From an uncultured Akkermansia sp. (lineage in GTDB: Bacteria; Verrucomicrobiota; Verrucomicrobiia; Verrucomicrobiales; Akkermansiaceae), in NCBI GenBank assembly GCA_947588735.1, contig CANQAD010000001.1, positions 20,086-84,085 on the forward strand: a stretch of 64,000 bases of DNA. Reading direction: 5' to 3'. Under the pieces are notes generated by a model, which saw only the letters and a list, made by a program, of their open reading frames with translations, had not been told where the DNA came from and searched no databases. The translations under genes were made by a program, and so were the position numbers. The stretch's first letter is position 1. Every line of letters starts with the position of its first letter. This document shows positions 1 through 64,000 of this stretch, piece after piece.

Positions 1-339
1 ATGGCTCAGGTGCGTAAAATTGCTCGAGTGCTCGGTCCGCGCGGTCTCATGCCCAATCCGAAGACCGGTACCGTCACCGATGATACGGCCAAGGCCGTGC
101 GCGAGGTGAAGGCGGGGCGTGTGGACTACAAGGTGGACAAGAACGCCAACATCTCGGCGGCCGTGGGCAAGCTTTCCTTTACCGAGGAACAACTTGCGGA
201 AAACCTGCGCTCGCTCATTGCATCTGTCGTGAAAGCCCGTCCGGCCGGGGCCAAGGGCGGCTACATCGCATCCGCAACGGTGGCTTGCTCCATGAACCCG
301 GGCATTACCCTCAACGCCGCGGAATACTCCAAGCTCTGA
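1..339 (+). CDS. rplA: 50S ribosomal protein L1 (C-terminal part; 5' end outside window)
   Basis: [17 protein letters not shown] motif; followed by L10, L7/L12, rpoB, rpoC. Confidence 0.97.
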
Positions 340-362
340 GAACCCGAATATCTTACCAGATT

Positions 363-872
363 ATGAGTACTGAAAAGAAAGTGAATGCTGATAAAGAGAC
401 CATCATTTCTCAGCTGCTTGAGAAAGTCAATGGCTCTCCCTTCCTTATCGTCATCGATTACACCGGGGTGACAGTACCGGAATTCACCGCGTTGCGCGCT
501 TCGCTCGCAGCGGGAGGTGCCTCTTGCACCGTGGCAAAGAATTCCTACATGGCCAAGGCGCTTGCGCAGGCTGGCCTTCCGGATATCTCTGCCGCACTCA
601 AGGGGCAGACCGCCTATGTGACGGGCCAAAGTGACATTTGCGCCGCTGCCAAGGTGATCAACACCTTTGCCAACGCCTCTAAAAAGGCCGCGTATAAAAC
701 GGGCATCCTGGACGGGGCGGAGCTTATGCCTGACAAGATTCGTGCCTTGGGCGACCTGCCCAGCCGCGAGGTTCTGCTGGCCACTCTGCTTGGTACCATC
801 AACGGCGCCGGTGCGGCTCTGGCTCGCGTCATCCAAGCCCATGTTGACAAGGAGGGGAATTCTGAGCAGTAA
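363..872 (+). CDS. rplJ: 50S ribosomal protein L10
   Basis: ORF 285-872; start reassigned to ATG at 363 (MSTEKKVNADKE...); L10-like sequence and gene order. Confidence 0.93.
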   Translation: MSTEKKVNADKETIISQLLEKVNGSPFLIVIDYTGVTVPEFTALRASLAAGGASCTVAKNSYMAKALAQAGLPDISAALKGQTAYVTGQSDICAAAKVINTFANASKKAAYKTGILDGAELMPDKIRALGDLPSREVLLATLLGTINGAGAALARVIQAHVDKEGNSEQ

Positions 873-1035
873 ATTCTGCGTCATATTAAAAAAAAGTCTT
901 GATCGGATGGCAATGGTGTGGTATCACACCCGCGCCTGAAAAATTAGGTTCTCTGTCGGCTCTCCGGCCGGTGAGAACTGAAATGGGTGGGGAGCCCTCA
1001 TCCGCGACAAGAACCAATTAAACTACACTAAAACA

Positions 1036-1416
1036 ATGGCTGATATCAATACAATCGCTGAGGAACTCGGCAAGCTTACCATACTGGAGGCTGCCGAGCT
1101 TGTCAAGCTCCTGGAGGAGAAGTGGGGAGTTTCTGCCGCTGCGCCTGTGGCTGCTGCGGCTGGTGCTGCTGCTGCTGCGCCTGCGGAAGCTGCTGAGGAA
1201 AAGACCGACTTCAATGTTGAGCTCACTGATGCCGGCGCCAACAAGATTGCCGTCATCAAGGCGGTACGCACTGTCAAGACCGGTATGGGACTGGCGGACG
1301 CCAAGAAGCTTGTTGAGAGCGCTCCGGCACTCGTGCTTGAAGGAGCCTCCAAGGAGGATGCCGACAAGGCGAAAGCTGAGCTCGAGAAAGCCGGTGCAAA
1401 GGTTACCATCAAGTAA
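1036..1416 (+). CDS. rplL: 50S ribosomal protein L7/L12
   Basis: Ala-rich hinge and [41 protein letters not shown]-terminal domain. Confidence 0.98.
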
Positions 1417-1569
1417 CCCGTCGCCTTTTGCGAGAGCAGGGGAGGACCGCGTCCTCCCCTGCGCTTCGCGTACTTGCCCGCTTGCTTCGGCAAGCTGATT
1501 TTCTCTTTTCACCCTTTTACCCACGTCTCACCTAAGATCGACCCGGTGCGCTTCTGCACACGCGCCAGC

Positions 1570-1628
1570 TGCTCCCGGTCGGTTTTAGTTCACCATTAAA
1601 ACCGAACAGTTCCCGGATACCGGGAGCA
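1570..1628 (+). promoter_or_regulatory. rplL-rpoB intercistronic structured RNA region with mutually exclusive stems
   Basis: TCGGTTTTA(1579-1587)/TAAAACCGA(1597-1605); GCTCCCGG(1571-1578)/CCGGGAGC(1620-1627) competes with TCCCGG(1611-1616)/CCGGGA(1620-1625). Confidence 0.55.
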
Positions 1629-1650
1629 AAACCTAATTTCCGCGCACTCC

Positions 1651-4600
1651 ATGTCCAAGCCCAAGCAAGAGCGAATCAGTTTCGGTAAAATTACAGAAGT
1701 TATTCAGCCGCCGAACCTTATTGAGATACAAACCAAATCCTACGAGGAGTTTTTACAACGCTTCACAGTTCCGGGGAAGCGGCTCAAGATGGGGTTGCAG
1801 GCAGTTTTGTCCGAGCATTTCCCGATTGAAAGCTATGATTCGCAGATCCGCCTGGAGTTTGTGTCCTACGAGGTATCGCCTCCCAAGATCACGGACTTTG
1901 CGGCCATTCGAGCCGGTGAAACCTACAGTTCCTCCCTTTATGTCCGCTTTCGCCTGAAGTGCAACGATTACACTGCCGAGGAAGATGTTTACATGGGAGA
2001 AATCCCCATGATTACCGACCGAGGGACCTTTGTCATCAACGGAGCGGAGCGTGTCATCGTTGCTCAGCTGCACCGTTCTCCCGGCATCTGTTACGAAAAG
2101 ACCCGCCACGCCAACGGAAAAGAGCTTTACTCGTTCCGCATCATCCCGGATCGTGGTTCCTGGCTGGAGGTGCAATTTGATACGAACGATCTCATGTACG
2201 TGTACCTGGATCGCCGTCGCCGTCGTCGCAAATTCCTGGCGACTACGTTTTTGCGTTATTTGGGTTATGAGACGGATCGTTCCATTGTGGAGCAGTTTTA
2301 CACCATTCAGAAACTGCGTGTTGCCGACGTGAGCGGCGACGAGTTGGAGTACCTTGTACCTTTCGAAGATGTGAAGTTCAGTGAGAAGGACTCCACCCGT
2401 CCGGCCTCAGTCATTGCCAAGGCGTATGAGCCCCTCAGTCTTGCGACAATCCGTCGCATGCAGGAGCTGGGCATCAAGACTGTTGAAGTCATTGACCAGC
2501 GCGAGGACGAATTACTCGTGAAGACGCTCAAAAAAGACCTCTCCTATGACCGAGAGAGCGCACTCAAGGAAATTTTCCGCAAGTTTCGTCCGGGCGATCC
2601 GACTTCCGTACAGCAGGCCGCAGCGGCTCTTGACCGGCTCTTCCGGGAAGAGAAACGCTACGATCTCACCCGAGTGGGTCGCTATAAAATCAACCAGAAA
2701 CTTGGTTTGGACGTGCCGGAGGACGTGCGTCTGATTCAGCCCATAGACTTCCTCACTGCCGTCAAATATCTGTTGCGACTTCGCCATGGGGAAGGTGTTG
2801 TGGATGACATTGATCACTTGGGCAACCGTCGCGTGCGCGCTGTGGGCGAGCTCATTGCCAATCAGTGCCGCGTTGGTCTGGCTCGTACGGAGCGCTTGGT
2901 CAAGGAGCGAATGACACTCTGCGATACAACGCGCAGCGATCTTACTCCCAGCAAGCTCATCAACCCGAAAGCCCTCAGCGCTGTCGTGCGTGACTTCTTT
3001 GGACGCAGCCAGCTTTCTCAGTTCATGGACCAGATCAATCCGCTGGCCGAGCTTACCCACAAACGTCGCCTTTCTGCTCTTGGTCCGGGTGGTTTGAACC
3101 GCGACCGTGCCGGCTTTGAGGTACGCGACGTGCACCCCTCGCACTACGGTCGTATTTGTCCCATTGAGACACCGGAAGGTCCAAATATCGGTCTCATTAA
3201 CTCGCTTTGCACCTATGCTCGCATTGATGAGTACGGCTTCATTGAGACGCCTTTCCGCAAGGTCAAGACCATCCAGAAGAAGAATAAAAAGGGGGAGGTG
3301 ACCGACACTGAGGTCATCATTACGAACGAGGTAGAGTATCTCTCCGCCGACAAGGAAGAGTATCACCTCATTGCCCAGGCCAACAATCCCATTGATAACG
3401 ACAACGGTCACGGCCACTTTGTGAAGCCGCGCGTTACGGCGCGTGAGCACGGGGAGTTCATTGAGGTTGATCCCCGCCGCGTGGAGTACATGGATGTTTC
3501 TCCCAAGCAGATTATCTCCATTGCTGCCGGTCTTATTCCCTTTTTGGAGCACGATGACGCCAACCGAGCCCTCATGGGCGCCAACATGCAGCGCCAGGGT
3601 GTGCCGCTGATGGTGAACCAGGCTCCGCTAGTCGGGACAGGGATTGAGGCCAAATGCGCCCGCGACAGCGGCGCTGTCATTGTTGCCGCAGGCCCCGGCA
3701 TCGTCGCTTCCGCGACGGCGGAGTATATCGTCACCACCAAAGATGGCGAGTTGCCTGTGTCCGCCCAGCGTTGGCTGAGCGATCCGGAGAGCATCAAGAC
3801 GGATCCCGACAAGGGCGTCTATGTTTATCAACTGCGCAAATTCATGCGTTCCAACGCCTCCACATGCATCAACCAGCGGCCCATCGTGGCACGTGGCGCC
3901 AAGGTGAAGGCCGGGGATGTGTTGGCCGATGGTCCCTGCACGGATGGCGGCGAGCTTGCTTTGGGTCGCAACGTGTTGGTGGCTTACATGTCGTGGTACG
4001 GCTATAACTTCGAGGACGCCATCATCATCTCCGAGCGTCTGGTGCAGGAGGACGCCTATACTTCCATTCACATTGAAGAGTTCGAGGAGAAAGCGCGTGA
4101 CACGAAGCTCGGTCCGGAGGAAATCACCCGTGATATTCCCAATGTGGGCGATGAAGCTCTCAAGAACCTGGGCAGCGACGGCGTAGTGCGCATCGGGGCC
4201 GAGGTCAAGCCGGGGGACATCCTCGTGGGCAAGATCAGCCCGAAGAGTGAAACTGACCTTGCCCCGGAGGAACGCTTGTTGCGCGCTATTTTTGGTGAAA
4301 AAGCGGCTGACGTGAAGGATACTTCTCTGCGTGTGCCGCCCGGCACCACAGGCGTCGTCATGGACGTGCGCATCGTGCGTTCCGTTGCTCCCGGAGCGCC
4401 GGAGCTTGATTCCGAGAAGGAGGCCCAAAAGCAAAGGAAAAAGGCGGACGAGGAGTATGTGCGCGACAAGAAAAATCTCATTGACTTGCTCACCAGTCGG
4501 CTCTCGGATCGTTTACTTGGCGAGAAAATTCCGCTGGAGGTCACACGTGTGGGTACCGGCGAAGTGCTCATCCCTGCCAATCGAAAGATAACCAAGACCC

Positions 4601-5730
4601 TCCTTCACAATCTGGCTGAACATCACGATCAGATTGACATGAACGAAAGCCCGGTACGCAACCAGATCTTCGAGATCATCAATGCTTACGAGCCTCGCTT
4701 CCGTGACCTTGACGAGGAGCGTGATCGCAGGCTCGACCAGATTGAAGCTGGTGCTGAGATGGAGCCGGGTGTGGTTACCGAGGTAAAGGTTTATATTGCC
4801 ACCAAACGCAAGCTGGGTGTGGGCGATAAGATGGCTGGCCGTCACGGTAACAAGGGCGTTTGCTCCCGCGTGCTCCCTGTGGAGGACATGCCGTACCTGG
4901 AGGATGGCACTCCGGTTGATATCATCCTCAACCCTCTCGGCGTGCCTTCCCGCATGAATGTGGGGCAGGTGCTGGAAGCCCACTTGGGTGTGGCGGCCAA
5001 AGCGCTCGGCTTCAAGGTGGCGACCCCTGTATTTGACGGTATAGATGAAGCCAAGATCTGGGATTACATGAGCCAGGCCAAAAAAGTACCCGGCTTCACG
5101 TGGGTGGGTGATGGCAAGGATGGTTCCGTGGCCGGCAAGAGTCGCCTTATCGACGGTCTGACCGGCGAGTATTTCCACTACCCTGTGGTGGTCGGCTACA
5201 CCTACATGCTCAAACTGAACCACCTTGTCGCCGACAAGGTGCATGCCCGCGCCGTGGGTACCTACTCACTCGTTACCCAGCAGCCGCTGGGTGGCAAGGC
5301 TCAGCACGGCGGCCAGCGTTTTGGCGAAATGGAGGTGTGGGCGATGGAGGCTTACGGCGCCGCATACACCTTGCAAGAGCTGCTCACCGTCAAATCCGAC
5401 GATGTGCAGGGGCGCACGCGCATCTACGAGAATATTGTCCGCGGGGACAACTCGCTGGAAGCGGGCACTCCGGAGTCCTTCAACGTGCTCATCAAGGAAA
5501 TGCAGGCTCTTTGCTTGAATGTTCAGCCGCTTGAGAAGCGGTATCGCGAAGGATCGAAATCTCAAGAGGTGGATGTGTTCCAAGTGCTGGCAGACGTCGC
5601 CGATGAGGAAGAGATCGAGAAAGACGTGCAAGATTACGAAAACATGATAGAGATTCGCCTGGATGGCGAGGATTCTGATATGGCCAATTCCATTGATCTG
5701 CACACCGATGATGATGAAAGCGAGCACTGA
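1651..5730 (+). CDS. rpoB: DNA-directed RNA polymerase subunit beta
   Basis: 1359 aa; GRICPIETPEGPNIGLI and KMAGRHGNKG motifs. Confidence 0.99.
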   Translation: MSKPKQERISFGKITEVIQPPNLIEIQTKSYEEFLQRFTVPGKRLKMGLQAVLSEHFPIESYDSQIRLEFVSYEVSPPKITDFAAIRAGETYSSSLYVRFRLKCNDYTAEEDVYMGEIPMITDRGTFVINGAERVIVAQLHRSPGICYEKTRHANGKELYSFRIIPDRGSWLEVQFDTNDLMYVYLDRRRRRRKFLATTFLRYLGYETDRSIVEQFYTIQKLRVADVSGDELEYLVPFEDVKFSEKDSTRPASVIAKAYEPLSLATIRRMQELGIKTVEVIDQREDELLVKTLKKDLSYDRESALKEIFRKFRPGDPTSVQQAAAALDRLFREEKRYDLTRVGRYKINQKLGLDVPEDVRLIQPIDFLTAVKYLLRLRHGEGVVDDIDHLGNRRVRAVGELIANQCRVGLARTERLVKERMTLCDTTRSDLTPSKLINPKALSAVVRDFFGRSQLSQFMDQINPLAELTHKRRLSALGPGGLNRDRAGFEVRDVHPSHYGRICPIETPEGPNIGLINSLCTYARIDEYGFIETPFRKVKTIQKKNKKGEVTDTEVIITNEVEYLSADKEEYHLIAQANNPIDNDNGHGHFVKPRVTAREHGEFIEVDPRRVEYMDVSPKQIISIAAGLIPFLEHDDANRALMGANMQRQGVPLMVNQAPLVGTGIEAKCARDSGAVIVAAGPGIVASATAEYIVTTKDGELPVSAQRWLSDPESIKTDPDKGVYVYQLRKFMRSNASTCINQRPIVARGAKVKAGDVLADGPCTDGGELALGRNVLVAYMSWYGYNFEDAIIISERLVQEDAYTSIHIEEFEEKARDTKLGPEEITRDIPNVGDEALKNLGSDGVVRIGAEVKPGDILVGKISPKSETDLAPEERLLRAIFGEKAADVKDTSLRVPPGTTGVVMDVRIVRSVAPGAPELDSEKEAQKQRKKADEEYVRDKKNLIDLLTSRLSDRLLGEKIPLEVTRVGTGEVLIPANRKITKTLLHNLAEHHDQIDMNESPVRNQIFEIINAYEPRFRDLDEERDRRLDQIEAGAEMEPGVVTEVKVYIATKRKLGVGDKMAGRHGNKGVCSRVLPVEDMPYLEDGTPVDIILNPLGVPSRMNVGQVLEAHLGVAAKALGFKVATPVFDGIDEAKIWDYMSQAKKVPGFTWVGDGKDGSVAGKSRLIDGLTGEYFHYPVVVGYTYMLKLNHLVADKVHARAVGTYSLVTQQPLGGKAQHGGQRFGEMEVWAMEAYGAAYTLQELLTVKSDDVQGRTRIYENIVRGDNSLEAGTPESFNVLIKEMQALCLNVQPLEKRYREGSKSQEVDVFQVLADVADEEEIEKDVQDYENMIEIRLDGEDSDMANSIDLHTDDDESEH

Positions 5731-5764
5731 TTCCTGATCCTCCAACCCCAAAACTTTTACCCCT

Positions 5765-10030
<4,266 letters not shown>

Positions 10031-10054
10031 TTTGCGGTGCTTCAGTTGCTTTTC

Positions 10055-10087
10055 GCCCGCTTTCCTACCACGGAGAGCGGGCTTTTT
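10055..10087 (+). terminator. Rho-independent terminator after rpoC
   Basis: GCCCGCT...AGCGGGC followed by TTTTT. Confidence 0.8.
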
Positions 10088-10127
10088 CCTTGCCTTCAAA
10101 AGAGGATCTGATAGCATCGGGGGAGAA

Positions 10128-10520
10128 GTGAGTGAGCTTTGTACAGAACAAAACGATACGCCGCGTTTTTCAGATTCGCTGCTCATCCTCTGTATTCTCG
10201 CATCGCCGTTACTTTTCCTGAACATCATTTTTTCATGTGTGGTGTTGCTTTCGGGGATGCTACCCACTGCCTTCGTGTACTTGCTGTTGCGACATAGGTC
10301 CACGCGCTGTCGCTGTGCGTACTGCGCGAGCGGAGCAGGAGTTGCCGTGCCGTGGCTTTTGTTCATGGTGTTTGCTGTGGCTTTTAACGGAGCTTATTCT
10401 CTGTTGGATATTGGATTATGTGTCGCATATACTTTGTGTGTGATAGCGCTGCATGGGCTTACTTTTTCGATATTCTACGCTCTGTGGAGATGGAATCGTG
10501 CAGGACATCCGCAATCATAG
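10128..10520 (+). CDS. Small hypothetical membrane protein
   Basis: GTG start in the frame of ORF 9735-10520, preceded by GGGAGAA; several hydrophobic segments. Confidence 0.45.
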   Translation: MSELCTEQNDTPRFSDSLLILCILASPLLFLNIIFSCVVLLSGMLPTAFVYLLLRHRSTRCRCAYCASGAGVAVPWLLFMVFAVAFNGAYSLLDIGLCVAYTLCVIALHGLTFSIFYALWRWNRAGHPQS

Positions 10521-10746
10521 ACGAACGTCTTCTCTATGCGTCCACGCGTAACCATATCCTGATGATATTCCCGTTACTTGAAGATATGAATTTTTCTCCT
10601 TCCGGTTCCCTTATTTTCTCGGAGCCCTTCATCAGTTCGGAATGCGAGTATTGCTTCCGTTACGACAGTCTGACAAGGCTGCTTCGCTTGCAGTGTCGCG
10701 TGTTGTCCAAGATGCCGTACGAGGGCTATAAGCGTGATGACGCGGT

Positions 10747-11233
10747 GGTCGGGCAAAAATAGCGCACCGAAAAAAGAAAAGTGTTCGGACATAATTAGTG
10801 TACCGAAGTGTCCCGCGATGTTTGACCGTCATTGTTTTTGATGTCCTTTGTAAATGGCGCCGCCAGGGGACAAGATGATCTCATCGATTGCCCCTACCCT
10901 TCTTTCTTCTAATCGCATATATTTTCTCGTTTCGCTAATCTCTCGTAAAATTTGTCGAGCATTACTTTGAGCTTCACCGAGATTTTTACTCCTCCGCTGT
11001 TGCCTTGATGGGCTGTTAATTTTCCTCGCTTACTTCGGGGCGTGCAGCAATTCGCCGCTTGCGAGTGCGTAGCATCCTGTACTTATTGCGAGCCTCAATG
11101 ATGTTCGCAATACCTTCTTGGCCTTTGTCTGTGTTTACCATACAGACATTATGGTACACTATTTTTTGTCCAAACGATCAATCTCATGCCCTCTTTTTCC
11201 CCCGTTCGGTGCACTTATTTTTGTCCGATTGCG
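10747..11233. mobile_element. Decayed IS-like element with nested inverted repeats
   Basis: Left GGTCGGGCAAAAATA-GCGCACCGAA versus reverse complement of right end AATCGGACAAAAATAAGTGCACCGAA; inner pair GTTCGGACATAATTAGTGTACC / GGTACACTATTTTTTGTCCAAAC; possible 5 bp duplication GCGGT. Confidence 0.55.
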
Positions 11234-11247
11234 GTATGCCGTATGCT

Positions 11248-11674
11248 CACGTTCGTCCCAAGAAAGAGCAATCCCCAATAAGTTGTTAACGGCGCATCGT
11301 TCAACGCAAATCGTTGATTATTTACGATTTACGATTTACGATTGACGATTTGGAAAGAAAGCGAGCCGGAGGCTCGGAAAATGCGGAGCGTGGGCGACGG
11401 GAAAAGGCGGAACCAGGCGCAGATTGGTTAGAAAGCGAAGCTCAATTTTCTAAGTCAAGATGCGATGATCAAGGGAAAGCATCCGGTGTTACGCTATGCC
11501 GGGCTGACTCATCGGTCTTACCACCGCTGCGCGTGCGCCCTACCGGGGAGCGTTGACCGCTTTGCTGAATCGTCCATGGTTTGCTGTCTTGCTGGCCTGC
11601 TTCTTTCGCCCTTGGAAAACGCATGGGAAATGGGTTCAATAAGACCGGAGAATATTTTCTTGGGACACGTGTGC
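11248..11674 (-). mobile_element. Repeat family 2 (MITE-like), copy 1
   Basis: TIR CACGTTCGTCCC...GGGACACGTGTG; perfect 9 bp duplication CCGTATGCT at 11239-11247 and 11675-11683; internally homologous to the copies at 29.1 and 35.7 kb. Confidence 0.85.
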
Positions 11675-11732
11675 CGTATGCTTAGTAATTTTTCTTTTCT
11701 CTTGAGTGGAGGTGCTGTAGAATAGCGGCGTT

Positions 11733-12854
11733 ATGTTGCAAGCAGGTATTGTAGGATTGCCGAATGTTGGAAAGTCAACTTTGTTCAATGCGGTGACTCG
11801 TTCTCGCAAGGCTGAGGCGGCGAATTATCCTTTCTGTACGATTGATCCTAATGTGGGGGTGGTAGAGGTGCCGGACGCGCGTTTGGCGGTGCTGGCGGGG
11901 ATGAGCAAGAGTGCGCAGGTGATTCCGGCGGCCATCGAGTTTGTGGATATTGCAGGCCTTGTGAAAGGTGCGGCGGAGGGTGCGGGATTGGGCAACAAGT
12001 TCCTTTCTCACATCCGTGAGACGGATGCCATTGTGCAAGTAGTTCGCTGCTTTGAAGATTCGGATATCATTCATGAGCTGGGCAGTGTGGATCCCGTGCG
12101 CGATATAGAAATCATCAACAATGAACTCATCCTTGCCGACATTGCCGCACTGGAGAAAAGGCGCGAATCTCGAGCGAAGAAAGCTAAGGGAGGAGATAAG
12201 GAGGCACGCGAAGAGATGGCCCTTATCGAAAAATTATTGCCGCATTTGGACGCCGGCAATCCCGCTATCACGCTGGACCTTTCCGATAACGAACGCAAAC
12301 TGCTGCGTACGTTTTTCCTGCTCTCAAATAAGAAGAGCATTTTTGCCTGCAATGTGAGCGAGGCTGAGCTTGCTGCCGCTGTGAATGACCCGGATTCGCA
12401 TCCGTATGTTTCTGCCGTGCGCCGCTACGTGGCGAAGCAACATCATGCGGAGGCTGTGGTGATTTCTGCGCGCATTGAGGAGGAACTGTCCGATTTGCCG
12501 GAGGAGGAGGCTCGAGAGTACTTGCATGATCTCGGTGTGCAGGATTCCGGCGTGAGTTCGCTCATTCGTTCGGTGTACCACCTGCTCGGGCTGCGCACTT
12601 ATCTGACCACCGGGCCCAAAGAAACCCGCGCGTGGACCATCCCTGCCGGAGCCAAGGCTCCGCAAGCCGCCGGAGTCATCCATACAGATTTTGAACGAGG
12701 TTTTATTGCGGCGCAGGTGGTAGCCTACGAGGATCTCGTGGCGTGCGGTTCCATGCTGAAGGCTAAGGAGGCTGCCAAGCTGCGCATCGAGGGCAAGGAC
12801 TATGTGGTGCAGGATGGCGATGTGGTTGAGTTTCGCTTCAACGTTTCCAAGTAA
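11733..12854 (+). CDS. ychF: Ribosome-binding ATPase YchF (OLA1 family)
   Basis: [32 protein letters not shown]-terminal TGS domain. Confidence 0.97.
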
Positions 12855-12938
12855 GCGTTCCAACGACTGTTCCGGGAAGGTTGTCGTGCATGCGTTTCCG
12901 GCAAGGGGACGCGCATGCTTTGGGGACCTCATCTGCCA

Positions 12939-13022
12939 GGGAAACTGCATAGGACATGCGGTTGCCATTTACGATTCCCGAGATGAGATTTACAATTTTT
13001 TGATAACGTGCTCTCTGAGCAG
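12939..13022 (+). repeat. Repeat family 1, highly decayed left part
   Basis: GGGAAACTGCATAGGACATGCGGTTGCCATTTACGATT aligns with degeneracy to the family 1 left end. Confidence 0.6.
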
Positions 13023-13042
13023 GTTGCTCTGATTCTTATGTC

Positions 13043-13283
13043 CACGGCAACCGCATTAGGAAATGCGGTTGCTATTTACGATTGACGATGCACGAATTAC
13101 TATTTATTGATAATGTGCGCGTTGCGCAGTTTTTTATCGAATCGTGAACGTAGGCAGGAGAGTTCTCGAGAGCCATCATCATGATGACTGCTTGTTGTCA
13201 TTTTTTGGTGCGTATCAACGACAATATCAGCCAACAAAGCCATTTTCTCCGTTGATGAATTTCTTTCAAATGCGGTTGCCCTG
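13043..13283 (+). mobile_element. Repeat family 1, copy A (near full length)
   Basis: GGCAACCGCATT...AAATGCGGTTGCC ends; 10 bp duplication TTCTTATGTC at 13033-13042 and 13284-13293. Confidence 0.88.
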
Positions 13284-13346
13284 TTCTTATGTCGTATTGC
13301 CTTGACAAGGCGATTGCTTTCGTAGATGGCGATTCCTCACGCTGTT

Positions 13347-13907
13347 TTACGCGATAGGATGCAACGCAGAGAATCCGAAGAGTTCGGCCACCCACTGCGC
13401 TCCCGGACTTTCCAGCGCTACATTGTAAACGCGCGCTCGGGTGTTGTAGAGCAGCGTTGTCTCATCTTGCCGGAAAAGGCTCAGAGATACGCGGTTCATG
13501 AGCTCAATGAATTCTGTATCCGTGCTCATACCCGCATTGTTTTCCATGGACTGCACTGTACCGATGACGATATTGCGCAGCTTACGTTCGGCGTGGCTGA
13601 GGTGGCGCAATTCGTCGTTTGAAGGCGGTTCAGGAAACAGCGAGAGCACCCGCTGTGTGTCATCCGTCAGCCGCTTGATTCGTCGTGGAAGCACGTCTTC
13701 CCGCGGAAGGAATTCACTCAAATGAACACTTAATTCCAGCAGACAAGAATTACGCCGCCTGGTGGCTTCTCCCCAGCGCTGCCAAGCATCTCGAGCAGCA
13801 TGACGCAAGTGGTTTAGTTTAAAATAGGTTGCAATTATCCATGCGAGCACGGCTACCAAGATTCCCATCGGTACGGCAAATTCCATATGGATGCTATTGT
13901 CCGTCAC
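13347..13907 (-). CDS. LemA-like family protein
   Basis: N-terminal TM helix plus LemA-like helices (NTRARVYNVALESPGAQWVAELFGF). Confidence 0.7.
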   Translation of the reverse strand: MTDNSIHMEFAVPMGILVAVLAWIIATYFKLNHLRHAARDAWQRWGEATRRRNSCLLELSVHLSEFLPREDVLPRRIKRLTDDTQRVLSLFPEPPSNDELRHLSHAERKLRNIVIGTVQSMENNAGMSTDTEFIELMNRVSLSLFRQDETTLLYNTRARVYNVALESPGAQWVAELFGFSALHPIA

Positions 13908-14069
13908 CGGGCTCGCGTGCGCAAGTTGTTTGAGCTATATGTTTGCAACCGGAGACCGAAATGAGAGCCATTCGGCGCAGAAAAGCGTGAAGCGGCGCGG
14001 TGTTCCTGGCATCGGCATTTGTCCTTTCCCGCTCAAGCTGTTTTGAAGAGACGGACTCTTTTTCCAATC

Positions 14070-14097
14070 TTGACATTCCGTGCAAATGGACTATAAT
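14070..14097 (+). promoter_or_regulatory. Sigma70-type promoter of pgk
   Basis: TTGACA-N16-TATAAT (14070-14075, 14092-14097). Confidence 0.8.
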
Positions 14098-14154
14098 GCG
14101 CGCGTGTCGGGGTGATCCCGAGAGGCATTTTTACAACGAAACCCAATCATTATT

Positions 14155-15354
<1,200 letters not shown>

Positions 15355-15380
15355 TCCGCTTGCTCATGTTCATGTTCAAG

Positions 15381-15408
15381 GCGGGGGCTTCGGCTCCCGT
15401 CTTTTTTG
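15381..15408 (+). terminator. Terminator after pgk
   Basis: GCGGGGGCTTCGGCTCCCGTCTTTTTT. Confidence 0.7.
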
Positions 15409-15472
15409 TTCATTGGCTTTTCATATTTCAATCCGCGGTTGACAAATCGTGCGTTTTTGGTAGTGTTTTCCC

Positions 15473-16303
15473 ATGGCGAGTGGAGAAAACGGAGAATTGA
15501 TTGACACGCATTGTCATTTGGCATCAGAACGCTACGCTGACATTGCGAGCTTGCGCAGCGAATGCGAGGCGTTGGGTCTCTCCCATTGCATTTCGCAGGG
15601 TACTCACCCGGGCGATTGGGATGCCACGCTCGCTTTGGCTCGTTGTATGCCGGACTTTGTATCAGCGTGTCTTGCCGTTCATCCATCCGATTGTACAGAG
15701 GTGAGCGAAGAGCAATGGGAGTGCATGAAACGGCTCTGTTGCGAACACCCGCTGGCGGCCATTGGCGAGGCGGGGTTGGATTATTATTGGGATGCTCCGA
15801 CCGGGTGGACTGAGGATGCTTACCGCGCACGACAACGCAATTTCCTTGAGTGCCATTTTGAATTGGCCCGTACGCTCGGCCTCAACATATCTTTGCACAC
15901 GCGCGATAAGGTCGGCGCGGGGAGCGCTTGCTTTGAGGATGCTTTTGCCATTGCTCGTCAGTTCCCCACAGTGCGACCAGTGTTTCATTGCTTTATCGGT
16001 TCTCGGCAGCAGGCCGAGCGGATATTCGACGAGTTGGATGGCATGGTGTCTTTCACCGGCCTGATCACTTTTAAAAAGACTGAGGCTGTCCAAGCGGTGG
16101 CGGCGTGGTGTCCCGCGGAGCGTATCATGGTGGAGACGGATTCGCCCTATCTTTCTCCCGAGCCGCACCGCGGCAAGCTGAACATACCCGGACGCGTACG
16201 TTTTGTCGCGGAAAAATTGGCGGCATTACGCGGGATCTCTTTGGAAGAGGTATGTCGCATTACATCGTACAATGCTCGCCGCTTTTTCCGCCTCTCCCGC
16301 TGA
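15473..16303 (+). CDS. TatD family hydrolase / DNase
   Basis: IDTHCHL, GEAGLDYYWD, VETDSPYLSPEPHRGKLN motifs. Confidence 0.93.
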   Translation: MASGENGELIDTHCHLASERYADIASLRSECEALGLSHCISQGTHPGDWDATLALARCMPDFVSACLAVHPSDCTEVSEEQWECMKRLCCEHPLAAIGEAGLDYYWDAPTGWTEDAYRARQRNFLECHFELARTLGLNISLHTRDKVGAGSACFEDAFAIARQFPTVRPVFHCFIGSRQQAERIFDELDGMVSFTGLITFKKTEAVQAVAAWCPAERIMVETDSPYLSPEPHRGKLNIPGRVRFVAEKLAALRGISLEEVCRITSYNARRFFRLSR

Positions 16304-16321
16304 CTTTACCCACACAGAAAC

Positions 16322-16356
16322 AGCCCCTCCTCCCGATTAGACCGGGAAGAGGGGCT
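16322..16356 (+). terminator. Terminator after tatD-family gene
   Basis: AGCCCCTCCTCCCG...CGGGAAGAGGGGCT hairpin. Confidence 0.6.
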
Positions 16357-16455
16357 TATGCTTACTGTCAGCTGCACTCCTTGAGCGTCTTCTCATGTTT
16401 TTGTCGAAGGACGTAACGGTGTATTTCCGATCTACTCAAGGGGGTGAAGGTAGTA

Positions 16456-16639
16456 TATCTTTTTGAAAGAGATAGTCACATGCAAAAGTTACATATCATT
16501 TATAGTAAAAGTTTTACATATTCAACTCCGAATCAATTATCACAGGATTTTTTTGGAAAAATAATAACAAGGAAGGGGCATAGAGGCCCATTCTTGAATG
16601 AGGAATGAAATTTTCCCTTGCTTATCTCTTTCAAAAAGA
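16456..16639. repeat. AT-rich intergenic segment bounded by a 17 bp perfect inverted repeat
   Basis: TCTTTTTGAAAGAGATA (16458-16474) and TATCTCTTTCAAAAAGA (16623-16639). Confidence 0.6.
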
Positions 16640-16782
16640 GGTAAGCAGAGGCCGACGGTGTTGGTACGGATTCATCACGGATGTCTGAAAGATGGTGACA
16701 GAGAAGATATTATGAAGTTCGTAACGAGTGGTTTCCACTGTCATATAAGTGGGTCGTTCAGGATGGGGAGAGGGAGGATGCG

Positions 16783-17023
16783 CACGGCAACCGCATGAGA
16801 AAATGCGGTTGCTATTGACGATTGACGAGTTATGAATTACGATTTATTGATCATGTGCGTGTTGAGCAGTTTTTTTTGAATCATGAACGTAGGCAGGAGA
16901 GTTCTCGAGAGCCATCATCATGATGACTGTTTGTTGTCATTTTTTTTGATGCGTATCAACAATCATATCAGACAACAAGGCCATTTTCTCCGTTGATGAA
17001 CTTCTTTCAAATGCGGTTGCCCC
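16783..17023 (+). mobile_element. Repeat family 1, copy B (near full length)
   Basis: 11 bp duplication GGGAGGATGCG at 16772-16782 and 17024-17034; near identical to copies A, C, D. Confidence 0.9.
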
Positions 17024-17130
17024 GGGAGGATGCGTTTTTGGCGAGACAGTACCCGGATTCATGCATTGAGCAAAGGCAGTCTCATAAATTCGGGCTTTTC
17101 GATTTGGGAAATTGGGAGTACAATTAGGGA

Positions 17131-20100
17131 ATGAAAAGGGATGATGCAGATTCCATCCGCATCCGCGGCGCGGCGGAAAATAATTTGAAGAAGATTGACG
17201 TGGATATACCGTTGGGGAAACTATCGGTGATAACGGGGCCGAGCGGGAGCGGTAAAACGTCTCTGGCGATGGCTACGCTGTATGCCGAGGGGCAGCGGCG
17301 CTACGTGGAGACATTTTCGCCCTATGTTCGGCAATTTATGGATCGCATGGACAGGCCTGCCGTGGATGCCGTGGAAAATGTACCTCCTGCTATCGCGCTC
17401 AGCCAGCGCAATTCCGTCAAAAACTCCCGATCTACAGTCGGGACGATGACAGGTATCAATGAGTATCTGAAGATTGTTTTTTCACGTCTTGCGGTGGGAC
17501 GCGATGCAGAGGGGCGGGAGGTGCGCCCTGCTACGCCGCAGGGGGTGGCGGCAGAGCTGCTGCGCGACCATTCGGGGGCAGATGCCGTGATTCTTTTCAG
17601 AGTGGTTCCTGTGGGCAGCTTCGCAGAGATGCGCGCTGCTTTGGTGGCGCAGGGATATTTGCGTGTGTGGGTAAAGGGAAACATCGTTCGTCTTGAAGAG
17701 GCCTCTGAGAAGCAGTTGGGCATGAAAGGATGGCTAGTGGTTCAGGATCGTCTGCGTTTGTCATCTGAGAATGTCGGGCGTCTGACAGAGGCGCTGGAAA
17801 ATGCGCTGCACTTTGGGGAAAATAGTGTGCAGATATCCTTGCGGACGGGGGAAGGCGGCTGGGGCAAGCCTATTGTGCGTCGCAGCGACTGGTATCCGCT
17901 GCTTGAACCAAAACCGGGACTCTTCAGCGGTAATTCCCCGTTGGGTGCATGTCCGGCATGCAAAGGCTACGGGCGCGCTGTTTCCTATGACTACAACAAG
18001 GGCATCCTTCCTCACCTTTCCATTCGCGACGGCGCTCTCAAAATGCTTTCTACGCCTACGCTCTCTGCCTGCTACCGCGATTTTGTGCGCGTCAACAAAA
18101 AGTGCCAGGCAGTGCGTATGGACGTGCCCTGGAATAAGCTGACTAAAAAAGAGCGCGACTTTGTACTTTCAGGCAATTGTGGGGACATGGATGTATGGGA
18201 AGCCTATGACAAAGGATATTGGTACGGTTACAAGGGCATCTTTGAGGACATGGAGAAGCATGCGCATAAGATGACAGTGCGCGTGTTCCTGTCTTACTAT
18301 CGGGTTTACAGCGTGTGCCCGGAGTGCGGTGGGGGAAGGCTGCGGCCTGAAGCGCTCGCTTTCACCATAGGCGGGCTCACGGTGCCGCAGGTGCAGGCTC
18401 TGCCCATGGATGAGCTGCTGGTGTGGGTTGATGAGCACGTGCTGTCAAAGGTGGAAGGAGATCGCTCGTTGGCGCAGGCCGTGCGTGAGCTGCGCAGTCG
18501 CGTGGCCTACCTGTGCGAGGTGGGACTGCCGTATTTGAGCGCATCGCGGCTCACGAGGTCTCTTTCCGGTGGCGAGATAGAGCGCGTGAGCCTGACAGCT
18601 TGTCTGGGCGCCTCGCTCACGGAAACTCTTTTTGTGCTTGATGAACCAACCGTTGGTTTGCACTCGCGCGATACGGCTCGTCTTATTTCTGCAATGCGTC
18701 GGCTGACAGAGCGCGGGAACACGCTCGTTGTGGTGGAGCATGAGGAGGCCGTGATGCGTGCGGCGGATTACATTGCGGATCTGGGGCCATCCAGTGGTGC
18801 GGCCGGCGGAGAGTTGGTGTATGCCGGAGCCCCTGGGGGATTGCCCGGCGCACCACGTTCGCTCACCGGGCAATATCTGAGCGGCGCGCGCTGCATTCCC
18901 ATTCCACCGAACCGCCGAAAGCCCACTGGCTTCATCAAGATTCGCGGTGCTGAATGTCACAACCTTCATCATTTTGACATAGACATTCCACTGGGGGTGT
19001 ACACGTGCCTTACCGGTGTGTCTGGCAGTGGCAAGAGCACCTTGGCCTGTCAAGTGCTCTATGGACATGTGCATCCTGATGAGCTGGATGATGAGGAGAA
19101 CGTGCGTGTGAAATCCATACGCGGGTTGGAGAGGGTGCAGGGGGTCGTGCTGGTGGATCAGAGTCCCATTGTGCGTACGCCGCGATCCACGCCTGCACTT
19201 TACATGAAAATTTTTGAAGAGATACGCGCGCTTTTTGTGCAGGAACCCGCGGCGCAGGCTCGAGGGCTGAAACCTGGTTATTTTTCTTTCAACAGCGGGG
19301 AGGGACGTTGTCCGCGCTGCGCAGGGTTAGGAATGGAAAAGGTGGAGATGCAGTTTCTTTCGGATATTTTTGTGCCCTGCGAGTTATGCCACGGTACGCG
19401 CTACACGTCCCGCGCGCTCAGTATCACTCATCTCGGACTGAATATGGCAGAGGTGCTGGCGCTGGATGTGAAATCAGCCATTGATTTTTTTGCGCAGGAG
19501 GAGAATGTCCATACAGGACGCATCCTGCAAGGCTTGGAGTTGTTACAGGAGGTAGGACTGGGGCATCTTGGACTCGGGCAGCCGCTGCACACCCTCTCCG
19601 GCGGTGAGAATCAAAGGCTCAAGCTTGCGCGCATTCTTTCAGAATCGGCGTTTTCCATGGAAGGTGGAGGAAGCTTGTTGATACTCGATGAGCCTGGAAC
19701 AGGGCTGCATTTTTCAGATTTGGAGGTGCTGTTGGCGGTCTTCAAACGTTTGGTAGAGCAGGGGCATTCTTTGCTGGTCATTGAGCACAATCTTGATCTC
19801 ATCAAATGTGCAGACTACGTGATTGACCTGGGACCGGAAGGAGGCAAGGACGGAGGGCAGGTCGAGGCTGTCGGAGAGCCGGAACAAATCGTTCGGCAGG
19901 GGCGAGGACATACGGCGTCTTTTTTGAAGCTTGCGCTGACCGGAAAACCCATCGCATCTCAGCTGACTGCTCCTAACTCTGAGCCTTCAAGATCAGAGCG
20001 TATGATTTCACTGCGCGGCGCGCGCCACCATCAACTCAAAAACATAGATGTGGACATCCCCCTGCACAAGATGACCGTAGTTACGGGTCTGTCCGGCAGT

Positions 20101-22644
20101 GGCAAGAGTACACTTGCTTTCGACATTATTTTTGCCGAGGGACAGAAGCGTTTCATGGACGTGATGAGCCCCTACGCCCGGCAGTTCACGGACCAGATGG
20201 AGACGCCGGATATTGACGCGCTTACGGGACTGCCGCCGACGGTGGCCATTGAGCAGAATCGCACGCGGGGCGGAAGTAAATCGACTGTGGGCACGGTGAC
20301 GGAAATATGGCAATATCTCCGCTTGCTTTACGCAAAGTTGGGCGTTCCTCACTGTCCAAAATGCGGGGTGGAGGTAGGGCGCCGTTCCGCAGTTGAGATT
20401 CACGCCGCCGTTCAGCAGGCGATAGGCCGCAAACCGGCGTCGCTGCTCATCGCTGCCCCGGTCGTGCGTAACCGCAAGGGACATTATGCCGACCTCGCCC
20501 GTTGGGCTGCTCGAAAGCATTACCCCTTCCTCATAGCAGACGGCTCACTGGTGGCGCCGGATGATTTTGCCCCATTGGATCGCTATGCCAACCACGATGT
20601 GGATGTGGTGGTGGCGGAGATCAACGTGAAGAACAACGCTATCTTTATGAATGGAGCTGCTTGCGATTTCGCGGCGCTGCAGGAATGCACGGACCATGCG
20701 CTGGAAATGGGAGATGGTTTTCTGAGGCTGATCAACCATCGCGATGTAAAACGCTCCACGCTTCTTGGTACGCGTCTCACCTGTCCGAAGTGCGGGGAAA
20801 CGTATGCCGACCCGGAGCCGTCCACTTTTTCTTTCAATTCGCCCCGCGGTTGGTGCCCCACTTGCCTGGGACACGGTTTTGTGCAGCGGCACACTCGCAT
20901 CCGTCGCGAGGAAGATGCCCGCATCAGCGAACTTGAAAAAGAGCTGCGCTTTGACAGGGAAGCCGAGCAGGCGGCTGAAAAAGGCGACCTCACCTGCGTG
21001 TGCCCCATCTGCGGCGGTAAGCGGTTGAATTCCTTTGCTCTCGGGGTTACTCTTTCCGGGCATTCCATCGCCGATCTTGGCGAGATGGACGCACAAAGCG
21101 CATTACGTATGGTTCAGAGCTGGCGGTTTAGTGGACGCGAGTCCGAGATTGCTCGCAATGTGGTGGCAGAGATTGAACCGCGCCTGCGGTTTTTGCAAGG
21201 GGTAGGGCTGGGCTATCTTTCCATGAATCGGGCAGCCACTACTCTTTCCGGCGGAGAAATCCAACGCATCCGCTTGGCAGCGCAGCTCGGTTCTAATCTG
21301 CGCGGTGTACTCTATGTCCTCGATGAGCCGACCATAGGTTTGCACCCACGAGATAACGAACGCCTGCTTGCCACACTGGATGATCTGAAACACCGTGGCA
21401 ACACGCTGCTGGTGGTGGAGCATGACGAGGATACCATGCGCAGCGCTGACGCCATTATTGACTTGGGTCCGGGCGCCGGGATTCACGGCGGTCGTGTAAT
21501 TGCAGAGGGCACATTGGACGACATCATGAAAAATCCTGCTTCCGTCACTGGCCAGGCCTTTCGCCAAACGGAGGCGCACCCGTACTGCGGTAAATGGCTG
21601 CCGTTGAAAAATGCAGAGTGGCTGGAGCTCACCGGTTGCAATCTGCACAATTTGCAAAATGTGACGCTGCGTATCCCCCGGGGGCGGTTCACGGTGGTCA
21701 CCGGTCCATCCGGCGCGGGTAAAACCTCGCTTGTCATCGACACACTGGGGCCTGCTGTGCGTCGTGCTGCGGGCGATGTGTCCATTCCCAGGACGTGGAA
21801 GACGGCAAAAGGGCTCAAGTCCGTGCACACGCTGTATCAGGTGGACCAAAGTCCGCTTGGCAAGACACCGCGGTCCACCCCGGCCACATACATCGGGATT
21901 TTTGACGAAATTCGCAAACTTTTTGCGCAGTCGGCAGATGCGCGTCGCCTCGGGTTTGATGCGAGTCGGTTTTCTTTTAACACGGCCTCCGGTAATTGCC
22001 CGGACTGCAAGGGCACAGGTTTTACCCGCTGTGAGATGGATTTTCTGCCTCCGTGCGCCGTTCCCTGCGAGACTTGCCGTGGTTCACGCTACAATTCCCG
22101 AACGTTGCAGGTGCGCTACCACGGGAAAAATATTTCTGAGGTATTGGAGATGAACATGGAGCAAGCTGCTGCGTTTTTTGAGAGCCAGCCTCGTCTCGCA
22201 GATCCTCTGCATTTGCTGTGTGACACCGGGTTAGGTTATCTCACCCTCGGGCAGGCGAGCAATACTCTTTCCGGCGGTGAGGCCCAACGCGTCAAACTCG
22301 TTTCCGAGCTCATTAAGGGGCGCCGTGCCGCGCTCACTGCCATTCGCCACGGTCGAACTCTGCCGCAGGATCTCTACCTCATTGAAGAACCGACCATCGG
22401 TCTGCACCCTCAGGATGTGCGTCTTCTTGTCCGCGTACTCCGGCGTCTTGTTGAACTTGGCAATACGGTGGTGGTCATCGAACACAATTTGGACCTCATC
22501 TGCGAAGCCGATTTTGTCGTCGATTTGGGGCCAGGGGCTGGCAATGGCGGCGGACGGATTGTCGCTTCCGGGACTCCCAAGCAAATTGCGCGCTCTCGTT
22601 CTGCACCGACGGCTCCCTTCATCCGTGCTCAGCTTGACAAGTGA
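17131..22644 (+). CDS. uvrA: Double-length excinuclease ABC subunit A (two fused UvrA modules)
   Basis: 1837 aa; four Walker A motifs and four LSGGE signatures, multiple CxxC zinc motifs. Confidence 0.97.
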   Translation: MKRDDADSIRIRGAAENNLKKIDVDIPLGKLSVITGPSGSGKTSLAMATLYAEGQRRYVETFSPYVRQFMDRMDRPAVDAVENVPPAIALSQRNSVKNSRSTVGTMTGINEYLKIVFSRLAVGRDAEGREVRPATPQGVAAELLRDHSGADAVILFRVVPVGSFAEMRAALVAQGYLRVWVKGNIVRLEEASEKQLGMKGWLVVQDRLRLSSENVGRLTEALENALHFGENSVQISLRTGEGGWGKPIVRRSDWYPLLEPKPGLFSGNSPLGACPACKGYGRAVSYDYNKGILPHLSIRDGALKMLSTPTLSACYRDFVRVNKKCQAVRMDVPWNKLTKKERDFVLSGNCGDMDVWEAYDKGYWYGYKGIFEDMEKHAHKMTVRVFLSYYRVYSVCPECGGGRLRPEALAFTIGGLTVPQVQALPMDELLVWVDEHVLSKVEGDRSLAQAVRELRSRVAYLCEVGLPYLSASRLTRSLSGGEIERVSLTACLGASLTETLFVLDEPTVGLHSRDTARLISAMRRLTERGNTLVVVEHEEAVMRAADYIADLGPSSGAAGGELVYAGAPGGLPGAPRSLTGQYLSGARCIPIPPNRRKPTGFIKIRGAECHNLHHFDIDIPLGVYTCLTGVSGSGKSTLACQVLYGHVHPDELDDEENVRVKSIRGLERVQGVVLVDQSPIVRTPRSTPALYMKIFEEIRALFVQEPAAQARGLKPGYFSFNSGEGRCPRCAGLGMEKVEMQFLSDIFVPCELCHGTRYTSRALSITHLGLNMAEVLALDVKSAIDFFAQEENVHTGRILQGLELLQEVGLGHLGLGQPLHTLSGGENQRLKLARILSESAFSMEGGGSLLILDEPGTGLHFSDLEVLLAVFKRLVEQGHSLLVIEHNLDLIKCADYVIDLGPEGGKDGGQVEAVGEPEQIVRQGRGHTASFLKLALTGKPIASQLTAPNSEPSRSERMISLRGARHHQLKNIDVDIPLHKMTVVTGLSGSGKSTLAFDIIFAEGQKRFMDVMSPYARQFTDQMETPDIDALTGLPPTVAIEQNRTRGGSKSTVGTVTEIWQYLRLLYAKLGVPHCPKCGVEVGRRSAVEIHAAVQQAIGRKPASLLIAAPVVRNRKGHYADLARWAARKHYPFLIADGSLVAPDDFAPLDRYANHDVDVVVAEINVKNNAIFMNGAACDFAALQECTDHALEMGDGFLRLINHRDVKRSTLLGTRLTCPKCGETYADPEPSTFSFNSPRGWCPTCLGHGFVQRHTRIRREEDARISELEKELRFDREAEQAAEKGDLTCVCPICGGKRLNSFALGVTLSGHSIADLGEMDAQSALRMVQSWRFSGRESEIARNVVAEIEPRLRFLQGVGLGYLSMNRAATTLSGGEIQRIRLAAQLGSNLRGVLYVLDEPTIGLHPRDNERLLATLDDLKHRGNTLLVVEHDEDTMRSADAIIDLGPGAGIHGGRVIAEGTLDDIMKNPASVTGQAFRQTEAHPYCGKWLPLKNAEWLELTGCNLHNLQNVTLRIPRGRFTVVTGPSGAGKTSLVIDTLGPAVRRAAGDVSIPRTWKTAKGLKSVHTLYQVDQSPLGKTPRSTPATYIGIFDEIRKLFAQSADARRLGFDASRFSFNTASGNCPDCKGTGFTRCEMDFLPPCAVPCETCRGSRYNSRTLQVRYHGKNISEVLEMNMEQAAAFFESQPRLADPLHLLCDTGLGYLTLGQASNTLSGGEAQRVKLVSELIKGRRAALTAIRHGRTLPQDLYLIEEPTIGLHPQDVRLLVRVLRRLVELGNTVVVIEHNLDLICEADFVVDLGPGAGNGGGRIVASGTPKQIARSRSAPTAPFIRAQLDK

Positions 22645-22853
22645 TCATCATCAGGGCGATTGTGGAAGAACATGCAGAGCAACTGCATTTGAAGGGGGCG
22701 AGTAACGGAGGAAATGTACGAAGAGGTTGACAGGTCTCGTTTTTTTGCCCGATTTCATGGCAAGATTCATATGTTTTTATCCCGCGAAAAAAGGCTTGAT
22801 TATCGGGAGGGTGGAAGGCATAATGAGGGAGCGCAGGGTGCGCGAACTGAGCT

Positions 22854-23507
22854 ATGAAGACCTTGAAACGATTTGTGTTGGTGGGTGCGCCAGCATCCGG
22901 TAAGGGGACGCAATCCTCATTTCTTGCGGAAAAGTACGCCTTGAAGCCGCTGAGCACGGGAGCGTTGCTGCGCGCAGAAGTGGCGGCGAAGAGTGAACTG
23001 GGGTTGGAGGCAAAGAAGTACATGGATGCGGCGCAGTTCGTGCCGGATGACGTAGTGAATGGGATAGTGGCGCAGTGGCTTGGCAACAATAAGGATTGCG
23101 GCTGTTTGCTGGATGGCTACCCGCGTACGGTGGCGCAGGCGCAGACGCTGGATGCAAACTTGGCGAACTTGGGACTGGCCGTGGATATTGTGGTGTACCT
23201 GAATGTGGCCCCGGAGCTTATTGAGGCGCGTATGCTCAAGCGTAAGGCGTGTCCGAAGTGCGGCGAAACAACGCGCAATGGCGAGGAAATATGTCCGAAG
23301 TGCGGCACGCCGATGATTGTGCGTACAGATGACAACCCTGAGGCTTTTGCGAAGCGCCGTAAGGATTACGAGATGTTGACGCTGCCGGTGGTGGAGCATT
23401 ACCGCGCGCAGGGGAAGGTGGTGCAGATAGATGTGACGGAGGAGGGCGAGCCGGAAACTGTTTCTGCCCGCATTGCCGCTGCAGTGACTGCCTACTGTGC
23501 GGGTTAA
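22854..23507 (+). CDS. adk: Adenylate kinase with Cys-type (zinc) LID
   Basis: GAPASGKGTQS; CPKCGETTRNGEEICPKCGTP LID motif; LDGYPRT. Confidence 0.96.
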   Translation: MKTLKRFVLVGAPASGKGTQSSFLAEKYALKPLSTGALLRAEVAAKSELGLEAKKYMDAAQFVPDDVVNGIVAQWLGNNKDCGCLLDGYPRTVAQAQTLDANLANLGLAVDIVVYLNVAPELIEARMLKRKACPKCGETTRNGEEICPKCGTPMIVRTDDNPEAFAKRRKDYEMLTLPVVEHYRAQGKVVQIDVTEEGEPETVSARIAAAVTAYCAG

Positions 23508-23535
23508 AGTTGCTTTTTTCAGTGGCTACAAGAAG

Positions 23536-23570
23536 AACCGCCCGGGCTGCCAGCTACGGGCGGTTTTCTA
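23536..23570 (+). terminator. Terminator after adk
   Basis: AACCGCCCG...CGGGCGGTTTTC. Confidence 0.75.
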
Positions 23571-23613
23571 TATTCTCTTGCAAGGGAAGCCTGGGTAGAT
23601 GTAGGATGCATGA

Positions 23614-25692
23614 GTGATGAAAACGCGATATCTCATACCATGCACTGCCCTGTTGGCGGCGCTTACAGCGCAGCTGCCCGCACAGGGAGACGAATCTCCT
23701 CAGGAAATTTTTACCAAGTTATCTGCACCTGCAAAGCCCGTGCCCATGCAGGAACAAGAGCGTGCCAGGGCGTTGCCTGCGCTGGCTTTTTTACCGGCCG
23801 AGGCAGAGTTTGTGCTTGCCCTGCGTGATGCTGGCAGCAGCATTCGCGAAATGATGCGCCTGCTGGGGTGTCCGATGAATGAGGAGCATGCCCGTTGTGC
23901 GGAAAGTATCGCAGATGCTGCCATCGTGGTCGGTAGTGGACCAGGGGGTACTCCACGGGACGCCTTACCCATCTTCATGTATGCCTCCCGTACGCGTAAT
24001 TTGGCAAGCTGTGAAGAGCAATGGTGTCAGCGTGCGAAACCGGAATTCGTGTCGGCAATTCAGCAAGCGTTTCGCAAGCAAGCGTCCGTTAACAAGGGCG
24101 AGTTCCTAAGTGCGCTGGAGCGGTTCCACCCAGCTCCCGTGTATTGTGCCGCAACTCCTCGACCGGGGCGTGAAAACGATTTTGCGACGACCCATGCGCA
24201 GATAGTGGAGGCGCTCAAGGGAGTAGCGGATCGCGAGGCGGGCGTGCGTTTTGTACAGCATGGGCCATACAGCGGCTTGCGTATGTCGCAGCTGCGGGCG
24301 CTGGAACTCTTGACCGGAGAAACGCCGCAGGATGCTGATGTGCGACTCGCGCTGGAGCAGCGGGAGCTTTACCTGCTTACCATGATGGTACAAAATGCGT
24401 CACTGAGCATACTTTGCGAGAACCCGGCGGATATATCGCTTCCTCCATCGCCAGAGTTTTCGATGCTCTACTCTCCCAAACTGGATCGCAGCAACCCGCA
24501 CTTGCACCATTTGGTCGCCACGGCATGGGTCAGCTCTGCACTCTCCGCCGCCATACGCACAGCGTCTTTATTGGATCGGTTAAGCGTGGCGCAAGCAGTG
24601 GTCAATTCTCTGCGAGAAGTCTCGATGCAGGATGGAAAGAACCGTCCCGCGTACGAGGCTGCATCCGCCGGTGTGGCGGCTCTTGCGCTGTGTCCCTCTG
24701 CTCTGGATGAAGTGAGTACGCCGCTCACCATGCAAATGTGGCAGCAGGACAATGAACTCACCGTTGAAACGGTGGGGGGAGCGCAAGGGATGACCTTTGA
24801 ACCGGGGAAATTACGCCTCGTGCAAGAAGCCACCGCCCCGGGCAGCTTCTTTTACATGGAAAGCACAGCTTTTTCTGTCCCACATCTTCCGGATTGGGCC
24901 GCCTGTCGCACCAAGCTCTTTACCATGGTGCCGGATATCTGCAATGGCATAGCCTTGACTTTGCGCAAGAGCGAGCGTGGCTCAGCTGAGGCTTGGGCAT
25001 ACTACATGCGCTTGTTTTCGAAAGATGTCGAGTCGCTTGGCGAGGCCTTGAATACGCTCAGTTCCGGCATGTGCGCACCCTTTGCCATCCTGGGCGCTGA
25101 AGTCAAAAAGAACGTTTCTTCCCAGGTCTCGGCGTGGGCGATTGGTGCAGCGGTGAAAAACCGTGAGGCTGTTTCGGACGGCTGGCAGCAGGTTCTCGGG
25201 AGTCTCGGTCAAGCTCTTGGCAAGTTGGGATTGCCCCCCATTCTCATACATGCTGTGCCGATTGAACATAAGACGCTGGGTCAGGAAGGGGACAGCTACA
25301 CACCGATTTTGCCGTTTGCAAGCGATAACGCCACGCCGAGCGTGGCGCTCAGCTCGAACTATTTTGTGCTGGGAAACAATACTGCACTGAATGCGCACAT
25401 GCTGTTGGCGGCGAAAGGGGAGATGCCTTTTACCGGGGCTGTCAATTCCGTGCACATCCCGACGCTTGCCCGTGTGATGAGTGCGACACGTTGCCCGATG
25501 ATTGCCAATTCCGCGTGGGCGTCGCAGGTTGCGGGCTTCCTGCAACGCGTCTCCGAGCGCGTGGAGTGGTTCTTTTCTACATCCACCATCAACAATGACC
25601 TGCGCACAGCCCGTGCACGGATGATTCTTTCACCGGAGAATACAACGTTTGAGCCTGCGCGGCAGGGCACCGAGTCCGTCCCGAAGCAATAA
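23614..25692 (+). CDS. Hypothetical secreted protein (692 aa)
   Basis: Long ORF, signal-peptide-like N-terminus; no recognised domain. Confidence 0.75.
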   Translation: MMKTRYLIPCTALLAALTAQLPAQGDESPQEIFTKLSAPAKPVPMQEQERARALPALAFLPAEAEFVLALRDAGSSIREMMRLLGCPMNEEHARCAESIADAAIVVGSGPGGTPRDALPIFMYASRTRNLASCEEQWCQRAKPEFVSAIQQAFRKQASVNKGEFLSALERFHPAPVYCAATPRPGRENDFATTHAQIVEALKGVADREAGVRFVQHGPYSGLRMSQLRALELLTGETPQDADVRLALEQRELYLLTMMVQNASLSILCENPADISLPPSPEFSMLYSPKLDRSNPHLHHLVATAWVSSALSAAIRTASLLDRLSVAQAVVNSLREVSMQDGKNRPAYEAASAGVAALALCPSALDEVSTPLTMQMWQQDNELTVETVGGAQGMTFEPGKLRLVQEATAPGSFFYMESTAFSVPHLPDWAACRTKLFTMVPDICNGIALTLRKSERGSAEAWAYYMRLFSKDVESLGEALNTLSSGMCAPFAILGAEVKKNVSSQVSAWAIGAAVKNREAVSDGWQQVLGSLGQALGKLGLPPILIHAVPIEHKTLGQEGDSYTPILPFASDNATPSVALSSNYFVLGNNTALNAHMLLAAKGEMPFTGAVNSVHIPTLARVMSATRCPMIANSAWASQVAGFLQRVSERVEWFFSTSTINNDLRTARARMILSPENTTFEPARQGTESVPKQ

Positions 25693-25773
25693 GGATACAT
25701 TTTGCTGGCTTACCGCTTCTCGCGCGCTTGAGGGGTGGCAAGCCAGCTCCTCTTTGGTTGCTCCAGTGGAGCG

Positions 25774-26523
25774 TTACAAGGCGGTGGGCTTGCGTCGCCC
25801 GTGGCTCTCATCCTCCCATGCAGGGGTAGTGTACTTGCGTGCGCAAAGCTGTCTCAGTTCGGCATCGAAATTTGGCCAAGGGGAAGCAGCGCTTACCCTG
25901 TTGACGGATGCAGCGAGAAAAGATGCAAAACAGAACTCCCAGCCGGCGCGCGGCGAGCATTGTTGGATGAGTCCCTGGTGGAGCACCGCTCCGTGGTAAC
26001 GACGTTGTCCCGCACCGGCCAGTTTGTGCCCGGCGCAGTCCACAATATCGCTGGCGACCGGGCTCGCCCAGCAGGCCCGTCCGCCGGATGGAGCATCGTG
26101 AGTGAGCAGGGTACACTCTACGCCGGACATTTGCAATGCGCGCGCGAGCGCACCATGGATATGTGCGTAAAGCAGCGAAGATTGCGGGTGCTGTGGCTCA
26201 TTCGCCGACGGAGCTGGCAGGGTAAGGGTGTAAGTGATGCCGTGGCGGTGATCCACGATGCCGCCGCCGGTCCAGCGGCGTATGTAGTAAATGGCGCCGG
26301 GGAATATGGAGCGCGCGGTGTCGGCGGAGTCAAAGTAGCCGAAGCTCACGCAAGCATCCTGCCAGCCATAAATGCGCAGCCAGGCTTCCGTCTGTCCCAG
26401 TAGCAACTCATCTGTCGCCATATTTTCGTAGCCACTGCGCGCGATGGGATCGACCCATACATGAAGCCGTGGCAAGAGCGGCAATTTGCTTTCTTCCGGG
26501 TGAGCCTCTGTCCTCATTGGCAT
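25774..26523 (-). CDS. Lipoate/biotin protein ligase family protein (LplA-like)
   Basis: IRRWTGGGIVDHRHGITYTLTLP and GHKLAGAGQRRYHGAVLHQG motifs. Confidence 0.82.
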   Translation of the reverse strand: MPMRTEAHPEESKLPLLPRLHVWVDPIARSGYENMATDELLLGQTEAWLRIYGWQDACVSFGYFDSADTARSIFPGAIYYIRRWTGGGIVDHRHGITYTLTLPAPSANEPQHPQSSLLYAHIHGALARALQMSGVECTLLTHDAPSGGRACWASPVASDIVDCAGHKLAGAGQRRYHGAVLHQGLIQQCSPRAGWEFCFASFLAASVNRVSAASPWPNFDAELRQLCARKYTTPAWEDESHGRRKPTAL

Positions 26524-27518
26524 TACAGGGGCTGGGGAAGAGATACGGAGCGCGAGAACGAGCGCGTGTAACGCGAGAAGAATTCTTCCAGTTTGGGTGC
26601 GTGGCGTTGTCCCAAACGCACTTGTTCCACGAGGGCTACTCCTTCCTCGGTCAGCACGGTTATAGAAATCTCCGCTGAAATGACGCGGGCTTTTTCCATG
26701 CTGTCGCCTTCTGCGTCAGCTCGATTGCCATAGAGGCGGAAGCGGTTTTTCCCGCGCTTGGCCGAGCTGGAGAGGATAGGCACACTTACCGTGCGAAAGG
26801 GTGTTTCTCTGGCATCGCCATTTCCTGAGCCGGGATCTACATACTGCACATTCAAGATGAGATTGAGTTCCACGATGTTCTCGCACAGGAAATCCTCATC
26901 CTCCTGCGGTTCAAATTGGGCGTAGCGAGTTTCCAGGTTCTCTGCGCCCAAGATGCGTTCATACGTATCGCGAGGGTTGATAATATGACGGTACAGGGAG
27001 AAGAGGGGGAAGGATTCGGTATCGCCTTTGCGTGCGGGGAGGTTGAGGATATGATCACGGAATTTAAGGCGGTAGGAGACGGCGCTTACGTCACCCTGGG
27101 TTTCAGGCTGGCTGGCGAGGAGAGAGCGATAGCTGTTGCGTTTAGCATTGGATGCGCTTACGGAGGGGTTGCGATCCGGCGGGCATGCAAAGAAGATGAC
27201 GCGCGCGGACTTGGGAATTTCAAGCCCATTGGGCAGCCCTCGCATCATTTCATCCACTTCCGCATACATCCATTGAAAATCTTTGGCGTTAGAATTGATC
27301 TGAATGGATTCGAGGTCGCGCGCGATTGTCTGCAAAGCCAAACGAGCTGCAGCCGACGTATCAGTATCCTGTCGTATTGACTTCCAGAGCGCCACACCTT
27401 GGTTCGTGAGCTGCATGATCACGATAACCAAGATGGCTGTAATAGCCATCGCGGTGATCAGTTCCACCAAGGTAAAGGCTCGCCGGAGTTGCCTGACGCA
27501 TAATGATTGACACATCAT
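26523..27518 (-). CDS. Verru_Chthon cassette protein C-like pseudopilin
   Basis: RAFTLVELITAMAITAILVIV prepilin signal; cluster with B- and D-like proteins. Confidence 0.75.
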   Translation of the reverse strand: MMCQSLCVRQLRRAFTLVELITAMAITAILVIVIMQLTNQGVALWKSIRQDTDTSAAARLALQTIARDLESIQINSNAKDFQWMYAEVDEMMRGLPNGLEIPKSARVIFFACPPDRNPSVSASNAKRNSYRSLLASQPETQGDVSAVSYRLKFRDHILNLPARKGDTESFPLFSLYRHIINPRDTYERILGAENLETRYAQFEPQEDEDFLCENIVELNLILNVQYVDPGSGNGDARETPFRTVSVPILSSSAKRGKNRFRLYGNRADAEGDSMEKARVISAEISITVLTEEGVALVEQVRLGQRHAPKLEEFFSRYTRSFSRSVSLPQPL

Positions 27519-27537
27519 ATTCGGGAGTAGGGGTAAG

Positions 27538-28281
27538 TCAGCGGCGAATGGACATATTAGTGGAGAAGACAGGTCGTCCTACTCGTGACCACGGACGGTT
27601 CTTATATCGATCCGGATTGGGTGGAGACATCAAATAAAAGTCGGCTCTGAAAAAAATAGCGCCACCCCACGGAGTCTGGTCAGACTCGTTGGAAAAATAC
27701 TTTTGGGGGGAAGATGCTTTCGAAATGACGCCGGGAGACCTGGACAACTTATATTTGCCGGTGTTATCGGGCTCAATTTGAGTGAATTTGACGAGAAAAA
27801 CCGGTCCCTCGGCATTCGGAATATCTTTACGATGGATAGGATTATTCATGGTGCAGGCAATGGAGACAAGTTGGGTGTCTTCTCCAGGGCGGCTTTCCGT
27901 GACGGGGATGGGGGGAAAGGTGCCATCTTCTCGCTGAGCCGCTGAAGTGTCGGCTCGGTAAGAAAAGACCACCACGGACGTGGACGGCTTGGTGGATGCC
28001 TGAATCCAGTAAAAACCTTTGTCGAAAGAACAGGTGTATTTGCCGGGAGCGGAGCCCCTGCTACCCTGAGCGCGTTCGTTTTCGCGCACGGTGTTCAATT
28101 CGGAGCGGAGAATACTTACCACGCGGTCGGATTCCTGTTTGGTGAGGGCTTTCTGAACCATGCCGCGTGCCGGCACAAACACGGTCAGGAAGACGGAAAT
28201 GAGCATCCCGATGAGCGCCACGGCCAGTAAGGTTTCCATGAGCGTGAAAGCTCTGCAGTTGCGCTGGTGTATCATGTTCAT
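27538..28281 (-). CDS. Verru_Chthon cassette protein B-like pseudopilin
   Basis: CRAFTLMETLLAVALIGMLISVFLTVFVP prepilin signal; start taken at MNMIHQR. Confidence 0.72.
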   Translation of the reverse strand: MNMIHQRNCRAFTLMETLLAVALIGMLISVFLTVFVPARGMVQKALTKQESDRVVSILRSELNTVRENERAQGSRGSAPGKYTCSFDKGFYWIQASTKPSTSVVVFSYRADTSAAQREDGTFPPIPVTESRPGEDTQLVSIACTMNNPIHRKDIPNAEGPVFLVKFTQIEPDNTGKYKLSRSPGVISKASSPQKYFSNESDQTPWGGAIFFRADFYLMSPPNPDRYKNRPWSRVGRPVFSTNMSIRR

Positions 28282-28295
28282 AATCAGGGAAGAAT

Positions 28296-29030
28296 TTATT
28301 CGAACATCTGCGATCGAGTGCGCAGCAGCGTGGTGTAGCCGGTAGGCCAAACCACAAGACCTTTCACCCCGATGGGGCGATGCTGCTTGTCCTGCTGAAG
28401 CGGAACAAGACCATCTACGGCACCGGCTCCGATGCCTCTGCGAGCATGCACGAGGATGATGCGTTGCGGCTGGGGCGGGGATGAAGGGTCAGCTCCGGGA
28501 GCAACGAAGCGTCCCTTTTCATCAAATTCGAAGTAGTACACGCGGGTTTTCCGTTTTTTGCCGATGGGTGAGAGTGCGCTGCCTATCCTGTTGGTGGAAC
28601 CCTCGGCCCATGAGAGGGACTTGCTGTAGGAGGGAGAGAAGTAAACACCTGCGGGCAACATTGCCCCGGCGGAGGTAGAAACCCACTTGCCCTGGATGGA
28701 GACGTTCGAGGCATCGTAAGTGCCGTTTTCCTTCAAGTCCCGCTTAAGCATTTGCACGACCATGTAGCGCAGATGGCGAGAGTTCGCACCGGTATCGGAG
28801 GGGTCATTGACGATGACAAGTCGCGTGTAAGTGTCATTGCCTTGGGCAGTGGCTCGAGCCTCTTCGATCATACTGGCAACTAAATCCACCCCGGAATCGA
28901 GCGTGCGTCCGGTGCCCGGATCTCTCAGCACGGTGGCGGCCAGCGACATCATAATGGCTATGATCGTCATTACAACCAACAGCTCAATGAGCGTGAACGC
29001 GGTCGTTCTTCCGGCGTATTGTCTCTTCAT
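28296..29030 (-). CDS. Verru_Chthon cassette protein D-like pseudopilin
   Basis: AFTLIELLVVMTIIAIMMSLA prepilin signal; cluster context. Confidence 0.75.
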   Translation of the reverse strand: MKRQYAGRTTAFTLIELLVVMTIIAIMMSLAATVLRDPGTGRTLDSGVDLVASMIEEARATAQGNDTYTRLVIVNDPSDTGANSRHLRYMVVQMLKRDLKENGTYDASNVSIQGKWVSTSAGAMLPAGVYFSPSYSKSLSWAEGSTNRIGSALSPIGKKRKTRVYYFEFDEKGRFVAPGADPSSPPQPQRIILVHARRGIGAGAVDGLVPLQQDKQHRPIGVKGLVVWPTGYTTLLRTRSQMFE

Positions 29031-29127
29031 GGATCGGTGTAGCTGGCAGTTCGACTTCTACCCACTTGTGTTTTACCAAAAATTGTCCATCTCTTCAATC
29101 TTTTTTTGCGTGAAAATGAATGAAAAG

Positions 29128-29467
29128 CACACGTGTCCCAATAAAAATATTCTCCGGGCGCATTGAACGCATTCTCCATGCGTTTTCTATGGACGAAGAA
29201 AGTAAATCAAGCAAGACGGCAACCCGCGGACGATTCAGCAAAGCGGCCGACGACCCCGGTAGGGCGCACGCGAAGCGAGCGGTAAGAACGTTTCCCTTGA
29301 TCATCGAATCTCGTCTTCGAAAATTCCGCTTCGCATTTACTGCGCATCCCACGCGCAGGCGCGCCAGCATTCAAATCGTCATTCGTCAGTCGAAAATTAT
29401 GAATAGTTTATGCTACATGATGCGGCGACAATCGCCTGCTGGGATTGCTGTTTCCTGGGACGGATGT
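29128..29467 (+). mobile_element. Repeat family 2, copy 2
   Basis: CACACGTGTCCCAATAAAAATATTCTCCGG left end; GGGACGGATGT right end; internally matches copy 1 (GGACGATTCAGCAAAGCGG.C.ACG..CCCCGGTAGGGCGCACGC). Confidence 0.75.
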
Positions 29468-29488
29468 ACCTTGGGGCAGGTGTATCCA

Positions 29489-29728
29489 CGGGGCAACCGC
29501 ATTAGGAAATGCGGTTGCTATTTACGATTGACGATGTACGGATTACGATTTATTGATCATGTGCGCGTTGCGCAGTTTTTTCGAATCATGAACGTAGGCA
29601 GGAGAGTTCTTGAGAGCCATCATCATGATGACCGCTTGTTGTCATTTTTTTGATGTGTATCAACGATCATATCAGCCAACAAGAGCATTTTCTCCGTTGA
29701 TGAACTTCTTTCAAATGCGTTTGACCTG
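29489..29728 (+). mobile_element. Repeat family 1, copy C (near full length)
   Basis: 10 bp duplication GGTGTATCCA at 29479-29488 and 29729-29738. Confidence 0.88.
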
Positions 29729-29741
29729 GGTGTATCCAAGC

Positions 29742-29771
29742 TTGACAGGATTATCTGGGCACGGATATAAT
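29742..29771 (+). promoter_or_regulatory. Perfect-consensus sigma70-type promoter
   Basis: TTGACA (29742-29747) N18 TATAAT (29766-29771), immediately downstream of family 1 copy C. Confidence 0.8.
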
Positions 29772-29795
29772 AGCGTCAGGTTTGTAGCACCGGTC

Positions 29796-31070
29796 ATGGC
29801 CATCAGGTTTCGCCCAGCAGATACCGTACGTGGTAGCATAGAGTTGCTGCGTTTTCGCACGCGGCGCCGCGCGATCATTTTGATGACGATCATTCTGGCT
29901 GCGCTAATGACTATTCTGTATGTGACCAAGATCCTCATTGGCACGCCGCCTCAGCCGGAGTTCATCGTGTACCAGGAGCAAAACGTCGAAGAGCTTGTGC
30001 CGACTACGCCAAAAGTGCGCGACATCTCTGGCGGAAAGCCGCCTGCCACCCCGCCAGTGGCCACTATTATTGCTGCTAATTCGGATGTTGCGAATCCAGA
30101 CTTCACCATGGATGTGGATATGGATGCGCCGATAATGTCAACGAGTGATATGGACTCCCTTGGTGGGGGGGGGCTGGGAGAGGGCTTGGGTGAAGGTTCC
30201 GGTCGCGGAGGCATGGGCGGCAAGAAGGTGGACTCTGCATTCGCCGGCTATTTCTGGGATTTGAAGCGCACGGTCAATGGCAAACCATCTGCTTACGAGG
30301 GCGCGATTAGCAACGAGCAGGTGCTTGAGTTTGAGAGCAATTTTTACAATAAAGGGTGGGATTTGGGTATGCTTGTGATGTTCATGCAAGCCAGGATGCC
30401 GCTTTACAGCACCTGTTTTTTCATGCCAAACTGTAAAGACGAAGAGGCTGTGCATGCCTATGACCCTACGGGCAAGCAGGGCCTCAAGAAAAGCCGCTGG
30501 CTGGTTGTGTATCGCGCGAAGGTGAAGGCGCCGACCAGCGGGACATTCCGCTTTGTGGGCGCGGCAGACACAGTGATGGCGGTGCGTTTTGACGGGCGCA
30601 ATGTCTTGGCGTGCGGTCTGCACAACCTGCGCAACGCCACATGGAACGAGTGGCTTACCGCCGCTGATATCAAGAAGGAACGCCCTCTTGTACAGTACAA
30701 AGGAATCGAAGTTTGGAATGAATCTATGGGGGGATTTGAGATAGGCGATCCCATCAAGGTAGAAGCCGGCAAATGGTATGAAATGCAGGTGATGATTTCA
30801 GAAATCGGCGGCGGCGAGTTTGGCTTCTGCCTGCTTATTGATGAGGAGGGCGAAGAAAAGAAAACAATCAAAGAGGGGAAGCCTCTCTTTCAGCTTTTCC
30901 GTACTGCCTTTTCCTCTCCAACCATCCAATCTGCTTATGCGGCCATCCCCGAAAAGAACAAAGAAAGCGATGAAACGGCTGATGTGATGTTGCTCAAGGA
31001 TATCCCCTACGATCCGGACAGCCGCATCTGGGAAGCCAAGCCGGTGGATGTTTCTGTGAAGATGAAATAA
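29796..31070 (+). CDS. Membrane-anchored protein with putative PA14-like domain; contains G9 tract (30165-30173)
   Basis: ORF 29610-31070 with start moved to ATG 29796 after the promoter; N-terminal TM helix; Gly-rich linker; domain call tentative. Confidence 0.65.
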   Translation: MAIRFRPADTVRGSIELLRFRTRRRAIILMTIILAALMTILYVTKILIGTPPQPEFIVYQEQNVEELVPTTPKVRDISGGKPPATPPVATIIAANSDVANPDFTMDVDMDAPIMSTSDMDSLGGGGLGEGLGEGSGRGGMGGKKVDSAFAGYFWDLKRTVNGKPSAYEGAISNEQVLEFESNFYNKGWDLGMLVMFMQARMPLYSTCFFMPNCKDEEAVHAYDPTGKQGLKKSRWLVVYRAKVKAPTSGTFRFVGAADTVMAVRFDGRNVLACGLHNLRNATWNEWLTAADIKKERPLVQYKGIEVWNESMGGFEIGDPIKVEAGKWYEMQVMISEIGGGEFGFCLLIDEEGEEKKTIKEGKPLFQLFRTAFSSPTIQSAYAAIPEKNKESDETADVMLLKDIPYDPDSRIWEAKPVDVSVKMK

Positions 31071-31110
31071 CTTGCCTCTCAAAATAACTTCCATTTCCGG
31101 CCGTTTTGTA

Positions 31111-31139
31111 TTGGCAAAAGCAAGAGGATATGCTACCAT
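31111..31139 (+). promoter_or_regulatory. Putative promoter for small lipoprotein pair
   Basis: TTGGCA-N17-TACCAT. Confidence 0.5.
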
Positions 31140-31182
31140 ACCCCTGCGATCATCCTCTTTCTTTTAACTTTTCCGTAATAAC

Positions 31183-31329
31183 ATGGGCGTATTCATGAGA
31201 CGGACCGTCATAGTTTTGGCACTGCTGGTTTGTGTGTGCGGCCTCAATAGCTGCACAACAGTCACGCAGCTTATGCGCTATCTGCTGAACATACCTGGAC
31301 AATTGTTAAATTCCGTTACGCCGCGATGA
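31183..31329 (+). CDS. 48-aa putative lipoprotein (absent from ORF track)
   Basis: MGVFMRRTVIVLALLVCVCGLNSCTTVTQLMRYLLNIPGQLLNSVTPR*; lipobox-like LNSC; ATGA overlap with next ORF. Confidence 0.6.
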   Translation: MGVFMRRTVIVLALLVCVCGLNSCTTVTQLMRYLLNIPGQLLNSVTPR

Positions 31330-31721
31330 GCACAAGCCGACAAATAATGAAGTTGGCTCCGGTGTTGGTCGCGATGGTTTCGTGTCAGCAGGGACCGCCG
31401 GCCGGAGGCAGCGTGGGCGTGCGCACCTATTCAGACGCCGTGGTGCATATTGGTCAGGTGGATCCTGCTTATCGGGCCTATTTCCGCGAGCAGAATGCCG
31501 CCAATTATTCCCTCAGCGACCAGAGGCGTGCTTACATAGCTGCTGCACAGACGGCACGCACGCCAGTGCGAGCCTCTGATTATCGCCCGGGGGATGTACG
31601 GCGCGTTTCTTCGGACCGGAGCCGCCGCGCCTCCGGGAGGGCTCGCGTGATACGCCGCAGGTCGACGAGCAGTCAGAGACGAGCGGTAGCTTCCCGAAAG
31701 CGTCCATCGCGCCGTCGTTAA
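31326..31721 (+). CDS. Putative lipoprotein with basic C-terminus
   Basis: MVSC lipobox-like motif; Arg-rich tail; ATGA coupling with upstream ORF. Confidence 0.6.
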   Translation: MSTSRQIMKLAPVLVAMVSCQQGPPAGGSVGVRTYSDAVVHIGQVDPAYRAYFREQNAANYSLSDQRRAYIAAAQTARTPVRASDYRPGDVRRVSSDRSRRASGRARVIRRRSTSSQRRAVASRKRPSRRR

Positions 31722-31755
31722 TTTCCCCTCCTTTTTCCCCGGAAACATATCCCGC

Positions 31756-32433
31756 ATGGTTCAGGAGAGGAATACCGAACTTTCAAAAGAGGAGCCGCCA
31801 TTATCTCTGGCTGCTCAGGATCGTCAGACGGGGCATGCGAAGGAGCACGAGGTACAGGTGCAGGGGATTCCTGCCAATTTGCTCGGAGCGCTGTGGGGTA
31901 CCGGATTGCTTTTGGCGGCGCTTGGAGCGCTTTATGAACTGTACGCGTGGGATAGCGAGTCTCGCGTGCGCTGGCTGCTTCTGCTCTTGTTGACGGCGCT
32001 TCCCCTGGCCGCAGCAGTGGTGCATGTGCGTCAGACACAAAGGCTTCGGCAACCTGTCTTTACACTTTGTTTCGTCGTGTTTTTCGGGATGAATGCACTG
32101 GCGATTCCATTCATCCTGTATCTGCCGCAGCTGTGGCTTAAATTGCTAGGGCCGTTTTTTGCGCTAGGTTATGGACTGAGCCTTCTGTGGTACGGAGCGT
32201 TTTACAACAGCCTGCCGTATCTCCTCATTGCGTGTGCGTTTGTGCTCGGCTCTGTGGTCAGCATTCCTTTCTGTTACAGTTTACCTCCGACCTTGGGCGG
32301 GTTGATTCTTTTTATCGCAGGGGTTGCGATTCTCGGCTTGGCTCAGCGTCTGAACAAGCTCCGGGAGACCCGTCTGGCGATTCGGGAGCAGGCCTTACGC
32401 AGGCAGGAGGTTCATCGAACAAAGGCCGAGTAA
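31756..32433 (+). CDS. Hypothetical membrane protein
   Basis: Multiple hydrophobic helices. Confidence 0.65.
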   Translation: MVQERNTELSKEEPPLSLAAQDRQTGHAKEHEVQVQGIPANLLGALWGTGLLLAALGALYELYAWDSESRVRWLLLLLLTALPLAAAVVHVRQTQRLRQPVFTLCFVVFFGMNALAIPFILYLPQLWLKLLGPFFALGYGLSLLWYGAFYNSLPYLLIACAFVLGSVVSIPFCYSLPPTLGGLILFIAGVAILGLAQRLNKLRETRLAIREQALRRQEVHRTKAE

Positions 32434-33364
32434 CTCCTGCCCGGTCGGCAAGCAATGCACTGAGTCGCACCACTTCCCCACGCGTGAGCTGCACCAGTCC
32501 ATCCGTGCTGAATGTCTTGCAAGTGCAGGCAGCAACAGCGCTTGCGCACAGCGTGCCGCGCTGCATTTCCTCCCACGAGGGTTGAGCTGCTTGCATGTGA
32601 CTGCTCAGGTAGCCGGCAAGAGCGCCCAAGTAACTATCGCCCGCGCCAGTGGGGTCAACAGCGTGTTCAACAGGCAGCGCCGGGCAGTGAAAAGACTCCA
32701 CTTTGCCGTCCTTGCGTCGGTGGTAGAGGTCGGAGCCTGCGCTGCCGTGTTTTACGATGGCAAAGCCGGGACCGGCATGAAGCAAGGCCAGTCCAGCGGC
32801 GCGGGGATCATCTGTTTGAGCGTATTCGCAAGCTTCTTCATCATTCATCAACACAACATCCACGCAGCCGAGCAACTTGCGTGTGTATTCCGGTTCTCGG
32901 ATGATCCAGCTCTTCATGAAGTCCGCCATTTTGAAAGCCGACGGATTGCATTGTTCAATCATGGCTGCTTGCAGAGGTGGGGTCACGTTGGCTGCCACGA
33001 CAATGCGGCTTTGACGAAGAGACTGTGGCAGCTTCGGCTGCCACAACGCCTGTACTCCTTCAATGGTTTCCAGCGTGGTGCGCAGATTCATATCCTGCTC
33101 ATACTTGCCTGTCCAAGCGAAGGTTTTCCCATGCATGTGAGAGACGTACCGGAAACTCACCCCTTTGCTCTCAAAGTTTTTTTCCCACTCAGCCGGATAA
33201 TCATCCCCTACCACTCCGATGAGAGCATGCGTTTGACAGAGCAGGCGGGCTGCCAGCGCAGCATATATGCCGGATCCTCCGGCTACGGCCTCCGCCCGCC
33301 CGCTCGGTGTAATGAGCGTGTCGATGGCAATTGTGCCGTAAATGGAGAGCGGGTGAGAGATCAT
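32312..33364 (-). CDS. PfkB-family carbohydrate kinase
   Basis: DPTGAGDSYLGALAGYL and N-terminal GGSGIYAALAARLL motifs. Confidence 0.88.
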   Translation of the reverse strand: MISHPLSIYGTIAIDTLITPSGRAEAVAGGSGIYAALAARLLCQTHALIGVVGDDYPAEWEKNFESKGVSFRYVSHMHGKTFAWTGKYEQDMNLRTTLETIEGVQALWQPKLPQSLRQSRIVVAANVTPPLQAAMIEQCNPSAFKMADFMKSWIIREPEYTRKLLGCVDVVLMNDEEACEYAQTDDPRAAGLALLHAGPGFAIVKHGSAGSDLYHRRKDGKVESFHCPALPVEHAVDPTGAGDSYLGALAGYLSSHMQAAQPSWEEMQRGTLCASAVAACTCKTFSTDGLVQLTRGEVVRLSALLADRAGVTRPLFDEPPACVRPAPESPDGSPGACSDAEPSRESQPLR

Positions 33365-35661
33365 GGCGTATTTGGACTCTGAATCATGCGCAGTAGGGTG
33401 GCTTCATCAATAATGGGAATGCCAAGAGCTGCCGCTTTTTCGCGCTTACTTCCTCCTCCGTTTCCCGCCACTAAATAATTTGTTTTTTTGGTAATGGAAG
33501 CAACAGATTTTCCGCCGGCTGCCGCAATGCGCCGTTCCATTTCATCGCGCGGCACACTCAAACTTCCCGTCAGCACAAAGCAGAGCCCGGTCAGCGGTCC
33601 TTGCACCCCGGTCATTCTATTTTCTGCATAGCAATCGGAGACCGGGTTAATCCCTAACCTTTGCAGGGTGGTAAGGACATGTTGTCCGGCAGCAGAGTCC
33701 AAGTACGCTTTCAATTTTCGGCACGAAACGGTTCCAATTGGATTGACAAGGTGCAGGCCGTTTTTCCCCTCGGGCTCCGTCGCCAAGTAGCCACGTGCGG
33801 CATATGGCTCTGATATTTGACGGATGTTCCGGAGCAGCTCGGCCCGTTTTTCCTCCAGGACGGTTTTATCTTTGCCTTTGTTGGCAGGGGAACCCGGATT
33901 GAGCTTGTTGTAGCGGGCAATAGCATCCTCCAGTTCCACGAGTGTGCACAAATAAGAGGAGTTTGCCAATTCCTGCATGTCGCGGTGGTATTTGGCGACC
34001 TCCCGCGCGGTGACGGAGCCGATGGAAGGAATGCCGAAAGCTGTGATCCAACGCTCAAGCGGAAGGGAGCGGGCTTTTTCCAGCGAGTCGATGGCTTTGG
34101 CGGCATTTTTCTCGCCGAAACGCCGAGGTTCATCAGCAGTGCCCAGATTCAGGGCTCCAAGCTCAGTCTGGGTGAGAACAAAAAGATCCAGCGGGGTGTG
34201 AATCATGCCGGTATTCACCAGAGCCTCCGCCACTACTCCTCCCAGGTTTTCAATATCCAGAGCTGTTCGTGAGCAGAAATAGGTTGTGCGTGTGACTGCT
34301 TGAGCAGGACAGGCAAAGTTAGTGCATCGCCACGCTACTTGCCCCTCCTCTTGTGCGATGGGGGCGCCGCAGCTTGGGCAGACGCCACCCACTGCGTCCG
34401 TCAATTGATAGGGGATGGCATCACTCGGCCTTTTCGCTTCAATGACTTTCACAACAGAGGGTATGATTTCCCCCGCCTTTTCGATAAGCACTGTATCGCC
34501 GATGCGGATGTCCTTGCGCGCAATTTCATCTTGATTGTGCAGCGTGGCGCGTGAGACGGTAGAACCGGAGATGAACACTGGCGAGAGTTGGGCTACCGGA
34601 GTAAGCACCCCGGTGCGTCCAACCTGCACGGTGATGCCCAGCAATGTGGTTTCCTTTTGTTCGGGCAGATACTTGAAGGCGGCCGCCCACCTCGGCGCCC
34701 GCGCAGTGGCTCCCAGCGCATCGCGCCGTGCAAAATCATTCAGCTTCACCACAGCGCCATCCGTGCCGAAACCAAGTCCGCGCCGCAGAGTATCCATCTT
34801 CTTTGCTGCGGCGCGCAGTTCTTCCAGATTATGTGCATGCAGGACGGGCTTGTTGTAGGGTATTTGCATGGATGTGAGCAGGCGCTCATAATCATCCATA
34901 TTGCGCAAGGTCTCGCCATCATACGCACCCATGCCGTGCGCCAGGAATCGTAACGGACGGCGCGCGACTTCCGCCGAATCAAGCAACTTAATCGTACCGG
35001 CCGTCGCATTGCGCGGGTTAGCGAAAGCCGGCAGCCCTTCTGCGTCACGTTGTGCGTTGAGTGCACCAAACTCGGCTAACGGCATGTAAATCTCGCCCCG
35101 CACCTCCAGCGTCTTCGGCGCTCCCGCCGGGAGTTGCTGCGGCACACTGCGGATCGTGCGCACATTTGCGGTAATGTCGTCCCCTACAGAACCGTCCCCA
35201 CGAGTAGCAGCATAAGCGAGCTTTCCATTGCGGTACATGAGCGTGACCGCGCAACCGTCTATTTTTGGCTCCACCACAACATGCGGCGATGGATCATCAA
35301 GCGCCTGGCAAAGTCTTTCATAAAAATCTACCAGCTCTTCGTCCGATTCCTGCCCATTTGCGGGCATATGTTCAAATACATCGTCGATACTCAGCATCGG
35401 TACGGGATGCTTGATTTTTGCAAAGCCTTCCGCCAAATCATTCCCCACGCGTTGGGTTGGCGACTCCGCAGTCCTGTACTCTGGATGCCGCGTTTCTATT
35501 TCCTCAATTTCCCGGTACAGACGGTCATATTCCGCATCGGTGATTTCCGGAGTCGCTTTTGCATAATAAAGCTCATTATTGTGGCGCACCACGCGACATA
35601 GCTCCTCGTATCGCTCCCGCTCATCCGGTGTCTGCTGGTCTGCGTATTCAAACAGGTCCAT
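33361..35661 (-). CDS. ligA: NAD-dependent DNA ligase
   Basis: KIDGCAVTLMYRNGKL nucleotidyltransferase motif, CPSCGAP zinc finger, C-terminal BRCT; start at MDLFEYA. Confidence 0.97.
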   Translation of the reverse strand: MDLFEYADQQTPDERERYEELCRVVRHNNELYYAKATPEITDAEYDRLYREIEEIETRHPEYRTAESPTQRVGNDLAEGFAKIKHPVPMLSIDDVFEHMPANGQESDEELVDFYERLCQALDDPSPHVVVEPKIDGCAVTLMYRNGKLAYAATRGDGSVGDDITANVRTIRSVPQQLPAGAPKTLEVRGEIYMPLAEFGALNAQRDAEGLPAFANPRNATAGTIKLLDSAEVARRPLRFLAHGMGAYDGETLRNMDDYERLLTSMQIPYNKPVLHAHNLEELRAAAKKMDTLRRGLGFGTDGAVVKLNDFARRDALGATARAPRWAAAFKYLPEQKETTLLGITVQVGRTGVLTPVAQLSPVFISGSTVSRATLHNQDEIARKDIRIGDTVLIEKAGEIIPSVVKVIEAKRPSDAIPYQLTDAVGGVCPSCGAPIAQEEGQVAWRCTNFACPAQAVTRTTYFCSRTALDIENLGGVVAEALVNTGMIHTPLDLFVLTQTELGALNLGTADEPRRFGEKNAAKAIDSLEKARSLPLERWITAFGIPSIGSVTAREVAKYHRDMQELANSSYLCTLVELEDAIARYNKLNPGSPANKGKDKTVLEEKRAELLRNIRQISEPYAARGYLATEPEGKNGLHLVNPIGTVSCRKLKAYLDSAAGQHVLTTLQRLGINPVSDCYAENRMTGVQGPLTGLCFVLTGSLSVPRDEMERRIAAAGGKSVASITKKTNYLVAGNGGGSKREKAAALGIPIIDEATLLRMIQSPNTP

Positions 35662-35738
35662 ACCTGCCCGGAGTATAGCATTTCCCCACACTCCGGTCAA
35701 TTAGCATCTCTTTTTGATCTTCGTTTTGTCATTTGAGG

Positions 35739-36107
35739 CACACGTGTCCCAATAAAATCTTCTCCGGGCTCATTCAATCCATTTCCCATGCGTTTTCTTC
35801 GGACGAAAATGGCAGCGCTTCGCCTCCCCGAGCGTCAGCGTGCAAATTCCCCAAATCGAAAATCAAAAATCGTAACTCGAAAATCCCCTTGTGATTCAAC
35901 TTCGCTCCCCCACTCAGCTTTCTCATTAGTCATGCGCGCGGTTCCGCCCTCCCCCGTCGCTACCGCTCCGCATTTCCCGAGCCTCCGGCTCGCTAGCTTT
36001 TGCAAATCGTCAATCGTCAATCGTCATTCATAAATAACCAAAGGCTTATGCTTCATAATGTGCCGTTAACGACCTGTCGGGGGTGCTTTTTTCTCGGGAC
36101 ACGTGTG
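35739..36107 (+). mobile_element. Repeat family 2, copy 3
   Basis: Perfect 12 bp TIR CACACGTGTCCC / GGGACACGTGTG; ATTTGAGG repeated at 35731-35738 and 36109-36116. Confidence 0.85.
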
Positions 36108-36313
36108 GATTTGAGGGTATGTCGGATTCGTGCGTATTGCGCAGATTTTTTTCACGACTTAATGCACGGAATGGGGCCATTGAGCTGATTTCAGCAAATA
36201 GTTTCCATTTCATGACGTTGCTGCCATGCGATTGCCATGTCTTTCTTCATGCGGTTGCACAAAAAAGTCTTGCATGCGACTTCCCCCTCGTGTAGAATCC
36301 GCCCACTCACCCC

Positions 36314-36385
36314 GCCGGTTTAGCTCAGTGGTAGAGCACCCGCCTTGTAAGCGGACGGTCGTCAGTTCGAATCTGACAACCGGCT
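36314..36385 (+). tRNA. tRNA-Thr (anticodon TGT)
   Basis: Cloverleaf GCCGGTT...AACCGGC; loop CTTGTAA. Confidence 0.95.
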
Positions 36386-36446
36386 TGAGGAGGGGAGGAT
36401 AGACTAAAAGAACGGGAGAGACGGGGGAGGTCAAGCTGTGCGGGCG

Positions 36447-38348
36447 CTACTTGCCGTACATAGCTCGGATGGAGTTGAGGACGCAGAGAATGAGGACGCC
36501 TGCATCTGCGAAGATGGCGAACCACATATTGGCCAGTCCAAGGGCTCCGAGAATGAGGCATGTGAACTTGGCGGTCAGGGCGAAGGTGATATTTTGGCGG
36601 ACAATGCGCATACACTTGCGGGCGATACGCATGGCGAGCGGTATGCGAGCCGGGTCATCGTCCATAATAACCACGTCGGCGGCCTCAATGGCTGCATCAC
36701 TGCCAAGGCCTCCCATGGCAATACCCACATCGGCACGGGCAAGCACAGGGGCATCATTCACCCCATCACCCACAAAGAAGAGGTGACCAATGTTGGAGCG
36801 CATGAGTTGTTCCACTTCAGCCACTTTGTGGGCGGGGAGCAGCTCGCAATGCACTTCATCCAAGGCCAACTCGCAGGCCACGGCTTCGGCAGTGCGCTGG
36901 TTATCTCCGGTGAGCATGACCGTCTTACGAATTCCCATGGCCTTGAGCTCAGCTAAGGCCCGGGCTGAGGTTTCCTTGAGCGAGTCGGAGATGAGAATGT
37001 GCCCGGCATAGCGGTGGTCGATGGCGATGTGGACGATGGTGCCTACGCAGTGGCAGGGCAGGGCCTCAGCCCCCTCCTGCTCCATGAGTTTTTCATTGCC
37101 TACAGCTACGCGCAGATTTTTCACCGTAGCGATGACACCCAAGCCCTGCAGCTCCTGCGTGTTTGCGATGTCGGAGAGAGGGAGCGCTTGCTGACAGGCC
37201 TGGCGCAGGCTGGTACCGATGGGATGTGAAGAGGAACTCTCCGCCGCCGCCGCGAGTTGGAGCAGATCTTGCAGGGAATACGGACTGTGGTGCGCAGCTA
37301 CCACCTCAAACACGCCGCGGGTGAGTGTGCCGGTCTTGTCAAAAACGGCTACCTGCGCTTGCGCGAGCGTTTCCATGAAGTGCGAGCCCTTGATAAGGAT
37401 CCCGGCGCGCCCCGCCCCGCCGATGCCGGCGAAGAATGAAAGAGGAATGCTGAGCACGAGCGCGCAGGGGCAGCTGATGACCAGGAAAATGAGCGCGCGA
37501 TACAGCCAGGTCGTCCATTCGGCAGGGTGCCCCATGACGAGCAACACGACCGGCGGAAGAAGGGCGAGCAAAAGCGCAGCCCCACACACAATGGGGGTGT
37601 AAATCCGCGCAAACTTCGTGATAAATTGTTCGGATTTGGATTTGCGGCTCGTGGCTTCCTGCATGAGTTGCAGGATTTTGGTGACGGTGGATTCCCCAAA
37701 CTCGCGCGTCGTGCGAATGCGTAGTGGGGAACGCATGTTGATACAGCCGCTCATGACCTCCTCCCCCGGGTGGACAGCACGCGGCACGCTCTCACCGGTA
37801 AGGGCCGATGTATCGAGGGCGCTATCGCTCTGCTCGGCAATGCCGTCCAGCGGCACTTTCTCGCCCGGTTGCACCACGATGATGCTGCCGATGGGTACAT
37901 CATCCGGAGAGACGGTGCTCAGTTGACCGTCTCTTTCTACGTGAGCGTAATCCGGTCGGATATCCATGAGCGCAGTGATGCTGCGGCGACTTTTGGAGAC
38001 CGCGCAGCTCTGAAAAAGTTCGCCCGTTTGGTAAAAGAGGATAACGGCAATGGCTTCGTTGAAATCATTACTGCCGTCGCACACGCCGAGCGCAAAGGCG
38101 CCGAGGCTTGCCACTGCCATGAGAAAATTCTCATCCAACAGTTGACCCGCCAGTATCCCCTTGGCTGATTTGATCAGAACGTCGTACGCCACGATCAGGT
38201 AGATTCCCAAACTTGCGCCCAGTTTCCACGCTCCCTCGAGAGGCGCAAATTGCAGGGCGATGAATAGCATGCCCGCCACGACGATGCGCCCCGTCATCTT
38301 CTTTTGCTTCTTCGTCATGCCTGACTCCTTTTCCTGTTCAGCACTCAA
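36447..38348 (-). CDS. P1B-type heavy-metal ATPase (Zn/Cd/Pb class), lacking N-terminal metal-binding domain
   Basis: SCPCALVLSIP, DKTGTLTRG, GDGVNDAPVLARADVGIAMG. Confidence 0.93.
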   Translation of the reverse strand: MSAEQEKESGMTKKQKKMTGRIVVAGMLFIALQFAPLEGAWKLGASLGIYLIVAYDVLIKSAKGILAGQLLDENFLMAVASLGAFALGVCDGSNDFNEAIAVILFYQTGELFQSCAVSKSRRSITALMDIRPDYAHVERDGQLSTVSPDDVPIGSIIVVQPGEKVPLDGIAEQSDSALDTSALTGESVPRAVHPGEEVMSGCINMRSPLRIRTTREFGESTVTKILQLMQEATSRKSKSEQFITKFARIYTPIVCGAALLLALLPPVVLLVMGHPAEWTTWLYRALIFLVISCPCALVLSIPLSFFAGIGGAGRAGILIKGSHFMETLAQAQVAVFDKTGTLTRGVFEVVAAHHSPYSLQDLLQLAAAAESSSSHPIGTSLRQACQQALPLSDIANTQELQGLGVIATVKNLRVAVGNEKLMEQEGAEALPCHCVGTIVHIAIDHRYAGHILISDSLKETSARALAELKAMGIRKTVMLTGDNQRTAEAVACELALDEVHCELLPAHKVAEVEQLMRSNIGHLFFVGDGVNDAPVLARADVGIAMGGLGSDAAIEAADVVIMDDDPARIPLAMRIARKCMRIVRQNITFALTAKFTCLILGALGLANMWFAIFADAGVLILCVLNSIRAMYGK

Positions 38349-38556
38349 TCTCGCAATCGGGTTCCACTTTTTTGCAAGCTTTCACCACGGCTGTCATCAC
38401 GGCCTTGATATCCGCTCCCTCTTCAAATTCCACGGTCAGCTGCTGCATGATGAAATTGATGACAGCTCCCCTTACTCCGCTGACTCCTCTTGTGGCTTGC
38501 TCCATTTTTGCCGCGCAATTCGCGCAGTCCACTTCGATTTCATAATTCTTTTTCAT
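38338..38556 (-). CDS. Stand-alone heavy-metal-associated (HMA) domain protein
   Basis: DCANCAAKMEQATRGVSGV; 72 aa; overlaps the ATPase start. Confidence 0.9.
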   Translation of the reverse strand: MKKNYEIEVDCANCAAKMEQATRGVSGVRGAVINFIMQQLTVEFEEGADIKAVMTAVVKACKKVEPDCEIEC

Positions 38557-38691
38557 TGTCGGTTTCAGTTATTTAATAATAATTGCACGAATAAGCAATC
38601 ATTTCATGTAAAATATACCCAAAATCATGACGCGTCAAGGGGAAAATGCGGGAGGGAAAAAATAAAAGAGAGAAAATGACAGCCTTTTTCC

Positions 38692-38720
38692 TTGAGCGCG
38701 CGCGCGTACGCGCGTAGAAT
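38692..38720 (+). promoter_or_regulatory. Putative gyrB promoter with Z-DNA-prone alternating Pu/Py spacer
   Basis: TTGAGC-GCGCGCGCGTACGCGCG-TAGAAT (17 bp spacer), 9 nt before ATG. Confidence 0.7.
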
Positions 38721-38729
38721 AGGCTGCGT

Positions 38730-41291
38730 ATGAGTGAAGAAACAACGACCGGAGAGCCTGCGCAGCAGGTGAGCACGGGAGCACAGCAGGAGTACAGTGC
38801 GGCGCAGATTGACAAGCTGGAGGGCTTGGAAGCCGTGAGAAAGCGTCCAGGCATGTACATAGGGGACCCGGATGAGAGAGGCTTGCACCACTGCGTATTT
38901 GAGGTATTGGATAACTCCATCGACGAACATTTAGCAGGGTATTGCACGCGCATTGAGATCGTGATCCATGTGGACGGGTCCATTTCCGTAATCGACAACG
39001 GGCGCGGCATCCCGGTGGACATCCACCCGAAGTTCGGGATACCGGCGGTGGAGTTGGTGCTCACGAACTTACACGCGGGCGGAAAGTTCGGGCAGGGGGC
39101 GTACAAGTACAGCGGCGGGTTGCACGGCGTGGGCGCCAAGTGCGTGAATGCACTGTCCGACTGGTTCAAGGCCGAGGTGAGGCGCGACGGCAAGAGGCAC
39201 GTCATCACCTTTGAACGAGGCAAGACGAAAGAGAAGCTGCACGTGGTAGGGTCATGTCCCGCGCAGCAGACCGGCACGACCATCACCTTCCTGCCGGATC
39301 CCACCATTTTTACGGACACGACGGAATTTCAGTTTGACCACCTGACACGGCGTTTGCGCGAGCTGGCGTTCCTGAATCCGGGACTTATCATCGAACTGGT
39401 GGATGAGCGCACTCAGCCGGAGCACAGAAGGGAAACCTTCCTGTACAAGGACGGCATTCGCGAATTTGTCCGCCAGCTGGGCGAGAACAAGACGCTGATC
39501 ACCCCGGATCCGATCGCTGTGTCCGGCGTGCGCCACATTGAGGTGGAATACGACGGCAAGACCATGGAGGATGACGTCATTGTGGATGTGGTGATGCAGT
39601 ACAACGACAGCGACCGCTACCAGGTGCTCTGCTTTGCGAACAGCATCTTCAACGGCGACGGCGGCACGCATCTCTCCGGCTTCCGCAGCGCGCTTACCCG
39701 CGCCATCAATCAGTATGCCAAGAGCAACAATATGCTCAAGGACAAAGATCCGAGCCTCACCGGCGATGACGTGCGCGAGGGACTGGTGGCGGTCATTTCG
39801 GTGAAGATGCCCAACCCTCGCTTCTCCAGTCAGACCAAGGACAAGCTGGTGAACACCGAGATTGAGGGCGTGGTGAGCGGTGTGGTGTACGAGGAGTTGA
39901 AGGAATACTTCGAAGAACATCCGGCGGAGGCCAGGGTGATTATCGAGAAATGCCTCATTGCCTCCCGAGCTCGCGAGGCGGCTCGCAAGGCGCGCGAGGC
40001 GGTTCGTAAAAGCTCCATGAGCGTGGGTGGCGGATTGCCCGGCAAGCTGGCCGACTGCTCCAACCGCGACCCGGAGCAGTGCGAGCTCTTCATCGTCGAG
40101 GGTGACTCCGCCGGCGGCTCCGCCAAGATGGGACGCGACCGGCGTACGCAGGCCATCCTCCCCTTGCGCGGGAAAATCCTCAACGTGGAAAAGGCGCGTT
40201 TGGACAAAGCGCTGGGCAGCGAGACCATTCAGAACATCATCACGGCCATCGGCGCCGGCGTGGGGGATGGCGAAGGCGAAGGCTCCTTCGACCTTTCCAA
40301 GGCTCGCTACCACAAGATCATCATTATGGCGGATGCCGACGTGGACGGCGCGCACATCTGCACCCTGCTGCTCACGCTGTTCTGTCGGCACATGCCGCAG
40401 CTGGTCCGCGCCGGCTACCTTTACATTGCCCAGCCGCCGCTTTACCGCGTGATTCATCGCAAGGTGGAGCAGTACGTGCAGGACGAGGTGGCGCTCAACC
40501 GCAAACTGATCTCTCTGGGCGCCGGGGATGTCTCCCTGCGCTCGGCGGACGGCAAAAAGGAGTTTGACGCCGACTCCCTGATGGGCATTTTAGAGACGCT
40601 TATATCGCTGCAGAAGTACGAAGCCAGCGTGGCACAGCATGGCGGCGACTTTAAGGAACTCCTGCGGCACCGTGCCGCCAACGGCGACTTCCCGCAATAC
40701 CTTGTCAAGGTTCGCTGCGGGAATGACGAAACCGTGGAGTATTTTGCCAACGAAGAAGCGTTGACGGCGTATTCTGATGCCAATCCGGATCTTTTCCTTT
40801 TCGGCGAGCCGAGCGAGGAGGAACTGGCTGCGCATCCCCTGCCGGAGCGAGAGGGACCCAGTCGTCGTGCTCTGCTGCACGAGCTGCATGAGGCGAAAGC
40901 CATCACCCGTCTCATTGACCGGCTCGAGGAATTCGGCATTCTCGGGAACAAGCTTCTCTCCGAGGACGCCCCCATCTACGAGCTCCAGGAAAAGGGCAAG
41001 GAGGTACCCACTCCGATCTTCTACGTCCCGGATATCCTCACCCGCATGCTGGAGATCGGAGGACGCAGCGTGACCATCACGCGCTTCAAGGGTCTCGGTG
41101 AGATGGACGCCAAGGATTTGTACGCCACCACCATGGATCCGGAAAAGCGAGAACTGCTGCGCGTGCGCTTTGACGATACCAACGCCGTGCAAGCGGACAA
41201 GATGTTCACCATCCTCATGGGCGACCTGGTGGAACCGCGCCGCCGCTTCATTGAGGACAATGCTCTGAATGTGCGCAACCTCGATGTGTAA
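38730..41291 (+). CDS. gyrB: DNA gyrase subunit B
   Basis: EVLDNSIDEHLAG, VEGDSAGGSAKMGRDRRTQAILPLRGKILNVEKA. Confidence 0.98.
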   Translation: MSEETTTGEPAQQVSTGAQQEYSAAQIDKLEGLEAVRKRPGMYIGDPDERGLHHCVFEVLDNSIDEHLAGYCTRIEIVIHVDGSISVIDNGRGIPVDIHPKFGIPAVELVLTNLHAGGKFGQGAYKYSGGLHGVGAKCVNALSDWFKAEVRRDGKRHVITFERGKTKEKLHVVGSCPAQQTGTTITFLPDPTIFTDTTEFQFDHLTRRLRELAFLNPGLIIELVDERTQPEHRRETFLYKDGIREFVRQLGENKTLITPDPIAVSGVRHIEVEYDGKTMEDDVIVDVVMQYNDSDRYQVLCFANSIFNGDGGTHLSGFRSALTRAINQYAKSNNMLKDKDPSLTGDDVREGLVAVISVKMPNPRFSSQTKDKLVNTEIEGVVSGVVYEELKEYFEEHPAEARVIIEKCLIASRAREAARKAREAVRKSSMSVGGGLPGKLADCSNRDPEQCELFIVEGDSAGGSAKMGRDRRTQAILPLRGKILNVEKARLDKALGSETIQNIITAIGAGVGDGEGEGSFDLSKARYHKIIIMADADVDGAHICTLLLTLFCRHMPQLVRAGYLYIAQPPLYRVIHRKVEQYVQDEVALNRKLISLGAGDVSLRSADGKKEFDADSLMGILETLISLQKYEASVAQHGGDFKELLRHRAANGDFPQYLVKVRCGNDETVEYFANEEALTAYSDANPDLFLFGEPSEEELAAHPLPEREGPSRRALLHELHEAKAITRLIDRLEEFGILGNKLLSEDAPIYELQEKGKEVPTPIFYVPDILTRMLEIGGRSVTITRFKGLGEMDAKDLYATTMDPEKRELLRVRFDDTNAVQADKMFTILMGDLVEPRRRFIEDNALNVRNLDV

Positions 41292-41316
41292 TTCCAACCC
41301 AAAACCTTTCTGAACT

Positions 41317-43917
41317 ATGAGCGAAACCAGAATACGACCCGTGGATGTGGCTGAGGAAGTTTCCCGCAGCTTCCTGGATTATTCCATGTCCGTGATTATT
41401 TCCCGCGCCCTGCCGGATGCCAGGGACGGACTCAAACCCTCTCAACGCCGCGTGCTTTACGCCATGCATGAGTTGGGGTTGGTTCCGAGCAAGGGCACGA
41501 TCAAGTGCGGCAAGATCGTGGGTGACACCATCGGTAACTACCACCCGCACGGCGATCAATCTGCGTATGGCACGCTGGTCACCATGGCGCAGCCGTGGAA
41601 TATGCGCGATGTGCTGGTACAAGGGCAAGGCAACTTTGGCACGCCGGAAGGCGACCCGCCTGCGGCCATGCGATACACCGAGGCGAAACTCAGTGCGCTG
41701 GGCGTGGCTCTCATGGACGACTTGGATAAGGATACCGTGGATTTCCAGCCCAACTACGACAATCGACTAACGGAGCCCGTTGTGTTCCCCTCCGCCTTCC
41801 CGAACCTCCTGGTTAACGGAGGCACGGGCATTGCCGTAGGTATGGCGACCAACATGGCGCCGCACAATCTCGGCGAGGTGGTGGACGGCATCTGCGCATG
41901 CATTGACGACCCGCACATCACCGCGGAGCAGCTGCGCGCTTATATTCAGGGACCGGACTTCCCGACCGGTGGTTACATCCTCGGCTACAAGGGCATCGAC
42001 AACTATTTCCGTACGGGGCGTGGGAGCGTACTGATGCGCGGCAAGATGGAGGTTGTGACCAGTGACAGCGGGCGGGAGTACATTCACATATCGGATGTCC
42101 CCTACGGCGTCAACCGTGCCGTCCTGCAGGAGCGAATCGCCGAGCTGGTGCGAGATAAGGTCATCAACGACATTGCGGGCATGCGTGATCTTACGGACTA
42201 CATTGAAATTGAACTGAAGCGCGATGCCCGTCCGCAAGTGGTCATGAACCAGCTCTACAAGCTCACCAGCTTGGAGACCTCCTTCGCGGTGAACATGTTG
42301 GCCATCCATGAGGGGAGACCGAAGGTGCTCACCATCAAGGACGCCATCAACTTTTACGTGGAACACCGCCGCGAGGTGGTGGTACGTCGTACCAAGTTCC
42401 TGCTGGGTAAGGCGGAAGACCGGGCGGAGGTGCTGGAGGCCTACCTGATAGCGCTGGCAAACATGGATGAATTCATCCGCATCATCCGTGACTCCAAAAA
42501 CCGCGATGAAGCACGCGCTCGTCTCATGCAATTCCGTTTCCCCACCAAACTGGCAGAGGGTCTGGGCATCCTCATTCACGCGCAGCCTTCCGTTCAAGGC
42601 GACCAGTACGTCTTTACCGAACGCCAGGTGAACGCCATCCTTGAGTTGCGCCTCTACCAGCTCACCGCGTTGGAGAACGACAAGATCACCGATGAGTACA
42701 AGGGCTTGCTGGAGCAGATTGAGGATTACCTTGACATACTCGCCAAGGAGAGCCGTGTGCTGGGTATCGTGAAGGATGAGCTGCGTGCTATCAAGGAGAA
42801 ATACGCCACGCCGCGCATGACGCATATTATCCCGTTTGAGGGGGATATGGCCATTGAGGATCTCATCCCGAACGATTCCATGGTGGTCACCATTACCCAC
42901 AGCGGGTACATCAAACGTACGAAGACGGATGAGTACCGCTTGCAAGGACGTGGGGGAAAAGGCATCAAGGCCGCATCCACCAAGAACAAGAAAGACACTG
43001 TGGATTACGTGGAGCATCTCTTCTCCGCGCAGAATCACGACTACATCATGTTCTTCACCAACACCGGGCGCGTGTACGTGGAGCGCGTGTACGACATCGA
43101 TGAGGCCGCACGCAGTGCGCAGGGACGTTCCATCAAGAACCTGCTCGACCTGCAGGCGGAAGAACGCATTGCCGCTGTGTTGCGCTTGGAACGCAAGGTG
43201 GATGACGACGGCAAGGACATCACCTTCGCGGAGGGATCCGGCAATGTGGTGTTTGCTACTCGTGACGGCACGGTGAAGAAGACGGCGCTGAACGATTTTG
43301 TGAACTACCGCAAGGCCGGTATCATCGCCATCAATCTGGAGGAAGGCAACTCGCTCGTTATGGCTGCGCTCACTTCCGGTTCGCAGGATGTCGTTCTCGT
43401 GACGCACAATGGCATGAGCATCCGCTTCAATGAGGCCGACATGCGCACTCAGGGGCGCAACACCATTGGCGTGCGCGGTATCAGGCTGCGCGAGGGGGAC
43501 TATGTGGTCTCGCTCGCGGTGGTTCATGATGACGCGGCACACCTGCTGGTTGTGGCGGAAAATGGTCTCGGAAAGCGCACGGCTTTCTCCGAGTACCGCC
43601 TGCAATCCCGCGGAGGTATTGGCCTCAAGACGATGAACTGCACGGAGAAAACAGGTAAGGTTGTTTCTGCCACGACTGTGACGGATGAAGACGAGCTCAT
43701 GATCATGACATCTGCCGGCCAGTCCGTCCGCATCAAGGTGAACACCATCCGCGAGACGGGGCGGGCCACTCAAGGTGTGAAGCTCGTCACGCTCAATCCC
43801 AAAGAGTCTATCCAAGATATCTCCCTTGTCATTCCCGATGATGAAGATGAGGAGGACGCTTCAGAAACAGTCTCTGACAGCGCCGACGAACAACCGTCTT
43901 CAGAGCAGCAGAGTTGA
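41317..43917 (+). CDS. gyrA: DNA gyrase subunit A
   Basis: SRALPDARDGLKPSQRRVLYAM, HPHGDQSAYGTLV. Confidence 0.98.
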   Translation: MSETRIRPVDVAEEVSRSFLDYSMSVIISRALPDARDGLKPSQRRVLYAMHELGLVPSKGTIKCGKIVGDTIGNYHPHGDQSAYGTLVTMAQPWNMRDVLVQGQGNFGTPEGDPPAAMRYTEAKLSALGVALMDDLDKDTVDFQPNYDNRLTEPVVFPSAFPNLLVNGGTGIAVGMATNMAPHNLGEVVDGICACIDDPHITAEQLRAYIQGPDFPTGGYILGYKGIDNYFRTGRGSVLMRGKMEVVTSDSGREYIHISDVPYGVNRAVLQERIAELVRDKVINDIAGMRDLTDYIEIELKRDARPQVVMNQLYKLTSLETSFAVNMLAIHEGRPKVLTIKDAINFYVEHRREVVVRRTKFLLGKAEDRAEVLEAYLIALANMDEFIRIIRDSKNRDEARARLMQFRFPTKLAEGLGILIHAQPSVQGDQYVFTERQVNAILELRLYQLTALENDKITDEYKGLLEQIEDYLDILAKESRVLGIVKDELRAIKEKYATPRMTHIIPFEGDMAIEDLIPNDSMVVTITHSGYIKRTKTDEYRLQGRGGKGIKAASTKNKKDTVDYVEHLFSAQNHDYIMFFTNTGRVYVERVYDIDEAARSAQGRSIKNLLDLQAEERIAAVLRLERKVDDDGKDITFAEGSGNVVFATRDGTVKKTALNDFVNYRKAGIIAINLEEGNSLVMAALTSGSQDVVLVTHNGMSIRFNEADMRTQGRNTIGVRGIRLREGDYVVSLAVVHDDAAHLLVVAENGLGKRTAFSEYRLQSRGGIGLKTMNCTEKTGKVVSATTVTDEDELMIMTSAGQSVRIKVNTIRETGRATQGVKLVTLNPKESIQDISLVIPDDEDEEDASETVSDSADEQPSSEQQS

Positions 43918-43938
43918 TTCTTCTTCGAGATTTTCTTC

Positions 43939-43972
43939 AAACGCCTCCGGCAGCCATCTGTCGGAGGCGTTT
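43939..43972 (+). terminator. Terminator after gyrA
   Basis: AAACGCCTCCG...CGGAGGCGTTT. Confidence 0.65.
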
Positions 43973-44081
43973 CAGGCGCGGCGCAAACTTGGGCGCAAAT
44001 TCCTTAAGCGAACTGAGATAATGAGAGTCTTGAGCACAGAAAAGACGTCTGGGGAGAGGCAACGAACTGCAGGATGGGATT

Positions 44082-46070
44082 CTAACGGTGACTTTGCCCG
44101 CTTCGGATGTATTCGATGATGGGCTTGGCAGCGTAGTAGGAACCATGGAGTGACAGGTGATCGGAATCTCGGTAGAGGAGCTTCCTCTCCGGGGAAATGA
44201 AACACAAATCGCCCGTTTCGCATGAGAGGTGATCCGACACGTCCAGCAGTTCGATACCAGCAGAGCGCACAGCTTCATAGAAGTCGGCATCCTGATTAAG
44301 GAGTTTCTCCCACTGCTCCCGTGAGAGGGATGGCAGCCTGCGCTTGGGATCACGGTAATATGTGTCAACTGGATCGCGATCACCCGAAAAATGCGGAGTA
44401 TCTGCCACGATGATAACCCGCTTGCCACACGCTTGCAGGCGTTTGCAGTAGTCGATGATGGCAGAGATGAGGTAACGACGGCATTCTTCTGGCGGTATGC
44501 GCCGGAAATCCCAGTCCGACAGATTAGTATTCGAAAGACGCAGGTGCCAGAATACCGAGATGATCACGGTTTCAATTTGTGGTGAATTCTTGAGCCAGGC
44601 GAGAATTCCTTCGCCCTTGTTACGATCCCAGCAGGCCTTCCCGGCGATGAGGCGCGTGAAGCAATTTGTTGCCGGAATGCAAGGGTTGTTCAGGTAGATG
44701 CCGCGCATGTCGGCGGTTTCATTGCAACATTGATTCAAACCGCCGTGCAAATGCCAGCTGTGACTATCCCCCAATAGCAGAAAACTGAAAGGAGTTTTAC
44801 TCTTATCACCGATCACCAGTGGGGGATCAGCGAGAGCTCCCGATGGAAACCCGTCCAAGAAATCTTTACTCACCGGGCAGTATGAGCCGCAGTTCATCCT
44901 CTCATACCCGATGCAGCCTCCTATAATCGCCACTCCTGCCACCATGACTCCCATCGTTACCCCAAACGCTTTCTTGCCGAGGTGTTCCTTCCACCCGATA
45001 CAGCGTCTCTCTACTCCCTCATACAGCAACCAAGCCAGCAAAAGTGACACGATGAACAGTACGGCGTACTCCCACCAGAAGAGCTCTCGAAACACAACGT
45101 ATTTCCAAAGCACAATCAGTGGCCAATGCACGAGGTACAGAGAGAAGGACACCTTACCCAACCATTGGATGGGGGGCACTCTCAACAGCTTGCCCGCAAG
45201 TCCCGTATCCGCATAACGCAGAAGCAGTACGCAGCCGACAACCGCCCCGTAGCATAGGGATGTCCCCGTGCTGAGCGTCCATACCGGCGCCAGCGCTAGT
45301 GCAGCGCCGAGTAATGCCATGCCGGCGCGCAGAGCCCGGTGCTCCTGCCATGACGGTAACGTAAGAATCACTGACGCAGCAAGTGGTTCCCAAAGACGCG
45401 TCATTGTGCTGTAGTATGGAAAAACGAACTGGCTGATTCCTTGAGTGTGGGCGGTAATCTCAAAAGAAGATTCCCTGATGTTCAGCAGGACATACAAGCA
45501 GAGGGAAACAACTCCGGCAGTCCACAGTACAGCCCCGCGAATTCTTTCCCGGAGACGGACAACAAACCCCACTACCAGATATAACTGCATGACCACTCCC
45601 ACATACCACAGGTGCAGAAAGGGATTCTCCTGTGCATGAAGATCGAAATACCCGCCGCAACGTGCCACCATTTCATTGCCTATGCCGGCCATTGTGCCGC
45701 CCAGCACAAAAGCAGCACGCTCAATCCGATCCGGGTGCATCCAAAGCAGGCAGCAGGCAAATACCGGCAGGCAGACAATGAACACTGCCGGAAAAATCCT
45801 CCACCACTTCTTCAGCAGGTAGGATCCATAGCGGTTCATATCCCATTGATTCGTACCGTTCCTGAGTATCAAAAAGCCGCTTATAACCAGAAAAAGATCG
45901 ACACCGAAGTACCCGCACGGACACACCTCCGGGTTCAAGTGGTACATCACAACGAGCGCTATGGCTAAACCACGCAGACCCTGCACATGAGCCATCCATG
46001 CCTTTTTCCCTTCCTTTGCGACGGGCCCCGCCATGGTTGGGATTCTATCATTTACCTCATGCACAGTCAA
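44082..46070 (-). CDS. Acyltransferase 3 with C-terminal SGNH-type domain
   Basis: VQGLRGLAIALVVMYHL, GYFGVDLFLVISGFLI; LLLGDSHSWHL in C-terminal half. Confidence 0.9.
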   Translation of the reverse strand: MTVHEVNDRIPTMAGPVAKEGKKAWMAHVQGLRGLAIALVVMYHLNPEVCPCGYFGVDLFLVISGFLILRNGTNQWDMNRYGSYLLKKWWRIFPAVFIVCLPVFACCLLWMHPDRIERAAFVLGGTMAGIGNEMVARCGGYFDLHAQENPFLHLWYVGVVMQLYLVVGFVVRLRERIRGAVLWTAGVVSLCLYVLLNIRESSFEITAHTQGISQFVFPYYSTMTRLWEPLAASVILTLPSWQEHRALRAGMALLGAALALAPVWTLSTGTSLCYGAVVGCVLLLRYADTGLAGKLLRVPPIQWLGKVSFSLYLVHWPLIVLWKYVVFRELFWWEYAVLFIVSLLLAWLLYEGVERRCIGWKEHLGKKAFGVTMGVMVAGVAIIGGCIGYERMNCGSYCPVSKDFLDGFPSGALADPPLVIGDKSKTPFSFLLLGDSHSWHLHGGLNQCCNETADMRGIYLNNPCIPATNCFTRLIAGKACWDRNKGEGILAWLKNSPQIETVIISVFWHLRLSNTNLSDWDFRRIPPEECRRYLISAIIDYCKRLQACGKRVIIVADTPHFSGDRDPVDTYYRDPKRRLPSLSREQWEKLLNQDADFYEAVRSAGIELLDVSDHLSCETGDLCFISPERKLLYRDSDHLSLHGSYYAAKPIIEYIRSGQSHR

Positions 46071-46087
46071 GTGTGTCGGATCCTGTC

Positions 46088-46329
46088 TCAGGGCAACCGC
46101 ATTAGGAAATGCGGTTACTATTTACGATTGACGAGTTACGAATTACGATTTATTGATCATGTGCGCGTTGCGCAGTTTATTTCGAATCATGAACGTAGGC
46201 AGGAGAGTTCTTGAGAGCCGTCATCATGATGACGGCTTGTTGTCATTTTTTTTGATGCGTATCAACAATAATATCAATCAACAAGGCCATTTTCTCCGTT
46301 GATGAACTTCTTTCAAATTCGTTTGCTCT
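46088..46329 (+). mobile_element. Repeat family 1, copy D (near full length)
   Basis: Homologous to A-C; flank sequence GGATCCTGTCTCAGGGCAA present at 46078-46096 and 46330-46348. Confidence 0.85.
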
Positions 46330-46342
46330 GGATCCTGTCTCA

Positions 46343-46365
46343 GGGCAATCGCATTCGGGAAAATG
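46343..46365 (+). repeat. Remnant of a second family 1 left end abutting copy D
   Basis: GGGCAATCGCATTCGGGAAAATG resembles GGGCAACCGCATTAGGAAATG. Confidence 0.45.
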
Positions 46366-46441
46366 AGAGAAAACTCCCAGCCGCCAGATCACGACTGTTT
46401 TGGAATTTGTCGGGTGATTTATGGTGTGGCGTATAATAAAA

Positions 46442-46473
46442 CACCTCCTTAACTATTGATTGTTAAAGAGGTG
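46442..46473 (-). terminator. Terminator downstream of tRNA-Met
   Basis: CACCTCCTTAAC/GTTAAAGAGGTG hairpin; TTTTATTAT follows on minus strand. Confidence 0.65.
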
Positions 46474-46481
46474 GATGTGCT

Positions 46482-46552
<71 letters not shown>

Positions 46553-46628
46553 TTGTGTGGGCGGAGTATAGACAGACTTTGGGGATTTGTCCAGCAAAAT
46601 TTTTATAAGATAAGAAAATTAAAAGGAA

Positions 46629-46658
46629 CCGGCGCAGCGGTGGGAGCCACTGCGCCGG
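46629..46658 (-). terminator. Terminator of OprB-like gene
   Basis: CCGGCGCAG-GTGG...CCAC-TGCGCCGG hairpin with T-rich tail on minus strand. Confidence 0.65.
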
Positions 46659-46688
46659 GTGCATACACATTACAGCACCGACAAAAGA

Positions 46689-47906
46689 TCAGAAAGAAAA
46701 GACGCCCTGTACGCCAAACACGCAGGCGTCGGAGTTTGCCGAGTAAGCGGGGTTGTGGATGTACTGGAAATGCGGCACTACCTTGAACCACTCCATGAGC
46801 TGCAGGTTGTACATGAGTTCCAACACGCTCTCACGGTTGTGCTCGGTGGGGTCATCGATGGAGTTGGCGCCCTTGAAAACGCCGTAGGAGATGCCGATGA
46901 AGTCATCGGCACGGCGCGAAAAGGGGTGAAGGTGTGCGCCCAGGGAAAGTTCAGCAGAGCTGCCGAGATCCTGTTTGGCGCCGAAGCCGGAGCGAACATA
47001 GACGGTGACGTGCTCGTTGGGGGAGAATTCCACACTGCCGACGAGACCGGCGTTGCGGCGATGATGGACGCCTTCTTCGCGTTCTTCATCGATCATTTGG
47101 AAGAAGGGATTGAGACGAATCGTTCCCTTTCCTTCACAGAAAATGTGTCCATATTCGCCGACTACGCAGTACCCATCGCTTTGCCCGTTGAAGGGGTCGT
47201 AGCCCATCTCGACACCGGTGCGGGAGACGGCCGCCATCACGTAGTTTTTCCTGCCTAGCTCCACCTGCAATACGGCGCCGACATTGCTGTCCACCAAGGG
47301 CAGGATGGTGGAGTTCACAAAACCGGAGTTGACGAAGGAGGAGAAGGTGTCATTGGCGATGCTTACGGCGTCAAAGTAGTTGGTGAGATTCACAACGCCG
47401 GCGATGAGGCAGGCTCGCTTGTCGGCGAAGTAGTGCATGAGAGCCACTTCCGGAAAGAAGAGATCATGCGGGCCCATCACATCCGGATGCACGGAGGTGG
47501 AGGTGCCGAAGCCCTCCACGTACGTCGCCGAATCATTGGCGCGGGCAGAATCAGGATCGAGCGCCCATGAACCGGATATCTCCACGCGCAGCCAAGTGCC
47601 GCCGTTGACATCGTCTTTGATGAGGCGCTGATTGAGTTGCCCGTGGATGAGGGCGAAGTTGTTGTTGCACGGCGTATCTGTGGAGGCGCGATGGGTTCCC
47701 CAGTAGCCGTATGCCAGGTCAAGCCCCCACTGAGTACCGTATGTTGCGTGGGCTCGCACTTTGTAGGCGGGGTCACCCTCCTCGGGGGTGAACATGTTGA
47801 TGCCTTCCAGAATATCGCCCGGCTGTGGAGTTTCATCAGCCGGGGAGAGTGACGGCATAGCCACGAGGCCAGCCAGGATGCTTCGAATGATTGTTTTTGT
47901 TTTCAT
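46689..47906 (-). CDS. OprB-family (carbohydrate-selective) porin-like protein
   Basis: Signal peptide; OprB-like repeats ending ...ACVFGVQGVFSF. Confidence 0.72.
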   Translation of the reverse strand: MKTKTIIRSILAGLVAMPSLSPADETPQPGDILEGINMFTPEEGDPAYKVRAHATYGTQWGLDLAYGYWGTHRASTDTPCNNNFALIHGQLNQRLIKDDVNGGTWLRVEISGSWALDPDSARANDSATYVEGFGTSTSVHPDVMGPHDLFFPEVALMHYFADKRACLIAGVVNLTNYFDAVSIANDTFSSFVNSGFVNSTILPLVDSNVGAVLQVELGRKNYVMAAVSRTGVEMGYDPFNGQSDGYCVVGEYGHIFCEGKGTIRLNPFFQMIDEEREEGVHHRRNAGLVGSVEFSPNEHVTVYVRSGFGAKQDLGSSAELSLGAHLHPFSRRADDFIGISYGVFKGANSIDDPTEHNRESVLELMYNLQLMEWFKVVPHFQYIHNPAYSANSDACVFGVQGVFSF

Positions 47907-48003
47907 GGTTTATTTTGTTGTTTTATGGGAGAATGATGGCACAGCAGGTGCCGAACTCGATCTGTCTCAACGAGTTGGAAAAGCAGCTGCCGAACAGCAT
48001 AGT

Positions 48004-48210
48004 TTAAACGTTCGGAGGCTTAGAATCAGAGGTTTCTCCGGGCTGGGAGGAGTTAAGACAACGAGTGACGCTGCGACCGCAGCATGCACGGGAACAGTTG
48101 GCGCATGGGCTGGTGCCTGAGCATGATGTGCAGCCGCGCTTGCGCAGACAGGAGAAAAGAGCCCATATGCCGGCGATGACAAGAAGACCTATGATGATGA
48201 TATCGCCCAT
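48004..48210 (-). CDS. FeoB-associated Cys-rich membrane protein
   Basis: GDIIIIGLLVIAGIWALFSCLRKRGCTSCSGTSPCANCSRAC; directly downstream of feoB. Confidence 0.75.
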   Translation of the reverse strand: MGDIIIIGLLVIAGIWALFSCLRKRGCTSCSGTSPCANCSRACCGRSVTRCLNSSQPGETSDSKPPNV

Positions 48211-48225
48211 AGAACAGCGGGATAT

Positions 48226-51003
48226 TTAGAGTTTTTGAAGGGGTTGAGGTTTGCGCCGCAGCAGCATGTAGAGGATACCCAGACCGACCGCGCAGGCCAT
48301 TAATTGTCCGGTGGCAAAGACGCCGGTACTCACCCAGGTGCCGATCTGATAGACGAGCAAAGCCATGAAATACGCCCATACGCACATGTAGCCGATGGCA
48401 AACCATGTCCACAGTCCGCTGTTCATCTCGCGCCGGATAGCGCCGCAGGCTGCGAAACACGGGGCGCAGAGCAGGTTGAAGAGCATGAATGAAAGCGCAC
48501 TGAGGGAGGTGAAGGCCCCGGATGCCTGAATTGCCGCGGCCACGCCGCTTGTTTCTTCATTTTCCTCCACGCCGAAGAAAAATTGCGTGAGGGAGGTCAA
48601 CCAACTTTGCTCGGCATCCGTGTCCTCTGGCGTGTTTTCTGCCGGAGGGGCGGGTTCAGCTGGGGAGGCGGAGCGTATATCGGCGTCCGCCTGGCACAAA
48701 AGCATGGTGAGGGCTGTGAGCATGTTGCATTTTGGAAGGATGGAGGAGTTGGGCAGGGAATCCTCACCCTCCTCTGCCGGAGCCTGGGCAGCGTCAGGAG
48801 TCGTCTGAGGTGCCTCGATTGGATCGTCTTTTTTATCCGCATTGCCGGCGTAGAGGACGCCGAAAGTCCCCACCACATTTTCTTTGGCAACGAGACCGGT
48901 GACCGTGGCTACGGCGGGACGCCAATCTCCCCAGCCGAGCGGCGCAAAGATGGGAGCAAACTGGTGGCCTACATCGGCGAGCATGCTCTGCTCGATGGCG
49001 GCTTCATTTTCCGACGTATCGAGGAAGCGCATGGTCCAGGTATAGTTGCTGGTGAACCAGATGATGGCCGAGGCGATGAATATGATGGTGCCTGCCTTGT
49101 GCACGAAAGCTTTGCAGCGTTCCATGGCGCGCAAGTTGATGTTGGTGCCGCGCGGGATATGGTAGGGCGGCAATTCCATGACAAAGGGAGTGTAGCCGCC
49201 GGCAAACATGTGGGTCTTACGCAGCATGAGGCCGCCGAGGATGACAGAGGCGATGCCGGCAAAGTAGGCGATGGTGGCGATGGTGGGACTTTGTCCGACC
49301 ACGGCGCCGATGAGCGCGATGATGGGCAGCTTGGCGCCGCAAGGTACGAAGGTGGTGAGCATGATGGTCATGCGGCGATCCTTTTCATTCTCGATGGTGC
49401 GCGTGGCCATGACCCCCGGCACGCCGCAGCCCATGGAAACGAGCAGGGGAATGAAGGATTTACCGGACAAACCGATGGTCCGGAAGATGCGATCCATCAT
49501 GAAAGCTACACGTGCCATGTACCCGCAATCTTCCAGCAGCGAGAGCAGGAGAAAGAGCACCGCCATTTGCGGCAGGAAACCCAACACGGCTCCTACGCCC
49601 GCCACAATGCCGTCCGTGAGCAGGGAACTGAGTTGTGCGCTGCAGCCCAACCCGACTCGACCGAGTAGGGATACGCCGACGCTCACGCCACTGAGCAGGA
49701 CCAGCCACAGGATGTACTCCGTACGGGCGGCGCGTCCCTCCAGTCGAAAAGGATGCAGACCCACGCCGGAAGGCACGCTGCCGTACTGATTCGCATGAGC
49801 CGTACCGCGGAAGCAGATGCAGGCGAGCAGCAGAAAAGCGTTGGCGATGTTGAGCAGGTACATGACGCCTGAGTGCAGCCAGCTCGGCAGGTGTGGGCAC
49901 ATGTACTCCAAAAGGAAGGGGGCGATGGCCAGGTAGAGCCACGAGCCATTCAGACCGACATCGTGCAGACGGCGCAGCGTCGCCGGGAAGATGAGGCACA
50001 TGGACAGCACGGCGCCGAACAGAGTGAGACTCTCCGCCGATGCGGGATCGGTGCCGATGAATCCGGCAAGCCAGCCGCCCACGACCGGGCCGAAAAGTAC
50101 GTCATTTGCCCAATCGGTTCCCCAACTGCCTACTGTGCCGATGGAGATGTAGTAGATGGCCCACATGACCAGCACGAAAATGACCAGACCCCACACACGA
50201 TGCGTCAGCAGGCGATCCACGCGAGCAGAAAAGCTTTCAACCTGTCTCTCACCATGCAGCACTTCTTTCATGAACGAGCAAATGGCATCGTAGCGACCAC
50301 CGGCGATGATGGAAGCCATGTCGTCGTCCGCTTCCTTTTCCAGCGCCAGCCTTTTGTCCTCGATTTCGTGACGCTCGGCCGTGTTGTGTCCCTCCAGCGC
50401 GCGCGGATCGTCCTCCAGCATTTTTACGGCTTGCAGGCGGCTGCAGGAAAAACGGGTGCGCAGTTCCGCGATGACCGCCTCCACTGACCCCCGGAACTTG
50501 AGCGGTGCAGGCGCAGCGGGCAAAGCGCCGAGCAACAAGTCTGTCAGCTCGCGTATGCCGGTGTGGTGCAGCGCGCTTATCTTGACCACAGGGCAACCCA
50601 GCTTGCGGCTCAGCGCCTCGGCATCGATGCGCCTTCCCCGCTGCTCTGCCAGGTCAATCATATTCAATGCCACGATCATCGGCAGCCCGGCCTCCATGAG
50701 TTGCGAAGTGAGGTAGAGGTTGCGCTCCATATTCGTGGCATCGATCACGTTCACGATCAGATCCGGCTTCTCATCCAGCAGGTAGCGGCGCGTAATTACC
50801 TCCTCTGGTGAATACGGTGAAAGGGAATAGATGCCCGGCAAATCCAACAGCTCGACTCCGGCGTGTTCCTTCAATTCGCCCGTCTTGCGCTCTACTGTCA
50901 CTCCGGGCCAATTCCCTACGTATTGATTCGCTCCCGTCAGTTCATTGAAGAGGGATGTCTTCCCGCTGTTCGGATTTCCCGCTAGTGCTATTTTCTTTTT
51001 CAT
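48226..51003 (-). CDS. feoB: Ferrous iron transport protein B with embedded DUF805-like segment
   Basis: GNPNSGKTSLFNELTG; GAVLGFLPQMAVLF; ISMGCGVPG-type motifs; extra segment at aa ~322-450. Confidence 0.95.
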   Translation of the reverse strand: MKKKIALAGNPNSGKTSLFNELTGANQYVGNWPGVTVERKTGELKEHAGVELLDLPGIYSLSPYSPEEVITRRYLLDEKPDLIVNVIDATNMERNLYLTSQLMEAGLPMIVALNMIDLAEQRGRRIDAEALSRKLGCPVVKISALHHTGIRELTDLLLGALPAAPAPLKFRGSVEAVIAELRTRFSCSRLQAVKMLEDDPRALEGHNTAERHEIEDKRLALEKEADDDMASIIAGGRYDAICSFMKEVLHGERQVESFSARVDRLLTHRVWGLVIFVLVMWAIYYISIGTVGSWGTDWANDVLFGPVVGGWLAGFIGTDPASAESLTLFGAVLSMCLIFPATLRRLHDVGLNGSWLYLAIAPFLLEYMCPHLPSWLHSGVMYLLNIANAFLLLACICFRGTAHANQYGSVPSGVGLHPFRLEGRAARTEYILWLVLLSGVSVGVSLLGRVGLGCSAQLSSLLTDGIVAGVGAVLGFLPQMAVLFLLLSLLEDCGYMARVAFMMDRIFRTIGLSGKSFIPLLVSMGCGVPGVMATRTIENEKDRRMTIMLTTFVPCGAKLPIIALIGAVVGQSPTIATIAYFAGIASVILGGLMLRKTHMFAGGYTPFVMELPPYHIPRGTNINLRAMERCKAFVHKAGTIIFIASAIIWFTSNYTWTMRFLDTSENEAAIEQSMLADVGHQFAPIFAPLGWGDWRPAVATVTGLVAKENVVGTFGVLYAGNADKKDDPIEAPQTTPDAAQAPAEEGEDSLPNSSILPKCNMLTALTMLLCQADADIRSASPAEPAPPAENTPEDTDAEQSWLTSLTQFFFGVEENEETSGVAAAIQASGAFTSLSALSFMLFNLLCAPCFAACGAIRREMNSGLWTWFAIGYMCVWAYFMALLVYQIGTWVSTGVFATGQLMACAVGLGILYMLLRRKPQPLQKL

Positions 51004-51004
51004 G

Positions 51005-51018
51005 TTAAATAAGACTAA
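51005..51018. promoter_or_regulatory. TTAR-N6-CTAA site 1 (feoA-feoB gap)
   Basis: TTAAATAAGACTAA, part of the larger dyad TTAAATAAGACTAACTTAA. Confidence 0.45.
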
Positions 51019-51033
51019 CTTAAAAGTAAAAAA

Positions 51034-51270
51034 TCATTTCATCAGGATGCACGCGGCTTCCGCCTTGCGCAGCGAGAGTTCGTACCCGCGTACCGTTACT
51101 TCAATCGGATCCCCCAGCGGCGCCACCTTGCGGACGGTTACCTCGGCGCCTTTCGTGAGTCCCATATCGAGTATCCTTTGGCGCAATGCTCCTTCTCCTC
51201 CCACTTTCAGCACCTTTCGCCTTTCCCCGGTGCCGACTTCTCGTAATGTCATGTTTTCTGTTGTGTTCAT
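51034..51270 (-). CDS. feoA: Ferrous iron transport protein A
   Basis: SH3-like FeoA sequence; adjacent to feoB. Confidence 0.92.
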   Translation of the reverse strand: MNTTENMTLREVGTGERRKVLKVGGEGALRQRILDMGLTKGAEVTVRKVAPLGDPIEVTVRGYELSLRKAEAACILMK

Positions 51271-51271
51271 G

Positions 51272-51285
51272 TTAGAGAGATCTAA
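51272..51285. promoter_or_regulatory. TTAG-N6-CTAA site 2 (feoA 5' end)
   Basis: TTAGAGAGATCTAA. Confidence 0.5.
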
Positions 51286-51300
51286 TTTTTCGGCAGGATA

Positions 51301-51314
51301 TTAGCCTTGACTAA
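51301..51314. promoter_or_regulatory. TTAG-N6-CTAA site 3 (upstream of feoA)
   Basis: TTAGCCTTGACTAA. Confidence 0.5.
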
Positions 51315-51529
51315 CTAGCATGTCAAGATTTTTTTCGAAAAAAAAGAAAAAAAGCTACAAGAGATGGTACGCGGATATGTGGAGAGGCAGGAAACATACA
51401 GGGCAAGGGCATTAGAAACATCATCCCGGGAAGAGGAACGCCAGACATTGGATCGCAGGTGAGGAAAAAGGACATGGGGCAACACGGATTCGCCGCAGGG
51501 GAGAGACTTGCGCTGTAGTTTGCCCGCGG

Positions 51530-52648
51530 TCAGAAAAGCTGCAAAATTTCCCGTGCAGCCGTGGCAGCAGATCCACCGCTTTGCGCGAGGCAGCATACGG
51601 CAGAGCTCATGTCATGCAGCGTTTGCTCACGTTCGGTCGGCTGCATCAGTCGCTCAAGCTCTGCGATACAGTTGGCGGCATTGAAGTCGCGCTGAATAAG
51701 CTCTCGTGTGACGGCGGCTTCCGCCAGGATATTAACCATGCCGATGAAACGGATGGTGAGCAGCAGACGTCCCAGCAGATAAGTGCCCCACGCTACTTTG
51801 TACACCAAAGCGAAAGGTAGATTGTGCAGCGCGGCTTCCAGTGTGGCGGTGCCGGAAGTGACGAGTGCTGCCTGTGCTCGATCCATGAGCGAATGGTAGT
51901 TGCCCAAGTGGATGTTGAGGGTTTCCTCCGGTACACCGGCGCGAGCTGCCATGCGCTGCATTTTTTGCAGCAGTTTCGGGGATGAGGCGGACGTCTCTAT
52001 TTTCCATTCCGGGTGCAGCGTACGCAGACGCGTGGCAACCTGGAGAAAGACGGGGAAATGGCGTTCCACCTCGCGCATACGAGAACCTGGAAAGAGTCCA
52101 ATGAGCTGTGCCTCGCGAATGTTCCCATTGCGTGTGGCTAGGATGTCATCGGCAAGAGGATGACCCACAAATCGGGTGCGCAGCCCAGCCTTCTCGAAGA
52201 GCGGTTGCTCGAAAGGAAAGGTGCATAGCATGAGATCCAGCATGGCGGCGAGTTTGGGGATGCGGCTCTTGTGCCAAGCCCACACCATCGGTGCAATAAA
52301 CCAGATGATTTTGATGCCCGGACAGCGCGCGCGCACCCGCTTGGCAAGGCGCTGATTGAAACCGGGGTAGTCGATGAGCAGCAGACCGTCCGGTTTGTCG
52401 GTTGCAATGCGTCGTTCCATTTCCTTAAGGCGGCGCAGAAAGAAGCGCACGTGGCGCAGAACCTCCACCACACCGATGACGGCGGCTTGCTCTGCCCAGT
52501 CCTCAATGGAGTCTGGCGACAGGGCATGCATACGAGCGCCGCCCAAGCCGGCAAAGGAGATATCCGGGCGACGATTGAGCAATTCTTGCATGAGCAAAGC
52601 CCCTTGTTTATCGCCGCTCTTCTCGCCAGCTACCACATAGAACTTCAT
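51530..52648 (-). CDS. lpxB: Lipid-A-disaccharide synthase
   Basis: GEKSGDKQGALLMQEL; LFPGSRMREVERHFPVFL. Confidence 0.93.
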   Translation of the reverse strand: MKFYVVAGEKSGDKQGALLMQELLNRRPDISFAGLGGARMHALSPDSIEDWAEQAAVIGVVEVLRHVRFFLRRLKEMERRIATDKPDGLLLIDYPGFNQRLAKRVRARCPGIKIIWFIAPMVWAWHKSRIPKLAAMLDLMLCTFPFEQPLFEKAGLRTRFVGHPLADDILATRNGNIREAQLIGLFPGSRMREVERHFPVFLQVATRLRTLHPEWKIETSASSPKLLQKMQRMAARAGVPEETLNIHLGNYHSLMDRAQAALVTSGTATLEAALHNLPFALVYKVAWGTYLLGRLLLTIRFIGMVNILAEAAVTRELIQRDFNAANCIAELERLMQPTEREQTLHDMSSAVCCLAQSGGSAATAAREILQLF

Positions 52649-52726
52649 GTCTGCATTCTAGCACGGCCCTTGTGCAGGCGCAAGAAAAGTCTTTCCAAAC
52701 CGCCGCATGACGGGCATAATAGGCGC

Positions 52727-53389
52727 ATGCATGCATGGCTGGTTATCTGGATGCAGTGGGTAGCAGATCTCGGTTACGCAGGTGTGGTCTTGCTCATGGC
52801 GATGGAGAGCTCTGTTCTGCCGGTGCCCAGCGAGGTTGTCGTGCCGCCGGCGGCAATTCTGGCGGCGCATCCCGAGGCTGCAATGAGCTTCTGGGGCGTG
52901 GTGGCAGCAGGCACAGTGGGGTCATATGCCGGCTCATGCGTCATGTACGCCCTGGCGCTGTGGGCTGGGCGCCCTTTTATCCTGAGGTTTGGTAAATGGT
53001 TTTTCATGCCGCGGCAGAAGGTGGAGAAAGCGGAGCTGTTCATGCAACGCTACTCGGCGCCGGGTATCTTTTTCTCACGTTTCCTGCCGGTGGTGCGCCA
53101 CCTCATCTCTATCCCTGCGGGATTGGCACGTGTGAACTTTCTCACCTTTTCCATCGCTACCATATCCGGGTCTGCCATTTGGTGTGCCGTGCTCGCATGG
53201 TTTGGCGATAAAATTGGCCGTAATCATCCGGATATTTTAAGTTCCCCGGAGAACCTGATTCGCGCTGTGAAGGATGAAACGGGGCTTATCGTGGGCGGCG
53301 TATTGCTGCTGGTAGTCCTCTATGCGCTCATGCGCTGGATGACGCTCGGGGAGGACCGTGAAACTCAGAGCCGCGAGAGGGCCGATTGA
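52727..53389 (+). CDS. DedA/SNARE-associated family membrane protein
   Basis: ESSVLPVPSEVVVPPAA; FFSRFLPVVRHLISIPAGLARV; start at MHAWLV. Confidence 0.9.
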   Translation: MHAWLVIWMQWVADLGYAGVVLLMAMESSVLPVPSEVVVPPAAILAAHPEAAMSFWGVVAAGTVGSYAGSCVMYALALWAGRPFILRFGKWFFMPRQKVEKAELFMQRYSAPGIFFSRFLPVVRHLISIPAGLARVNFLTFSIATISGSAIWCAVLAWFGDKIGRNHPDILSSPENLIRAVKDETGLIVGGVLLLVVLYALMRWMTLGEDRETQSRERAD

Positions 53390-53943
53390 ATGGCAGCGGG
53401 GTAGAGGATATGCTCCTGCACTTGAATACGGGCATGGAGCGATTCGGGAGTGTCGTCGGGCAGCACGGGCACATAGGCTTGCATAATGATTTCCCCCGTG
53501 TCCATACCTGCATCCACATAATGCACGGTACAGCCGGTTTGTGAGGCGCCGGCTTCAAGGGCTTGTTTCCATGCCTCCACACCCGGAAATTGGGGCAGCA
53601 GGGCAGGGTGGATATTCAAGATGCGGCGGGGAAAAGCATCCAATAGCGGCTGCTTCACCAGGCGCATGAAGCCTGCCAGACAAACTAAATCCACCTGCAT
53701 TTCCCGGAGCCGTTGAGCCAGGTCTGCTTGCTCCTCCTCCGGAAACTTATTTTTGAAGCCATGGCAGTTCAGAATACCAGTAAGCACGCCGCGCTGAGCT
53801 GCCCGTTTCAGGATGAAAGCATTTTGATTGTCAGAAAGCACGATGACGACCTCGGCATCCAGTCGTCCGTCATCAATCGCGTTGAAAATCGATTGGCAAT
53901 TAGATCCGGATCCGGAACCAAGTACAGCAATACGCGTCTTCAT
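53365..53943 (-). CDS. purN: Phosphoribosylglycinamide formyltransferase
   Basis: VLGSGSGSNCQSI; LAGFMRLV; ILNIHPALLPQFPG. Confidence 0.95.
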   Translation of the reverse strand: MKTRIAVLGSGSGSNCQSIFNAIDDGRLDAEVVIVLSDNQNAFILKRAAQRGVLTGILNCHGFKNKFPEEEQADLAQRLREMQVDLVCLAGFMRLVKQPLLDAFPRRILNIHPALLPQFPGVEAWKQALEAGASQTGCTVHYVDAGMDTGEIIMQAYVPVLPDDTPESLHARIQVQEHILYPAAIQSALSRL

Positions 53944-53999
53944 ACGCCACTAACTCTATCGTAAACCCCTTCGTTTGTCAATTCGTTGACTTCTCCGGC

Positions 54000-54061
54000 C
54001 AGGGCAACCGCATTAGGAAATGCGGTTGCTATTTACGATTGACGAGTTACGAATTACGATG
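54000..54061 (+). repeat. Repeat family 1, truncated copy E (left ~60 bp)
   Basis: AGGGCAACCGCATTAGGAAATGCGGTTGCTATTTACGATTGACGAGTTACGAATTACGAT. Confidence 0.85.
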
Positions 54062-54132
54062 TCAGTTTTGCGCATGCTGCGCTTCCTCGGTCTTTGCTTC
54101 TCCCCGTGATTTTTCTCCGCCGACAAAAAAGA

Positions 54133-54161
54133 CGGCGTGCCGACCTATGACCGGCACGCCG
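54133..54161 (-). terminator. Terminator of TRL-like gene
   Basis: GGCGTGCCG...CGGCACGCC, T-run on minus strand. Confidence 0.7.
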
Positions 54162-54186
54162 CTATAGTAACCGTAGTTAACCTCTG

Positions 54187-54504
54187 TTAATTGCCGTGCA
54201 CCACGGTGGTGTAGGAGGTAATAATGCCCAAGATGTTCTTGCGCTTCACATCCACGCTGGATACCGTGCTGATGCCACCCGCACGCTTTGCTGCGTCAAC
54301 GGAACTGTCACCAAGAGCAACAACTCCCAGGTAAGAGGTGGAAGTGGCTTCACCCACGCGACTGCCAGCATTGCCGGAAACGGCCACGGGATCAGCGACG
54401 TCAGCATACACAGCCCCAACCGGGCGAGTGCTGAATGCACCGGCGCAGCTGGTGAAGATAAATCCAACGGCGGTAAGAGCAACTAGTGCTATGGTCTTTT
54501 TCAT
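54187..54504 (-). CDS. TRL-like lipoprotein
   Basis: MKKTIALVALTAVGFIFTSCAGAFSTRPVGAVYADV... TRL-type sequence. Confidence 0.75.
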   Translation of the reverse strand: MKKTIALVALTAVGFIFTSCAGAFSTRPVGAVYADVADPVAVSGNAGSRVGEATSTSYLGVVALGDSSVDAAKRAGGISTVSSVDVKRKNILGIITSYTTVVHGN

Positions 54505-54814
54505 CGTAGTAATGATCATTTGATTGTTTTGTGCCAAGCATGCTTTCCTTCCACTCTCTGTGGCGATCGCTCACTCAGCGGGGCCACTATATTACATCAT
54601 AACTGGTATTGTCAACCAAAAACTGTTATAAAAAGCAAACTCCTTCCCGCGTGCTTCCGCTGTCCAAAATAGATCTGTGCAACGGATGCGAACTCAATAA
54701 ATCGCAAAGAGTTAACCGGAGATCGTAAATAATAAACGCATTTTCTCACGCGTCCGGCGCGGATATTTGCCTTGCAGCGGCGTGCAAGTTATGGCATACT
54801 CACAGCGTCAAGCT

Positions 54815-55435
54815 ATGCCTCGTATATTTATCAAGGAGCCCAATCATTTCTACACCTATGAACTTCCGGTAGCTCCGGGGAGTGAGGTTGTGATAGGCAG
54901 CGCGCCCACATGTCAACTTGCCCTGCCTGGTGTTGGCGGGCTGTCGCCGGTTCACGCGCGCATCGTGTGCCAGCCGCAGGGTTATGTGATTGAGGATTTG
55001 AAAAGTCAGTACGGAACGCTGCAGAACGGGCGTCCTGTGCAGGCCGTGTACATGATGCCCGGGGCTGAGTATATGCTTGGCGCTGCATGCATCACGCTGG
55101 ATCCTCAGAGCCTGGTCACGCAACCCGCACAAGCCGAGCAGCCGCAGACTGTCGCCCCGGGGCAGCCCTCTCCTGATCAAGAAGCGGCACAACCACCGGT
55201 GAAAAAGGTATCTGTTCTGAAGAGGTCGTCTTCCGGGACGCCCTCCTCTGCAAAAACAGGCGCGACCGAACTGAACAAACTCGCTAAAAAATATGACCGC
55301 AGCAAGGGAGGGTCCAAGCTTATGCTGATATACGTGGTTGTACTGCTCCTGCTGGCCTTTTATGCCGGCATGGCATTGCGGCATAAGGAGCGTACGGGAA
55401 ATTACCTGCCCGGTATTCAGGCGGACGGAAAGTAA
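54815..55435 (+). CDS. FHA-domain membrane protein
   Basis: VIGSAPTCQLALPGVGGLSPVHARI...GTLQNGRPV; C-terminal TM; TTGCAG-N17-CATACT upstream of ATG 54815. Confidence 0.82.
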   Translation: MPRIFIKEPNHFYTYELPVAPGSEVVIGSAPTCQLALPGVGGLSPVHARIVCQPQGYVIEDLKSQYGTLQNGRPVQAVYMMPGAEYMLGAACITLDPQSLVTQPAQAEQPQTVAPGQPSPDQEAAQPPVKKVSVLKRSSSGTPSSAKTGATELNKLAKKYDRSKGGSKLMLIYVVVLLLLAFYAGMALRHKERTGNYLPGIQADGK

Positions 55436-55483
55436 TTGTTCTCCCGTCTTTCCTGGGGTAGTAAGGGGCAACCGGTGAAACAT

Positions 55484-56824
55484 ATGAACATGAGCAGAAG
55501 CAATGAAAGGGCAATGCAGATGCTGTTGGCAGCGGCAGCGGTTTGCTTGTTTGCGGGCTGCAAAGGTAAAGATGAAGAGACGCAGGAGGCTGCGAGCAAC
55601 CGACAGCAGCACATGGACTTGCCTCTTCAGGCGGTGGAGCCTGTAGAACCGGAGGCACAGGATGTGCGGTTCACCTTACTGCCGTTGCTGGCAGATTTTC
55701 CGATGGTCAAGTTAGGTGATGTGCAGATGGTTTGCACGCCGAAGGATGATGGCAGAGTGTCAGTGACGGCTCGCGCGATGATCAGCGTTGAGGAGAATTT
55801 GTACAGCACGGAGGATGCCCCGGCCATCTTCAACACCGAGCGAAAAGAAATTAACGATGCTCTGAATCGTGCCATGCTGCCGGAATCTGCTTATTTGCTT
55901 CAGGTGGGCGCCGATCCTGCTGGTATCACAGAGGAGGATCGCGCGGCAAAACCTCTTCCGAAGGATTTGCAAAAGCTTGCCGATGAAATTAAATCGCTTG
56001 CTGAGCGCTCGGTGTACCGCCTGCTCACTCCTGCTCAAACAACGGTGGAAATACCTGCCTCCATGATTGCGTCGCGCGCGGATGGTCGCTGGACGATGAG
56101 TGACATTAGTTTTGACACGCAGCCTTTGCGTAGTTTGTTGTCACTTATCCCGGAACGGGCTCTACCTCAGGATGCCATGGTGGCAACGGATGGATTTGAG
56201 GAAAAACAGCGTGCGCTGATGCGCGAAAAAACAGAGGCATTTAATGCCGCAGCCAAGCCCTATATCGATGGTCGTGAAACTGCAGCGAGGACACGCATGC
56301 TTGAGGCCAGGGCGCGACGCGATGAGGCCGTGAAAGCTGCCCAACAGGAGGCTGCTGCATGCGAGGAACGACGAAAAGCATGGGAGAACGCATGCGCAAA
56401 GTTTTTCTTTGACTCGGCGGCCTACACAGGGGAATGGAAGCGCGGGGATGCCTTCGGCAAGTTCACTCTGCGTATCTCGCGCGCTGAAAAATATCCCGAT
56501 TCCGTGCAATTCATCGGCACCCTTTCGGATACTGATCTCCCGCAGGCGGAAATGCGCATCGTTGGTCGCTGTGAATCTGCCCCGAAGAACGGTGACCCCA
56601 TCCCCTGTGTCGTGCATGTGTACAACGGTCGCTACGATCCGGATGTAGCTACGGCGGAAGTATTCGATAAGCAGGATGGCATTTTACGCTTGTCTCTGAC
56701 GGAGGATGGCGCGCTCACCGGCAAGTTGACCTGCGAATCATGGGATAAGGAGCCGGAAAAGGCCTTTGATGTGCGGTTAAATCTGGCGCAGAAAAAGTCT
56801 GCGCGCCGGGTGCAGCGTCGTTGA
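55484..56824 (+). CDS. Hypothetical lipoprotein
   Basis: LLAAAAVCLFAGCKGK lipobox; long ORF. Confidence 0.72.
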   Translation: MNMSRSNERAMQMLLAAAAVCLFAGCKGKDEETQEAASNRQQHMDLPLQAVEPVEPEAQDVRFTLLPLLADFPMVKLGDVQMVCTPKDDGRVSVTARAMISVEENLYSTEDAPAIFNTERKEINDALNRAMLPESAYLLQVGADPAGITEEDRAAKPLPKDLQKLADEIKSLAERSVYRLLTPAQTTVEIPASMIASRADGRWTMSDISFDTQPLRSLLSLIPERALPQDAMVATDGFEEKQRALMREKTEAFNAAAKPYIDGRETAARTRMLEARARRDEAVKAAQQEAAACEERRKAWENACAKFFFDSAAYTGEWKRGDAFGKFTLRISRAEKYPDSVQFIGTLSDTDLPQAEMRIVGRCESAPKNGDPIPCVVHVYNGRYDPDVATAEVFDKQDGILRLSLTEDGALTGKLTCESWDKEPEKAFDVRLNLAQKKSARRVQRR

Positions 56825-56864
56825 TCTGCCATCCGCGCTTCGCGGGTGCTTGCCGGTGCTCGTA

Positions 56865-57833
56865 CTAAATAAGCTTGAGGCGTACGAGATCCTGCGTATC
56901 GATAAGCCCGACCGGGTGGCTTTGCGCATCAAGCACCACCAAATCGTCAATACGGCGATCGCGCAGTGTTTTGACGGCGGCAATGGCCAATTGGTCCGCT
57001 TGCACAAATACCGGGGAAACTGTCATGAACTGGGCTACCGGCAATTTTCCGCAATCCGGATGCGTTTGGAAAGTGCGCGCAAAATCGCCATGCGTGAAGA
57101 TGCCGGCGAGTGAGCCATCTTCCCTGGTGAGCACGCAGGCGCCACTACGCGCCTTTGTCATGGCCACCAGGCAGTCCATCACCGTTGCCCCACTCGGCAA
57201 TACAGCCAAATCCTTGCGCATGATGTCCGAAATGCGGGTAAGAAGTGCGCGTCCCAATGAACCACCGGGGTGGCTGCGCGCAAAGTCTTCTTTAGTGAAA
57301 TGCCGCGCCTCCAGCAGTGCCATTGCCAATGCGTCGCCCATTACCAGCATTGCGGTGGAGGACGACGTAGGCGCCAGATTCAGTGGATCGGCCTCGCGCT
57401 TCACCGATGTATCCAGCACAATGTCCGACAGCTGCCCGAGAGTGGAGGTCGGTTTGCCGGTCATGCCGATGAGAGGCATATCGTAGCGTTTCAGAAAGGG
57501 AAGAAGCGTAAGCAGCTCCGAGGTCTCACCCGAAAAGGACATCGCAATGCAGGCGTCGCCGTCTTGCACGATACCAAGGTCGCCGTGCATGGCATTCATG
57601 GAATCCAACACAACGGATGGGGCGCCGGTAGAGGTGAGAGTGGCAGCAATTTTATTGCCCACCAGACCACTTTTGCCCACTCCTACGACGATAATTTTGT
57701 GCCCGCTCTCCACGGCGCTTTTCATCGCATCTACCGCACGGTTAAAAGAGTCATCCAGTTGATTTCCGATGATTTGAAGCGCCTCGATTTCATCTTCAAA
57801 AACCTTTTTGCCACGTATGGTATGTTCAGTCAT
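56865..57833 (-). CDS. kdsD: KpsF/GutQ family arabinose-5-phosphate isomerase (SIS + CBS domains)
   Basis: GVGKSGLVGNKIAATLTSTGAP; two CBS repeats. Confidence 0.93.
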   Translation of the reverse strand: MTEHTIRGKKVFEDEIEALQIIGNQLDDSFNRAVDAMKSAVESGHKIIVVGVGKSGLVGNKIAATLTSTGAPSVVLDSMNAMHGDLGIVQDGDACIAMSFSGETSELLTLLPFLKRYDMPLIGMTGKPTSTLGQLSDIVLDTSVKREADPLNLAPTSSSTAMLVMGDALAMALLEARHFTKEDFARSHPGGSLGRALLTRISDIMRKDLAVLPSGATVMDCLVAMTKARSGACVLTREDGSLAGIFTHGDFARTFQTHPDCGKLPVAQFMTVSPVFVQADQLAIAAVKTLRDRRIDDLVVLDAQSHPVGLIDTQDLVRLKLI

Positions 57834-57910
57834 TATGCAGGGTGTAAGTTGCCGCGGGCATGTTAGCACAGGCAATTTGGCGTGTCAAGGTGCGCTGGCA
57901 AGCAGTTGCG

Positions 57911-58732
57911 TCAGCGCAAACCTTGAGTGATGAGCAGGAGCATGAGCGCAGCGGCGGCCAGACGATACCAGCCGAAAATTGCGAGGTTGTGCCGCTGAAG
58001 GAAGGAGACCATCCATTTGACAGCTACGATAGAGCTTGCCCATGCCACGAGAGTGCCGATGACCATCGGTTGCCAGCCGATCTGTTGCAGCATATCCGCA
58101 CCGTGTGTCACGGCATCGTGGCAGGTGGCGGCGCCGAGCGTGATAAGCCCGAGCAAGAAACTGAACTCCACCGCAGCGGCAAGGCTGAGTCCCATGCAGA
58201 GACCGCCGAGCATGGTCATCAAACTGCGGCTGACTCCGGGGCACATCGCAATGCACTGCATCAATCCAATTCCGAGCGCACCACGTGTGGAGAGCTGTTC
58301 GAGCGGTGTGCCGGAATCAGCGAGACCGGAACGCTTGCGCGACCGCACGTAGAGCAGGATGACAATGCCGCCGAGCGCCCAGCTCACCATCACCGTGGGC
58401 GCGTTAAACAGGTAGGTCTTAATCAAACGCGAGCAGAGCAGCCCCACCACGGCAGCGGGAAGAAATCCAATGATGAGATTCACCATCAGTCGCCGACCTT
58501 CCGGGCACTTGCCCAAGAGACCACGCCACATCTGTGCAACACGCGGGAAGTATAGTCCCAGCACCGCCAGAATAGCCCCGCCTTGAATGCAAACTTCAAA
58601 TGCACTCAGGGCGGAACTCTCCCCCATGCCCAGCAGGTATTGCGCAATAATCAAGTGCCCGGTAGAGGAAATAGGCAGGTACTCCGTAAGCCCCTCCACG
58701 ATTCCCAGGACGATGGCTTGCAAAATATCCAT
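57911..58732 (-). CDS. uppP: Undecaprenyl-diphosphatase
   Basis: GIVEGLTEYLPISSTGHLI; PGVSRSLMTML. Confidence 0.95.
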   Translation of the reverse strand: MDILQAIVLGIVEGLTEYLPISSTGHLIIAQYLLGMGESSALSAFEVCIQGGAILAVLGLYFPRVAQMWRGLLGKCPEGRRLMVNLIIGFLPAAVVGLLCSRLIKTYLFNAPTVMVSWALGGIVILLYVRSRKRSGLADSGTPLEQLSTRGALGIGLMQCIAMCPGVSRSLMTMLGGLCMGLSLAAAVEFSFLLGLITLGAATCHDAVTHGADMLQQIGWQPMVIGTLVAWASSIVAVKWMVSFLQRHNLAIFGWYRLAAAALMLLLITQGLR

Positions 58733-58735
58733 GGT

Positions 58736-60541
58736 TCAATTGCCGCTCTTGAGGACATTGATGAAAGCCTCCTGCGGGATGTTGACGCGTCCGATAGCTT
58801 TCATGCGCTTCTTGCCTTCTTTTTGCTTTTCGAGGAGCTTGCGTTTGCGCGTCACATCGCCGCCGTAGCATTTTGCTGTCACGTTTTTGCGCATGGGCGA
58901 GATGCTTTCGCGGGCGATGATTTTGCCGCCGATGCAGGCTTGAATCGCCACGGTGAAAAGCTGGCGTGGGATGACCTCCTTGAGTTTGAGCGCCAGTTCA
59001 CGTCCTTGCGCCTCTGCGCGCTGGCGATGCACAATCATGGAGAAAGCGTCCACCGGTTCGCCGGCGATGAGCATGTCCATCTTCACAAGCTGGGCGGGGT
59101 TGTAGCCGTCAAACTCATAGTCCATGCTCCCGTAGCCGCGGGTGATGCTCTTGAGCTTGTCGTTGAAGTCCACCAGGATTTCTGCCATGGGGATGCGACA
59201 GGTGAGCATCACGCGTGTGTCATCAATCGTTTCAGTATGCACCACCTCGCCGCGCTTTTCCATGACCAGGCGCATGATATCGCCGATGTACTCGCTGGGC
59301 AGCATGACGAACACCTTCACCATCGGCTCGCGGATCTGTTGAATTTCCTGCGTTTCCGGGAGCATGCCGGGGTTGTCCACGATGAGTTCCGATCCGTCCG
59401 TTTTGGTGACCTCATAAATGACGGAGGGGTACGTCGAAATGACATCCATGTTGAATTCGCGGCGCAGGCGCTCTTGGATAATTTCCATGTGCAGCAGCCC
59501 GAGGAATCCGCAGCGAAAACCGAAACCGAGCGCCACGGAGCTCTCTGCCGTGTAGGTAAAGGCAGCATCGTTGATCTGCAGCTTTGCCATGGCGGCTTTC
59601 AGGTTCTCGTAATCCGACGCATCCACCGGGTAAATGCCGGAAAAGACCATGGGGTGGATTTCCTTGAACCCCGGTAGTGGCTCGCCGCATGGGTTTTGCA
59701 GGTCAGTGTAGGTGTCGCCTATTTTCACATCGGCGGTACTCTTCATATTGGCGATGATGTAGCCCACATCGCCGGTTGTCAACTCGTCTGCAACCTGCAT
59801 GCCGGGAGTAAAGACGCCCACTTCTTTCACCTCAAAAGTATCCGGCGTGGCGAAAAGCTTCACTTTCATCCCGCGAGCCACGCGCCCACTCACTACCCGC
59901 ACATACGACACGACCCCTCGGTACGCATCGTACACTGAATCAAACACCAGCGCGCGCAGCTTGTCGTCACCTGCCTGCGCCGGGGCAGGGATGCGCTGCA
60001 CGATGGCTTCCAGTACTTCATCAATGCCAATGCCTGCCTTTGCCGAGCACAGAACAGCTTCCTCCCGCGGAATGCAGATGAGCTCTTCGAGTTGGCGATA
60101 CACCTTGGGCAGATTGGCGCCGGGAAGGTCAATTTTGTTGATGACCGGTACAATTTCGAGCTTCTGCTGCATGGCCAGGTGCATGTTGGCCAGAGTCTGC
60201 GCCTCCACTCCCTGTGCGGCGTCCACGATGAGCAGCGCCCCGTCGCAGGCCGCCAGCGAGCGCGACACCTCGTAGGAAAAATCCACATGCCCCGGCGTAT
60301 CGAGCAGGTTCAATTCATAGGTCTCTCCATCTTGCGCCGTGTAGCGCATGGTGACCGGGTGGGATTTGATGGTGATGCCTTTCTCGCGCTCCAAGTCCAT
60401 GGCATCCAGGAGTTGATCCTGTCTGTCGCGCTCGGCGATGGTGTGCGTGCGCTCCAGCAAGCGGTCCGAAAGTGTTGTCTTGCCGTGGTCGATGTGCGCA
60501 ATAATCGAAAAGTTGCGCTTGAGTCGTATATCCGTGGGCAT
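58736..60541 (-). CDS. lepA: Elongation factor 4
   Basis: NFSIIAHIDHGKTTLSDRLLE; 601 aa. Confidence 0.98.
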   Translation of the reverse strand: MPTDIRLKRNFSIIAHIDHGKTTLSDRLLERTHTIAERDRQDQLLDAMDLEREKGITIKSHPVTMRYTAQDGETYELNLLDTPGHVDFSYEVSRSLAACDGALLIVDAAQGVEAQTLANMHLAMQQKLEIVPVINKIDLPGANLPKVYRQLEELICIPREEAVLCSAKAGIGIDEVLEAIVQRIPAPAQAGDDKLRALVFDSVYDAYRGVVSYVRVVSGRVARGMKVKLFATPDTFEVKEVGVFTPGMQVADELTTGDVGYIIANMKSTADVKIGDTYTDLQNPCGEPLPGFKEIHPMVFSGIYPVDASDYENLKAAMAKLQINDAAFTYTAESSVALGFGFRCGFLGLLHMEIIQERLRREFNMDVISTYPSVIYEVTKTDGSELIVDNPGMLPETQEIQQIREPMVKVFVMLPSEYIGDIMRLVMEKRGEVVHTETIDDTRVMLTCRIPMAEILVDFNDKLKSITRGYGSMDYEFDGYNPAQLVKMDMLIAGEPVDAFSMIVHRQRAEAQGRELALKLKEVIPRQLFTVAIQACIGGKIIARESISPMRKNVTAKCYGGDVTRKRKLLEKQKEGKKRMKAIGRVNIPQEAFINVLKSGN

Positions 60542-60608
60542 GTGCGCGCATCCGTGGAAGCAGAGCAGGGCGGTCTCGTGCAGAGGCTGTCTTCCCTCCC
60601 CATGTATC

Positions 60609-60681
60609 TACCCCCGCACGGGCTCGAACCGTGGACAAACTGATTAAGAGTCAGCTGCTCTACCAACTGAGCTACGGAGGC
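60609..60681 (-). tRNA. tRNA-Lys (anticodon CTT), copy 1
   Basis: Minus-strand GCCTCCGTAGCTCAGTTGG...; loop CTCTTAA. Confidence 0.94.
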
Positions 60682-60724
60682 TTTGCCGATGGTACAGCTC
60701 ACCGCTGCCGCTGTGCGCTGTGCT

Positions 60725-60797
60725 TACCCCCGCACGGGCTCGAACCGTGGACAAACTGATTAAGAGTCAGCTGCTCTACCAACTGAGCTACGGAGGC
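60725..60797 (-). tRNA. tRNA-Lys (anticodon CTT), copy 2, identical
   Basis: 73 nt identical to copy 1. Confidence 0.94.
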
Positions 60798-60831
60798 CTT
60801 CTTGTAGCGCCCACATTGTGCCTTGGAAGCA

Positions 60832-60903
60832 AGCCGCTGGTCAGATTTGAACTGACGACCCACGCATTACGAATGCGTTGCTCTACCACTGAGCTACAGC
60901 GGC
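60832..60903 (-). tRNA. tRNA-Thr (anticodon CGT)
   Basis: GCCGCTG...CAGCGGC acceptor; loop TTCGTAA. Confidence 0.93.
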
Positions 60904-61007
60904 GGCGTGTGCGCGGGGGAAGTAAAGCACATTTCCTTGAGGATTGCAAGCTTAAAGTCGCGTTTTTTTTGGGGAATGCAAAGAATCGCATGCTGCGGCA
61001 GACACCT

Positions 61008-61210
61008 CATGCGTTTTGCTTGACGGCAGGCAATGGAATTTTCACTTCTCCCGTCTTTTCCCGGGATTATTACTGCGCGTCCCGCGCGCAAGCGTGCATT
61101 CTTCCCAAATCGTCAATCGTAAATCGAAGATCGAAAATTACCAATGGGTTATTCTTCGTGATGCGGCGATAACCGCCATTGAGATCGCTTGTTTTCGGGA
61201 CAAATGTGTG
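61008..61210 (+). mobile_element. Repeat family 2, copy 4 (left end missing)
   Basis: CATGCGTTTT near left; AAATCGTCAATCGTAAATCG tract; GTGATGCGGCGATAACCGCC...CGGGACAAATGTGTG right end. Confidence 0.65.
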
Positions 61211-61239
61211 GAAATTGTGGACAGCCGTCCATTTTCTCA

Positions 61240-61267
61240 TTGATTCGTCTGCGGGATGTGCTATGAT
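61240..61267 (+). promoter_or_regulatory. Putative promoter of Vcc-A gene
   Basis: TTGATT-N16-TATGAT. Confidence 0.5.
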
Positions 61268-61319
61268 GGAGCTGTGAGAAGTGGCCGTTGTAACGGCTTG
61301 GTACAACCTTGAACCGGAT

Positions 61320-64000
61320 ATGAAATATTTTAGAAGTAAACTGAAAACAGATGGGGGGGGGGCGCCCGTGCGCAGGCGTGGGTTCGCGCTTGTGGCGAGC
61401 CTCACGTTGATGATGCTGCTCGGGCTGATTGCGGTTGGCATTTTAGCGGTGGCCTCCTCGCAGAACCGTATTGCAGCTCAAACCATTTTGCAGGCAGAGG
61501 CGCGCCAGCAGGCGCTCATCGGACTGGATGCCGCTATCTCTGATTTACAGATGGAGATTGGACCGGATCAGCGCGTCACCGCTTCCTCCGGCATTCTGTC
61601 AGAGGATGAGTCCACTCCTCAGCATATTCTCGGTGTCTGGGACAGTTGGAAGGCCCCTCTCTACAGCCGCAGCGATGGCGCAGCCATCGACTCCACCTAC
61701 AACCAGGGGCGTTCTTCCATGTTCCGCCGCTGGCTCATCTCCAGCGACAATGTCACCACCCTGCGCCAACTAGATGCTATCTCAGATTTGGGACGTTCCA
61801 AACCCGGTCGGCGTATTTGCATGGTGGGCGAGGGAACTCTGGGCGCCGATGCGAGTGACCGGGAGTATGTGTACGCTGACCTTATCGAAATGCCCTCTGC
61901 CGGACGTAATCAGACCTGCTTTGCCTGGTGGGTAGGAGGTGAGAATCAGAAGGCGAATGTGGCCATAGCCGACCGCGAGCCTACTAATGACCCCGTTGAA
62001 ATCCTGCGTCGCACTTGGGATACCCCGGCCCCCGATTTTAGCGAGAGTTCCAATTTTTCTTTCATGCCGGATGAAGTTGAGGACGCCCGTAAGATTCTCA
62101 CCCTGCGTACGCTGCCTCTGGTGGACCGAGGCGCCGTGCCTGCCGGCATGCCCTATTTCTTTGATGCCACAGCTTTCTCCTATTCCTTGCTTACCAACGT
62201 GCGCGATGGCGGACTGAAACTCGACCTTAACCTCCTGCTCAATAAGCGCTCTCTGGATGGCACCGGTCTGCAAGAGCGCTCTGACCAGGACTGCCCCATC
62301 GCCGAGGGAGACGGCTTGCCAACCGGCACTGTCCGTAATTTTCCCATCGGCTCCTGGCAGACCATGCATGCCTTCTACAATATGTGGCCTGACGGCTCCG
62401 GGCAGGATAGCGACTTTTCTTCCTTCCGCCTCATCGGTAACGTCACCAATGCCCATACCCGCATGGGTGGCTATCTCCAGTCGGCAACTACCAACAAAGG
62501 CGATGCCGTCACCTGTTACGATGAGCGCGCTGCGCTCAATCGATCGGGAGCCTCGGGCTATCCTCGCATCCCCGTTCTCCTTGCGTTTTATGGGGCGTAC
62601 GGGCTGGCTCTCTCTGACTCGAAGAATCAAGCGGAAGCCCAATACAGTCACGGTACATGCTATGCGCCTTTCATGCTGTGGTGGAATCCCTATAATGTGC
62701 AGATGCGTGTAGGCCCCAAAAAATTGTGGGTCATGAGTTTGCCCTATCGAACGTTTCCTGTGTTGTTATACAGCAGTTATGAGCCTGGTCGACCATGGTT
62801 CCGACATAGCCTCGTACCTTCCATCTCATTTAAGCAGCCTTTTGACGGCGGCGGCAACGGCATCGCTCAAGGCAATGTGTACGGGAGCGACTGGGGAAAC
62901 TACTTCGTGCGATCCAAGGAAGATCAGAGCGGCGACATCGTTTTCGAGCCCGGTGAAATTCTCATGTTCTCCATGAGTGAGGGGTGGAATAATTTGACTT
63001 ATGCACTTGATCACCCTGGTGAAGAACGAACGAAATGTTTCAGCCAGCCCCAGGCAATCCCCTTCGTGCAGGGGGACCAAGTGGGCATGCTCCATAATTA
63101 CTTCCAATCCTCGTATTCCCATGGCCAATTCTTTCAATTTGAAACCAGACTTGCTTTTGAAAGCCAGGCTGTGATGGATATCATGAGCAACTATGTTCAG
63201 CAGTTGGATCCCGGAGACGGCGACTACAGCAACGGCAAATACAAGTACGACACCATAGGAGAGGTGGTAGGGCCCGGCATGCGCGAGGCTTATGTAGTGC
63301 CCCATGGATTCAATGGAATCGACTCGTCCTCAGCTAAAGGAAAGGATCCTGATACGAGCCGCCTGTTGGCCAAGGAGGATCGTTTCCTGGGGGCGGAAGG
63401 GATGAGTCCTTACGTGTTTACCTTGGGATGGTACGATTACAATACAGTCTCCATTGATGACGTGACTTTTGTGAAAGGCGCTCATTGGAACGTGAGCATG
63501 TACAACAACCCGTACTACTATGCGGCAGTCGGTGTAGCGCCCAAATCGTATAATCCCTCTCTCAGCGAGGCGATGCCCATGTTTGCCAACAAAAGCTATC
63601 GCACGCGCAACTGGCTGCACTCCAGTCCGGCACTGGGAGGGGGGGTGCTCTACAAGCCGGATGAGCAGCAGCGCCAGTACCACCCCTTCCAGCTTTCGGC
63701 CATCAAGGTGGATGGCGAACGGGTGCTTGATACGGTGAACACGAAGAATGGTCTCTTTGGCATTTCAAGCGTCGGCATTGGCGGCGGTGAGGCTGTTTCT
63801 TTCATCTCTGTGTTGGAGCTGCCTGCGCACCCGCCTTTCTCTCTGGCGGGCTTTGCAGGCATGCGGTTAAAACCCGGGTGGTACAACTCAGGCGGCAGTG
63901 GGGGCGAGGCCATGATCTCCAACATGCGGCGTGCGCAATATCAGGCCGGGGTGCCGGGAGTGGGCATTGGCAATTCTTTTGCAGATCCCACCATACCGCC
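61320..64000 (+). CDS. Verru_Chthon cassette protein A-like (3' end outside window); G10 tract at codons 12-15
   Basis: MKYFRSKLKTDGGGAPVRRRGFALVASLTLMMLLGLIAVGILAVASSQNRIAAQ...QMEIGPDQRVTASSGIL; frame open to window end, so absent from ORF track. Confidence 0.82.
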   Translation, partial: MKYFRSKLKTDGGGAPVRRRGFALVASLTLMMLLGLIAVGILAVASSQNRIAAQTILQAEARQQALIGLDAAISDLQMEIGPDQRVTASSGILSEDESTPQHILGVWDSWKAPLYSRSDGAAIDSTYNQGRSSMFRRWLISSDNVTTLRQLDAISDLGRSKPGRRICMVGEGTLGADASDREYVYADLIEMPSAGRNQTCFAWWVGGENQKANVAIADREPTNDPVEILRRTWDTPAPDFSESSNFSFMPDEVEDARKILTLRTLPLVDRGAVPAGMPYFFDATAFSYSLLTNVRDGGLKLDLNLLLNKRSLDGTGLQERSDQDCPIAEGDGLPTGTVRNFPIGSWQTMHAFYNMWPDGSGQDSDFSSFRLIGNVTNAHTRMGGYLQSATTNKGDAVTCYDERAALNRSGASGYPRIPVLLAFYGAYGLALSDSKNQAEAQYSHGTCYAPFMLWWNPYNVQMRVGPKKLWVMSLPYRTFPVLLYSSYEPGRPWFRHSLVPSISFKQPFDGGGNGIAQGNVYGSDWGNYFVRSKEDQSGDIVFEPGEILMFSMSEGWNNLTYALDHPGEERTKCFSQPQAIPFVQGDQVGMLHNYFQSSYSHGQFFQFETRLAFESQAVMDIMSNYVQQLDPGDGDYSNGKYKYDTIGEVVGPGMREAYVVPHGFNGIDSSSAKGKDPDTSRLLAKEDRFLGAEGMSPYVFTLGWYDYNTVSIDDVTFVKGAHWNVSMYNNPYYYAAVGVAPKSYNPSLSEAMPMFANKSYRTRNWLHSSPALGGGVLYKPDEQQRQYHPFQLSAIKVDGERVLDTVNTKNGLFGISSVGIGGGEAVSFISVLELPAHPPFSLAGFAGMRLKPGWYNSGGSGGEAMISNMRRAQYQAGVPGVGIGNSFADPTIP

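Follow-up and report, generated by a model that had tools for sequence, protein, structure and literature searches.

According to our analysis, the run of ten guanines at positions 61353 to 61362 (forward strand) of the window, the whole stretch of 64,000 nucleotides that was analysed, marks a plausible, recent and unproven contingency-locus candidate in the gene of a large predicted envelope protein. We give the view that the tract switches this gene mechanically about an even chance and rate a maintained adaptive switch lower than that. The mechanism is plausible here because slippage has been reported in the genus and because two genes of the same genome are frameshifted at G10. Against the phase-variable switch that the sequence-only reading had proposed stand the lack of conservation of the tract and a downstream GTG codon which may bypass it.

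The tract and its gene

The source genome is a metagenome-assembled genome (MAG) of an uncultured Akkermansia species, 2.2 Mb in 110 contigs and 89% complete. When the sequence was read directly, the tract was found to consist of exactly ten G, to cover codons 12 to 15 and to be in frame after the ATG at 61320 (AAA TAT TTT AGA AGT AAA CTG AAA ACA GAT GGG GGG GGG GCG CCC GTG CGC), and to lie close to the 5' end, just ahead of the prepilin-like motif G|FALVASLTLMMLLGL, all as had been described before. What is present is a long homopolymer (G10) inside a coding region, as is typical of contingency loci. It is the single run of ten within the 64-kb window. Genome-wide, and relative to the numbers expected from first-order composition, G/C runs of at least 7 are depleted (137 versus 229), those of at least 8 number 52 versus 58, those of at least 9 number 23 versus 15, and those of at least 10 number about 10 versus 3.7 (Poisson p about 0.005). 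The long tail (at least 10) is thus over-represented, since counts exceed expectation there while runs of at least 7 are depleted, a profile compatible with slippage dynamics as well as with selection for tracts. A single G10 close to a gene start is, genome-wide, no improbable event by itself. Other Akkermansia genomes hold 2 to 50 runs of at least 9, and the present genome is therefore unexceptional.

The reading frame is open from ATG 61320 to the end of the window at 64000 (890+ codons, forward strand), and since the contig stops at that same position, the gene is incomplete. Its nearest complete orthologue, locus L067, encodes 1275 amino acids and is 76% identical. Upstream, at 61240 to 61267 of the same strand, lies a promoter-like element TTGATT-16-TATGAT with a TG ahead of the -10 hexamer, and by reading the same TTGATT/TATGAT arrangement precedes the L067 orthologue. 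The predicted protein starts with a short basic leader, MKYFRSKLKTDGGGAPVRRRG (61320 to 61382), which runs into a prepilin-like motif G|FALVASLTLMMLLGLIAVGILAVA (61380 to 61454), a possible prepilin-peptidase site with its hydrophobic segment, recognized from the sequence and from a weak T2SS_GspK alignment. The residues downstream of the tract, APVRRRG|FALVASLTLMMLLGLIAVGILAVA, thus display type IV prepilin-like or GspK-type features, namely a basic leader, a G|F site and a long hydrophobic helix (RRRG|FALVASLTLMMLLGLIAVGILAVA). Two further features were observed in the window. Degenerate AAATCGTCAATCGTAAATCG repeat clusters, at least some of them intergenic, occur at 36005 to 36023, 61108 to 61133 and 11325 to 11350, and also at locus L140; and two tandem, seemingly identical tRNA-Lys(CTT) genes followed by tRNA-Thr(CGT) adjoin lepA at 60609 to 60797.

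The sequence-only reading had labelled the gene Verru_Chthon cassette protein A, a label which did not hold. The corresponding model, TIGR02600, found no match in the source genome even with E values up to 10, matching neither the window protein nor, when searched separately, the L067 orthologue. In distant Akkermansiaceae homologues only the first 57 to 59 model positions aligned, with 13.6 to 30.6 bits (best alignment: first 59 positions, 30.6 bits, E 8e-8), and none reached the curated cut-off of 332.3 bits. At L067 the one downstream protein that was checked for cassette genes B, C and D belonged to no family, and the window contig ends at this gene. A literature search on Verru_Chthon found no papers. 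The window protein resembles Verru_Chthon cassette protein A in being large and in the kind of hydrophobic segment found at its N terminus, but differs in that both it and its genus orthologue go unmatched by the model. The T2SS GspK model (NCBIfam) aligned to the N terminus only (residues 20 to 83), with 12.6 to 13.6 bits (12.6 for the window protein), below its cut-off of 130 bits; a Pfam search of the protein and a PDB search with the L067 orthologue gave no match, and the AlphaFold prediction, based on an alignment of two sequences, was not usable (mean pLDDT 25.6). Because Pfam was empty, GspK weak and TIGR02600 restricted to the N terminus of distant homologues, we call the predicted product a large pseudopilin-like envelope protein, in architecture probably a distant relative of Verru_Chthon A. 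The earlier assignment to a surface or secretion-linked protein agrees with this prediction.

Slip outcomes and start codons

Translated from ATG 61320, a G9 tract gives a product of 29 residues and a G11 tract one of 74, while G7 and G13 remain in frame. The claim that a slip of one base truncates the protein therefore holds for this start; it does not hold for an alternative start, the GTG at 61368 to 61370 (forward strand; product MRRRGFALV...), which lies 5 nt downstream of the tract and is in frame whatever the tract length. With the usual CCUCC assumed as anti-Shine-Dalgarno sequence in place of the source genome's own, the G run is itself the predicted Shine-Dalgarno sequence of GTG 61368 (-11.1 kcal/mol, spacing 5 to 7 nt), versus -2.9 kcal/mol for ATG 61320 and -2.5 to -5.4 kcal/mol for other genes of the window (lepA, -3.3). 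Since the in-frame GTG carries this strong, tract-made predicted ribosome-binding site, a slip need not turn the gene off, and the OFF state may be leaky. An additional ATG at 61351 comes into frame at G8 and G11.

A start downstream of the tract had been named beforehand as the observation that would speak against a switch. GTG 61368 is a candidate for such a start; nevertheless, ATG 61320 is favoured on comparative sequence grounds as the main start, because the orthologues share this upstream ATG, with its MKY leader, and have no start at the position of the GTG. The M-K-Y start is common to L067, L069, L070 and L071, of which L067 and L070 are the same place. A further upstream candidate, GTG 61281, was set aside, since the sequence upstream of L067 conserves no start at that point and ATG 61320 is shared.

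G tracts in relatives and elsewhere in the genome

A comparison across related species went against the tract being a lasting property of the gene. The leader carries no coding G run of at least 7 in any of the 49 homologous loci examined across genus and family (about 46 distinct, L038/L073, L039/L076 and L067/L070 being duplicates), the closest, 76% identical one included. The tract as a conserved genus feature of the gene was consequently rejected, and its absence from all 49 loci makes it particular to the species or strain. The leader differs in length and sequence among orthologues. At the tract position L067 reads GGTGGCAGGGCGCGCGCGCAC, and the sister sequence is G-rich already, GGTGGCAGGGCGCGC. 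Our search found no conspecific genome, and the tract length (G10) is that of one assembly.

Elsewhere in the source genome, a frameshift falls exactly at a G10 in two genes, a BNR/sialidase-like gene on contig C5 and an AlgX-like acetyltransferase gene on contig C15. The former (position 56544, L006; relatives L089 and L090) matches Pfam BNR_2; its counterpart in the sister species G152 has an in-frame G12, and in G160 the tract is interrupted. The AlgX-like genes (C37:11401, L025 and L113; C15:15132, L014 and L136; L114, L116, L117, L118 and L125) have a G9/G10 tract near codon 210 to 220 which is conserved over five Akkermansia species. The C37 paralogue (PF16822) is intact at G10 and counts among five in-frame alleles, the others being those of G155 (two copies), G002 and G152, and two alleles are frameshifted, that on C15 and that of G159. 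Like the window tract, the AlgX-like tract is an in-frame G9/G10 run and belongs to an envelope-related gene of the source genome; unlike the species-specific window tract, it is conserved in five species and frameshifted in two alleles. As judged by sequence comparison, it is the better contingency-locus candidate.

Tracts of at least 10 within coding regions fell in surface or glycan genes in seven of eight cases, with classes assigned by hand and one tract (C60) classed only by eye, versus two of the six classifiable G9 tracts (Fisher p 0.09). In-frame G9/G10 (or C9) tracts also occur in the housekeeping genes argJ (L016), aroB (L005), speA (arginine decarboxylase, L017), rho (L020) and thi4 (L023), so that an in-frame tract alone is no proof of a switch. 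Two other tracts were observed. An in-frame G10 at C24:20371 (L138, 617 to 10078) sits in a frame that stays open for about 3150 codons and is adhesin-like in size and in its signal-like start; a Pfam scan of 1002 codons surrounding this tract gave no match. In the window, a G9 at 30165 to 30173 encodes a Gly-rich linker, and the protein concerned, membrane-anchored and 490 codons long, has no Pfam match.

Switching, its alternatives and its meaning

Slippage at poly-G has been shown experimentally in Akkermansia muciniphila Amuc_1413, which encodes a Wzz-like exopolysaccharide (EPS) protein: in isolates evolved in culture, G9 had become G10 in 87 to 91% of reads, which shortened the protein from 735 to 98 amino acids with loss of mucin binding, and among 100 genomes 32 had 9G, three had 8G and one had 10G (PMC13055324). 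The window gene shares with Amuc_1413 the genus, a 5' G9/G10 in an envelope gene and an early stop upon a slip of one base. It differs in being a pseudopilin-like and not an EPS gene, and in that for Amuc_1413 length change was observed and many strains share the tract, whereas the window tract has one assembled length and is absent from relatives. The 2011 genome paper on A. muciniphila listed 17 genes with tracts longer than 8 bp, including the acyltransferase gene Amuc_2098, and reported repeats to be enriched at gene termini (PMC3048395). Phase variation of the Akkermansia capsule through DNA inversion has also been reported (PMC13343947). In Bifidobacterium breve UCC2003, as cited in PMC13055324, poly-G pilus loci are reported to be enriched for the ON state in mice; by that account they resemble the window gene in tying a poly-G tract to a pilus-type gene and differ in phylum and pilus type.

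We propose that a slippage-prone G10 would have arisen recently in a fast-evolving leader, which is predicted to be removed on processing. In the assembled state, G10, the gene would be ON from ATG 61320, and a replication slip to G9 or G11 would cut the product short after 29 or 74 residues. As such slips truncate the product, ON and OFF cells would coexist in the population, which would make this a simple-sequence contingency locus by mechanism. In adopting this reading we infer a population in which tract length varies, a main start at ATG 61320 and a phenotypic use of the switching.

The homopolymer may instead be incidental, a G-rich stretch in a weakly constrained leader having drifted to G10, with slips that give rare OFF mutants, selected against, and no evolved switch, an explanation to which we grant considerable weight, though somewhat short of an even chance. 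The variable orthologue leaders, none of which keeps the tract, the G-rich sister sequence and the similar tracts in housekeeping genes are all consistent with it. Codon usage argues against it, since GGG accounts for 17 of the 89 Gly codons of the tract-bearing gene and a Gly-Gly-Gly encoded by three successive GGG is accordingly unlikely (p about 0.007), as does the higher share of surface and glycan genes among tracts of at least 10 than among G9 tracts. A third explanation, which we consider unlikely, is that the tract serves as ribosome-binding site for GTG 61368, its length tuning expression or nothing and leaving the frame unswitched. The difference in predicted pairing between the two starts agrees with this, and the GTG product, MRRRGFALVASL, has a complete prepilin-like leader; however, the pairing rests on an assumed anti-Shine-Dalgarno sequence, weak Shine-Dalgarno sequences are usual in the window, and the orthologues share the upstream ATG and its leader, with no start where the GTG lies.

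Still less probable, in our estimate, is a dual role in which the G run would be both slippage site and Shine-Dalgarno sequence for the downstream in-frame start of the pseudopilin-like protein; slips would then alter both the identity and the amount of the N-terminal leader produced, as a dimmer and not as an all-or-none switch. An assembly artefact, with a true length other than 10 and a contig off by one or more bases, is deemed very improbable: homopolymers are error-prone and the sequence comes from a single MAG in 110 contigs, but the assembled G10 leaves the 890+ codon frame open from a conserved ATG, and conserved genes such as thi4 contain in-frame tracts of this length.

Slippage that truncates the product from ATG 61320 remains our preferred reading of the window tract. 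The AlgX-like tract, conserved and with both ON and OFF alleles, offers stronger and directly testable contingency loci. In Akkermansia, which lives as a commensal in mucus, the set of poly-G phase-variable genes would gain a pilus- or secretion-type surface component if the window gene does switch.
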